From: Bolinopsis microptera
Lineage: Eukaryota; Ctenophora; Tentaculata; Lobata; Bolinopsidae
Direction of reading: 5' to 3'
DNA: 64,000 bases
Assembly: GCF_026151205.1 (NCBI RefSeq)
Contig: NC_087079.1
Location: 9,910,635 to 9,974,634 of the forward strand
Of this stretch, positions 1 to 64,000 are shown in pieces. Positions within the stretch are counted from its first letter, which is position 1; each line of letters begins with the position of its first letter. The notes below the pieces were generated by a model. The model was not told the origin of the DNA. It did no database searches and saw only the letters and a list, made by a program, of their open reading frames with translations. The translations under genes were made by a program, and so were the position numbers.

Positions 1-1398
1 TCACAATATTAATATAGTGCTGTCACTAAATAGCAATCAGGCCAATAACCAACCCCGCAGTAAAAAGTCCGGGTGTGTTTTTATCCTGGCTGTCTCTCCT
101 GGATCCTGGAGCATTTTCAATCGGTTTTACATTATATAGGTGACCCAAGAAAAAACGATTGTCATAAACAATAAACTAAGTTAAAGGTCTGAGGTTAGTT
201 AATAGATCAGGCGATAACTTCACTTAAAGCTAGGAGATCGTTATCCTCCGCTGGCGACTCTTCGACCGTGTACCAATTATTACCAGGTCATCAGCATACA
301 GCGAAGAAAATCCTTTCTGATCAATTAATCGTAATTCTCGTTTTTTTGTTTTGTTCCAATAAATAACAAAAAGTCCTTCAGGTAAAAAGACGGCAATTTT
401 GCAGATAAGCAAAAGTATGAATAACGGGTGGGTTATTGTCAAATATTTTATTTATAGCCATTTTGTGGCCACTTAGCCACTTAGCTTCAACTGTTACCTT
501 TTACCGTGAATACAGGACGGTATAATACGATTAGGCCGTTTGGACAATATATTTTCCGTAACACGTACAATTTGGACGGATAGAGATTAGAGATATGATA
601 TAAATACGAATGGTGCTTTTATTTTAAGCGATCATTATATTTGCTAAAATAAATCAAATATGTTTATTTCCTTACAGCCTCTCTATTTTCAACCATGTAA
701 ACTATCACCAAAATAGTGCCGATTACTATAATGTAATTGTCAATTCATACACCTGGAGAGTTGATTTTTAGATTGCTGTAGATTCTTGACAAAGACTTGT
801 CAGCTTTGGTTAATAAAAACCACCTTTCTCCCTCCAAAGTTTTTGCATACACGCAGTTATATAACTAGCTTTCTAGTCTATTTACGAGGTGCACCCTGGT
901 GACGTGCCATATTCCAAAGATACCACTGTCTTTGACGATATTATCGGCCGAAATATCTCTATATTTGAGCAAATGGTCTGTGATATAGCATTAGCAAAGT
1001 GGGGACATATGTCAAGTCTAATGTAGCTAACATGTCATCTTCTGCTAGACGGGTGGAGGTATCACGTGAGAGAAATGCTTTTAGAAGCTCGGTAATGTAA
1101 ATAACTTGCCGCAGCTCGCAGACCGTACTTTCAAGGTTGTGTCAAGTTTGTCAGGTTAGTCTCCTCTCAGTTGATGTAGAGCTTTGGGTTTGGACCAAGT
1201 TTCTGGCAGCTTATCCGTTGTCACCGTGGGGATCTAGTTGTGTGCTTCATTTGTAATTTGTATGAGTGGTTCTGTGGTGTTAACTTATTTGGTAAATATG
1301 ATCTGATTTCATGATTGAGAAGGTCTTCTTGAGAATTTATAGTTATGATATTTCCTTAATAGACAACAAACAATCCCAGGAAACACTAGTCTTCCAAA
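1..1398. other. Upstream flank of guanylate cyclase gene, no gene seen
   Basis: This AT-rich stretch shows no convincing coding exon on either strand. Open frames are short and have no recognisable family motif. It should contain the promoter and 5' untranslated region of the guanylate cyclase that starts at 1399, but I see no clear core promoter element. Confidence 0.4.
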
Positions 1399-4300
1399 AT
1401 GTATGGGTTCATCTTCAACGCCATCAAGTTAGGGTTCTACAGCGACTTTGAGAAGAGGTCATGGTACATCATCTGCACAGGGGCGTCAGTTCCTGAGGAC
1501 TATGACGATTACATCGACTATGAAGACCAACTTTTTCTAGAGCTTGCTGTTGGTGAGATATTGGGAACTTTAAAATTAATATTGGTGGGTATGCACTATG
1601 CAGGGCCATAAAATGGCCATACGATCGTATTTTATGCAGGGTATTGCTAACCGTCTGCAATATTGATGTCACTAACCAAGGATATCAGCCATTCCGTGAG
1701 ATATCTGTATTTTTTGTGAATGATGTTATTTTCTACTCAGGAGTCAGTAAGCATGTAAAAAAAGATGTGAATGAAGTGGTTGCTCTGTTTGGGGAATGGT
1801 TCATCAAAGTCACTATTAAAGAATGGAACATGAAAGTAATTTGTCTTTAAATTTTAAATTTTACCCGCTCAAATTATCATTGCAGAACACATTTCAGAAA
1901 TTCATACGTTATTGCTTTATTAATTAGTGCTCGATGATTTCCCGGATCAAAATTATATGCAACCAGAAGTCTTTGGATTTGATATATTCTCTCGTGAAAA
2001 TCAGATTAGAAATTTAACAAAACAGTTATTATCTAACTCCTGAGTTTTAATCAATGTCATCTTCAGCTTCTCGGTCGAACCCCTGGAGACTTTTTCCGTT
2101 CCTGGAATGATTTCTTTGACTACAAGTCATACGAATATGCAGGTCAACTTTTCAACTCGTCGTTCATTCAAACATTTAGTTTTAAGAGTTAAAAATTTTA
2201 TTTATCACATTTACAGAATATATTATTATATATCTTTTGTTTAAAACATTGTACAGTAAAACCACGATTTACCGCAAACCCCGATTTACCGCGGCCATCT
2301 TCTTTCCCCCAAATAAAGCTCAACAATCAACATGTATAAATATGTATAATGTCAACAAACAAAACCCAGATTTACCGCGGACGCGGATGTTTCTTATCCC
2401 CCAAACTATGCGGTAAATCGGGATTCGGGGTATGACTGTATATTTATTAACATAATTCCCTTTTTTTGAGAAGTGGCTGTAGCATTTTATCATACAGGTC
2501 TGATGTACGAGTCCTACACAGTCAGTCAGGAAGACGACCAAGGATTTGACCTGGCTATGAGATGCTGGGCTCCTAACATGGCCTTCTTTGGACTGGGTTA
2601 GATTTAAACATACGAGCTCTTTTGCTTTCATTACATTTCACAGATTTTATATCTTTAAGCCATACATTTTTGTTTGATCAGCTTTCCTCTCCGATCAGGA
2701 TTAATCAAGTTCATTTTGAAGAACCTCTATCAAGTTCCAGAAGATGACATCCAGATCGTAGCCGAACCTCAGCAAATAGATGGGTATATATTCCAGACAA
2801 ACTTCCGTCTCCAGTTTGACAATTCCCGGTTCTACGATAACCCGGACGACGAGGATGCTTCTGAGAGGGAAATGGATGAGATAATGCCTCTGACGTCACT
2901 TAGTATTCTTAATCTGTTCCCTTTCTTCATATACTTTGACAGGTAGGCTTCGCAAGAACCATCACAATTCCATTACATCATCATTTCGTTCCAGATCATC
3001 AGAATTACAGAAATTAAGAAAAAAGAAATACGAATTAACGATTTGATAAAAATCTAACAAAGTGTGATACCTCCCTCCAGGTTTAACGAAATCCACTCTG
3101 TGGGCAGCACCTTGGACCAGATCATGCCCAAATTGGTCCGCTCCAAACTCAACAAAAACTTTGCTCTGCGCAAACCAAGGTACATGCAGACGAAGCTATT
3201 GGTGCTCTTGACTTCTTATCTTAACTATAAAGTTATACCTAAATAAGTGCATTTTCCACCTTCTATCCGCCATGCCCGAAAGATGACAGTTGTTTGCACT
3301 AATTCATGTATTTTTCCAGCAACAAGCTACAGGGTATCAACTGATTTCAGTATAAATATTAGTGCCATGATTTCAGATATGGTACGATGACTTGGAACTA
3401 CATTCGGAGTAATACTCACATGGTGTTTGAGTTGTGTAGTAAGGGAAGCGAGGGGGTCACTCAACTAATGAAGAACGAAGAGACAGAGATTGATCTGCAC
3501 TTCCGCTTACAGGTGACCTGTTGTGTTGTTGATGTTTTGTAGTTGTGTTCTTGTTGTATTATTGTTGAGTTCTTGTTGAGTTCTTCCTGTAATCTTGTTG
3601 TGCTCACTTGATTTTTTATAATGTAAAATCACGGTAATTGCGTTTCATCTAAGCTTAGTTGCTTCATTCTAAACTGATATTTAATCAGATGCCTTAGGTA
3701 AGTAAAACTAAAATCAAATTCGTATTCAGGGTCAGATACTAGTGTTTGAAGAGACTGGTGATGCCATCTTCCTTTGTTCCCCACGTTTGGAGTCCATGTC
3801 GGCATGCAAGTCGGTGTTCCTAGGGGATCTGGAAGCTCACGACAATACTAAAAACCAACTAGTCTCCTCCTCACTTAGGTAGGAGTATTTTAACCAATCA
3901 GAGAGCTCAGAGCTGTATCATGATAGTCACGTGACACAAATAAACCAATCTAGTCAAGTGAAACTTTTGCACCACTTTATCTAAACAACCTCAGTTGTTT
4001 TTGGATTGGGCCTGCTATCGAAATCATAATTTAATATCTATCATTCGACCTAATTGATTACAAATCACTTGGTGATGAGGTAATGTCCCCAGGCTGCATT
4101 TGATCCGACGTCTGCTAGACGAGGAGCGGGAACAGAGCATGGTCCAGAGCCAATACCTCTCCGTCCTTAACACCGAGATGAGAATAACTGAGGGCCTCAT
4201 TAAACAGATCATGCCGAAAGATGTTGCTCTGCAGGTTCGGTTATTTTTTATCTTATTCTACTTAGCAGATTCCGGCAAGAGGAGGACATTTTTACCAATA

Positions 4301-6535
4301 TAGAAACAGTTTCACGAGGATTCTTCATATTCATTATTCATGTTGATATAAATATTTATGAGCGGAAATTCAAAACCTTTAACTGGAACCTTTAATTTAA
4401 TTAAAAAATATTTGATAGATTAGGGAAGGGACCCCGTTTGTTAACACCTGTGAAGAGTATAGTGAAGCAACAGTTCTCTTTAGTGACCTGGTCGGGTTTA
4501 CTGAAATTTGCAGTGGTCTCTCTCCTATGCAGGTTTGCATATTTTTACCTTGTATGTTATAGTTGAGGCCCTATTCAACTCAAACAACCCGACATATTTG
4601 GGTACTTTGTCAGTGATCATGATTTTATAACGATTTAAGATTTGAGCTACTCGTATGATCAGACTTCTAAGTTGACTAAAATAGATGGTCGAAACACGAA
4701 TGTCGTTCAAAGCTTTCATCCGCTTCGAATCTTCCTAAATTGCCGTGTTCTGAAAGAATCTTAATACTCTACTTACCTCGTCAAATAACCAAGGTGGCAG
4801 GCTTGCTGAACAGGATGTACATGACATTTGACACGCTCACAGATGCCAACCCTAACGTCTACAAGGTAATGATAAATCACTCTGTGAAATATTCGAGGAA
4901 CTATATTTATAGCGGGAATTTGTTTCGAGAGATTAAAATGTCGTAAATAACAACTGGGAACGTCAAATAAAGAGTATATTGCAATCGCCATGATCCTAAC
5001 ACTATCTTGGAAGTTCTAATTTTGGCGAGAAGTTATCGGGCTTGATTCACTGACCTCCGGGGTACTGAAGCTCGAGGTCGTCAGAGCCGAAATTCCGGAC
5101 ACACAGAGTACTGTGTTCTAGGGTTGAATGTGTTTCTACATATCAAACCATGAAACTGAACTATTAATATTTGTAGGTTGAAACAATTGGTGATGCGTAC
5201 ATGTTAGTAAGCGGCTTACCGGACCGCACGGAGCACCATGCCAAGCATGCTGCTGACATTGCCATGGATATGGTTCAGGCAATCCAGAAAGTCAAGATAA
5301 CTTTCCTTAAAGAACCCCTAACAGTCAAACTAGGAATGCACTCTGGAGCAGTTGTCGCAGGTATAAAAACTAATTATTCAGGAGTCTCTTAGGATTTTTC
5401 CAGTATTCGACTGGATGTTTTTCAATGAAATTCGTGAAGAAGGGTCAACTCGGTGACCAACAAAATGTTAGCAATCTTTAAATCCAGCTACAGCAACACA
5501 ATATACTGAATATTATGCGTTGGCATTTCTATAAACACATTCTATTACTCCAGGAGTTGTAGGTTGGAAGGTTCCAAGGTATTGTTTGTTCGGTGACACA
5601 GTAAACACAGCCTCGAGAATGGAAACCGCGAGTGAGGCCCTTAAAATACACATCAGTGACTCAACTAACGAGCATCTCAAGCGATACGGTTTGTCATGAA
5701 AGCAATTCATTAATTCATAGAAAATAATTTTGTATTTTTGTACTGAAACGAATCTTTTTCCATAACAGTCTAAGTTTATACAGCTATATAATATATATAT
5801 AAGAAGCTTGCTTTCGGTATCATTTTTGCAACAAGCTGCTTGGCAAAAGCGAGCACTCCCCCGGTAGCACTTTCACAGAAGCACAACTCCCTGCAGGAAA
5901 CTACATTACCCGTCAGCGAGGCTGGCATTCCCACAAAGGCAAGGGCCAGTTACCCACGTATTGGCTGTGCGGTCAGGGGGACAACATCCTACCCTCCTAC
6001 ACACAGACGGAGATGATGGAGGAGGAAGCGAAGAAACAGGTCAACCAGGTTCTGGAACAGGTACGTGGGATTGATCATCGGAATCATGAGCTACTAACAT
6101 AAACTAGACATGATGACTTCGGCAATTTAAACAGTTTTCAGTTTTCCGAGGGTTTAATTTGCCATGCATGGCAGGGTTCAAAGATTTGTCTAAAAATTCC
6201 ATTCAAATTTCTAGCAAGATGGTTTCCAGAGCATATGAATTAAATCACAAATGTTGATACATTTTCTCTTTGGTTAAGGAATAATTCTTTCTCAAACTTG
6301 AGTATCATTAATAAAAATCTTCTAGGTGAACGAAGGAGCTCAACTAAGTGCGGAAGTTCTAAACCAGTTGGGTAACAACCCAGCGATGCAACGACAGATA
6401 AATCCACTGCAGAAAGTGGCTGAACTAGTGGCGGATGGCAAAGTAGACGCCAATAAGAACTTAAAACAAAACTACCTAAAAGATAAACCCAAGTTCCATA
6501 TTCGAAACATCAGTACAGTATGCACAATTATATGA
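1399..6535 (+). CDS. Soluble guanylate cyclase, atypical, 15 exons
   Basis: Converts GTP to cGMP in the cytosol. Exons read with consistent phase: 1399-1552, 1741-1835, 2067-2142, 2498-2596, 2699-2942, 3081-3179, 3377-3512, 3730-3878, 4093-4234, 4419-4532, 4794-4865, 5177-5360, 5554-5688, 5879-6060, 6326-6535. Domains in order: HNOB (starts MYGFIFNAI, exons 1-5), HNOBA (exons 5-8), signalling helix ([20 protein letters not shown], exon 9), class III cyclase (exons 10-13), C-terminal tail. The catalytic domain carries both metal aspartates ([16 protein letters not shown]), a guanine-contact Cys (PRYCLFGD) and the NTASR Asn/Arg, so it could work as a homodimer, as reported for Drosophila Gyc-88E-type enzymes. 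In contrast, the segment matching the heme-ligand His of beta subunits reads NDFFDYK, and the YxSxR motif is not recognisable. NO sensing through heme is therefore doubtful. The start was chosen because MYGF is the family's usual N terminus. Confidence 0.88.
2254..2438. mobile_element. Short TA-flanked inverted-repeat element (pogo/Tigger-like MITE)
   Basis: The element lies in intron 3 of the guanylate cyclase gene. It starts CAGTAAAACCACGATTTACC and its other end, read in reverse, starts CAGTCATACCCCGAATC. TA flanks both ends (2252-2253 and 2439-2440), as expected for Tc1/mariner-pogo insertion. The inside is made of repeated GATTTACCGC blocks and has no coding capacity. A related copy lies near 21357-21545. 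Confidence 0.75.
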
Positions 6536-7620
6536 ATTTAGAGCTTATCATTTAACCAGAGACAGCAATGAGTCATGTAGTTATCAGTTATACTTATCCG
6601 AACAATGGGGGTAAAATTAGAGATGGTAAAAAAATAATACAATACTTTATAAGCGTAATTTTTATTTTTATTTCTTATATATACGATCACCCAACTATCA
6701 AAATATGTAATAGTAATATCATTATCAATCACAAATTGAGTTAATTGTAGTAGTAATTACAAAATCATTTCATATTTATGATACTGGTACGTGCATATTT
6801 TGTATTGTTATACTTATTGGTTGCAAATGTTGTAATAGTAATACTACAGTAATACCTATTTACAACGTGCACCCCTACGTTTTTAACCAAAATAAAACCA
6901 AATAAAATTCGCATTATTTCGGTGCGTGTCCGCGTCGCGTCAAAGCGCAAAGTTTGATTTGGGGGTCACGTGCTGCATAAGTTTATTTTTAGCGTTGCAT
7001 AAATGCATATGTTGCGCAAGTTGTTAAAACTAAAAGTAATTTTCGTTCTGAATTAATTTGTAGGGAGTAAAATAGTCAAATGGGAAGTGCAGTGGCTCCC
7101 GCAGAAACTTTTACGGTTTACAATTACCGGGCCTAGAAAATGCACTCCACAGCTAGCTCTGTCATGTATGTGTAATGTGACAATTGACATGTAAGTGTAT
7201 ATTATGTAAATGTCCTGGCCCCACCGGCATCAGCCATCAGTATTTATTACAAGTCTCTGCACTTGCAGTGAATATTCTCTAAATTGAAGCAGTGTTTACG
7301 CTGTTTACGCTAAGCTCAGCTAGTGAGATTGGAGATCGTGCGCGGCAGATCTAGTTGCTAGTGTCTACAATGTCAACGTGTGACTATATATATAGTTTAA
7401 ATTTACACATATTGCATATGACGAGGCAATTACTTTGTACCTTTTTGCTTTTGGTACCAAATTTAACAATGTTAGCAAAAAAATTTTAATTAAAAAAATA
7501 TTTTTTTGGAATTGCGCCGGTTAGCGGACGCTAAATTTCCATCAACCGTAGGGATCTCCGTGTCTTTTACAATTTATTATTACAATTAACGATCGTTTCA
7601 TACAATTACATGCTACATGA
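6536..7620. other. Intergenic, no gene recognised
   Basis: AT-rich sequence downstream of the guanylate cyclase. It should contain that gene's 3' untranslated region. I see no coding region or clear repeat boundary here. Confidence 0.35.
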
Positions 7621-7624
7621 AGAG

Positions 7625-8285
7625 GTCTCCTCCTAGTCGTTGGAGTGGCCTGCATCACACACATCTCTTCTACGGCGTAACATGTTCCAGGTTCCTCCAT
7701 TCCACTCGCTATTTACTTTTAGAGACAACTGTTTTACTGCATCTCTGCTGATGTTATCGACACCTGTAAATTCAGCCGCATCCTCGAGTACACAGGCCAT
7801 CCAGCCTTTGCGGGGTCGACCTCTCAGTCTCTTTCAATAGTTTGGTTTCCAATCCATATCCAGTAAGAAATAAGGAAACCGCGTCTCTGGCATTCTGACA
7901 ACATGTCCGTACCACCTTGTCCTTAGTCTAGCCGCACCGTTAATTGACGATGTCAATAATTCATGGCAGCTCGGCGCGGCACAGTAGCGCATCTCGCCGA
8001 TCTAGCCATTATGTCGCTGTGAGAAGCCTCATTGAGTGCGCGGCGCGGCACAGTAACGCATCGCGCTACAAGCCGCACCGATGAAAGTTTCGATAGACTT
8101 AATTCCAGCACGCCTGAGAACTTTTTCATTGGAGACACGGGAAGAACCACTTTATTTTCAAGATTCTTCTCAGGGAGGTCAGATGGAAGACCTCAAACCG
8201 TTTCATTTGCTTCTTTGTTGTGTTCCAGACTTCAGCTCCATATAACAGAATGGTAATATCAGCATCCTTGTAGATACGGATCTTG
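7625..8285 (-). pseudogene. Decayed LINE, C-terminal part of reverse transcriptase ORF
   Basis: Reading the minus strand in shifting frames gives pieces typical of the region after the reverse transcriptase domain of LINEs: LLYGAEVWNTTKKQMKRFEV and SLRRILKIKWF near 8160-8270, then TRWYGHVVRM and RGRPRKGWMACVLEDAAEF near 7780-7930. The frame is broken by several stops. No 5' end or target duplication is visible, so it is a dead fragment. The clade is not certain. Confidence 0.65.
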
Positions 8286-8354
8286 GTGGGCGTTGGTGGA
8301 ATTTGGGTTTTGTAAAACCTTTAAAAACCAAAGTCACGTGAAATTTTTGGGCGA

Positions 8355-9491
8355 CAGAGGCACATATTAGGTGCGGTAAAAAATAAAAGAAATTATGCGG
8401 TACCGCACCCGACTATAAAGGTAAAATGTGCGGTAAGGTGCGGTAAATTTTTACCAATTATGCGGCAAATTTGCGACGATTTTTTCGAAATTTGTGCGGG
8501 AATTGTGCGGTTTTCTTTTGCATTTTCTGAAGGACTTTGGAAATTCTAAACGTATAACCGCCGCTCTTATCAAAAATAGGTCTGTTTATGTATTACTGAG
8601 GGTGTAGATCTTTACTAATAAGACCATAAGACCATGATTGAACCTATATTGAGATTCAGTTATCTGAGAACAATGACTTGATCTGGTAGAGATCAGGAGA
8701 CAGTTATTTGAAGACGCCTCTTGATAGAGTCGATCACTCGATCAGATCCCATGCGTTATCGCAAATATGTGACACGCTTGATCGTCAGTACTTGTAAACC
8801 ATTTGATCCAAGATCCATTAAAGCCCACTATAAAGCCAACGCTACAACGAATATATAGAGCTCATTACCCGATAAAAAGGGCTGCAGGTATGATCGAAGT
8901 ACGGTAACGACAAGGGTTCCATAACGGCCTGGGTCACGGTCCCGAAAGGGCCTGGGTCACGGTCCCGAAAGGGCTTGGGTCACGGTCCCGAAAGGGCCTG
9001 GGTAACGGTCCCGAAAGGGCCTGGGTCATGGTCCCGAAAGGGCCTGGGTCACGTGGTAACCGGGTCACGTGGCCTAGGCATGAGTTCCAAAAGGGCCTGG
9101 GTCACGGTCCCGAAAGGGCCTGGGTCAGGGTCCCGAAAGGGCCTGGGTCACGTGGTAACTGGGTCACGTGGCCTATAGGTATGAGTTCCAAAAGGGCAGC
9201 TGGGTCACGGTCCCGAAAGGGCCTGAGTCACGGTCCTAAAAGGGCCTGAGTCTCGGTCCTAAAAGTGCCCGACTTTTAACATATTTTGGTTTTTACACTC
9301 AAAAATCTTAACGCGAAAATTTCAAAATTATGCGAAATTTAGCGGAAAATGCAAGATTATGCGTAAATATTCAGAAAATTACAAAATGTGCGGAAGTATG
9401 CGGAAAACAATAAATTATGCGGAAATGTGCGGAAAACAGTAAATTGTGCGATCCCGCACCCATGGCCCATCGCACCTAATATGTGCCTCTG
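8355..9491. mobile_element. Non-autonomous hAT-type transposon carrying a minisatellite
   Basis: The ends are 21-bp perfect inverted repeats; the first 20 bases are CAGAGGCACATATTAGGTGC, and the CAGAG...CTCTG termini suit hAT elements. The 8-bp target duplication TTGGGCGA sits at 8347-8354 and 9492-9499. Subterminal regions are rich in TGCGGTAAA / TTATGCGGAAA blocks. The centre (about 8921-9268) is a minisatellite. There is no transposase, so it would depend on an enzyme made elsewhere. Confidence 0.85.
8921..9268. repeat. Minisatellite, about 21-23 bp unit
   Basis: Tandem GGGTCACGGTCCCGAAAGGG-type units, with two interspersed GGTCACGTGGTAACYGGGTC variants forming a higher-order pattern. The array is the middle of the hAT-type element. 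Open frames across it are by-products of the repeat. Confidence 0.9.
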
Positions 9492-9529
9492 TTGGGCGAG
9501 CGAATTTATTAGTAAGAGCCGGTAAAAAT

Positions 9530-10050
9530 ATCAAATTATGGTTCTTTATTCATCATTCTTGGGGCGCTACGGAGCATGACAAAATGAAGGAGTTGCCATA
9601 TTGTCAATTATTCAATTAATTTTAAAAGTTAAATTGTAAATGACTGGACATACACCGTTATTGCGCCTGTGTAATGATATGCAGTTAAAAGTATAAAAAA
9701 CAAAAGCCATGTCAAGGAATGGTTCTTTACAAGTTTATATATAATTTGTTAGATTAAATAAAATGGTAGTCGTGAAATCCGAAGTAGGTAATGTAACTTA
9801 TAATAACATTTATGGTCCATTTTTGGAGGACTTCACCGATTCGACGCGCCGCGCAAACTAGCATTCTTGCTTCGTCGATCGTTGCTCTGCTTCGCAGAAC
9901 AACGATCTCGATGTATTCAAGCTTGTATTCAAGCTTCATGATCATATTTGCATGAATCGTTCAATTTTAGTCGTTGAACACCAACTTATATTATTATTTT
10001 ATTACGTTGTTGGTTGTGACCCCCACGGTCGTTTCACTATTATATTATAT
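9530..10050. other. Intergenic, no gene recognised
   Basis: AT-rich sequence between two transposons. It holds small imperfect hairpins, such as AAGCTTGTATTCAAGCTT near 9918-9935, and nothing that looks coding. Confidence 0.35.
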
Positions 10051-10064
10051 ATGGTGTATTGTCC

Positions 10065-12450
10065 CGCTCCTACTAAATCGCTCGCCCAAATTTTAAGAAA
10101 ATTCTTGTGAAAAGGCCCTTTGGGCATGAAAGTAAACTAGATCGGTGTATTTTTGGACGCTGATTCCGAATCACCCCCCATGACGTAGGGTTAAAATGCT
10201 TCCCTGGAGAGTTATGGGCAAAAAACCGTTTTGGTCACGTGACATGCTAGTAAAATACAAATTCGATTGTTTAGGGCCCGGGTTAGAGTTAGGGTTGTGG
10301 TAAGGGTTATGGTCAGCTTCGGGGTTATGGTTAGGGTTAGGGTTGGGATTAGGGTTTATGTAAAACCGTTTTGTACGGTGTTAAGGACGTAGGTAGTAGC
10401 TGAGAAGTCAAGTTGGTCCCAAGTGATGCCGTTCATTTGTAATTCATGTGTTAAATATGTGGATTAAAATGGTAAATGAACCATGTAAATTTGCAAATAT
10501 TCTTCGTAACATAAGGTTTCATAAAGATGAATTAGGTGTTAACTTATATGATTAAGATGAATTAAGTGATCATTTATATGATTAAGATCTGATAGGAGAG
10601 ATCTGCAGAGCACTGCAGCCATTGGTCAGAAAGGCCATTTAGTGTTATTAGAATTATTTATAACGAAATTATTGGATTAACAGAGTTATTGAATTCGTCA
10701 ATTAGTGGAACGGTATTTTAACCAGCTTTAAAAACCGGGATTTGTATCAATAACCTGTTGTAATAACCTGTTTGTTGCTACCTGGATAACGCGCTATACC
10801 GCCTCATCCACAACTCCCCTTCCACGGAACACTCTAGGACTACAAAAGGATGGAAGACAAGTTTATCACTGCCTTTTTCTTCTGCCATCGCTCTTCTTCA
10901 GCAACTCCGGCCCGGGGTGGTTTAGTGTGCTGTCTCTCTCTCCCATGTCACTAGTCCATTAAGAAGGTTGGTAGCCCTTGTTTTAATCATTGACCTTATT
11001 GTTTGTATCCTTAAAGATCGTTTTAATTTAGTGAGGTTAGAATTAAGTTCATTGATCCAAAAGCCTTAGTATATTATGCGACTAAAATACTTATCCTTTC
11101 ATCCCCACCAGAAGTCACCAGAACATTGCAATTGGTTCCCGTCACTTCCGTAAATTCCAGCTAAGCTAGGAAGTTTGTTGCTCGAGGTATTGTTCTATTA
11201 TTATGTAACCCATTCATTAGATGTTGTTCATTGCAATGTTATTCCCAAATTATTGTTTCACATTGTTCGTAATACTAAGGTCATTCCCGATTGGTTATTA
11301 ATTAGTCCCTAATAGTTTATCATTTCCTAGGTAATATTGTGGGTGAGCCCTATCCTAACCTGCCTGCTTGTCCCAACCTTAGCACCACCTACCTTATTAT
11401 CTCGTAAGTCATTGAGCATTAATTGATACGTTCTACATATTTCGTATTCTACAGAATACTCTATTTAACTTTATCTTGTTTAATTTTATCCTAGTTAGTA
11501 TATTATTGTCATTAATTAATCTGTCACTTGCTTTAATTTGTCCCTTTTCAGGACAAACCCCTCCCGCGGATTGTGCCTCGTTCCCAGCCGTTATAAAGAA
11601 TGTAGGACTAGGAGAGAACGAGGTCAATCACGGTCAGTCAATTATAGATTTAATTTACATTGTGTATTCAATTATTGGTTATCGTTGTATTTACGTATTG
11701 TTTTATTATATGTTGATTTATCCAACCTAACGTGTCATTAGATTCTTAATTAATTATATGTCCCCTTTACGTCCTCTTACCAATTCCATTTCGCAGTGAT
11801 CCTAGAAGCGACCTGTGATCCTAGAAGCTATCTGTCCATCGTCCAGAGAGAGAGAGTCAGCCAGCCCCGTTATAAATACACACTGCAGTTCCCATTGATC
11901 ACCCAGCTACCCAACTGATTTAGGGTAACGGACTTTACCATGAGATTGAACACTTATTTTATGTACTATTGGATTGGTCTTGCATTATTTTACAATCCAT
12001 ATTCCCTTGTTTTAATTGGTTATCTTCCAGATATAAATTCATCTAAAAGTTCGAAGTTAAAACTCTAGACATAAATTAACCTAAAAGTTCAAAGTCCATA
12101 GTTATACATAAATTATTGTCATAATCTACACTTGTACACATGAGAGTTTGGGTTTTAACTGTGCCCTGAGTGAGTCTCAAGCCGGGAGGTATTCCATAAT
12201 ATCGGAACTTGAATTTCCATACTCTAGTTAAAAGGAGCCCATTATACGTAGTTAAATTAATAATTCCAATTTAATGAAATATAATACATAAATAATCTCT
12301 AGTAGTCATGGGAATTTGGAGCAGTAATTAGGCCGTTAAGTAAAGTTGTCGTGCTGAAACCCGAGTACGCATCTTAACATACGGCTGAGCTGCAAAACCA
12401 TAAAAACCAAAGTCACGTAAAAATTTTGGGCGAGCGATTTAGTAAGAGCC
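10065..12450. mobile_element. 2.4-kb inverted-repeat element with 9-bp target duplication
   Basis: The left end is CGCTCCTACTAAATCGCTCG; the right end, read in reverse, is GGCTCTTACTAAATCGCTCG. Similarity continues for about 30 bp into a CCCAAATTTT block. The direct repeat GTATTGTCC flanks the element at 10056-10064 and 12451-12459. A 9-bp duplication is typical of Mutator-like elements, so that superfamily is a guess from duplication length. The interior holds TTAGGG-like repeats near the left end (about 10270-10355) and otherwise no recognisable gene. Weak open frames around 11476-11741 look like chance. It is therefore non-autonomous. Confidence 0.7.
10270..10355. repeat. Degenerate interstitial TTAGGG-like repeats
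   Basis: Several GTTAGGGTT / GGTTATGGTT / GGGTTAGGG variants occur in a row. This resembles the animal telomere repeat in degenerate form. It lies inside the 2.4-kb element, so it probably belongs to that element and does not mark a chromosome end. Confidence 0.6.
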
Positions 12451-12689
12451 GTATTGTCCTGACGATACAGGGGAGCCGCGCACGAAGTGCGCGGCGGGTC
12501 ATACAGCGTATGACAAGCCCAACGGCGCTACGTTGATGACAAAAGTCTGCTCCTTCGTAATATAGACCACTTTCCTATAATTATGTGTATATGACGCGTC
12601 TGTTATGCTGCGCGTGACGCTAGTCATGTGTTAAGTGAAGTTCCTCCTTCACAAAGTTATTTTCCGCAATTTTCTGGATTGATTTATTA

Positions 12690-14555
12690 TTGAATGATAG
12701 GATTGGTGACCATGCCTTTATATTCACCTTCACGTCAATTCCTACCGAAAACAGTACTGAAAAACTTAAACATGTTCGCTACTATGATTATTCAAGTTCC
12801 AAACTTACTAATTTTGTTAATGAACTCGAGGTGAAGGTGAATGACTTGACTCCCTCGGTAAACTTCAATGAGTTCTTGGACTGCTTCAATGAAACACTTG
12901 ATAAACACTGTAAGCTTGATGTACCAAAAGTTACCAAAAGGACTCCCAAACTCAACCCGTGGATTACCGATGGAATCATTGTCTCAGTTGAAAGAAAACA
13001 TGAACTCTGTAGAGACTGGTCAAGCACTGTAACAAATAGAAACCCTGAGGGTAATGTACTGCTCTATCAAGTCTTCAGTGACTACCGAAGAATGCTTAAA
13101 AGTATTATCAAGGTCGCCAAACGATCGTACTACTGCAATGAAATCCATAAAAATATAGAAAACAGCAAAAAAACGTGGCAGATAATCAATGAGCTCAGGG
13201 GCAAGAAAAAGAAGCAAACTAAGCCTCCCTTTATCATAAACAACGAACGAATCATGAATCGTAGAGTCATAGCCAATGGATTCAACTCTTACTTTGTTTC
13301 TATTGCCCCTAAGCTCAATGAAACACTTAGTAGCAGTGAGGCCTCTGGTTTACCAATTCTCCCTATAAAAACATTCTATGATTTCCTTGGAAAGACTAAT
13401 GAAAAATCGATTATGTTAGAAGACTGTACACCTTATGAGATAACGGAAATAATAAAAGGATTTGAAAATGGAAAAGCAAGTGATATTCCTGTTAGTGTAA
13501 TCAAAAGATCATCTCACGTAATTACACCGATCCTTAGTCGATACATCAACATCTTAATGTGTAATGGCACGTTCCCCGACGTTCTAAAGACTGGTAGAAT
13601 AACTCCTGTACTTAAGAAGGGAAACCCTGAAGAGATAGAAAACTACCGCCCAATCTCTACTCTCTCTATATTTGGTAAAATCTTTGAAAAGATCATTTAC
13701 TCAAGAATATATTCGTTTGCTAGCTCACAGGGTATAATATCTAAAACACAATTTGGCTTCAGGCAGTCACACTCTACTTCACATGCAGTTAATCACTCAG
13801 TAAACCTTATAACTGAATCTCTAAAACTTAAGCATCATGTCTTAGGCATATTCATAGACCTTAGCAAAGCTTTTGATACAATAGATCATGGTACATTACT
13901 TGTCAAATTACAGGGCTATGGGATACGTGGGGTGGCAAATGATCTTATAAAAAGTTACTTAACAAATAGATCACAATATACTGAAGTTGTTGGTGAGAAA
14001 TCTGACGCCTTGAAAATACAGTTTGGAGTCCCTCAGGGTTCGATTCTTGGACCTCTCTTATTTCTCCTATATATTAATGATATCGCCAACAGCTCCAGTT
14101 TGGGATCATTTGTCACCTTCGCTGATGACACCAATATATTTGTGACTGGGAAATCTAAAAAGGAGGCATATATGCGTGGTAATTCTCTTTTAGCTAGTTT
14201 ATATTCCTACATGCGAGCAAACAAACTCCATGTCAACTTGTCTAAATGCTGTTTCATTCACTTTAAACCAGCATCGTCCTCCCAGACTGACAATAATTCT
14301 GAATATACTCTAACCATTGATAACTTTCCAATAAAACAAGTTGCATCCCTCCATGAAAATTTCACCTGCTCAAGTAGGAAACCCACCCTTATACTAAGCC
14401 AAGCAGACCCCCCTGACAACTTCAATAGCAGAACGACTCGTATTTGGAACGTAATTGTGCCTAAGCTTGGTATACGTGACTACTGTCTAAGTGTGGCCTG
14501 CCTGAAGTCTAGGATGAAGCAATCACTGCTCGTCAACCAGCATAATTATGCATAA
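12690..14555 (+). CDS. LINE reverse transcriptase ORF, 5'-truncated and internally deleted
   Basis: A 621-residue open frame from a non-LTR retrotransposon. It begins just after where an endonuclease domain would end (GDHAFIFTF). It includes a linker, then reverse transcriptase motifs: TGRITPVLKKGNPEEIENYR, PISTLSIFGKIFEKI, a TQFGFRQSHST block, IFIDLSKAFDTIDH, GVPQGSILGPLLFLLYINDI and the catalytic FADDTNIF (one aromatic before ADD is usual). After the thumb start (NLSKCCFIHF) the sequence jumps from DNFPIKQV to an unrelated-looking ASLHENFTCS run and a RIWNVI-type C terminus. Part of the thumb is therefore missing without loss of frame. The endonuclease domain is absent. The element is inactive but still open, so it is probably fairly young. 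It lies just beyond the 2.4-kb transposon. Confidence 0.85.
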   Translation: MNDRIGDHAFIFTFTSIPTENSTEKLKHVRYYDYSSSKLTNFVNELEVKVNDLTPSVNFNEFLDCFNETLDKHCKLDVPKVTKRTPKLNPWITDGIIVSVERKHELCRDWSSTVTNRNPEGNVLLYQVFSDYRRMLKSIIKVAKRSYYCNEIHKNIENSKKTWQIINELRGKKKKQTKPPFIINNERIMNRRVIANGFNSYFVSIAPKLNETLSSSEASGLPILPIKTFYDFLGKTNEKSIMLEDCTPYEITEIIKGFENGKASDIPVSVIKRSSHVITPILSRYINILMCNGTFPDVLKTGRITPVLKKGNPEEIENYRPISTLSIFGKIFEKIIYSRIYSFASSQGIISKTQFGFRQSHSTSHAVNHSVNLITESLKLKHHVLGIFIDLSKAFDTIDHGTLLVKLQGYGIRGVANDLIKSYLTNRSQYTEVVGEKSDALKIQFGVPQGSILGPLLFLLYINDIANSSSLGSFVTFADDTNIFVTGKSKKEAYMRGNSLLASLYSYMRANKLHVNLSKCCFIHFKPASSSQTDNNSEYTLTIDNFPIKQVASLHENFTCSSRKPTLILSQADPPDNFNSRTTRIWNVIVPKLGIRDYCLSVACLKSRMKQSLLVNQHNYA

Positions 14556-15700
14556 CCATGCTGATCTTGATTGGACAAACAAAGATTTCGAATGCTCTAA
14601 TCTAAATTTTGACATTAAGTCTACCCTAGGGTCCACACATCCAAAATGATTATCTTGAAATTGAAAATTAGCTGGGTGTGCATTTTCCTTTGTCTTACTA
14701 ACGTGTGTGAGCGCAGTGTAGTGAGAAAGTGTTTTTAACAGATTTATTATTAGACTTAGGATTATGATTTTTAATATATTACATTGATATAAGATTTATT
14801 TTTGATAGGTACTTTTAATAAAGTTGATGAATTTCCCTCCCTATTAAAATTTTAAACCCATTTAGTGAAAATTGATAAACGAAGATCTAGATATTGATAC
14901 ATATTATAACCAACATTGCTTATATTCTGCCTTGTAAACAAAGAGCAAATCTTCTTAATGCCTTCTTCCTGTCCTAAAACTAAAACTTCATCCTATTAAA
15001 GTAAAGGCCAGTTGTTACCACAAGCTATTATACCGTCCCTCTCAAAAACATGCCTCAGCCTCCATAAAAAACAATTTTAGTTTTCAGTCCTTCTAGTTTC
15101 CAAAAATCTACCGAGCTAGTGTTCTGGTGTGCACAAAAGCCCCTAAGCCCGTGCATTCCTTGCCCCGCTAGCTGCCAGTCCTTGACAAACTTCCAATAGC
15201 AAAGATCAACTAGTCATTTACAAATTGAGCACTATACAATTTTAATTGTTTTAAATATTTGACTTTGTAAAATGAGCTAAAACATTGATTTATTAGTTTC
15301 ATTGATTTATTAGTTTCATTGATTGATGCGCTGCACTACATTGCAATTGGTCAAATAAATCGTCAATTTTTACCATACACGAATCCCACTCATTTATAAA
15401 AAACATAGTATGCAAATAAGTTGCACTTTTTTCCAGTCACAGTTTTCACTCAAAATAATTAATGGTACAAGTACATCGTAGGGAAAATTGATTGTGCGTG
15501 GTTTAACCGCGGCGAAATTCTTGTTGACCTGGCACTTAGCTTCTTAATTGTGGTCAGTTATCATCTCAGAGACACTATCTACGATTACAGTGCATATGAG
15601 TGGTCCCATACGTACCTCCAGATGTTGTAAAGACAAGTGGGACAAAGGACCCTTTCTCTGACTGAAGTAAATTCTCCTGTAAGGCTAAAAACATCTAAAA
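14556..15700. other. LINE 3' flank and AT-rich intergenic sequence
   Basis: No gene recognised. The first part may be the 3' untranslated region of the preceding LINE. A short direct duplication of TTGATTTATTAGTTTCA occurs at about 15285-15320. Confidence 0.4.
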
Positions 15701-15711
15701 GAAGCAATTCT

Positions 15712-16642
15712 CAAGCAGGTAGACAACTACACAGAAGACTGGAAACACAGCAAAGGAGTGAAAACCGAAATAACGACCGAACAGAATCTCTTCTATCTAC
15801 AAAAACAAGCAGTAATACGCCAGGAGCTTGAGTCAATACCACTGGCAAAGTTGATGTTCCAACTAGCTGCGGAGAAAGGGGCAAGTGCTTGGTTAACAGC
15901 ACTACCTTTAAAAGAGTATGGATATCTGATGAATAAACAACAGTTCTCAGACGCAATAGCACTCAGATATAACCTAAACTTAAAGGATAGCCCTAAGACA
16001 TGTACGTGTGGCCAGTAATACTCGGCAAACCATGCGCTCATCTGCAAACTCTGTGGGTATGTGTCACTGCGGCACAACTCGTTGAGAGACACCTTTGCAG
16101 AACTAATGAGAACTGTGAAATGCAAGGATGTGCAGACTGAGCCAGTTCTTCTTCCAGTTGATGGCCTAGAGTTACCAAAGGGAACAGTCGTAGGAGACCA
16201 AGCTAGGCTGGACATTTCTGCAAGATCGATTTGGAATGCTTCAGAGAGGGCATATTTTGATGTAAGGGTATTCCATGCCCCAGCCCCCTCCAATGCAAGC
16301 AAATCGATCCCAGCAATGTACCAGTCCCATGAAAATGAGAAGAAAAGATGTTACAATGCAAGGGTTCTGGAAGTAGAGAAAGGAAGCTTCACGCCGTTAG
16401 TTTTCTCAACATCTGGTGGAATGGGTGGTGAAGCTGAAAGACTAGTAAAGAAGCTTGCTAGCAAGATGGAATACCACACAGGGCAAAGGTATTCAGATGC
16501 TGTTGGATACATAAGAAAGCGCCTTCGTTTCGAAATCCTAAGAACAACAGTGATTTCTCTACGGGGGGACAGAGGTGCGAGAAAGAACTTTGTTGATATA
16601 AACAGTTTAGATTTGAATTTGGAGCCACAAGGCAAAGGTTGA
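15712..16642 (+). pseudogene. Retroelement pol C-terminal region: zinc-binding site plus nuclease-like domain
   Basis: One frame, broken by a single stop at 16016-16018, encodes an AEKGASAWLTALPL block, a zinc-binding site (CTCG, then HALICKLCGY), RHNSLRDTF, then GDQARLDISARSIW and AYFDVRVFHAPAPS. The final block is KKRCYNARVLEVEKGSFTPL followed by VFSTSGGMGGEAERL. I recognise this arrangement from retroelement proteins common in cnidarian and other invertebrate genomes. The RLD...FDVRV pattern resembles a PD-(D/E)XK, restriction-like endonuclease core, with Arg where Lys is usual; that reading is an inference. The reverse transcriptase half of the same kind of protein lies on the opposite strand at 18411-19477, so these are two different insertions or one rearranged one. 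Confidence 0.7.
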
Positions 16643-16779
16643 TATTCAAATTTTTCTCCCAATATTTGAGATAGGGAATATATTGATTTTTTGAAGGGTT
16701 GTTTTTATATAGGGTCATTGTGACAATTATGTGCATGTGTATATTGTTTGAATAATTTTATAAGTACTCTCTCTTCAGA

Positions 16780-17792
16780 GAGATCTTTCTCATCTTTCTC
16801 ATGCGTCTCAAAAACTTAAAGAATGCAAAAGAAAGTGGGGATTAATAACAAAATCAACTAACCGCAACTATGGTCTAAACGTTTACAGCCTCACTCTCCT
16901 CCTTAAGACAATGGTCCTCACTAAACTGTTCTACGCAGCACCTATTTGGCTTCACAAGTGTCTCAATCAATTTAAAAGCTTCTGGAATAAAATAATTCTA
17001 AAAATATCTGGATCAGTCCTGAACCCACAAAGGGAATTAACCGAACTTGCTCTCCACCTACCACCACTGGATGTGCAACTCAAAGCTCTCTCGGTTAAAT
17101 TCATGTGCAAAATACTCACACAAGGTGACAATCTTTCAGCTACCCTCTACCAAGTTGATGAAAGCAGAATACCAAGTTTTCATGTCTTAACAATGTCACT
17201 GAAAAAGTACTTCCTTTGGAAAGAAAATAAGTCACACGGAACCAGAATGATAGACCTAACGCAGCAACATTTCAAGGATCTGGCCTATTACACTCAGGCA
17301 GACATAATGAGCTACAAAAATAAGATCTGGATTGACAGCATCGAAACAAATCTGCGATGCAGAACTGTCAGTAACAACAAGGAGACCAAAATACTCGGTG
17401 TGATCACAAAGATCAAAAACAGTGGGCTGCTCCTAGACAAAAACAACTTTTTATTCGGGCACAACACGAGTAAAAATCTGGACAGCCGAATAATGGACTA
17501 CATTCACGGCAGCTCACCACTCTTTGCGAATATCCAAAAGATCATGGGTGGTGGCAGTGGTGAGGGCTGTCGTTTCTGTAACAGCTTCATTGATTCTCCC
17601 GTACACCAGCTCTTATTGTGTCTGGAGGTGCAAGACACCAGTTACCTGCAACTGAAAGAAGAGCTGGGTGGAGCAGACTCACATTCCTATCTAGATGAAG
17701 TGTTAACAAAAAGCAGCACACAAAAAGCATTCATTAGGAGAGTCGAATTTCTTTGGGGACAAAATGATGCTCTCCAGGATTTATCCGACTAG
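16780..17792 (+). pseudogene. LINE fragment, C-terminal region with CCHC motif
   Basis: The 293-residue open frame from 16911 begins MVLTKLFYAAPIWLHKC and continues with ILKISGSVLNPQRELTELAL, typical of the part of a LINE ORF after the reverse transcriptase domain. It ends with a putative zinc-binding site CRFCNSFIDSPVHQLLLC. In-frame sequence upstream (from about 16790) extends the similarity (SQKLKECKRKWGLITK). The catalytic half is missing. It abuts the preceding retroelement piece and appears to be a separate 5'-truncated insertion. Confidence 0.7.
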
Positions 17793-18519
17793 AAAGATCA
17801 TGAAATAAAGACTCTGCAAACATCTCAGAGAAATATTACCACCATAAAGAACAAAGAGGGAGTATCCTGGACCCCGAAATCCACCACTTTTCTGTACTTT
17901 CAGAGGTACCAATGTGGCAGGAAACCAGGGCTCATGCTGCCGCTGAGCTAAAGCAGTAGAGGGGATGGCGGCTTCTCTAGGATCGAACACGTCCTGAAGC
18001 AGACCAACACTATGTCCCAACGCACTGGTGTTGGGATGTCTGCCCCCGGTGCCTTCCGGGTCAATAAAGCAGTCAAGCATCATGTATGTTATGTTGAGTA
18101 TTCTCAACCAACAAATGTGGGAACACCCACGAAAGACCAAAACAGATCTAAAGAGACACTTAACAACATTGGAAAATAGACTTCAATTTGTTTATATAAT
18201 CTATAAAGCGTATATTATTGCCCACGTTAAGGGGCCTGTTAATAATTTATTAAATTATTAGCTATTTTAGATTTAATAATAATCTCATGGGTACTGTAGA
18301 TTTTATCTAGTGGCTTAAACGTATTTGAGTCGCAATTAGGATGAGTGACCCTGATGTCAAGAAATGTTCTTTCCAATGGTGCTTGGTTTAATTGGTTCTT
18401 ATGAGGATGATCTTACCCATTATAAAGCATCTTGAACCTTTGGGATAGAAACTCTTCTTTCTGTTTCCTCAGTTCTTCTTTCTTTTCTTTCATCTTGCCC
18501 ATATCCAGCTTGGTGATAT

Positions 18520-18657
18520 CAGTGGCGTAACGTTGCCTTTTGGCGTCCCCGCCAAGAAAGCGCCCCCCTGTTGGCGCCCCCTCCACTTTTTGGGCCCCTC
18601 CCTAAAATTGAACAAATTAGGTGATTCGTTACAGCGGGGCCCTTCGTTACGCCACTG
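18520..18657. mobile_element. Short hAT-like MITE, copy 1
   Basis: A 138-bp element with termini CAGTGGCGTAACG and CGTTACGCCACTG, and 8-bp target duplication GGTGATAT at 18512-18519 and 18658-18665. The inside is rich in GCGCCCCC blocks. No coding capacity. Confidence 0.85.
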
Positions 18658-18714
18658 GGTGATATCCTGGTCTTGTTGGTTGATTAAACTCACAAGATTT
18701 TTAGAGAGTGCCAC

Positions 18715-18793
18715 CAGTGGCGTAACCTTGCCTGTTGGCGCCCCGCCAAAAAAGCGGGGTCGGCGGACGGCGGGGCCCTTCGTTACACCACTG
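18715..18793. mobile_element. Short hAT-like MITE, copy 2
   Basis: A 79-bp internally deleted relative of the element at 18520. Termini are CAGTGGCGTAACC and CGTTACACCACTG. The 8-bp duplication AGTGCCAC lies at 18707-18714 and 18794-18801. Confidence 0.85.
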
Positions 18794-19499
18794 AGTGCCA
18801 CTGAGTATGCATATTCACGAGATGCTATCCTGACGGGATTGGTGATACCTAGGCCTCCACATCGAATAGGGAGTTCAAGGATTTCTCTCTCATGCTGGTT
18901 GACAGGGCGACCAAGGAGGGCTGGAGTGAGCACATGCATGACCTTGCTCTCTAGTGGGACAAAGTGCTCTCCAATGTCTGGTATAATACGCATGTAGTAT
19001 CTCCATCTGTGGCATATTCCTTTAATAAAGGCCAAATAAGCCAGTTGTGGTTCTTTGGTTGCTACATCTACAAGTTGATCAATATCAACTACCCATTTTT
19101 CGACATTTTCTTTGATGTAATCTTCCCTGAATTCTTTTGAGCTTACAAGATGGCGTTCCCCGAATGTCGTGATCTTAACTCCCAGGTGTTTAAATAGGGT
19201 CTCTGCTTCGTTTAGGTCTTCAGGATTTTTGACAATCAGAATTGTCTTTTTAGCGTTGGCCATTGGGGCGGTACCCATATCTTGGGCATATTTCACAGAG
19301 TCTATTCCACCGATGGAGCAGTTGGATGAAGCTTGCACATGCAGAGCTGTTGACTGCATGCCACACCATAATTGCTTCTACATAGGCTTTGAGATCATCT
19401 ATTATAGGTCTGGTAGCTATGGAATAAAATTGCATTGCTGCAATTATATTAGAATATTCTAATATATTTATAAACATAATAACCTGGTGTCCCCAGGTA

Positions 19500-20493
19500 A
19501 ATTAAAGCTTGACACGATTGAGGTTCTATTCTCAAAAAAAGCTTGGATAAACAGAAAATCATCAGAATATTATATAAAAAGAGATTTTTGAATTTTTTGA
19601 AGAGAAGCTTTTCTGCTGTCCCCTTGACCAAAATTTTGTGGTTTTGACCAGTGACCAATCAGTGAGGTCGGTGGGAGAGACACGAGTCGAGAAAACTTTT
19701 ATGCTATGAAAATATTGAATATGTCCATTTGAAAACATTCCCCTTCAACAAATTTAATCCAGTGTTCTCGGCCCACAGGTTCCTCCTATTAAAAAATTTT
19801 GATTTTGGTAAATGTGTGCTGACTCCACCACCTATGTATTTAACCTAATATTTAGTGTATTACAGGTAGACATTGACTTAGGTAGGTATTTTTCTCTTAA
19901 GGTAGATATTAAGAATTTGGTAAATTTTTTAATTGTATGACTATTTCCATTATTGAAACGTTTTTAATATTTAATTTAAGAGGGTTTTTTTTATATAGGG
20001 CTGGTTCACAGTGTGAACAGATTCCAGATTTATGTATTTTTAAAGTGATATTTAATAAATGATTAAAAGAACCAATTTTAAAGCTGTCATAGTAAAGCCT
20101 TTAGGTCCAAAAATATACCCATTATGCTCACTTAAAAACAACTCTAAATCAGTAGGCTGTCACTATTAATGCACCACACCGCTCCCTCCACTGCACTAAA
20201 ATTTGCACTACCATTTACAGGTCAAACCATGACCTGTAAATGGTAGTGGCTTTCGTTAGAGCTGCGAAAATAACTGCAGTTTGGGCTTTGCATTTTAAAT
20301 TATGTGTTAACGTTCTCAAAGCACATCAGTGTACAGCTATGTAATGAACTTTGCTAATAGAGTTATAAAGCTCAACCAAACCCCCTACATCTGATGAATT
20401 AGTTATTATAATTATATTATAATTTCCAACTGAATAGTTTGATATTTTGTTGCTAATAAAATAAAAACTAAACTTATTATCCAGGATGAACTG
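19500..20493. other. Intergenic, contains a 19-bp-arm hairpin at 20206-20248
   Basis: No gene seen. A perfect inverted repeat (arms CACTACCATTTACAGGTCA, loop of 5) lies at 20206-20248. The stretch before 20494 should hold the promoter or an upstream exon of the zinc-finger gene; TTATTATCCAG just before it would serve as a splice acceptor. Confidence 0.45.
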
Positions 20494-21291
20494 ATGTTGA
20501 CAATGGAAAGCAGTGTGGCCTTTATCAGCATCATTCAACCTCCATCTCCCCAGGGTACTTGGACACCAATTGTTCCCCCGCCCAAATCAGATATCAACTT
20601 CAATTCTGTGGATAAACCTGTTACCACTTACATCAGACCTAGAGATGACAGAAAAATGAAAGCTTTTCCTTGCAAAGAAAAGCTGTTGAAATGTGTACTC
20701 TGTGATTACTCTTGCAGGTTTCAGCACGGCATGGATTACCACATGAAGAAACAACACGATAAAGGGGAGAAATTCGAGTGCTTCGAGTGTGGGTACATCT
20801 GTAGTTTAAAACAGAACTTGACGCAGCACATGCGCCAGCACACCGGTGAGAAACCGTTTGCCTGCGAGTTTTGTCAGTTTTGCTCCGCATCTAAATCCGG
20901 ACTCAGATATCACATCAGGACTGTACATGATCAGAAATCCCTTATATCGTGTTCAATTTGTGGTTACAGAGCTTATAATACACACATTCTAACTCAGCAT
21001 CTTAGAAAACATTCAGGACTCAAACCTTTCAGTTGTGAAATTTGTAGTGCTGCATATGGCAACAAAACTTCTTTGAGATATCATATGAAAAAGAAACATT
21101 TGAATGGTGTTGAGGAAAAGAGTGCACTCTTTTTTGAGTCATCCCAAGGCGAGAAGATTAAAATCAGAATACCTAGTTTGAATTTACCAAGCCCTTCAGA
21201 TTTTCCTAGCAATTCAGATTCGCCTAGCTTTTCAGATCTAACTGGTTTGTCAAATTCAAATTTAAGCTCAGTTAGGGATGATTTAGGTTAA
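20494..21291 (+). CDS. C2H2 zinc-finger protein, five fingers
   Basis: A 265-residue open frame with five consecutive C2H2 fingers at about residues 66-212: CVLC...H, CFEC...H, CEFC...H, CSIC...H and CEIC...H. Linkers include the classical HTGEKPF and the variant HSGLKPF. The first, third and fifth fingers have the longer His-x4-His spacing. The N terminus is proline-rich (PPSPQGTWTP, PPPKS) and the C-terminal tail is serine-rich (SPSDFPSNSDSPSFSD). It is likely a nuclear sequence-specific DNA-binding regulator; targets cannot be told. No KRAB, BTB or ZAD domain is visible. The start is the first ATG of the frame, but a splice acceptor just upstream means an earlier exon is possible. Retroelement debris flanks it on both sides, yet the frame is intact. 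Confidence 0.82.
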   Translation: MLTMESSVAFISIIQPPSPQGTWTPIVPPPKSDINFNSVDKPVTTYIRPRDDRKMKAFPCKEKLLKCVLCDYSCRFQHGMDYHMKKQHDKGEKFECFECGYICSLKQNLTQHMRQHTGEKPFACEFCQFCSASKSGLRYHIRTVHDQKSLISCSICGYRAYNTHILTQHLRKHSGLKPFSCEICSAAYGNKTSLRYHMKKKHLNGVEEKSALFFESSQGEKIKIRIPSLNLPSPSDFPSNSDSPSFSDLTGLSNSNLSSVRDDLG

Positions 21292-21356
21292 AGGTCAGAA
21301 GATATTAACCCGACATAAATCAGAATTAAATTATAGAATTAGGTTTTTGTAATATA

Positions 21357-21545
21357 CAGTAATACCCCGATTTACCGCACCCCTATTTACTGCAAACCCT
21401 GATTTACTGCAGCAATTTTTTTTACCCAAATTAGGAATTACCATATTAGTGTGAACAATAAAAACCCCGATTTACTGTGGACCCCGATTCACTGCGGCTT
21501 AAATACCTTTCCCCAAACTCCGTGGTAAATCTGGGTTTTGTATGT
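21357..21545. mobile_element. TA-flanked MITE, relative of the 2254-2438 element
   Basis: Starts CAGTAATACCCCGATTTACC after TA, carries several GATTTACTGC blocks, and ends with a diverged inverse (GGTAAATCTGGGTTTTGTAT). It is the same family as the element at 2254-2438, but the right end is less clear, so that boundary is approximate. Confidence 0.6.
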
Positions 21546-21864
21546 ATCTGGATAGAAGGTGAACCATAAACTTGAAACGTGACAGTGATTCTCCTTTTTA
21601 TTGTTCACTACTGGAAACTGACTGGTCAATCTCTATCAAGTGATTCACTTCTCCACCAGTATCCAGATTCCAGATATTATATCAATTTCGATCATTATTA
21701 AACACGTATTTTCTGCTTATTCTGTAAATTTTACAATTTGTTGCAATAGTTGGCTTCTTGAAGTGTTATAACAGTTATAAAAATGCACATTTAACCAATA
21801 AGATCAGTATACCGGCTGCATCACTGTGGCAATTGAGGTATTGGATATTGGTAGCCCTCGTGAT

Positions 21865-22146
21865 CAGTGGCGTAACGTTGGCTGTTGGCCCCCCCCCCCC
21901 CCCCCCCACTGAAAAAGCGCCCCCCCTGTCATGTTGGTGCCCCCTCCCTTTTGGCACCCCTCCCTAAAATTGAACAAATTAGATGATTTTAGATAAACTC
22001 TCTAAAAAAGTATGTTTCTAGATCAAAACGCGCAGTTTTGCTAGTACCGTAGTTAAGTTCTTCCAAATTGTCCCACATTCAAACGACGATTTGCCCCCCC
22101 CCCCCCCCGCACAGCTGGGTCGGCAGGGCCCTTTGTTACGCCACTG
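21865..22146. mobile_element. Short hAT-like MITE, copy 3, with C-runs
   Basis: Termini are CAGTGGCGTAACG and TTGTTACGCCACTG. Long C-runs lie at 21889-21907 and 22093-22109. The flanking 8-mers are CTCGTGAT (21857-21864) and CTCGTCAC (22147-22154), an imperfect match; an exact CTCGTGAT occurs slightly further right at 22161-22168. Either the duplication has mutated or the true end includes the CTCGTCACGAGCAG hairpin. Confidence 0.75.
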
Positions 22147-22629
22147 CTCGTCACGAGCAGCTCGTGATCCAAGAATCCCATCACTTATTATTTGTGTGCA
22201 ATCTATAATCACTGTGGAAAATCTGTCACATTTAAAAAATCTCCTTTAATGACTGATACGGTTTTGTTCTCAGCGCCCCCTCCCATTATGGAAATATGTG
22301 TAATGTTTATAATCGAATTTCTTACATTTTTTCTTGATCACTGGAATATTTTAGGAATTATGACGAAACTCTACTGATAAGGTAAGTACAAAATCAAAAT
22401 TTGATCAAATTTCTATGTTGAGCTTTGTAATCTACGAAAAATAACGAGGAGTTTATTAGCTCACAATTATTTGCTGTTATAATGTGACATTTTTGTAATG
22501 TTTTTACAATCCCCAGAAATCTATGCGCTGTTGTTCATTTTGATAGATTGTGTCAACGCTGATTGGAGTTGCTCCCAAATCATAACAATACTGTCGAATC
22601 TTTCATTTAACCATTTTCTAATGGGCTTT

Positions 22630-23890
22630 GTACAAATCAAATCAAATCAAATCAAAATATAATGACACAAACATCATCACACATCATCAAAAATATATCT
22701 ACTAAAGTTTTAAAAATATCTTAAATCTATTGGCCTAAACAACCAAGATAAAATGAATCTAATTTACATACTTTCCACTACTATGTAAGTTAATAAAGCG
22801 TTTCTTAGCAACATGAGGATGACACACAAGATATTCATTGTGCTTCTCTTTATTAGTAGCATAATTTAATCCCTCAATCTTTCCTAATACTTCGTCCGAA
22901 ACATACCAAAAATGAATATCATTTACGGATCCGTTTAAAATAGTCTCTTTTTTGAAAGCCTCTAATCTTATTTTAAAACTTAACACAGTCCCACAATTCT
23001 TGACATCCGAGGGGAGTTTGTTCCAATATGGTCTCACCCTCTCCGGAAGAAAAGAACTGTGGACTTTCTTCATTTTACTGCTACTTTTACTGCATCTACT
23101 GTTTGATACCAAATTAAGACCAGATCTGCTCATACTGAACAAACCAGCTCCGTAATTGGCCAAACCACTTATCATTTTAAAAGATTCAATGAGGTCCCCA
23201 CGTATTCGCCGCTCTGCCAGCGTTGTCAAATTGAGGATTTCCAGTCGACGACTGTATGGAAGAGTACCCACCTCGTCAATCAGACGGGTAAACCGCCTCT
23301 GGACGCTCTCCAGCTGCAAGATGATCCCCCAACTTCCATGAGCCGCAACTGGACTCCACAATTGAACAAAATTCTCTAAATGGGGTCTTATTAAAGCTTT
23401 GTAAATGGATATCATCACAGATTTTTCCCTGATAATCAGATTTCTAACAATCCAACATATCATTCTGTTGGCTTTAGATATTGAAGCCTTAATCTGTTCA
23501 TTCCAAAGCAGAGAGTTATGGGTTATAACTCCCAAGTCTTTTTCCTGTACAGATTCTGCCAATGTAACTCCATTAAGAGAATAACTTGATCTTGGGTTAT
23601 CGTTAACATCTAAATGCATTACTGAACACTTAGTAGGATTAAACTTTAAAAGCCATTTACTCTCCCACATCTCTAGTTCGTTCAGATCATTAGCTATAGT
23701 TTCATGCTCGGAGGCATTAGCTATAAGCTTAAGATCATCAGCAAATATTTTAACTTTACTTTTAATGTTATCTGGTAAATCATTAATAAATAACACAAAT
23801 AGTAATGGTCCAAGGACTGATCCCTGGGGAACTCCTGACCATACAATCTTCCACTCTTTACTACTCCTCCTAGTTATAGTGGGCACAGTC
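22630..23890 (-). CDS. LINE reverse transcriptase ORF, 5'-truncated, with tandem-repeat 3' tail
   Basis: A 375-residue minus-strand open frame (22759-23886) begins just before reverse transcriptase motif B (WSGVPQGSVLGPLLFVLFIN) and includes motif C FADDLKL, the thumb (WESKWLLKFNPTKCSVMHLD, EKDLGVITHNSLLW) and the usual C-terminal region (RFTRLIDEVGTLPYSRRLEI, PYWNKLPSDVKN). The 3' end is followed by a GATTT tandem tail (22634-22657 on the plus strand as CAAAT repeats), as in CR1/L2-type LINEs. The N-terminal domains are missing, which is the normal result of incomplete reverse transcription. The open frame suggests a rather young copy. Confidence 0.85.
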
Positions 23891-24198
23891 AGTTATTAAA
23901 ATCTTACATCTGGACATAACTCCGGCCATTTTACACATCAGTCTCGATATTATGATTCCTCATATTTGGAGACATTTTGGAGACATTGTCTCCATGGGAA
24001 TTTCATGGGAATTGGAGGGGAATTAGAGGGGAATTACGTATTATTGATATTTAAGCACTTAAATTAGCTGTATATGGCTTAACTGAGTTCTGGTCTGTCC
24101 CTCAAACAAACTAAGACCTTTCACATGCGAAAAGAAGACAAAAAGGGGGGTGGGGAACCATATTTGCCAAAAAAATATGTCAAAATTTTGTTTTCCAT

Positions 24199-26657
24199 AA
24201 TTCGCCCTAAAACGTCTCCAATGAGTTTGGTTGGCACCCTGGTTGACCTGGAAGTACGTTACCAGTTATTTGGGGCCTTCAGGGGGGAAAATGGGCCGAA
24301 AAATGGGCCGAAAAGGGGCATTTTCGGGTGTTTTCAAATTTGAGATTTCAAAGCCAGATTTTCGGCTTTAATTGGCTGGGACATGCCCAAATTGGTGTGG
24401 GTGAGTTGCATAGAGGTAGTACAAGTGTGATCCGTTGCAGAAATCCGGGTTCCCAAGATTCAAAATGACTTGAAAAGATTTTGTAAAAAATTGGAGACAT
24501 TTTGGAATCCATGGGAATTTTTTGGAGACATCCATATTTCGCCCTAAAACGTCTCCAATGAGTTTGGTTGGCACCCTGGTTGACCTGGAAGTACGTTACC
24601 AGTTATTTGGGGCCTTCAGGGGGGAAAATGGGCCGAAAAATGGGCCGAAAAGGGGCATTTTCGGGTGTTTTCAAATTTGAGATTTCAAAGCCAGATTTTC
24701 GGCTTTAATTGGCTGGGACATGCCCAAATTGGTGTGGGTGAGTTGCATAGAGGTAGTACAAGTGTGATCCGTTGCAGAAATCCGGGTTCCCAAGATTCAA
24801 AATGACTTGAAAAGATTTTGTAAAAAATTGGAGACATTTTGGAATCCATGGGAATTTTTTGGAGACATCCATATTTCGCCCTAAAACGTCTCCAATGAGT
24901 TTGGTTGGCACCCTGGTTGACCTGGAAGTACGTTACCAGTTATTTGGGGCCTTCAGGGGGGAAAATGGGCCGAAAAATGGGCCGAAAAGGGGCATTTTCG
25001 GGTGTTTTCAAATTTGAGATTTCAAAGCCAGATTTTCGGCTTTAATTGGCTGGGACATGCCCAAATTGGTGTGGGTGAGTTGCATAGAGGTAGTACAAGT
25101 GTGATCCGTTGCAGAAATCCGGGTTCCCAACATTCAAAATGACCTGAAAAGATTTTGTAAAAAATTGGAGACATTTTGGAATCCATGGGAATTTTTTGGA
25201 GACATCCATATTTCGCCCTAAAACGTCTCCAATGAGTTTGGTTGGCACCCTGGTTGATCTGGAAGTACGTTACCAGTTATTTGGGGCCTTCAGGGGGGAA
25301 AATGGGCCGAAAAATGGGCCGAAAAGGGGCATTTTCGGGTGTTTTCAAATTTGAGATTTCAAAGCCAGATTTTCGGCTTTAGTTGGCTGGGACATGCCCA
25401 AATTGGTCTGGGTGAGTTGCATAGAGGTAGTACAAGTGTGATCCGTTGCAGAAATCCGGGTTCCCAACATTCAAAATGACTTGAAAAGATTTTGTAAAAA
25501 ATTGGAGACATTTTGGAATCCATGGGAATTTTTTGGAGACATCCATATTTCGCCCTAAAACGTCTCCAATGAGTTTGGTTGGCACCCTGGTTGATCTGGA
25601 AGTACGTTACCAGTTATTTGGGGCCTTCAGGGGGGAAAATGGGCCGAAAAATGGGCCGAAAAGGGGCATTTTCGGGTGTTTTCAAATTTGAGATTTCAAA
25701 GCCAGATTTTCGGCTTTAGTTGGCTGGGACATGCCCAAATTGGTGTGGGTGAGTTGCATAGAGGTAGTACAAGTGTGATCCGTTGCAGAAATCCGGGTTC
25801 CCAACATTCAAAATGACTTGAAAAGATTTTGTAAAAAATTGGAGACATTTTGGAATCCATGGGAATTTTTTGGAGACATCCATATTTCGCCCTAAAACGT
25901 CTCCAATGAGTTTGGTTGGCACCCTGGTTGATCTGGAAGTACGTTACCAGTTATTTGGGGCCTTCAGGGGGGAAAATGGGCCGAAAAATGGGCCGAAAAG
26001 GGGCATTTTCGGGTGTTTTCAAATTTGAGATTTCAAAGCCAGATTTTCGGCTTTAGTTGGCTGGGACATGCCCAAATTGGTGTGAGTGAGTTGCATAGAG
26101 GTAGTACAAGTGTGATCCGTTGCAGAAATCCGGGTTCCCAACATTCAAAATGACTTGAAAAGATTTTGTAAAAAATTGGAGACATTTTGGAATCCATGGG
26201 AATTTTTTGGAGACATCCATATTTCGCCCTAAAACGTCTCCAATGAGTTTGGTTGGCACCCTGGTTGATCTGGAAGTACGTTACCAGTTATTTGGGGCCT
26301 TCAGGGGGGAAAATGGGCCGAAAAATGGGCCGAAAAGGGGCATTTTCGGGTGTTTTCAAATTTGAGATTTCAAAGCCAGATTTTCGGCTTTAGTTGGCTG
26401 GGACATGCCCAAATTGGTGTGGGTGAGTTGCATAGAGGTAGTACAAGTGTGATCCGTTGCAGAAATCCGGGTTCCCAACATTCAAAATGACTTGAAAAGA
26501 TTTTGTAAAAAATTGGAGACATTTTGGAATCCATGGGAATTTTTTGGAGACATCCATATTTCGCCCTAAAACGTCTCCAATGAGTTTGGTTGGCACCCTG
26601 GTTGATCTGGAAGTACGTTACCAGTTATTTGGGGCCTTCAGGGGGGAAAAGCCAACT
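24199..26657. repeat. 337-bp satellite, block A (about 7 copies)
   Basis: Near-identical copies repeat every 337 bp exactly (landmarks at 24368, 24705, 25042, 25379, 25716, 26053 and 26390). Each contains ACGTCTCCAATGAGTTTGG and an AATGGGCCGAAAA doublet. Each copy carries a 68-codon minus-strand open frame kept by copy identity. Small differences group neighbours (first copies TTGACCTGG, later copies TTGATCTGG), which suggests local amplification. Diverged fragments (GGAGACATTTTGGAGACATT) just left of the block, near 23965, look like older edges. Confidence 0.95.
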
Positions 26658-28318
26658 TAAGCCGAAAATCTGGCTTTGAAATATGGATGTCTCCAAAAAA
26701 TTCCCATGGATTCCAAAATGTCTCCAATTTTTTACAAAATCTTTTCAAGTCATTTTGAATGTTGGGAACCCGGATTTCTGCAACGGATCGCACTTGTACT
26801 ACCTCTATGCAACTCACCCACACCAATTTGGGCATGTCCCAGCCAACTAAAGCCGAAAATCTGGCTTTGAAATCTCAAATTTGAAAACACCCGAAAATGC
26901 CCCTTTTCGGCCCATTTTTTGGCCCATTTTCCCCCCTGAAGGCCCCAAATAACTGGTAACGTACTTCCAGGTCAACCAGGGTGCCAACCAAACTCATTGG
27001 AGACGTTTTAGGGCGAAATATGGATGTCTCCAAAAAATTCCCATGGATTCCAAAATGTCTCCAATTTTTTACAAAATCTTTTCAAGTCATTTTGAATGTT
27101 GGGAAACCGGATTTCTGCAACGGATCACACTTGTACTACCTCTATGCAACTCACCCACACCAATTTGGGCATGTCCCAGCCAATTAAAGCCGAAAATCTG
27201 GCTTTGAAATCTCAAATTTGAAAACACCCGAAAATGCCCCTTTTCGGCCCATTTTTCGGCCCATTTTCCCCCCTGAAGGCCCCAAATAACTGGTAACGTA
27301 CTTCCAGGTCAACCAGGGTGCCAACCAAACTCATTGGAGACGTTTTAGGGCGAAATATGGATGTCTCCAAAAAATTCCCATGGATTCCAAAATGTCTCCA
27401 ATTTTTTACAAAATCTTTTCAAGTCATTTTGAATGTTGGGAACCCGGATTTCTGCAACGGATCACACTTGTACTACCTCTATGCAACTCACCCACACCAA
27501 TTTGGGCATGTCCCAGCCAACTAAAGCCGAAAATCTGGCTTTGAAATCTCAAATTTGAAAACACCCGAAAATGCCCCTTTTCGGCCCATTTTCCCCCCTG
27601 AAGGCCCCAAATAACTGGTAACGTACTTCCAGATCAACCAGGGTGCCAACCAAACTCATTGGAGACGTTTTAGGGCGAAATATGGATGTCTCCAAAAAAT
27701 TCCCATGGATTCCAAAATGTCTCCAATTTTTTACAAAATCTTTTCAAGTCATTTTGAATGTTGGGAACCCGGATTTCTGCAACGGATCACACTTGTACTA
27801 CCTCTATGCAACTCACCCACACCAATTTGGGCATGTCCCAGCCAACTAAAGCCGAAAATCTGGCTTTGAAATCTCAAATTTGAAAACACCCGAAAATGCC
27901 CCTTTTCGGCCCATTTTTCGGCCCATTTTCCCCCTGAAGGCCCCAAATAACTGGTAACGTACTTCCAGATCAACCAGGGTGCCAACCAAACTCATTGGAG
28001 ACGTTTTAGGGCGAAATATGGATGTCTCCAAAAAATTCCCATGGATTCCAAAATGTCTCCAATTTTTTATAAAATCTTTTCAAGTCATTTTGAATGTTGG
28101 GAACCCGGATTTCTGCAACGGATCACACTTGTACTACCTCTATGCAACTCACCCACACCAATTTGGGCATGTCCCAGCCAATTAAAGCCGAAAATCTGGC
28201 TTTGAAATCTCAAATTTGAAAACACCCGAAAATGCCCCTTTTCGGCCCATTTTTCGGCCCATTTTCCCCCCTGAAGGCCCCAAATAACTGGTAACGTACT
28301 TTCAGATCTACCAGGGTG
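26658..28318. repeat. 337-bp satellite, block B (inverted, about 5 copies)
   Basis: The same unit in the opposite orientation. Landmarks are at 26981, 27318, 27643 and 27979, giving spacings of 337, 325 and 336. One copy has lost one CGGCCCATTTTT block. The first inverted copy is truncated: it jumps from the CTGGCTTTGAAA end directly to ATATGGATGTCTCC. The junction with block A at about 26657 makes a large head-to-head inverted repeat. Confidence 0.93.
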
Positions 28319-28992
28319 GCAACTTTAAATGTCCTCCCTGGTGTATTAGCACAGTTACAATTTCTTTTTATCTTGGAAATCCGGTTCCCAACTATGTTTT
28401 TCGATGAATTTAAGAATTAAAATTTTTGGCATATTTCACCTTCACTATCCTTTTTCACCGGTTCAAAACACTTTCCTGTCATATTAGAACTAATAATTGT
28501 AAGATATATCAGTTTTAGGCTGTTTTGGGCGAAATCTGAAATTGAGAAAATGTCTCCATTTTGAGGAATCATTATATGTCAGTCTCCCGCGCGCGAACGC
28601 CGCGTGCATCAAGAATGAGTAAAGTTTACATTGCGCTACACCACGCGTGTTTTTAATTTAAAAAAGGAGAAATTATACTGGCGGGAAGTTTTTCGTCCAC
28701 CTCTAACCCACTACTTCCGTCAGATAGCTGATAAGGGGAAATCCGACTACTGGGCTAGCAAACTCGTAAGTTTGGTGTATGCTAGTTAGTTTTTGTAGAA
28801 ACGGAGTCAAATCAATCTCAAGACAAGGATTTCATTTCAAACCTTTCAAGGTACCCTACAACGTACTACTCATTAGTTTTGCTTGTAAACTTGTTGGATC
28901 CTTGATTGCCTAACATGTTGAAACATTCTCCGAGATATCTTCAGTGTAATATATTTGTAAACTGTAACAAAATCCAGGCGGAAGTTCGAGCA
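28319..28992. promoter_or_regulatory. Probable promoter and 5' UTR region of topoisomerase II
   Basis: This 670-bp gap between the satellite and the topoisomerase II start holds a local CpG-rich stretch (CCCGCGCGCGAACGCCGCG near 28588-28606), unusual for this AT-rich window. It is a plausible promoter or start region, but no core promoter motif can be fixed. An in-frame ATG at 28906 would add 29 residues that do not look like topoisomerase. Confidence 0.4.
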
Positions 28993-31900
28993 ATGTCGTC
29001 ATCTGATGAAGCAGCTTCGGCGGCTCCCAAGGGCAAGGCCAAACCCGGGAACAAACGCATGAGCATCGAGCGTATATATCAGAAGAAAACCCAGCTGGAA
29101 CACATTTTGCTGAGACCGGACACTTATATTGGGTCCTCTGAGTCTTACAATCAGGTTCGTTTCAAATTCACATTTGTAGTAGTAGTGCAGTAAAAATAGC
29201 AGAATTAGATATAAATTTGGAGCCAGTTCTTTAAACTGGCTTACTTATACTACTTAAAGGGTGTTCAAGGGTTTTCTATTGAATTTCTATTGAATTTTAT
29301 ATAGGGTAATTGTTATATTATGTGTATATTGTTTGAATAATTTTTTAATTTCAAATTCACATAATTTCAATAGTTAGTAAGGATACTGGGATAATGGATG
29401 TCTAGTAGTCACTTCTGCCAGCTGCCTAATTATATAATATGCCAAAAGCATATTATATAATTAAAATAACTAATTCACAGCAAATGTGGGTCTACGATGA
29501 GGGTATCGGTTTTAACTTTCGTGATGTAAGCTACGTCCCTGGACTCTACAAGATATTTGATGAGATTCTTGTCAATGCGTCTGACAACAAACAGAGAGAC
29601 CCTAATATGAAGCGGATCAAGATTGACATATCACCGTAAGTTTCTCATTACTTACTTCTTACTTATTTAGCTTCCATTCTTGATTCTTGGATAGAATTAT
29701 TTAACAGTTATCCGGTAGCCGCGACAACAAAAACAGTTGTCATAACAATGATTTAAACAAGTATCTGACTTAACTCGAAAATCTTTACAGGGAAGATGGC
29801 AAGATCTGTATTATGAATGACGGCAAAGGAATCCCGGTTGAAATGCACAAGGAGCACGAAATGTTTGTACCAACCTTAATATTTGGACATCTTCTCACCT
29901 CGTCGAACTACGACGATTCTCAGAAGAAGGTAAATTAATCGTAAAACTGGCTCTGATTTAGATCAGACATGTCAACACCCGCGGCTAATCCGGTAACTTT
30001 AAACTCAAAGGATATGTTTTAGAACTCTCGTACTGAAAGTTTCTTAAGAATATTTGAACCTAAATAAGACAGAATAAATAAGGGTTTACAAAATTAGAAA
30101 ACAAATATCCATTATTTAAGGTAACAAGTGAAGAAGCTCTAAACCCGAATTTATGTGTCTCTCATTAACTCTTATCAGTTTAATTAACCTTCAGGTGACT
30201 GGCGGAAGGAACGGTTTTGGAGCTAAACTGTGTAACGTTTTCAGTAAGAGCTTTCTGGTAGAAACATCTAGTAAAAGTAGTGGAAAGTAAGTTATTTTAT
30301 AACCTTGTTGTATTTTGAACATCAAGTTTTTAATTATTATCAACATTATTATTAGACATTTGCAAAGTATCGAGTATGATTATTATCATTGAATACAATT
30401 TAATTATTCGAACCGGACTTCAGGTATTTTAAACAAGAGTGGAAGGATAATATGAGTAAAGCTGGTAAAATCACCACAGCCACCAATAAAGCTACCGACT
30501 TTACAAGGGTGAGAATGAGCAACATTTGGGGGTGCAGGGGAGAGAAGTTTACCTAAATGGCAGATTATACAAAACTTGACTTAGTAAGTCACAGTCTTAA
30601 CTTAGTCCCAGGTGTCAATGAATGGCAGATTTCTAAGTCATAAGTAAACCCAAAGTAATTATCACTTTATTCCCTCAGATAACGTTTTATCCTGATTTGG
30701 CGAAGTTTGGTATGACCATGCTTGAGCGGGACACAGTGGCCCTGATGAAACGTAGAGCTTACGACATTGCTGCTACTAGCCCTGGTGTCACGGTGGGTTC
30801 ACGGCTGGTTTTGTTAGTTAGTTTGAATGTTAAATGAGACTGATAACTAAATCGTCAGATGATAATTATGTTAGCTTAAATCGACTTCACTTTTCCTCTT
30901 TTTAGTATTATTAGCTAACGTTATTCGTTAATTAAACCTTCGCAAAAGAGCAAAAGCTGTCCACGCAAACGCTTAACTAATTCTACAATCTCAAAGGTTG
31001 AATTGAACGGGGAGAAGCTTCCTATCAAGACATTCAGGGACTATTGTAACTTGTACATAAACGCGAGCAAGACTGACGAGGCGGACGAAGAGAATAAGAA
31101 ATTGAGTCTAGTGTACGAGAAAGTCAACCCTCGGTGGGAGGTTAGTTATTTTTATCCTACTCTCGCTACATCTCCCCTACATCTTCCCTACATATTCCCT
31201 ACATATTCCCTACATCCTCCCTAAATCTTCCCCACATCTTCCCTACATCTTCCTTAAATTTCTAACACTATAATCTGTTCGTCTGGCTGCGGGGAGAAAA
31301 AAATACTTTCGAGGAAATAATAATTTGAAATATCTCAGATTGCACTGGGTACAAGTCAAAAAGGGTTCCAACAAGTCTCCTTCGTCAACTCCATTGCAAC
31401 CACCAAGGGTGGCACCCACGTCGACTACGTTTCTCAACAAGTCGTCACTAAAATCCTGGCTGCTTGCCAGAAGAAGGTCCAGTTTTTGATGTTTACCGTT
31501 CAAATTTTACATCGTTTACTACGACTGCAGTTCGTGGTGATGCGCTCATTTATTCGACCATGAATTTAATTTTTGACCACAGAATGTCACCGAGATTCCA
31601 CTCACTCTTCATAAGTTCAGAAGTAGGAACTACGACTGAAGTAGGAACTATGACAGAAGTAGGAACTATGACTGAAGTAGGAACTATGACAGAAGTAGGA
31701 ACTATGACTGAAGTAGGAACTATGACATAAGTAGGAACTATGACTGAAGTAGGAACTCTGACTGAAGTAGGAACTATGACAGAAGTAGGAACTATGACAG
31801 AAGTAGGAACTATGACTGAAGTAGGAACTATGACTGAAGTAGGAACTATGACTGAAGTAGGAACTATGACTGAAGTAGGAACTATGACAGAAGTAGGAAC

Positions 31901-34900
31901 TATGACTGAAGTAGGAACTATGACAGAAGTAGGAACTATGACTGAAGTAGGAACTATGACTGAAGTAGGAACTATGACTGAAGTAGGAACTATGACTGAA
32001 GTAGGAACTATGACTGAAGTAGGAACTATGACTGAAGTAGGAACTATGACAGAAGTAGGAACTATGACAGAAATAGGAACTATGACTGAAGTAGGAACTA
32101 TGACAGAAGTAGGAACTATGACTGAAGTAGGAACTATGACTGAAGGAGGAACTATGACCGAATATCTGACAGTTCTTGTTCCAGGTACCTAAAGGTGGGG
32201 TGGAGATAAAGCCTGCTCAGGTTAAACAACACGTGTTTCTCTTTATTAACTCTCTTGTGGAGAACCCGGCTTTCGACTCTCAGACTAAGGAGAACATGAC
32301 CCTCAAAAAAAGTAAGCACCGATTTATTCTTATTAGGAGAAAAGATTCCACGGTAGTGGGACCTGGCAGTTTAAAGGTACAAAATAATAACAACGTTTGA
32401 TCGATGATAATAAAAATCAAATTAGACAATTATACGACATTCAAACAAGAACCCTATTTAAAAAAACTTCTTTACAAAACGTCATTACAAATTGAACCCT
32501 TTATTAATTTAAAATGTGTTATTAAAATCTTAATTGAACATTCCATTTGGTAATCCCAAGTAATATATATATATTATATATAATAATAGTTGTATAAACT
32601 TGATCCTTGATGACAGTTAGGTTGGTAATGGTTGATCACAGGGCGCTTGAACCTGTGAATAGGATGCCTCCCATTCAGTCCTGTCAGGTGGATTGGAGAG
32701 GAGGGAATCAAATGTGTATAAATCTCCAGTGTTGTTAGCCGGCTTGATGCCGAGCAGAGAACAGAACAGATTGTAAAGCTCCGTGTTCATCTTAAGAGGT
32801 CTGTCTTCAACTCCAGGCACCTCTCTAAACCCCGGACCAGACACCCTCGCGTGAGCGTACATTTTGGGGAATGTGTTGTCATATCCGTGGCCGCCAGCAA
32901 GATAGTCCCAGGATGATATCACCACACCATCATCCCCAATAAAGATAATATCCGGTAATCCCTCTTCCTCCAACCCACACATCTGAAACCTGTTGTCAAG
33001 AGCAGCCGTTTCAACAGCCGATAAACCAGTCATCCCACTACTTTGCAGGAACCGGTTCAAATCTCTAACGTCCTCGGCTACACTTCTGTTTTGTTTCGAG
33101 TACCACCAAGGAACTTCCCCTTGGTAAAACAACTTAGCTTTGTCTCTGATCAACTTTGGAAGTTGGTATCTCCGTTTGTGGCTAGTCATCCCATGATCAG
33201 ATGTTATAATCAGGTTGTACTTCCTGTTGCCTAATGCTGATTTCAGTAGACTGATCCTTCTCTCCGCAAGGTCTATTATCTCCTGAACAGTTTCATTATC
33301 AGTGTTATCATTCCTGTGGAGCGAGTGATCCGGTTCGTTCGAGTATAACATGTACAAATCACACCTCGTCCTGTAATCTCCATCCATGTTCTCAACCAGT
33401 CCCTGAACTGTCTGCTCAAAAGTATGAACACGATACCCGAACTCTATGTCCGGGATTAGTCCGCCGTAGTCAGCGCCCGATCCTACCCACGTGTCGATGT
33501 AAGACCTTAAACCAGCTTTTTTGGCAGTGACCCAAATCGGTTCTCCTTTGAACCAATCAAAGTCCTCGTTTTGATTATCCTCGTACCGAAACTTGAGGTT
33601 CCTTTTTTGGTTGTAAAACCCGTTGTTGACAATTCCATGCTGGGTGGGGTACAGACCCGTGGCTATTGACATGAAGTTAGGAAAGGTTTTTGTAGGGAAA
33701 ACTGGTTGAATAGGGAATATGTTGGAATCTCCCGAAGTTTTATTACCATACTGTAGATAATGTTGGTGGGAGTAGCCATCTACACCAAAGATGATAAGAG
33801 GAACTCTTTCGTCGACCACGCTTTTCGCTAACACATTTTTTATCAGGAGAACATAAAAGATGAGTCCTAACATCTTTTTAAACAAACAAGGATCAAATTG
33901 TTTAACGTTACAAGAAAAGAGAAAAAATTCTAATCGATTATTTCCTTATATTATTTCTTTATTCATGATTAGCCAATAATTGAAATATTGAATTAAGTGA
34001 TAAGGGGTCATTCACATGTACTTCGTAATCACTGAGAAAGGGGGTTTCCAACGCTTATGAAATTTTATCAAAATAGATATTAGATATGTGTAATACTGAT
34101 TATGGAGGGAGAGGGGGTTACAAATTAGCCAAAAATTTATTACGTAATAATATAGGAACAACCCGCTTTTGGTCGATATTTTTAAGGATCCCGTGAAAGA
34201 TTAGCTGATAATTAAATTGTCCACTGAACTGGAAACAAGAAGTAGAAAGTTTTTTCGTCGAATACTTTCAAAATGTTCCCCATCTGAAAAAGTCCGTGTT
34301 GAGAATTCGAAAACAAAATTGACACCAGAATGTGAAGCATCACCATTCCGGAAAGTACTAGAACCGGTAGGAACCCTCTCAGCTGCTTCCCCGGTAGACA
34401 CGATCCTTGTAGAGCAGGCAGTCCAAAGAAATAGCGGACAGATCTGGACTTGGTGATGAGGTAGGACTTGGTGATGGAGAAGAAGGAAGTGATGATCAGC
34501 ATGACTGGAAAGGTTCGGAGGTAAGGGATCCACATCGCAGCCGCACCGAACATCACATTAAACTGTTGGTGAATTAGGTATAAGGGCATGGCCATCATTC
34601 TGTATCTTGAGTGCCAGTCTTGTGGTAACGTGAACGTCTTCCTTGTCCATGCTGTAGATCCCATCAGAAAGAGCCAGGACCCTATCCCTCGAAGGAACCC
34701 CATGGCTAGTGGCTACATCCCGCAATGAACTGGCGAGCACCGTAAAGTAGCACATTCACAACGCACAAAACAGTCCCAATCAAGATACAAGTCCGAGACC
34801 AAACTTTGCCGTCCTGTCTTATCTGTTTGTCTGCTGCTCTTGTTACATAACCAAGTACAAAAAAAGCCATCTAGGGAAAGAAAGGGAACGATCGAAAGAC

Positions 34901-37900
34901 CCAAGCGTATTCTGGAAAGGGGATCACTCGCTCAAAGGGGATGAGTAAGAAGGAGCGAAGAAAGCCAGGCTGTAAGGGAACTGAAGAACTGCAGACATGA
35001 ACAGAGTGGGCACCAGGAGACGGTGCAGCCTCTCTGTTCTAAACTGAGTCTCCGTTCTTCGCAGCAGAGCCGAGTACACGTTCTGTCCGGATAGGTAGAA
35101 GAACATTGGCATGATTTAGGTATGCATAAATGCAGCAAACCAAAGTATATAATGGGGGGGGGGGGGGGGGTCAACCTCATTTTACCTCATGAGGCCAGCC
35201 AAAAAAGGCAAAATTGGGATGAGGTAAAATGAGGTAAAATGAGGTAAATAAATCTAGTTTTCTAAGCCTTTTTTTAGAGACAAAAAAGGTTTATTCGAAG
35301 TCATTATACTATAATTCGAGGCTGTGCATGGTCTCCCATGATATTTAATGGTTTATTAGGGGTGATGTGGTCCCTGGGAAGAGGCATTCCCAGTTTAACC
35401 TACTTACTCTCCAAACTTGGGGTAAATAAAACTTCGCATTATAATTATTATTTATGAAAAGAAAATTGAACATTTCAATTTCCATGATCCATTAGGATAT
35501 TGTTTATAGCACTTGCTAAGTTTTGTAAAGGAATTAGCAATAACTTTATTGTCACTTTGGCAGTTGCCAATTTATGGGGATATTTCCGCATTGCATGACA
35601 TGGACCATTTAAATAATATCTTAATTTGATATTGCGATTATCGAGTCACTCTGAAACAAATTGTGTCTAACTAGACCAAATGTAAACAACAGTTGTGCAT
35701 GGAACTGGATTGGATATCTACATGAATTTAGTCGAAATTGCATAGTGAAAGGTCATTTCATAATAAATTTCTCATATAAACTCATACTTCATACAATTCT
35801 AAGTTCTTATGTACATGTTCAATGTTCATGATTCGCTGTAGAATATAGGGCGGTTCACAAAACCACTTTTCGTTCAAATAATTAGATATCACCTCCAATT
35901 AGTTGCTCCATAGGGTCAGGAACAACCAAAAAAATGTTTGTGTCTCTACGGTTTCGTATAATACTGACTTGGGCCACGCCCATATTTTTCACCAATTTTT
36001 AACAGGTAAAATTGTCTAAATCGTCAATTTAGTCACGAAGGAGTATGGAAGGAGATCTAAATGTGTGCTCCTCTAATATAAACAGTAGCAAATGGTTAAC
36101 TTTAGTCGAGGTTTCAGGTCTCTACAATGTCGGGAAGTTCCTGCAGGAATTTTTGCATTGCGCTGAAGCGCAAGATCCACAGCGCTAAAAGCGAAGGTCG
36201 TAGAGACATGAGACCTTGACTAAAGTTAACCATTTCATACCATTGCTATGAGAGTATGCCACTTTCAGAGTCCTGAACACACTCCCATTATATCTCTTAA
36301 TCGTCAATTATATGAATTTTACCTGTTAAAATATATCATCTTTAACTGATATCAATTTAGTTTAACACTGTTAGTTTTAAAAAAGAACATAATACTTCAC
36401 ACCAAACTAACGCACAATATGGTAATATAAAAAAGGAAGGTTTTCCTTGGATTCCAAATTCAACTTTGATTATAATATCCTGGCACTGATTATCATTTCT
36501 CGATTGTAATCCATTTTCCAATGCAGTCAGCAAGTTCCAATTTAGGTAGACTAGGTTTTCGCATCTTCATATTATGTTCAGAAGCAGGCCAGAAGGGGTT
36601 GTTACCAGAGGAATATCTTCTTGGAACAAGGGAATTAATGAGGTCTTCATTTATTTGGGAAGTTGGTCGTTTAGCTCCGGACAGTCTATGCACGGTCCCT
36701 GCACGGTCCATGCAACAACAAGAGAACACTCCATGCACGGTTCCTGCACAATGAACACTTGATGCACGGTCCCTGCACGGTCAGTCCCTGCACACTCCCT
36801 GCACGGTATATGCACGGTCCCTGCACGGTCCCTGCACAGTAACATATGAACACTAGCCGGCTAGTAGCCACTTTTGTAACAACAGCTCCTCAACTTCACA
36901 TTACCAAACCGGCTACTAACCGGCACTTAAAAAGTGGTCACTACTAGCCGGCTAGTGACCACAAAGTGGCTACTAACCGGCTACTAGGCGGTCACTAGCC
37001 GGCGATTAGCTGAGCTCTAAAGCAGACCTACCGGCTACTAACCTACTAAGCAGACCTACTACGTAGGTCTACTTTAGAGCCAAGCTAATAGCCGGCTAGT
37101 GACCGGTTAGTAGCCGCAGGGAGTGTGCAGGGACTGACCGTGCAGAGACTGTGCATGGAGTGTTCTCTTGTTGTTGTATGGACCGTGCAGGGACCGTGCA
37201 TAGACTGTCCGGAGCTAAACGACCAACTTGCCATTTATTTCTTCATAACTCGTCACTGACAGTCCGGACAGGATGAGCATTGACGAGATCCACTGATTAC
37301 TTCATAGCTCGTCATTGAAAGGATCAGTATTAAATGAGGTCGAATGATTACTTCATAGCTCGTCACTAACTGGATCAGCATAACATGACTAACAACTAAC
37401 GAGGTCCAGTGATCTTTTGCTGATACGTCAAGACAATATCAGTAAATAGCTATAAATATCGAAAAAAATTAGCTTAGAAATTACAGAGTACAAATGCCTT
37501 CTTTACAACTAACTCTTTGGCCTCATCTTTTTAAATCACTCATTCCCTCTGAAACAAGATAATGCTTAGGACTAGGAGGAACTTAGTTAACTTCTTGTAT
37601 GATTCAGTAACAGGAAAATTCCTTAGTAAGCTAACATTCTTTTGCAGGATGTTACCACTTATCATATCTGTTATCCAGCATAATCCCACAACTAGACTCT
37701 CTTATTCTTGAGTCTTGACAATGACAGCAGCAATGTACACTATTTTGATGCTCGGTCCAGGTCTCCAAGAAAACCTTCCTTTTTATATTCTCATATTGTG
37801 TGTTAGTTTGGTGTGAAGTATTATTTTCTTTTTTTAAACTAACAGTGTTAAACTAAATTTATATCAGTTAAAGATGATATATTTTAACAGGTAAAATTCA

Positions 37901-40900
37901 TATAATTGACGATTAAGAGATATGGGAGTGTGTTCAGGACTCTGAAAGTGGCATACTCTCATAGCAATGGTATGAAATGGTTAACTTTAGTCAAGGTCTC
38001 ATGTCTCTACGACCTTCGCTTTTGGCGCTGTGAATCTTGCGCTTCAAGAGCAATACGCAAATTCCTGCAGGAACTTCCCGACATTGTAGAGACTTGAGAC
38101 CTCGAATAAAGTTAACCATTTCCTACTGTTTATATTAGAGGAGCACACATTTAGATCTCCTTCCATACTCCTTCGTGACTAAATTGACGATTTAGAGAAT
38201 TTTACCTGTTAAAAATTTGTGCCGAGATTTACCTCATTTTACCTCATGAGGCCAGCCAAAAAAGGCAAAATTGGGATGAGGTAAAATGAGGTAAAATGAG
38301 GTTGACCCCCCCCCCCCCTATAATAGTGAGAATTCCTAAGTTGTTATTCTCTGTCAAAGGAATCCAGGCATGTAAAAAATCTGGGACAAAGCGTAGAATA
38401 TAACTAGGAGAGATGACAGTGAATTGGTTTTCATCCGGCCCTTTATCTGTCTCCAAATCTTTATATGGAAACTTGAACCAATAATTTCCGAAAGGTATGT
38501 AGATCATACAGATGTGGGTAAAATAAACACAGTACGTTAAAAATATCATGATTTCATCAATATACAATATCAGCTCTACTTCCTAGATCAATATCCACAG
38601 GCTGTTTCTCTGACGTGGTCGTCTTGTCCGAATCTAGCGTGGCTTCTTCAGCGATGTTCTTGGGCGAACTTGGGTTGTTGCTTTCTTCCAGACATAATCT
38701 TCTGGACATATTCTATAACTGCATGACATGTTATTTACTTTATTTGAAATATAGTTGAAATATAGACCACACCCGGGACTCCACTGTCACAACAATTAAA
38801 CCGCGTATCAGTTATCGCTGGTCGATCTAAAAAACCTTTAACTACATTATTTCGTCAGAGTTTTGTCGACACTATAAAAACACGAATTCAAATGTTTTTT
38901 ACTCTCCAAACGACACTAAACTAAAAACAGCAACTAAACAGTCACACAAACGTGTCGAAGGAAGTAATGCAATAAAATACAATGATTAGTTATAGAGCGC
39001 GCTGATCTAGAGCCACTTAAGAACTAGTAAGTAGTATGAGTAGTAGACTATCTAAGTGGCGATATTATGTAAAGTTAGCTTTTGCTATTATCGTATTACA
39101 GTGTTCAAATCTGAAGAAAGACTGTATGAAATATATGATACTTAAAATATCCCGTGGCTATTGAATTTAATTTCAATGAAAATTAAATAATCTTACACAC
39201 GAAAATATGAACATAAGCCGTGAATAACGGCTGAGTGGAGAGAGCTATTCAGATTTGTAAGATCTGAAACCCTCCCAGATAAATTCGGTTCGACCTGCGA
39301 ACCCTCGGACAGGTTCATGAAGGACATCTTAAAAACAGGCGTGTTAGACTATGTCATGGACTGGGCTACTACAAAATCTCAGAGGCAACTCCAGCAGAAA
39401 TCAGCGGGGAAGAAGGGCTCCAAGATAAAAGGGGAGGCTAAACTGTCGGACGCTAAGGATGCTGGTACTGCTCGTAGTAAGGTACACTGTTTTAAGAGAT
39501 AGGATTTCTGATCCTGTCAGTTGCTTGTTTTCTTTCTTGAAATTAAGAAATGGTGTGCTGTTATACATAATCTAGTTGTATTGCAGAATGCAGATAATTA
39601 CAACATTGTATGATATAATTAGAATTGCAACTTTTCGAATCTTTTAAATATTATATACATTAGCAAATATTTCAGTTATAATTTTAACAGATTTTTGACA
39701 TTTTCTGTTTACCAGGACTGTACATTGATCCTAACCGAGGGAGATTCAGCTAAAACCCTAGCAATTGCCGGGTTAGGTGTGATTGGTAAGGACAAGTTCG
39801 GTGTCTTTCCACTCCGGGGCAAACTCCTTAACGTTAGGGAGGCTTCTCACAAACAGGTTTGTCGGAGGGTTACTTAATTCATTAATTTATTTATTTATCT
39901 GATAATTAATTTATTAATTCAATTTTTTTGTTCACATTTTATTTTCCGTGCAAGACTAAAAGTCTTTGAGATTTAAAATTGATTTTGACATGCAGGCAGC
40001 GAACTTTTTTTTGATTTATCACGTTGTCAGACTACTGAAATTGGGGTGCAGTTCTTTAATTAAAATATTATTTGTATATAACTTTATTTGTAAATTTGTC
40101 ATTAGAACTACCGGCACCGTCCGGACAACAAACAAATATTAGACCAAATCATGAGTGAAAAAAAAAGATGATATGTACCAATAACTATTAAAAGTTTATA
40201 AACACAATTTACGGCCATGAAACTGAAAGAAAAACTATTGAAATCGAAATTATCAGACACTCACTTATTTTATGAATTTCACATAGGGCCATTATCAAAT
40301 AAACACTAAAACACTAAAAGACCCAATATCATCATCTCAAAAGTTTCTCTCGCCTAGACACCTTCCACACAACCCCTTCCTAACGAGTCCAACAAATACC
40401 ACTCTGATAGAGTTGGTAGTGAGGATGTAAGCTAGCGGGGATATCCCCACCACAACCTGCAGAGTAGCGTAGAACAAATCAAACACCAGGGTCAGACTGT
40501 TGTTCTGTTCTAAACTCTCTGTCAGCTCCGTGCTGTACAACATCACAAAGGCCCAGGGGAGAGTGGTAGTTACAGTGATCAGGAGTGTGACTAGGATGGA
40601 CCAGGGGATGGTTGATCTCTCTGTTGCCTCCGTGTGATTTCCAGACTTCTCTGTCTTGATCTCTGAGGTGGAGGTGAGACATGACTCGGTGAGGCGTCTG
40701 TGAGACTTCCTGGCCCGCACTGCTATCTGGTAAATGTAGACGTAGAGCCCCACAGTTCCCATGATGGGAACACCGAACCCAACACAGAGGAGAACCCCGC
40801 TAAACACCCTACAAGAGGGTGTCTTCAGATCTCCGTAGCTGCAATACTCGTACTTATAAGTGGACCTCATCCTGGTCCCACACACTCCTATACTGGGTAA

Positions 40901-43900
40901 ACAAGCTATAAGACCAGCTATCACCACGGATATCACCAGTCCTATCACCTGGTTACGCATCTTCAGGTAGTGCATGTAACTTAGCGGTACCGTCACAAAG
41001 ATACTCCTCACAACAGTGATGATCAGGATACAATACCCTGGCAGAACCATCGCGAACGTTTGAAACACCAGTTTTACCGCACATCTCCGTTCAGACTCCC
41101 CCTGTCGGACTATCTCCAGCAACCAGGAAGAGGTAATGACGAGGAGGAGGAGGAGTTGGCAGACCAGGTAGAAGATAACTGAGAGGTAAAGGTCGGAGAG
41201 TTTCCTGAAGTGTTGGCTGGTAATGTGGAGGATTGTTGTGCTGAATAATATTAGGGAAATGTAGCTGGGGATGCAGACGCTGGAGCTGATCCAGAGGCCC
41301 ATTTTAAATGGATTTGGGTAATCGTAGATCATGGGTGTCTCCATCATTATAGGCGTCTCACTCTCCATCATATGTGTCTCCATTCTGAAGAGTTAGCGAC
41401 TTTTACCGCGTATTGAACTTCACATATCAAACATCTTTAAGAAACGTAAATGTTAATAACTAATCTACGAGACAAGTATGTAATGGCAGGAGAGGAAGTA
41501 TCATGTTATAATGGTGTGTAATACAGTGCTACTCTGATAGTACGGTTAAATGTCTTCTGGCGAGAACCAAAGCCGCCCAAGACGTAAACGCAACTAGTAA
41601 GGACTCCTCGAATCCTCTCAAGATATGAAGTCACATAATGTGTAGGAAAACAAGGTGCTGATTATGGTGTTTTACTCCTTTTATCTGACCCGCCATAGTT
41701 GTGAGACTGGTCACCGGTCAGTGAGGTTACTGGTAATGGCGGGTCGTTAAGAAATTGCTGATAATTGCAGGCATTATATATTTAACCGAACATGGTATTC
41801 AGAGCAAAGCGTTCCTACAGCTCATCTGTAAGGATGCTAATGATTTGGTGTGATAATATGTTCGAGAAATTAAATCACGTGTCTTTATTCATTTATTTGG
41901 GATAAAATATCTTATATATGTAGTTATGTTGCGCAAAACTATCAAAGATAAAAAGGTCTGAATAAGAAGCCTGAAATAAAGTCTCAACAGTATTTAAACT
42001 TACATTAAATCAGCTCTACTGTCGTTGTACAGCATTGGACGGGTAAAATATAAAACATGGACTGTTATTAAATGTGATTCTCAAAACGAATTGTAGCCCT
42101 CCAAGGAATGGGGACTAGTGACTTGTCCACTTATTGGTTTCTCTGTTTCTGATATAACCCCTAAATTATGCTCGCTCGTGCAGTAAATAACCCGTGGCAG
42201 GTGAACTTGTTTTTATATTAGTTGATATCATATTGTCGTATCCTCAGAAACGTGCACCGCAAAATAAAATCACCCTGCACCCACCCAGGCAACCTCACCT
42301 CCTCAGTTGAACACTCTCTTCCCTTTCAGATAATGGAGAACGCGGAGCTAACAAGTATGGTGAAGATACTGGGACTGAAGTACGGAAAGAAATACGAAAC
42401 ATCTGCTGATATCGCTACTATGAGATACGGCAAGATCATGATTATGGCGGATCAGGATGTGGTAAGATGACGTGCAGATTTTATTTAATCAGCAAAACGA
42501 TGCTATATTAATTTTCTTCTTCTAAAGCGAATTTGAATAAGCGTTTGAATTTATAGACAAATCTAGCTTGATCTTAAGCGTAATATCTATTGTCTGTTAT
42601 CTATAGTTACAGCTTAACTGACTTAGCTACATATTTACTGACTTAAAAACTACCGAAAGCTCATCACCAATTCTTAGAAAAAGTAACAAAATGAACTTGG
42701 CAGGACGGTTCCCACATCAAGGGTCTAATAATTAACTTTGTTCACCACAACTGGCCCAGTCTGCTGAAGATGAACTTTATTACTCAGTTCATCACTCCCA
42801 TCATTAGGGCGTCTTGTAAAGGTAACTTGCAATTTAGTAAAATATAGCTGTTTAGTTTCCTAATATTCTATTCATAGCAACTATCTTCCCGGGTCGTCTC
42901 AAAGTGTTTATTCGCTGCGTTGTCCTGCTTGGGTGTTTTTGAAATCACAATTTTCCTTGGCGACTGGAAATGGTATAAATTAAGATATCAGATTTGTAAT
43001 CGGAAATGTTTCAGGCAAACCCACTCATTCATTCTACTCCCTGCCCGAATTCAAAGAATGGAAAGATGAACAGACTAATATCAAACAGTGGAACATTAAA
43101 TACTACAAAGGTTTTTATTTTTCATCTTTACAGAAAGATGCAAATTATCATTATTATTTAAAACCACGAATCGCTACTCTTCAGAGAATTCTTGGAAAAT
43201 TTGGAACTGACAAATATTTTCTTTATCTTCTTTCAATCCAGGTCTCGGAACTTCAACTGGTCCTGAAGCGAAAGAATACTTTTCTGATATGGGTAGACAT
43301 AAGATAAGATTCAGGTAATTTGTGACCTGCTGCAGTACTCTTGCCTATGTCTAGTTTAATGGGGGGGGGGGGGGATTTTTTTTGTGAAACTTGGTTTCGA
43401 GATAGCAGTTGACTAACAAACTAGGACCGGTGACCGAACTTTTGAGGGGGTCCCAGACCCCAACCGCCAAACGGTGCCCGCGGGGCAGCCACGCCCATAT
43501 TTGGTCCAAATTAGGCCCAATTCAGCCAAATACCCTGAACATGCCCAAAATCCAGATTTTAGGTGCTCTACTTGTAGCTAGTGGTCCCCTGAACTCGTAT
43601 ATGAATTTTCGTCAAGATTGGACAAAAAATGACTGAGTTATGAGCCAAAAACCATATGACCATATTTGGGCATACGCACCAAATTTGATCGATTTTGGCC
43701 CATAAATTGGTCAAATATCAATATTTTTGAATGAAACCAACTTTATATAGAAGGTAAGCCTATACTACACATTATTTATGATTATCAGCTCAGTATCTAC
43801 CTAACTGTGGATTCTGTGTTCAAATAATCGCAAAAAAATGAATAAAATCGCCGATATCTCAGTTCACGATATTTGCAAATCTGATTTCGCTCAAAACAAT

Positions 43901-46900
43901 AGAACTCAATAGGGTTTCAATATTTTTTCATGAAATTTTCATAATCAACGTAGAATGGCATTTCAACCTTAAGTTTTGGACAGAATTTTGAGTTAGGCCT
44001 TTTTGCATTGCAAATTTTGGAATTTGGCCGCCAAATGCAATTCTACGTTGATTCTGAAAATTTCATGTAAAAATATTGAAGTATTTGGTTAAATTGGGCC
44101 TAATTTGGACCAAATATGGGCTTGGCTGCCCCGCGGGCACCGTTTGGCGGTTGGGGTCCGGGACCCCCTCAAAAGTTCGGTCACCGGTCCTAGTTTGTTG
44201 GTCAACTGTTATCTCGAAACCAAGTTTCACAAAACTTGGTTTAATGCTTCCATTTAAGCTATTCATTTTAAAGGTTCCATCATAGAATCTCAGGTTTAAG
44301 TATTTGATTTAAAGATTTTACTCACTAGATAAGACTCGTTTAATCTGAAAATGACTGCAAATATTCTCTCCCGTCAGGTATGTTGGAATGGAAGACGATC
44401 AGAAGATTCAGATGGCTTTTACTAAGAAGCAGGTTGAAGCTCGTAAGGATTGGCTTACTCAGGGAATGTTGGAGAGGAGAGAGCGGAGAGCAGCTGGTGA
44501 GTTTCTTAGTTAGTAACTCTAGTTACCAGCATGGTTACTAGCCTAGTTACTAACACAATTAGTAACCAAGTTACTGACTTAGTTGTTAACTTAATCACGT
44601 TGCTACCAACCAATACACTAACTTAACTATTAACTTAATGATTAACCTAGTTGCAAATAACTTATCAGAAGCTGATATAGTTCAACCCACTAAGTAACTA
44701 GACAACTAGCATACTACCCAGAACCCTTCCAACTACCAACTAATATACTAATTCCTAGGTGAGAGTGAACTGTATCTCTACCACAAAACTCAAACTGCTG
44801 TAACCTACACAGAGTTCATTGACAGAGAGTTGATTCTCTTCAGTAACTATGACAACGAGCGCAGTATTCCCTGTATTATGGACGGATTTAAACCTGCCCA
44901 GAGGAAGGTCATGTTTACCTGCTTTAAGAGGTGAGTTTTATTGATATCTCAAGATTATAGGTCAATTGTCGTACTAAGCTCTAGATTTCGCGACAATTGA
45001 CCCCAGTGTAATTACATAGGGGGTCAATTGTCGGGGGTCAATTGTCGCGGTACCATGTCAGACATTGTTGGTTGCTGTGAATTGTGATGACAGTGAATCT
45101 TTCTAACAATGTTTTGTGTTTCAGGAATCTCAAGAAGGAGATAAAAGTAGCGCAGTTGGTAGGAAGTGCCTCTGAAATATCAGGGTACCATCACGGTGAA
45201 CAGAGTCTTGCTGGCACTATTGTCAACCTCGCTCAAAACTTTGTGGGCTCTAACAATCTCAACCTTCTCGAACCAAATGGTACGTTTGATTTTAAACAAA
45301 AATCTTATGAAATGATTTTAGTTCAATATTACTGGTTTTTCTTTACTCCGTTGACCGTTTACCCGATGGTTGAAGTTTAGTTTGATAATGTATAGTATAC
45401 ATATATTATATAATAATTGAAATATTGTATACAATATTACTTTATGGAAACTTGAGACGTATACATTGTATACGTCTCAAGTTTCCATAAAGTAATATTG
45501 TCAAAACTGCTGTCCTACAGATGTTGAGTATATTGGTCAGAATGTTGCAGTTTAACATGTTTGTAACTTTATTAGTCCGTACATAATAATAAACTATTCC
45601 AGGGCAGTTTGGTACGCGACTAAGTGGAGGTAGCGATAGCGCGGCCCCTCGTTACATCTTTACGTGCTTATCTCCCCTTGCGCGGCTCTGCTTCCCCACA
45701 GTAGATGACAACATCCTCCAGTCCATCTGGGATGATAACAAGAAGGTGGAACCTGTCTGGTAGGTTGTTTTCCGTTAGTCTTATCAATCCCTTTTTTTAT
45801 TTCTGCCTCAGATTTTATGCTCCTGCTTATAGTATTACTATCGGACCTGAAGGTAGCAGACGTATGAATGATTAAGCTTGTGAATTTCAATATTACATAA
45901 AAACAAAATTAACAAGAATAATATTGATTTTATATTTCTATACTACTCCCACACTATTCTCATTTCTCAAACTAACTTTGTTCCAGGTACGCCCCTATAA
46001 TCCCCATGTGTCTAGTAAACGGTGGTCAAGGTATCGGTACTGGCTACTCCACCTTCATCCCCAACTTCTCCGTCAAGGAAATCATCGAGAACACCAAGCG
46101 GCTCATCAAGGGACAGGAGTACCAGGAGATGTATCCTTCATACCGGAATCATACCGGTCAAATGGTGAAAGTAGACGAGCAGAAGTATCTGAGCGTGGGT
46201 AAGATAATGAGGACAGCTAACTCCAAATTCCAGATCCTTGAACTGCCTGTTGGGACTTGGACTCAGAATTATATAGAGAAGCACATGATGCTGTTTGCGG
46301 AGGGGAACGAGAAGCTTCAGCCGATTTTCAAGGATTATTCGGATGATAACACGGATGAGATTGTTAAGTTCAACATTACAGGTAACTTGTAATGTTACAC
46401 ACTTGTTTACACTTAGTGCCGAGATCTTGTAATTGATGCTGACACATACTCGTGAAAACGGAGTACTTCTAAGCACACTTTGTTCTGACCGATTGCAGGG
46501 CACAATAAATTGATATCCTGCTATTAACAGCGGAACCAAGTGACATCAACAAATGGGAGAGAGAAGGAATTCACACCAAACTAAAGTTGACATCGGCCAT
46601 TAATCTGACCAACATGGTCATGCACGATCAGCACGGTGTTTTAAGAAAGTACGAATCTCCTAAAGAGGTCATGGAAGACTTCTATCCAGCCAGGTTATAT
46701 TTTAAACTGTTTTACACCGGAACTTCTGAAGGTTCAAATTTGTGATTTAGTGAACACGACAGAAGTTCTATATCTAAGATATTTTCAATAGGTAATAGGT
46801 ATACTAATGTGAACGAAAAAGATTACCGGGGTCAAGACTTGAACTTGCACACCTTGCGGCGTCTGACCCTTAATCAGAATTGTTAACGATGATATCTTGA

Positions 46901-49900
46901 CATAATTAAACTATGACGACTTGATCCGTTTAAAGCTATATTAATATTTCGTTTGATATCTAGTTATATCTTGCCTCGATATCGATGATGGCATCCTTTG
47001 ATAAACTCTGTTATTGGTAATAAGAGGAGATGATGTCAGGATCTTTTCGTTAAAAAGATAAACTCACCCCAAAACTCACTCCCATACTAACATCTCGGGA
47101 AGATATAGACAGCATCTCAACCTGGGATTATTGATCGTTAACAAGATAGAAAATCCAATTATCTTCACTAAACCTGAGACCTGGGGTATATATAATATAA
47201 GGATCTAGATAGTATCCAAAACTTCCCCGGGGTGGCGGAATTGGTAGACGCATCTGATTAAGGGTCAGGCGCCGCAAGGAATGCAAGTTCAAGTCTTGTC
47301 CCCGGTAATCTTTTTCGTTCACATTAGTATACCTATTACCTATTGAAAATATCTTAGATAAAGTGTTCCACTGCTTTTACTGAAAGAAAGCTGGGGTTAT
47401 GGTCAAACATGCAACTTTTAGTTTTAGTAGGTTAAGCTGTTATTTGCAGGTACCCGATTAACAAACTGCATTTTCTGTAATACATGTTTGTAATACTGTA
47501 ATTTCATTTCAGGTTGGCAATTTATGTTAAAAGGAAAGATTTCCTGGTCGGGAAATTCGAGGCCGAAGCTAACCAACTTCTAAACAAAGCGAGGTTCATC
47601 GTCGAAAAAATAGAGGGTAAAATCAAAGTTGAGAACGTAAAGCACAGAGACCTGATTGCTGTTTTGTTAAAGCGAGGGTTTGACAGCGACCCGATGAAGA
47701 AATGGCAAACTGCCCACGATAAGCTCATGAACTCGAACCCCGAGGAAGTACCAGTGGAAGGTGATGAAGAGGAGAACTCCGAAGAGGAGAGTCCAGAAGA
47801 AAACCTCTCTCAACCAGGCGACCCTAACTACGACTACCTGATCGACATGTCCATCAGAACTCTGACTCTAGAGCGAAAGAATGCACTTGAGAAGAAACGT
47901 GACGAGAAATTGGCCGAGTTAGAGGAACTGAAGAACACTCCAGTTTCAAAACTGTGGTTGAACGATATCAAGGAGCTGGAGGAGGGATTGAAGAAGTATG
48001 CAATTGACCTGGCGAAGAAGCAAGCCCAGTCTGCAAAGCGGATGAAGCAGACAAGTACAAAGAAATACGTTAACAACTATGCTGATGATTTGGGTAAATT
48101 TATTTTACATTTCTGACTGAACTGACGATGTTCTAAATTTGAATCATCTTAATGTTTGGGAATTACCATATGATGGTCATAATCACCCGTTGTTTATAAG
48201 TTGACAGTGAATTTCGCAGTAAATTTAATGCGAGTTTAGACTTATAACCTGGTACATTTCAGGAGAAGAGGTCAGATTTAAGGTACCTATTGAAACAGTG
48301 AAAGTGAAACGAGAGCCTAAAGTCAAGAAAGAACCCACTGAACCGAAAGCACCAAAAGCACCAGCAGTGAAGAAAGAAAAGAAGGAAGCAAATGGTGAAC
48401 CTCAACCTATGTCTCTAGCGGATAGGATGAAGAAAAAGCGCAAGAGCTCACCGATGAAGCCTAAGAAGAATCCATGGGAGACAGACAGCGAAGAGGATGA
48501 TGATATATCAGACTTCAGTGGCGTATCAGGCGAGGAATCTGATGAAGATTTCAGACCAGTTACAAAGAAAGCTAAGTCAGCCACCAACGGGGCTGCTCTC
48601 AAGCTTGAGCCTGATATTAGCTTAGGTAAATCAATTTAACATTTTACACTTTTAAATTTTGTCACGTTCTTTTTTCTTCAGATTCGAGGGGATCGAGGTT
48701 ACATTTATTTATTCATTTTATTTCTGAAACAATTTTTCTCAATTTTAGATTCGACTATGGACGACACGGAAGACTCCTTTTCTCTAAACGATAATAAGAG
48801 TGCACCTGTTAAAAAAGAAACTATTTCTCTGGGTTAGTAACAGCGTGGGCTAATACTTTATTTCAAACTTAAGATATAGACTAGAATAGATGTTCTTCTC
48901 CCCTTTACTTCTGGGAGAGCATATTTTTATTAGCCCTGAATACCTGAATGTCTGACGTCTGTATTGAAACTTCTGACAAAGCTACAAATTATAAAGCTCG
49001 TTTACATGTTTACTGTTAAAACTCCAACAATCTTATGTTTACGATCTGCTAATTACTGATCGTTAAGTTTACATATTTACGTCATAGTTAACGGGTGATT
49101 CTCGTAAAATATTTGTTTTAAATACAAGACCGTCGACGAGTCCAGCTCGGGGCGCGTCTTGGTAGGTTATAAACCTACAACGTCATAGCTAATTTTGATA
49201 CTTCTTCAGACGACACAGTTTCACCAGCTAAACCACCCCCACCTCCACTTAAGAAAGCGCCCGAAAATAAAGCTCCCGCAAATAAAGCTCCCGCAAATAA
49301 AGCTCCTGCCAAGAAGCCAGTTGCTAAGACCACCTCCAAGAAGATCACTGATTTTCTTTCCGGAGACTCAGATCAGGAACTGAAGAAGAAAGCTGCCCCA
49401 AAGAAGAAGCTAGGTCCCAGTACCTTGGGCGCTAAGAAACCCGCGGCTAAAGCCGCTCCCGCTAAGAAAGCCAAAAGTCCGTGGAGTGATTCAGACGATG
49501 AATCCCCGCAAACCAGCAAGAAATCTAAGGTAATCTGTCGGCAAACTTGTTAGGGATTGGCAATAGAAAATCAAAATTTTAATTAGTATTATTCGATCCA
49601 GCTTGAACGTCTTTATTTTTCCTTTAGAAGTTTACAGTTATTTTGTTCAGAGGGACTTCATTAAAGGCTTCACATTAATCACTCTCGGTAAACTATCATG
49701 CGGGAAAATTGTGGGAGTAATTCCATCTCAATAAGAATTAAGATTAGAGAAATAATGAATTAGACCTTCATTGGATATCACTCACCAATTATTCCATTTC
49801 AGAAGAAGATGTCTGACAGTGATGGAAGTGACTTCGACCTTGGTGAGTAATTATTATTTCTCGCTCTGTTCATAGGTGCAGATTTCGTTTTGAGGTGAAC

Positions 49901-51550
49901 TTTTAAGTTCCCGAGAAATTTTCTTAAGTTTGCTTTTTTTTCCTCCTCGGGCACATTCGTAACCTACGGGCCAGGTAAACCTAAACTACATATTGACCGT
50001 TATGTACGTCGGTATCTGTTGAGGAGCCAAATCATCTGAAAAGCCCTAAACCTACAGGGTGGGCCAAAAGTCAGTACCCATACGTTGGCCTTAATAGCTC
50101 CGCCGTGTTTTATATTTGAGAGCTGTTGCTTTGCAGATGGCATACTGTACTTACTGGTTCGAGGATTCCGTCGTCAAAATTTGAAAATTCGAATATTTTA
50201 GACCACGCCCATTCAATATTAAAACACCTATATTGTTTTCTCTGAACATGCTGAACGCCTAATTTTTTCAGAGACGGTAGATTATCAAATGTTGCATATG
50301 ATCTGAAAACATGAGGCAAAACGGATTAGAAATGACAAAGTTATCAAGCATTTTCTGTATCTCGTTAACAATATTGACTGGGTGATTATGTGACACCGTG
50401 ACACGACACCTTAATTGGGCACCCTTAACAATTCCCATAATGTTTAACGGGGTAGTTAACGGGGGCACCTTATTACGTGATTAGGTAAACCAATCACCTG
50501 ATCACACGTAATGAATAAACTCGTTATGCTTCATATCTCGGTCATCTGAGAAGCTACAGTTCTAATTCTTTCAGGACAAACGTAATTCGAATGGCCAAAC
50601 ACAATTCAATAACATTTAGCTTGATCCGACTATCCAAACTATCAAATAAATGTGAAAATGAACCTCCATTTGAAAAAAATGAAAGCGAATATTTTTCGAG
50701 TTGACAATGCAAATTCCTCGAACCAGTGGTGGTACTAAGTCATACCAGAAAGAAGTATTTAAATTGGGCACTCAGTGACTGAGCTATAAAGGCCAACGTA
50801 TGGGTACTTTTGGCCCACCCTGTATATTTTGCTCAGGCACGTAGCCAGGATTTTTCTTTGGGGGGGGGGGGGGGGGCTGTCGGCGAGTGAAGCTGCAAGC
50901 TGTGGCAGGGGTCTGGGGGCGCGGACCCATTGGCGGGGGCTAGGGGGGCGCAGCCCCCCGGAAAATTTTTGCAAAATAGGGTGTTTTAGGCTAAATTGAA
51001 AGTTTAATGAATTTACAAAAATGTATGGTTTGGCATAATCATTGCCTACAATCCTGACCTGAGTAATTTACCCCTTTGAGACTTTATTTTGGGTTGAAAA
51101 TTGAGTTTATCGAGAGGAAAAGAAAAATCTCTGGTTCAAATTTGGATTTGAAGCCATGTTTAATTTTTTCTGTTTAGGTCAATTTTTTGCGCAGAAAGCG
51201 TTCGATTTTAGGGGAAAAAATTTATGTTTGCTTATAATTTTTATGGTGCCGACGGCACCTGAAATCGACGAAATCTGCAGGGGTGGCTCTGTTAGTCATT
51301 TCAAAGTTCTGAGGGAAGGGTCGATGCTCACATTGTTTAAATGTTCGGGCTTTCACATCATTCTCATTTCTTAAGCCATTTAATTTAAAGGCTTAATTAG
51401 AAATCTTGAACGATAACCTTTTCTCATCTGAATATTTCTGAATATTTTCTAATATTCCCAGATGATAAGCCAGTGGTCCACAGAAACTCGGGAGGAAGGA
51501 GCAGGAAAACTGTCAAGTACACCTTTGGGGACTCGGATGAGTCCGATTGA
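28993..51550 (+). CDS. TOP2: DNA topoisomerase II, 27 exons
   Basis: ATP-dependent type IIA enzyme that passes one DNA duplex through a double-strand break, in the nucleus. Exons: 28993-29154, 29481-29635, 29791-29929, 30195-30286, 30424-30508, 30679-30792, 30997-31140, 31339-31476, 32185-32311, 39279-39481, 39715-39856, 42330-42461, 42704-42821, 43015-43110, 43242-43314, 44378-44496, 44759-44930, 45125-45279, 45603-45759, 45987-46381, 46531-46693, 47513-48093, 48263-48625, 48749-48832, 49210-49529, 49803-49842, 51462-51550. GHKL ATPase: NASDNKQRD, MNDGKGIP, TGGRNGFGAKLCNVFS. TOPRIM: LTEGDSAKTLA and the MADQDV/DGSHIKGL junction. Breakage-reunion: catalytic Tyr in APRYIF and the GQGIGTGYST loop. 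The C-terminal region is Lys- and acid-rich with PENKAPANKAPANK repeats and ends FGDSDESD. I chose the ATG giving MSSSDEA. The exon 8 donor (AAGAAG/GTCCAG) is weak. Introns 9, 11 and 21 host other genes. Confidence 0.93.
29205..29345 (+). repeat. Retroelement 3'-tail fragment in topoisomerase intron 1
   Basis: The stretch AAATTTGGAGCCA ... TTTATATAGGGTAATTGT ... TGTGTATATTGTTTGAATAA matches in order the 3' end of the retroelement that finishes at about 16760 (TTTGGAGCCA, TTATATAGGGTCATTGTGAC, TGTATATTGTTTGAATAA). It looks like a heavily 5'-truncated copy. Confidence 0.55.
31618..32165. repeat. 18-bp minisatellite in topoisomerase II intron 8
   Basis: About 30 tandem copies of GTAGGAACTATGACTGAA, with a recurring ACAGAA variant. 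They fill most of the intron between the exons ending at 31476 and starting at 32185. The repeat length is a multiple of three, so a long EVGTMT frame stays open. It is not in the exon 8 frame, so I do not call it protein. Confidence 0.93.
32617..33885 (-). CDS. ENPP-family ectonucleotide pyrophosphatase/phosphodiesterase, intronless
   Basis: A 422-residue alkaline-phosphatase-superfamily enzyme that should hydrolyse phosphodiester or pyrophosphate bonds outside the cell. The N terminus is a signal peptide (MFKKMLGLIFYVLLIKNVLA). Metal and nucleophile residues are visible: IFGVDGY (Asp36), PTKTFPN (Thr67 nucleophile), YPTQHGI, YSNEPDHSLHR (Asp/His), ITSDHGM (Asp-His) and GGHGYDN (His). So it looks catalytically complete. 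No transmembrane anchor, somatomedin-B or nuclease-like domain is seen, so a secreted catalytic-domain-only form is likely. The substrate cannot be told from this. The gene sits antisense inside intron 9 of topoisomerase II. The lack of introns suggests a retrocopy or a family of single-exon genes. Confidence 0.9.
   Translation of the reverse strand: MFKKMLGLIFYVLLIKNVLAKSVVDERVPLIIFGVDGYSHQHYLQYGNKTSGDSNIFPIQPVFPTKTFPNFMSIATGLYPTQHGIVNNGFYNQKRNLKFRYEDNQNEDFDWFKGEPIWVTAKKAGLRSYIDTWVGSGADYGGLIPDIEFGYRVHTFEQTVQGLVENMDGDYRTRCDLYMLYSNEPDHSLHRNDNTDNETVQEIIDLAERRISLLKSALGNRKYNLIITSDHGMTSHKRRYQLPKLIRDKAKLFYQGEVPWWYSKQNRSVAEDVRDLNRFLQSSGMTGLSAVETAALDNRFQMCGLEEEGLPDIIFIGDDGVVISSWDYLAGGHGYDNTFPKMYAHARVSGPGFREVPGVEDRPLKMNTELYNLFCSLLGIKPANNTGDLYTFDSLLSNPPDRTEWEASYSQVQAPCDQPLPT
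35154..38318. mobile_element. 3.2-kb foldback (giant inverted-repeat) element
   Basis: The ends are a G-run followed by GTCAACCTCATTTTACCTCA, and the inverse followed by a C-run. Target duplication TATAAT lies at 35148-35153 and 38319-38324. Inverted arms cover roughly 35990-36460 against 37750-38220, and an inner pair 36660-36750 against 37140-37235. The centre contains GCACGGTCCCT and CCGGCTACTAACCGG repeats, themselves symmetric. Left-arm sequence 35254-35985 has no partner on the right, so one arm gained or lost about 730 bp. No transposase is visible. Confidence 0.85.
36690..37215. repeat. Short tandem and inverted repeats at the core of the foldback element
   Basis: Clusters of TGCACGGTCCC (36690-36840) are mirrored by GGGACCGTGCA (37130-37200). 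Between them, CCGGCTAGTAACCGG-like blocks alternate in both directions. The whole core could fold into a nearly continuous hairpin. Confidence 0.8.
38725..39278. other. Remainder of topoisomerase II intron 9
   Basis: AT-rich sequence between the acyltransferase remnant and exon 10. I see no gene. It may hold the promoter of the antisense nested gene. Confidence 0.35.
40337..41383 (-). CDS. Class A (rhodopsin-like) G-protein-coupled receptor, intronless
   Basis: A 348-residue protein with seven hydrophobic segments. Class A marks include the paired cysteines for the TM3-loop 2 bridge (RRCAVKLVF; YEYCSYGDL), an Arg at the end of TM3 (VVRSIFV in place of DRY), the TM6 Pro (TTLPWAFVML in place of CWxP) and a TM7 motif SPLAYIL in place of NPxxY. 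The N terminus is short and has a curious MMESETPIMMETPM repeat. The C terminus ends with a CGRCLGERNF tail. The degenerate DRY and NPxxY motifs are common in lineage-specific invertebrate receptor families. The ligand is unknown. It is antisense in intron 11 of topoisomerase II, a second single-exon gene in the same host. Confidence 0.85.
   Translation of the reverse strand: METHMMESETPIMMETPMIYDYPNPFKMGLWISSSVCIPSYISLILFSTTILHITSQHFRKLSDLYLSVIFYLVCQLLLLLVITSSWLLEIVRQGESERRCAVKLVFQTFAMVLPGYCILIITVVRSIFVTVPLSYMHYLKMRNQVIGLVISVVIAGLIACLPSIGVCGTRMRSTYKYEYCSYGDLKTPSCRVFSGVLLCVGFGVPIMGTVGLYVYIYQIAVRARKSHRRLTESCLTSTSEIKTEKSGNHTEATERSTIPWSILVTLLITVTTTLPWAFVMLYSTELTESLEQNNSLTLVFDLFYATLQVVVGISPLAYILTTNSIRVVFVGLVRKGLCGRCLGERNF
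41400..42329. other. Rest of topoisomerase II intron 11, GPCR 5' flank
   Basis: No further coding sequence is recognised between the receptor start and topoisomerase exon 12. It probably holds the receptor's promoter on the minus strand. Confidence 0.35.
43377..44236. mobile_element. Inverted-repeat element with about 150-bp arms
   Basis: The left arm (GTGAAACTTGGTTTCGAGAT ... GGACCGGTGACCGAACTTTT ... CCAAACGGTGCCCGCGGGGC) recurs inverted at the right (GCCCCGCGGGCACCGTTTGG ... AAAAGTTCGGTCACCGGTCC). A second inner pair (around AATCAACGTAGAATGGCATT and CAATTCTACGTTGATTC) nests inside. It sits in topoisomerase II intron 15, preceded by a G-run. There is no coding capacity, and the target duplication is unclear. 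Confidence 0.8.
45432..45502. repeat. Perfect 34-bp-arm palindrome with 3-base loop
   Basis: The arms run ACAATATTACTTTATGGAAA ... CGTATAC on one side and are exactly complementary on the other, with loop ATT. It lies in topoisomerase II intron 18. It could be the end of a small foldback element or form a hairpin in the pre-mRNA. Confidence 0.9.
46804..46882 (-). pseudogene. Partial tRNA-Leu copy (3' two thirds)
   Basis: On the minus strand this reads from the anticodon arm (CTGATTAAGGGTCAG) through a well paired variable arm (ACGCCGCAAGGTGT) and T arm to the acceptor 3' strand. It then shares the same 3' flank as the copy at 47226. The 5' third is replaced by AT-rich sequence. Confidence 0.7.
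47226..47306 (+). tRNA. tRNA-Leu (AAG), unusual, inside a transposon arm
   Basis: A class II tRNA-like cloverleaf. The acceptor stem (47226-47232 with 47300-47306) has 6 of 7 pairs, mismatched at the first pair. The D arm is GGCGGAATTGGTAGACGC. The anticodon stem TCTGA/TCAGG carries loop TTAAGGG (anticodon AAG, 47260-47262). A long variable arm contains CGCCGCAAGG. The T arm is GCAAG TTCAAGT CTTGT. The GGTGGCGGAATTGGTAGACGC-type D region is much closer to bacterial or organellar tRNA-Leu than to the animal nuclear form. The first-pair mismatch and its place in an inverted repeat make it uncertain whether it is expressed or charged. Confidence 0.6.
50055..50822. mobile_element. Mariner/Tc1-like non-autonomous element
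   Basis: Inverted termini CAGGGTGGGCCAAAAGT, followed by ACCCATACGTTGGCCTT, with TA on both sides (50053-50054 and 50823-50824). The left arm has three or four extra bases (CAGT) relative to the right. The interior of 768 bp has no transposase. It lies in the last intron of topoisomerase II. Confidence 0.82.
50835..50975. mobile_element. Possible end of another hAT-like MITE (G-run type)
   Basis: CAGGCACGTAGCCAGGATTT followed by a long G-run and GGGGGGCGCAGCCCCCC resembles the ends of short hAT-like elements widespread in animals. No matching opposite terminus was found, so its extent is uncertain. Confidence 0.4.
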
Positions 51551-52366
51551 GTCCAGCCGGTCGCGGTCTGGTATGACGAGATTGTAAAGTTCCTTTCAAA
51601 GAAGTGGTCTGGACTCCCGATTGATATTTAATAATTTGGACAATTTTGTTTGAATGTTGAAAGTGTTAAAAAGAATCGAGCATTTTGTTATGAAACGCTT
51701 CCTTATCATGCTACTTATTTAAGTTTTGTTCAGCGGGCTGAGCTGCTGTATAACTATAAATATCTAACTATTACCACTGTAATTTCTCCTTAAACGTTTA
51801 CTTGTTGACTATTTGTTGCAAGTTTATTTATCTTGAGGCTGATTCGCTTAAGTAATACCATTTTTGCTCCTTAGAATTAAGTTTAATAATGTTAAAATGT
51901 TGAACATTCTGACTTCTTGTAGAAGATACCAGCAAAGATTTATTTTGTATTCGTTTCAAACCTCGAGAGACCTGTCACGGTATTTTCAATTTCTAACACA
52001 ACTTGTGTCGCTAAAATGGTGCCACTTGCCAGACAATTTTTTAAATTATATAATTTATAGCATTATTTTCATTTTCAAATTTATTTGTCCCACCTTCTAA
52101 CAACTGTGTTTTACTGATTCCTTAACTGAACTTGAAGGACTGTTCACAGATTAAATATTTCAACGTTAAGAAGCGAAATAACGTCATATTTAATTAAATA
52201 CTTTATGAGACTGAGAGATTCTCAAAATCCCGTCCAACAAATGCAAAATGCATACTACTCATCCTCAAAAGTAACGAATTCAAAATTGATCAACGATTTC
52301 AGAATTTCAAAAAATACCATAAATGTTTCCGATTCAAAAAAACCAAGCCTCCACAGTTGACTGTTT
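51551..52366. other. Intergenic between convergent topoisomerase II and secreted-protein locus
   Basis: Should carry the 3' untranslated regions of both convergent genes. AT-rich. No gene, tRNA or clear repeat found. Confidence 0.4.
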
Positions 52367-54396
52367 TTAATTGTGTTTTAAACATGACAGGGACGAACAA
52401 GTTCGGACCTTGACCATGAAGACGATACCGACTGTAGGACCTGGCGGGAGTTTCAGCTCGTTCATAAGCTCGTCCAATTCTCCGTTACAGATGAAGTCTT
52501 TTCCTTCCGCGACAAGCTGAGACGAAAAAAGGTTAGACTTCAATCAGAATTGAGCTAATTTTCAATTTAATGTCCAAGTGATGTTTATTATAATAGAGTA
52601 TAATCAAATTTTATACGGCAAAACACAATAAAAAATTGTAAACAAAATTACTCAACGATCGCTTTAAGTTTAAGGTAACTCACCGCTCCTGTGACATCTT
52701 CTGTAGTTGAAGAAGGATCCTTCAATACTTCTGCTAAATGTTTAAAACATGTAAAGGACGAACAAGTTCGGACCTTGACCATGTAGACGATACCGACTGT
52801 AGGACCTGGCGGGAGTTTCAGCTCGTTCATAAGCTTGTCTAATTCTCCGTTACAGATGAAGTCTTTTCCTTCCGCGACAAGCTGAGACGAAAAAAGGTTA
52901 GACTAGATCCTTCAATCAGTTAATTTCCATGACCAATTTTATGTTCAAGTGCAATGTTTAATAGAATAGAGTAGAATCAAATGTTATACGCGGCAAAACA
53001 CAATTTGTTGATCGCTTTAAGGTAACTGAAACTCACCGCTCCTGTGATATCGTCTGTAGTTGAAGAAGGATCCTTCAATACTTCTGCTAAATGTTTTTCA
53101 GAAATGCTGAAGACAGACATTTTAGTTGCAAAATCTGTCAGCTATCATGTATCAGAATTTCAATTTCTTTAATTCTAAGATTCTTTAAACATTATTAGCA
53201 AGATTTTCCTCAGCGATAAACTTTCGCCGAGGAAAAAATGTTATAAATTTAGTACAACTACAATGAAGTTGGTGACCGAGTGTGCACCTGTGCTTACAGG
53301 AGGATGAACAAGTCTGAATCTTGACCATGAAGACGACCCCTACAGTGGGACCAGGGTGCAGGTTCAGTTCAAGCATCAGCCTGTCCAACTCTCCGTTGCA
53401 TATGAAGTCTTTTCCTTCTGCTTGGAGCTGAAGCGATTGAATAATTATTAAAGTTAAGTTACTATAGAAGTGAAATTTTAATTTGAGGCAGGGAATTGAG
53501 ACTTGAGACTAAATTACATAAACAGTTCACTAACTGCTCCAATTATATCCTCTTGAGTTGAAGATGGGTCTTTTAATACGTCTGCTATGTCTCTCTGTGA
53601 TAATCTGAAGAGTAAAGATTTCAATTAGTGAACGCAATAGACTAGTAGAGGAGCATTATCACTTTTATGAGTTATAGTCACTACTCCGCCAAAGCAACGC
53701 GTGACTACTCCGCCATTAAGCAACACGTCACTACTCCGCCAAAGCAACGCGTCACTACTCCGCCATTAAGCAACACGTCACTACTCCGCCATTAAGCAAC
53801 ACGTCACTACTCCGCCAAAGCAACACGTGGCTACTCCGCCATTAAGCAACACGTGACTACTCCGCCAAAGCAACGCGTGACTACTCCGCCATTAAGCAAC
53901 ACGTCACTACTCCGCCATTAAGCAACACGTCACTACTCCGCCATTAAGCAACACGTCACTACTCCGCCAAAGCAACACGTGACTACTCCGCCATTAAGCA
54001 ACACGTGACTACTCCGCCAAAGCAACGCGTGACTACTCCGCCATTAAGCAACGCGTGACTACTCCGCCATTAAGCAACGCGTGACTACTCCGCCAAAGTA
54101 ACGCGTGACTACTCCGCCAAAGCAACGCGTGACTACTCCGCCAAAGCAACGCGTGACTACTCCGCCAAAGCAACGCGTGACTACTCCGCCAAAGCAACGC
54201 GTGACTACTCCGCCAAAGCAACGCGTGACTACTCCGCCAAAGCAACGCGTGACTACTCCGCCATTAAGCAACACGTGACTATTTGGGATACAGTTTACAC
54301 ATGTTCTTCCTAAGATAGCCAATATGAATACGGCAATACTTACGGGCCTGACGCGACGAAAGCGATGATCGCAAAAATCACAACAAAAGCCTTCAT
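52367..54396 (-). CDS. Small secreted protein locus with three tandem module copies
   Basis: A family I do not recognise. Exon 1 (54344-54396) encodes a signal peptide, MKAFVVIFAIIAFVASG. Exon 2 (53535-53604) joins in phase and gives RDIADVLKDPSSTQEDIIGA. Exon 3 (53185-53430) gives LQAEGKDFICNGELDRLMLE, PGPTVGVVFMVKIQTC and a cysteine-rich tail ending at 53185. Further along the minus strand the module recurs: HLAEVLKDPSSTTDDITGA (about 53040-53112), EGKDFICNGELDKLMNELKL plus a fused HLAEVLKDPSSTTEDVTGA (52672-52880), and EGKDFICNGELDELMNELKL ending CSSLSCLKHN with a stop at 52367-52369. The later copies lack their own signal exon. They may be alternative 3' exons, an unfinished gene duplication, or pseudo-copies. 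The product is likely an extracellular small protein with a few cysteines. Confidence 0.6.
53678..54285. repeat. 25-28-bp minisatellite in the signal-exon intron
   Basis: Tandem units alternate between CACTACTCCGCCAAAGCAACGCGTGA-like and ATTAAGCAACACGTCA-like types. The array lies wholly between exons 1 and 2 of the secreted-protein gene. The last nine or so copies (about 54095-54255) are homogeneous, while the earlier part alternates. Each unit carries a CACGTG/ACGCGT-like core. Confidence 0.92.
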
Positions 54397-54399
54397 ATT

Positions 54400-56336
54400 A
54401 CAACTGAAGAAGAGAACGATTTAGACGAAGTAAAAATGGTAACTTCCTAGAAAATGTTAGTTGATAACTGACCCTAGCCTCGGACCGTTCCTCTTTTTAA
54501 GGGATTTGGATGGTAGCCAGAAGGTTCTAAATCATTTACCATACCAAATTAAATGTAATAGTAAAGTCAGACACCGGTCTTACTAAAGTCAGACCGGTGT
54601 AGCTGACTCTGCACCTGTGCTTATGGATGATCCGATGATTAAATCTTGTAATTAGTTTAACTTCAAGATTTGATTTTATTGTTCAGATCTTAGCAATTAA
54701 ATTTAATCCTTTGAAATTTCCTTAATTCTGCGGAATTGAAAATGGACATTTTGAGCTGAGAACATTTAATAGAAATGTAACCTGAAGTATTTAAATTTCA
54801 TTTGTTAAAACATGATCAATAATGAGAGATAAAAATTATCTCCCGGCCTGCAAACATTTAATTGACTAAAGGAAATTTCATAAAATATGTTAAATCATTC
54901 TAGAAAAAACCAAAGACATCTGTGTATATTGTAAAACGGTGAATTTTAATAGTTGCATTAGCATTATACGCATGGTTACTGTGTCATGAGGTCACAGTAG
55001 ACATGTGCACTAGTGCTAATTCAACTACGTGACAACCTGGTTACCATGACAAACAGGTTATTAGGGATCACGTGTTGAGGCTGGAACTGGCAGTGTCACT
55101 TCTGAAGCTGAGATGTTGCTCCACTGTAACGATCGCCTGATTTTGATCAGAGGTTGTGCAACAATTTTAGACTATGTGCTTAGTGTATCCGTAGATACAT
55201 GACAGCAGTATTATGGGGTAAAACTAAAAACCATATATTTTACAACTGACCGCTTGGTCACTCAACACATCGCATAGTGGACATAACCACACACAATCTC
55301 AGCCTGGCAACATCTAAGACTAAGAGTAAGGGGACGTACATTACCAATCTGGGAGCTGTTAATTAAACATATATAATATTGGGGTACTATTCAATTTGAC
55401 GGAAACATTTCCAATAATAAATACAACTTGAGTTCCTCTAGTCTGTATGCTATCCTCCATTTCCTCAAATTACCCTTTGATAATCCCAGTAAGTAGGAGA
55501 TTTCATATTACCAATATGTTATTACTATTAGCTATAAAACATGCTGTCGGAATGTAAGCCATTCTTGCATATTTCCCCGAAAAGCTTCAAATGATTGCAA
55601 ATAGATGTTATAAATTCATAAATTGCCTTCTTTTTTAATCCAAACCTCTATAAAACTGACAAAATTACATATTTTCAGATACCCCTTATCATTACTGACT
55701 AAGCGTCAATCTGAATCCCCAACCACGATGAAATGTCACCACACACCATGGGTACGTTGCTTGTGTTCAAGACACAACCGAGTAGAGCAACTGATAATGT
55801 TTACTGAATCTTGAGGTTGGTTTACACTTTACTGTACGTACACTAATGTTAACTCTGCTGCTGGAATGTTGTGTTCCACTCTCACTTACTTTACATACTT
55901 TTTATTGCTATATCATTTTTATCAGGTTTATTTGCTATTATGTCCCTGCGATAAGGTTTATTTGCCGTCATTTTTGCTCAACTTTTCTATATATTTGTCA
56001 TGGTTTGAACATCGCCTTCCTAAGTTCAGTTTTGTTTTGTTTTCTTTCTTTTCTGCTACTTCAACCTTTGTTCAGGATACAGGCAATGGCCAATGGGAAT
56101 ATTATGTAATTAAATGTGGAGAATAAAATAGGAATCAATCAAACTGCAGGACAAATCTTTCCGCACCTCTTGAAGAATAAACAAGTCAGCTGTGAAATAA
56201 GGTTAACAGCGGACTCCAGAAAACTATTGGTTTTACCTTCCTCCTCATTGAAAGAATAACTCTTGATCTAACTGAAAGTTCGTGATCTGACTAAATTATC
56301 GTGATCTGATCAACAGTCACGTGACCTCACCCGAAG
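54400..56336. other. Intergenic between divergent genes, no gene recognised
   Basis: About 1.9 kb separate the secreted-protein locus (-) and the SLC6-like gene (+), so it should contain both promoters. The longer open frames (for example 55846-56126) are low-complexity and T-rich and look like chance. A short mirrored stretch TACACCGGTCT / AGACCGGTGTA sits near 54570-54602. Confidence 0.4.
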
Positions 56337-59300
56337 ATGTGGTTATGGGGTACGACTATCGACCGGGCGGTCAGTGCTGCCTCTCAAGGCTCCATGTACG
56401 CCAAGTTTGAGGAGTCCGAGAAGGAGAAAGCCGCCAAACCTAAGCCAAGTCCGTGGGTAACCATTGGTAATGTAGCCGCTGAAGTTCCCATGAGTTCTGC
56501 AGGTAAGTTCGACCCGATACAATCTTATAAAATCATAATTATTCCCGTCATTCAATTTTTTGAAAGGTGAGATAAGATGCGTCTCCCTCGTTGAAATACA
56601 GTGGGTGACTGTTACCGAGTTATTGAATAATTGGCGTTCTTTCTTCAATTTGTTATCTATGATTTGCAGGGTTTCAAATCTGTCTGGTCCACAAATTATT
56701 GATTATATTTGACATAATAAGGGTAATTGATGCACATTTGTTCGGCCCAGACTTCAGCTGTTGCTCTTATGTTGTAACTTTATAAGATTAGGAAGTGGTC
56801 GAACAAATCAATGATGTTATAATTTGATGATCGCAGCTGTTGTCATTGGAAACTGCAAAATGTGGAAATTATAATGATTATTAAAGTAGTCATCAGTCGA
56901 GTCGTCCAACATCAACTTGAACACTTATTGGCCCACAATTTACATGAACATCTATTTACTATCACTAACCTGTTAAAAAGAGACAAAACTTCTCGAGGTA
57001 TAATCCTTTCATCATCGAATATATGAACGATGTTTGAAACACCACCCTCAGCCCCTCCAGGCTCCAACCCCTCCCTTAACCCCCTCGGCCCTTACCTCCC
57101 ACTCCCTTTCCCAGTAACCCCTCCTTCTACCCCTATCTCGCCCCTCCTCAGTGAGTCCTCCTCCTCCTCTCTTGATCCTCGCCCTCAACATCTCTCAATA
57201 CCCCAGGTTTGCCTGTCACTGGAGCAGCTGCAAATGCGGAAGGAATACCGGGGTTCGACTTCGACGTCATGACTCAAAAACCATTCAGAAGAAACGATCT
57301 CGTAGACGATGATAAGGAAAAGAAAATATCTGAGGTTCGACCAATCTTAATATCTTGATTTGTGCACTTTCTATCTACCGCTTGAAACTCCTTTTTACAA
57401 GATTCTTAACGAATTTAATAGCGATTTATCTGATCAATAGCCAACTGTTTAGGATAGGCCAATGTGGACGAATCGTCTGGAGTTTATTTTGGCATCAATG
57501 GCTGCTATTTGGGGTATAGGAAACATGGGCAGCTTTATATACGCTATGCAGGAATTCGGAGGAGGTACTTACGTAGCTATAACTGCGTTTCACGTGCTTT
57601 TCTCATAATTTTCAACTGTTCAAATGTACTGAATTAAATTGCTAGCTGCAAATAATTTTGAAACATGGCTGTGAAAATATTGCCTCTTAAAGGACCAGTT
57701 AACTGAAAAAAAAGTTATCCTCATATTTTGACAGATTGTGACAAATAGCAAACTAAGCAACGAGTCGAAATTCCTAAAATCTCTAACTGCTCTCTAACGC
57801 GTGTAAATAGCGTTTGTATTATTTTGGCGATGACGTCATAAAGTCCCTTGCGCGCGCAGAAGAGCTCGTGAGACTGTATTTTACAGGTAGAAAATGGACA
57901 TAATACAATCTTTTCCCCCGAATAACTCGAAAAGTAAGTAATTTAGGGTACATGTTGCTTCATAAGTTGTATATAAACATGGCCATTCTGCACAATTTGC
58001 GCACATTTAACAAATTTTCAGGCCTTCATAGCCCAATTTACCAGATACCCATATGTTTTGCATGATTTCTGGAACCGAAAATCAGTTTTTCGCCAATAAC
58101 TGAAAAAGTAAGCACTTTAAGGCATATGTTTGTTCGTAAGTCATATATTAATATGCTAATTGCGGTTCTTTTGCACCCTGTCTCAAGACTCTATCACGAT
58201 CCTATCGAAAATGGGCTCAGCACCACGCCCAAAATGGTTTTTGGCGAATTTCTCGAAAAGTAAGGATTTTAGGCCATGTGTTGCTCAATAACTCCTATAT
58301 AAACATGCATATGCGGCTTCGTTTAAGCCTATTTTGAAGTCTCTACGACCTTCAGAAGCAAGGGGTCGGTTACGTTATTGGGTCAATATGGGCGTGGCCC
58401 TCCTGGGTTTTCTCCACGGTAAAAAAATGTCTCCAAACGAAAATCGTTTATTCATAACTTCGGGAAGGTTTGTGCAAAGTTTCGTGAGTATTTGAACATT
58501 TGCAGGTTCATTTCCATAAATGTCTATAAATGACTACACAACTTTAGAGTTAACTTTAGAGAAACTCATAAGTCATTTATCCTTTTATCTCAAATTAAGC
58601 TGTTAGTGTCCATGATCAACCTGTGGCGACAATGTTTTACGTGAAATGTAAAAATCAGGAGTAATATAAAAAGTGTATTTTTAGATTAAAGTGCTAGCTC
58701 ATAGTTTTAGAATTGTATAGATTAACGTTGGTCGTTTACATCTAACAATCGATCGTGCCGTAATATATGGCCAGAGAATAATAGGGTCTTGGAAATTCTA
58801 TAGTTGTTCAGTGGGTCGATTGACTGAACACGTTTGCACTTGGTATTCAAACTTACCAGTAGTTTATTTATGTTATGTACCGATGATAATGCAATTAGGA
58901 TAACAACTAGGTAAGCCGTAAGTCTAATTCAAAACACACCTCACACCGTACACTCCAATCAGTATTACTATTTGGTAGACCGGGTATTTTGGCGGGAATT
59001 CTGTTCCCACGGCACTGTTCTGATAGAAGCTACTTCTATTAATGGTCCCAGAGGAACGGCCGTAAAGTAGCCAGACTTCTTGTCTCCTGTACTGGCTTAC
59101 ACATGCGGATTAAAATAAGAAATTTCGCTATGCTATAAATATAATTGCTCTCGGAATTGAACAAACTCCTACTTATCTGGATCCTTTCTAAATTCGTTAG
59201 AGTTTCATGGACTGGGGAAAAATAATCGGTACAGTCCCCCTGCTTGTGTAATTAAGCAATGAAAACAATCCAAAATTATCACATATGACATAAGTTGTAA

Positions 59301-62300
59301 TAGCAGAAACTTTCTAACCGTACATTCACCCGCCACTGTTCAAGAACCTATATCACTGTTTAAAATCATGACGTGAGCACTGTACATCCAATCAACTATT
59401 CCTTTAGTTAGGATGATAGCCAAAACTATAAGGATTTTGGAGAACTAGGGTAATAGTCATAATTCTAAAATTTGAGAGAGTTACACGTGTTTTATTGACG
59501 ATGATAAACATTTGCAATGTATTAAACGCTATGCAAGCGCGCACTGAGGGACTTTATGACGTCACGATCAGGCCACAGCTTATTATTGCAATAACACGCG
59601 TTACACGTACGCTAGAGAGTTGGTTCTTTCGGCGATACGATTCTTTACCAGTTTGTCACAGCTGATTTAAATCTTAGCCAAATTGGAGACTACAAATTTT
59701 TCAGTTAACTGGTCCTTTAAATATGTTATTGTTAATAATTTATAAACATATTCGAGAATAATCATCGTTACTTTTCAGGAGCGTTTTTGATCCCCTACTT
59801 TATATTCTACATGATGTTTTCTCTCCCTACCCTAATCATGGAGATGTTAATTGGTCAGGTGTACCGCAGGGGAGTGATTGTTACCATGGAGCGGATACAC
59901 AAGTACTTCTCTGGCGTCGGAAAATGTTTGTGAATATCATTTATTTGGGGAATTATTTCACAGTCTTGATTATTAATGTTAAAAGCGAAAATTGATCGGC
60001 TTCAATAGATTATGACAATTAATTCAAAATCGTTGTCTTACAATCATTAATCTCTTCATGTGGCCCCCTCGTGAGCTAGATATTTTTGATACCTGGAGGT
60101 TTATAACCATATTTTGAACAGCCATTGCCATCCGAAAAATCGAATGCCAGCAACATATAAACTACTTATCACGTGAAGCCCTCGCCATTTTGAAAGGCTA
60201 GTTTTCAAATAACCACTAACCACCAGTAACCACTAACCACCTCTCAGCTATACTGTTTGTCACGATAATCTACAACATCTACTTTAACACCACCACCGCT
60301 TGGACCCTCTACTTCGCCTTTAAGGGTATGTGGGCAGCTATAGATGTTAGTGGAAGCTACCCGGGACATGGTACTTGCGAGGAGAAGGGCTGGACTGGTA
60401 GTGAGCTCAGTTGCTGCAAGGTTTTTGTTTTAATTGAAGTCGAAGAGACACATTTTTGTCATGTTGCAATATTTTGTATCTGTTTGACTGCTTGAAAGTC
60501 TAACAAGAACTTTACAAGAAAAATATATGTAATGTCCGAAATTTTGTATAGAACCTTTATTAACAAGATAATTTTCAGAGTTCAAATACTTTATTCCACT
60601 GGTATTATGAGTTCCTGCACATATCAAAGGGACCCTTGGACCTTGGGGATTTTAAATGGTATACGACGTATGACAAGTTTTGGCCATTTATCGTCATCAT
60701 CTTCGCTTGGTTCCTCATTGGAGCCTTCATGTGTAGTGGACTCTGGGTGAAAGGAAAGGTAAGCAGTCAATAAGTTTAAGATTCTGTAGGTAATATAACG
60801 CTGTGACTTATAGTTATAGTTACTGAATTATAGTTATAGTATACTGTTATAGTTATAGAAAAACTTTTCTTTTCATAACAACTGTACTCGCGCGTTTCTC
60901 TTTAATTCATTTCCATAATCAATAACTTAAAACTTAGTTAGAATATGTCGTTTTTAAAGTTAAGTTGCAAGTTTCATCCCTGACTCTTCACCAGTTCCCT
61001 TACATCTCTCTGGTAATACCTCTGGTGGTGTTCCTGGGACTGTTTGCTAAGTCCCTCGCCACCTGGAACCTTGATGCCAATAATGTAGACGAGCCTGTTG
61101 CAAAGTTACTGGAGATATTTCAACCAGATGTAAGTTAACACAAGTCTGGAATTTTTAGCCGGGTTAGTTTGATTAGATGTCACCTAACATTTTATTTTGG
61201 TTGTTTCCCTTGACATTTTGCAAAGCCTGTAGCTACCCTAAAGTAGCTCACTATATCCCCTCCAGTTTGCCAAGTTACTGGACGCTTCAACGTGGATGAA
61301 CGCCGCGACCCAGGCGTTCCGTGTGTCCCTGTGTGGTCTGGGCGTGTTCAGTACTTACTCTGGGTACGCTAATCCTCAATACAACCTCGTTAAGGATGGC
61401 ATCCTCATATCAGTTTGGGGTAAGAGTTTTTTTGGTTTATCACTTAATTTCTATAAGCAAATTTATTGTGATCTTATCAATTTAATGATAATCTTGATGA
61501 TTGCGAGGAAAAGGGTTGCCAGGTGTGCCCATCGGCGTCTCGCTGAAAAAAAATTGTTAAAAGAACCGGCTCCGGTTCCAAAATTCGGGCCGGCTGAAAA
61601 AAGTTCATCCGGTCGGTTGTTTCCATCCAAGATTTAACTCTCTTCTCCCTAGGAATGTTGGCTCCCCTTGTGACCACCCTCCTCCTTATCCCTGTTGCTA
61701 GTTACTACACTGTCGCCGACGATTTGAAGTCCCTTAAAGAGGTTACTTTTATTAGTTTTATAACTTTGATAAAATTGTAGTGGAATGTAGTAAATTTAAT
61801 TTGTCGTTAAATGTTCATACATAATAAGGTTTTATTAGGTTTTATTTATTGAGGTTTATCTTAAGTTTTAATGATTTTTTCAGTTGCCGACAGATTTCAG
61901 TTTGGTATTCGTGATCATACCCACTGTTATTCAAAATCTGGAGGACGAAGTCACTGGAAAAACCTTCGGCAGCGTAAGTTTTCATTATCACCAAAATTAG
62001 TATATTTATCCGAAAATTCAAAGATCTCTTTGTCTGTATTCCCTTGCTCTAGTCGAAGATTTGAAAAAGATAAACCGAGAATTATATGATTTGTCCTGCA
62101 GATAGCGGTTGCAGTATACTTTGTGACCCTGTTGACACTGACTATGGTCACTGCTCTTGCTATTGGTGAAGTAGTTCTAACCACCCTGATGGATATTGAG
62201 TTCCCCAACAAGTTCTTCCCTTACGAGATACCAGCTAAACGTATCACCCTTTCAAGTGAGCAACACTAGACTCTCTAAACTCTGACTAACAAACTTTACA

Positions 62301-64000
62301 CCGTTTATGAAAATCCTTAATTCGTCATGAAACTGATTTTCAACACTACTCGCACTGTATAGTAGAAAATGATCTTACGTAAAGTGCTCGTGTTCAAAAT
62401 AACTGTGATCAGTGATACGACTGATCTTGTCTAGATTCGGGGAGAAGTTTCTATGATAAAAACTTGAATCTGTGTTTTAATGCCCCTTTACTTTCAGTTG
62501 TGTATTCCGTGCTGTCCTGTATTATCGGACTACTGTTTGGGCTACAGAACGGAGCCTATCTGTTTGAAGTTCTGGATCAGGTTATCTACCCCATACCTTC
62601 CATGTTCATAGCCTGTGCAGAGGTCTTCGCTATTGCCTGGATTTACAGTATATACAGGTATTACACTGGAGAGAGTGTAATGATTTTTTGGAGTTCCGAG
62701 TCCTAATTCCTAAATGATCGTGAAATGGTCGTTATGTTATGGAATTTGCGTGAAATGTAAAGTAGTAGACATTGACGGTATATCAACTGATACAGTTTGA
62801 TAAAGTAACGTGTGACACTGTTCCATGGATCACCTCCCCATCAAAACCCAACATTTAACAAAATTATTCAAAATCTCAATAAATTATCTTTTCCTCCAGG
62901 TTTAATGACGATGTTTGGTTAAAGTGTGGTTATCAGATACCCATTCTGTGGCAACAATACTTCTCCTGGGTGCTTCCTCCAGGACTTTTTGCTACCTTTA
63001 TATCAGAAGTGTATCTACAGGTCGGTACTGAATTTATTTGTGGGGAGCACCTTTTCCTACATTAGTCCCAGTGTTTTTGCTCGTTCCGCGATCTCAATTA
63101 TTTTATGAGATTGAGAGAGAGGGGTGGGGAGGAGAGAAATATAGGTCCTCTTATTTTTCACTTTTTTGTGATAACTAAACACCCTCAGTTTAACAAGAGT
63201 ATAGTATATCCGGAGTATACTACCGGCAATGGTACCCAGGTAACGTTGAAACTTAAGTCAACCAAAATAAATAATTTTTGTCTCTTTCAAAAAAAGGCTT
63301 TTTTTATAGAACTTGAGGATACCCCCTATCCTGATTGGTGAAATATTTTCCTAAATAAATTCAGTAAAAACAATACTCACACAATTGCAGAGTAAACAGT
63401 TTGTTAACTACGGTTATCCCGCACTGGTTGACTGCAATGTTTCTCCGGTAAGTTACAGCTGTTATAGACATATTATGTTCTTTTTGTGATCATCATGAAT
63501 TGTTTCAGCTGCTGATACTCTGGTATTATCATAACTTACATATTCGAATTTTGGAATCGTTTTAGACAAAATGGAAGCAAAACTCATAGTCATAATGATA
63601 TCCTTGTTTCGTGTCACTCTAAATTATACAAAATATACCTTTCCTCCAGGATTTCAGACAGCGAACAGAATGGCCTGCTTTCATCCTCTTCATACAATGG
63701 GCCCTCATTATATTCTGCGCCTTGTGGCCGATATGGTCCAGTCTGACATACAATGCTCAAACGAGGGAAAATTGGAGGGTCTACAAACACAAGTAATGAT
63801 TTCAGTAGGAGAGGGAAAGGGGGTCATACAGTCATTGTTGTTAATGTTCGACAATTGTACAGGAGATTATAGCTTTTTATTTGTAGAACATTTTATATGA
63901 CTGCGTATTCTTTACAACATTTCGACATTCGAGAATTCACAAATTTCCCAAGTTTTTCATTGGGAAATTCATTTATTAGATTTAGGTTGCAACAACGAAA
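56337..64000 (+). CDS. SLC6-like sodium-coupled transporter, 3' end beyond window
   Basis: Multi-pass plasma-membrane transporter of the SLC6/neurotransmitter-sodium-symporter type. Sixteen exons in phase: 56337-56502, 57207-57334, 57453-57564, 59779-59925, 60248-60420, 60579-60758, 60995-61129, 61266-61419, 61653-61741, 61884-61973, 62102-62255, 62498-62657, 62900-63020, 63189-63239, 63391-63447, 63650-63792; at least one more is expected beyond 64000. A long cytosolic N terminus precedes TM1 (LEFILASMAAIWGIGNMGSF), then GGGAFLIPYFIFYMMFSLPT and LIMEMLIGQVYRRG, which are hallmark SLC6 signatures. The cysteines of the second extracellular loop appear in HGTCEEKGW and ELSCCK. TM6-like SLCGLGVFSTYSGYANP and TM8-10 follow. 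Where most family members have NxWRFPY in TM1, this protein has NMGSFIY, so the gate Arg is absent. The substrate cannot be assigned, and transport or sodium coupling may be altered. The intron at 57565-59778 carries a 2-kb transposon. Confidence 0.87.
57691..59716. mobile_element. 2.0-kb TTAA-flanked inverted-repeat element (Kolobok/piggyBac-type)
   Basis: Termini are a 20-bp perfect inverted repeat, AGGACCAGTTAACTGAAAAA. The tetranucleotide TTAA lies on both sides (57687-57690 and 59717-59720), the target used by piggyBac and Kolobok transposases. Subterminal GACGTCATAAAGTCCCTTGC and its inverse GGGACTTTATGACGTCA lie at about 57830-57850 and 59545-59562. Repeated phrases (CTCGAAAAGTAAG; TAGGCCATGTGTTGCT-like) occur in the left half. 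No transposase is found. Confidence 0.85.

Follow-up and report, generated by a model that had tools for sequence, protein, structure and literature searches.

The intron and its inverted repeat

The 64-kb window, that is, the whole stretch of DNA analysed here, contains what is, judged by its sequence, an animal-like topoisomerase II gene (TOP2), and one of its introns, 819 nt long and lying on the + strand at 46694–47512, holds the whole of the element described below. The intron has GT...AG borders and the frame is continuous across it: the upstream exon ends in ...EDFYPA(R) before the GT at 46694, and LAIYVKRKDF... resumes after ...TTTCAG at 47512, in an exon that matches PF00521 with an E-value of 2.5e-11.

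Only one inverted pair was reported by a repeat search of 46500–47700, namely 46768–46878 with 47253–47363, which is 111 nt long, 95% complementary and far beyond chance (E 1.1e-44 in a self-BLAST of the 64-kb window). TA dinucleotides stand exactly at both outer repeat ends, at 46771–46772 and 47359–47360, and up to these the repeat measures 108 nt with 4 mismatches. According to the repeat search and the alignment it consists of a left arm, 46771–46878, in which the 3' part of a tRNA gene is followed by its 3' flank on the − strand, and a right arm, 47253–47360, on the + strand. Between the two TA dinucleotides lies a MITE-like element of 586 nt (46773–47358, without an assigned strand) with the ends TCTAAGATATTTTCAATAGG. 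A sequence-only reading had described TA-flanked inverted arms with a common tRNA 3' part and 3' flank, and a whole tRNA in the right arm only; the repeat search, ARAGORN and the alignment confirm this anatomy, and the coordinates it gave are those of the element minus the two TA dinucleotides. As the flanking TA is 2 nt long and self-complementary and the intron DNA is AT-rich, it argues only weakly for a target-site duplication. A longer duplication picked out by eye, AAGTTCTA / AAGTGTTCCA, was discarded, since 194 out of 2000 site pairs taken at random from the window do as well.

Of the features by which MITEs are recognized, the terminal inverted repeats are present, and the element is short and without a transposase gene; its longest stop-free stretch in six frames is 76 codons, and no ORF of at least 150 aa overlapping it was found. 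The four mismatches between the arms, at 47269, 47280, 47281 and 47299, all lie within the tRNA part (4 of 55 positions, with none among the 53 of the 3' flank); the difference is not significant (Fisher p = 0.12), and better conservation of the outer 53 bp is not claimed. The right arm has AA at 47280–47281 where the left arm retains the bacterial TG, and the left arm has A opposite 47299 where the right arm retains the bacterial T. Because each arm has changes of its own, neither has been newly copied from the other.

The interior between the arms (46879–47225, no strand) is unrelated to them, with the exception of an exact inverted 11-mer, 46880–46890 with 47134–47144. No plasmid match to 46879–47225 and no phage match to 46700–47225 was obtained at E 0.01, and on this ground an origin of the interior from bacteria or phages was set aside. 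An inward extension of the inverted repeat past a gap was likewise rejected, 317 of 1000 shuffles being as good.

The tRNA-Leu and its affinities

The single tRNA called by ARAGORN in the whole window is a complete tRNA-Leu(AAG) at 47226–47307 (+), which the right arm overlaps; none is called in the left arm. Its RF00005 score in Rfam is 41 bits, above the gathering score of 29, and the matching Providencia tRNA scores 55.6 bits, the control genomes for this model being prokaryotes only, with no eukaryotic tRNA among them. In the ARAGORN cloverleaf the first acceptor pair is mismatched and the variable arm is partly broken, and the minimum-energy fold, which is not a cloverleaf, does not exceed those of shuffles in stability (z −0.16). 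Since the cloverleaf is worn, the tRNA probably has no role in translation now. CCA is not encoded, in contrast to most of the bacterial copies compared.

In the left arm the tRNA-Leu is represented by its 3' part, from the anticodon arm to the discriminator (46824–46878, − strand, as delimited by the alignment and its mismatches), which has an exact 29-nt word in common with a Providencia tRNA-Leu (locus L003). Decay in place of the 5' half of this copy was rejected: in the 27 nt where it is expected, 7 of 27 positions match, and 1153 of 2000 shuffles align as well, so that the 5' half is absent and not merely decayed.

The best match of the whole tRNA is Providencia tRNA-Leu(UAG), identical at 68 of 82 positions (83%) without gaps and ranked above the other 65 distinct tRNAs from the 46 compared loci, most of which were chosen because they match, so that the ranking among bacteria is biased. 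A human cytosolic tRNA-Leu(AAG), serving as the one eukaryotic yardstick in a set from which organelle tRNAs were absent, takes rank 36 among 67, and each of the 21 distinct tRNA-Leu from bacteria or phages is placed above it; its alignment score is 3.5 against 54 for Providencia. By this comparison the backbone stands nearer to bacterial tRNA-Leu than to its eukaryotic cytosolic counterpart, and the tRNA of the element is thus, as far as alignment can tell, of bacterial type, a feature that the sequence-only reading had missed, with a tRNA-Leu(UAG)-like backbone that now carries the anticodon AAG. The Providencia genes (L001 and L003–L008 by name) are equal to it in length without CCA; they differ in their UAG anticodon, their encoded CCA, the tRNA cluster that surrounds them, and their acceptor and anticodon stems. 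An acceptor identical save for the first base, GCCGGGG...CCCCGGTA, is present in a bacterial tRNA-Leu(CAA) (L020). Even the closest bacterial tRNA agrees at just 83% of the full-length sequence and has another acceptor stem, so that it does not single out a donor.

Among the matches listed from the plasmid collection (15 of 71 records) the best is 86.7% identical over 75 nt (E 2e-15), 5363 of 5426 E. coli genomes have a match, the 8 listed being 84–87% identical over 68–75 nt, and the best 20 of 348 phage records reach 71–80%, below Providencia. A variable-arm/T-arm/acceptor pattern that fits both arms occurs at 6 loci among 84,980 species, all of them Providencia, the acceptor positions having been left open to admit Providencia, which had already been seen. 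Providencia was also the best in several comparison draws, the genome at the centre of each draw (G001) being itself a Providencia. A tRNA-Leu(AAG) of bacterial type is present in three viral contigs (L044–L046, two with the same tRNA); a viral origin of the AAG tRNA was rejected, as the viral tRNAs reach scores of 25 and 34, where Providencia has 54, and neither a stricter tRNA pattern nor the Providencia-type pattern has a match in the viral contigs.

Explanations of the element

We consider it about an even chance (0.5) that the locus holds a non-autonomous, TA-flanked, MITE-like DNA element, inserted in the TOP2 intron and having terminal repeats that include a captured part of a bacterial-type tRNA-Leu, the left arm being without the 5' half. 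The anatomy, the intron and the similarity between the tRNA and bacterial tRNA-Leu, on which this reading builds, are observed directly; in each terminal inverted repeat, some 53 bp of outer sequence are followed by part of the tRNA-Leu gene. On this reading the tRNA would have been captured from bacterial DNA, directly or via another vector; an ancestral arm with the tRNA 3' part would have given rise to both arms, which later diverged at 4 of 108 sites; and the element would have entered a TA site in the intron by means of a transposase acting in trans. The right arm alone continues into a whole tRNA, and the left arm may have been truncated or only partly copied. Judged from this single locus, the structure fits the suggestion of the sequence-only reading that a DNA transposon took up a tRNA gene and duplicated it.

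The main rival is a local inverted duplication, by template switch or fold-back repair, in which nothing transposed: a bacterial-type tRNA fragment and its flank would already have been present in the intron, and a reverse copy of the tRNA 3' part and 53 bp of the flank would have been made 374 nt away. We regard this as somewhat unlikely. One copy of the structure is known, the left arm ends abruptly within the tRNA at the anticodon stem, like a broken copy, the 11-mer at 46880, beside the inner end of the left arm, recurs inverted at 47134 and may be a trace of a junction, and the terminal TA may be due to chance; yet TA stands exactly at the outer end of each arm, a separate event would be needed to bring a bacterial-type tRNA into the intron, and the private changes in both arms imply that a duplication would not be recent. 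The source of the tRNA is a separate matter, and an organellar one, either an animal mitochondrion with bacterial-like tRNAs or the plastid of a symbiont or food alga, would be compatible with transposition and with local duplication alike. Transfer to the nuclear genome is far commoner for organelle DNA than for the DNA of bacteria, and the tRNAs of organelles share the bacterial type. The lack of an encoded CCA, unlike most bacterial copies, agrees with such a source, but the G+C content of 57%, the exact 29-nt word common with Providencia, and the position of Providencia as best match in draws that were centred on Providencia, from collections without organelle genomes, speak against it, and we consider it improbable.

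Very improbable, and already disfavoured by the comparison above, is the chance location in an inverted repeat of either a SINE derived from a tRNA or an ordinary cytosolic tRNA-Leu(AAG) gene or pseudogene of the host. AAG is the usual eukaryotic choice of anticodon, and there are A-box and B-box patterns, as in the tRNA head of a SINE, together with a T run; but the tRNA is far closer to bacterial tRNA-Leu than to the human sequence, no retro-tail is seen, the element terminating in an inverted arm, and a target duplication of about 7–20 nt is lacking, the longer one considered being no better than chance. The bacterial type of the tRNA argues against an ordinary host cytosolic gene as the captured source.

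Known systems, mobility and transcription signals

In the bacterial genomic islands targeted to tRNA genes, one whole tRNA and one 3' fragment lie at opposite ends as direct repeats. The MITE-like element likewise has a whole copy and a 3' fragment at its two ends, but these are inverted and share 53 bp past the tRNA. It resembles MITEs of the Stowaway or Tc1-mariner type in being short, intronic and without a long ORF, with terminal inverted repeats and TA ends; it differs from them in the tRNA sequence within its arms and in its ends, TCTAAGATATT..., which are not known to match Stowaway or mariner ends and, to our knowledge, resemble no transposon family. The mariner-derived MER6 MITE also bears cargo from another repeat class, in that case the conserved domain of V-SINEs, and a bacterial-type tRNA in terminal repeats does not figure in the abstract (PMC6887750). 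In tRNA-derived SINEs, as outlined in PMC8450103, a tRNA with an internal Pol III promoter lies within the repeat, as it does here, the element differing in its bacterial-type tRNA, its inverted arms and the absence of a visible retro-tail. Neither a tRNA inside MITE arms nor a bacterial tRNA in an animal transposon was found described in the titles and abstracts listed by searches of open-licence papers, which is weak evidence of absence.

The element is known from a single locus. A second copy of the arms is lacking in the window (self-BLAST), and the exact arm words tried are absent from 2.9 million viral contigs and from 84,980 prokaryote genomes. It is a tentative and rather doubtful proposal that a bacterial tRNA-Leu gene entered the animal genome, became part of a DNA transposon's terminal repeats and now multiplies as a MITE family, which would supply the nuclear genome with mobile tRNA units of bacterial type that carry a Pol III promoter. 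If copies exist, a bacterial tRNA gene would have been turned into transposon ends in an animal, and one would ask whether the tRNA is read by Pol III and charged by the host leucyl-tRNA synthetase, and whether DNA transposons, and not SINEs alone, swell the number of tRNA genes counted in such genomes.

The right copy of the tRNA may be transcribed by Pol III, and Pol III-like boxes and a run of T remain in and behind it. Matches to consensus patterns place an A-box-like sequence at 47233–47244 (+) and a B-box-like core at 47287–47295 (+), both within the tRNA. The A-box pattern has 6 matches on both strands of the window, which makes it weak taken alone, and none on the − strand of 46701–47225; the B-box pattern has 21 matches on both strands of the window, one of them in the left arm (− strand, start 46844). 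Bacterial tRNA genes are also reported to contain A- and B-box-like sequences (PMC3945056). A run of five T at 47311–47315 (+), 3 nt past the tRNA end, is a possible Pol III terminator, and it is common to both arms, the left copy running on the − strand from 46820.

An inverted-repeat element within a topoisomerase II intron

The TA-flanked, MITE-like insertion at 46773-47358 is 586 nt long and lies within an intron of 819 nt: the topoisomerase II reading frame stops at 46693 (...EDFYPA(R)) and continues at 47513 (LAIYVKRKDF...), which defines 46694-47512 as intron. Judged by its sequence, the window is eukaryotic and animal-like; six of the ten ORFs scanned in it match Pfam families, namely the topoisomerase II exon adjoining the element, a rhodopsin-type receptor, C2H2 zinc fingers, a phosphodiesterase/pyrophosphatase, and two retrotransposon reverse transcriptase ORFs (12639-14555 and 22759-23892, PF00078).

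The inverted repeat, 46771-46878 (-) and 47253-47360 (+), comprises 108 nt with four mismatches (111 nt in an automated repeat search) and has TA at both ends, a putative duplication of only two bases. From outside to inside, each arm consists of a 53-nt flank with a T5 run, followed by the 3' part of a tRNA-Leu. On the right side the tRNA continues from the arm to form a whole tRNA-Leu(AAG) at 47226-47307 on the plus strand. On the left side, likeness to the tRNA breaks off at the anticodon stem, with unrelated sequence further in: ARAGORN found no tRNA there, and only 7 of 27 positions match the tRNA 5' half, shuffles being equally good. The anatomy described in the sequence-only reading, with the tRNA 3' part and flank shared by both arms and a whole tRNA on the right only, is borne out. 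The longest stop-free stretch of the element is 76 codons, and searches of plasmids and phages with its interior gave no match at E 0.01. The element is real, unusual in its tRNA, and known from a single locus. An exact 11-nt inverted match (46880-46890/47134-47144) adjoins the left arm on its inner side and is perhaps a junction trace of arm formation.

Bacterial type of the tRNA-Leu

Compared with plasmids, phages, prokaryote genomes, and one human tRNA, a set confined to non-organellar tRNAs, the tRNA-Leu of the element is, by sequence likeness, of bacterial type. A plasmid search with the whole element gave 71 records, the 15 listed all lying on the tRNA, and the best among these was from Providencia (86.7% over 75 nt); globally, 68 of 82 positions are identical to the Providencia tRNA-Leu(UAG), without a gap. 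Among the best 20 of 348 phage records identity is at most 80%; 117 of the 348, none among those 20, reach at least 99%, and these are taken as short pieces because only six of the 348 span 80% of the query or more. Whole-genome draws were centred on a Providencia genome, itself a member of each draw, and matches were found in 3/246 genomes of the family (E <= 1e-16), 34/394 of the order (E <= 1e-15), 16/369 of the class (E <= 1e-8), and 44/398 of the phylum (E <= 1e-11). A Providencia-type match, 87% over 75 nt, topped every draw, followed by matches of 83% (class) and 85-86% (order and phylum). Bacterial phyla beyond that of Providencia were covered solely by plasmids, phages, and a pattern search of 84,980 species, in which GCCGCAAGGNNTGCAAGTTCAAGTCTTGNCNCCNG, fitted by both arms and with acceptor positions deliberately opened to admit Providencia, occurred at six loci, all from Providencia. 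The exact word shared with Providencia is 29 nt in the left arm and 19 nt in the right. The particular arm words tried as exact queries were not found in viral contigs or prokaryote genomes. The acceptor stem is unlike that of Providencia and agrees, except at base 1, with a bacterial tRNA-Leu(CAA) (locus L020), so no donor is assigned. A human cytosolic tRNA-Leu(AAG) scores 3.5 vs. 54 for that of Providencia, and each of the 21 distinct tRNA-Leu from bacteria or phages ranks above it.

The anticodon AAG is unusual for tRNA-Leu of bacteria. A bacterial-type tRNA-Leu(AAG) is present in three viral contigs (L044:589-677, L045:6295-6381, L046:105-191), identical in the latter two.

Arm history, movement, and possible expression

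With bacterial tRNA-Leu as the reference, the AA of the right arm at 47280-47281 is derived, the left arm having retained the bacterial TG, and at 47299 the right arm has the bacterial T vs. A in the left. Both arms would therefore descend from an ancestor nearer to the bacterial gene, each having been worn since. Position 47269 is not polarisable, the right letter being bacterial and the left one completing an anticodon-stem pair. This history agrees with a terminal repeat that already held the tRNA sequence; an old local inverted duplication within the topoisomerase II intron explains it equally well. Most likely the insertion is a non-autonomous element that would have been moved by a transposase acting in trans, with the tRNA as a passenger; the movement itself we infer.

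The right arm could form a Pol III unit, with an A-box consensus pattern (47233), a B-box consensus pattern (47287), and T5 (47311). The left arm retains a B box (46844) and T5 (46820), and a pattern search with the consensus found no A box on the minus strand of 46701-47225. Counting against tRNA function are the mismatched first acceptor pair, the broken variable arm, a score of 41 bits vs. 55.6 for the Providencia counterpart, and a minimum-energy fold with no cloverleaf and a stability no greater than that of shuffles.

Other repeats in the window

A second inverted repeat, 43380-43533/44081-44234, has 154-nt arms that are 96% alike, with outer ends TTTTGTGAAACTTGG..., and was not among the matches of the element within the window. 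The arms 35990-36451/37764-38221, of about 460 nt, 95% alike, and 2.2 kb end to end, represent either a larger terminal-repeat element or a duplication. In the tandem array at 24194-28323, with copies 337 bp apart, the strand switches near 26650-26678, giving a large inverted pair of arrays. Two minisatellite-like arrays lie at 31618-32162 and 53677-54281, and in the former several frames are open, repeating VGTMTE or SVIVPT.
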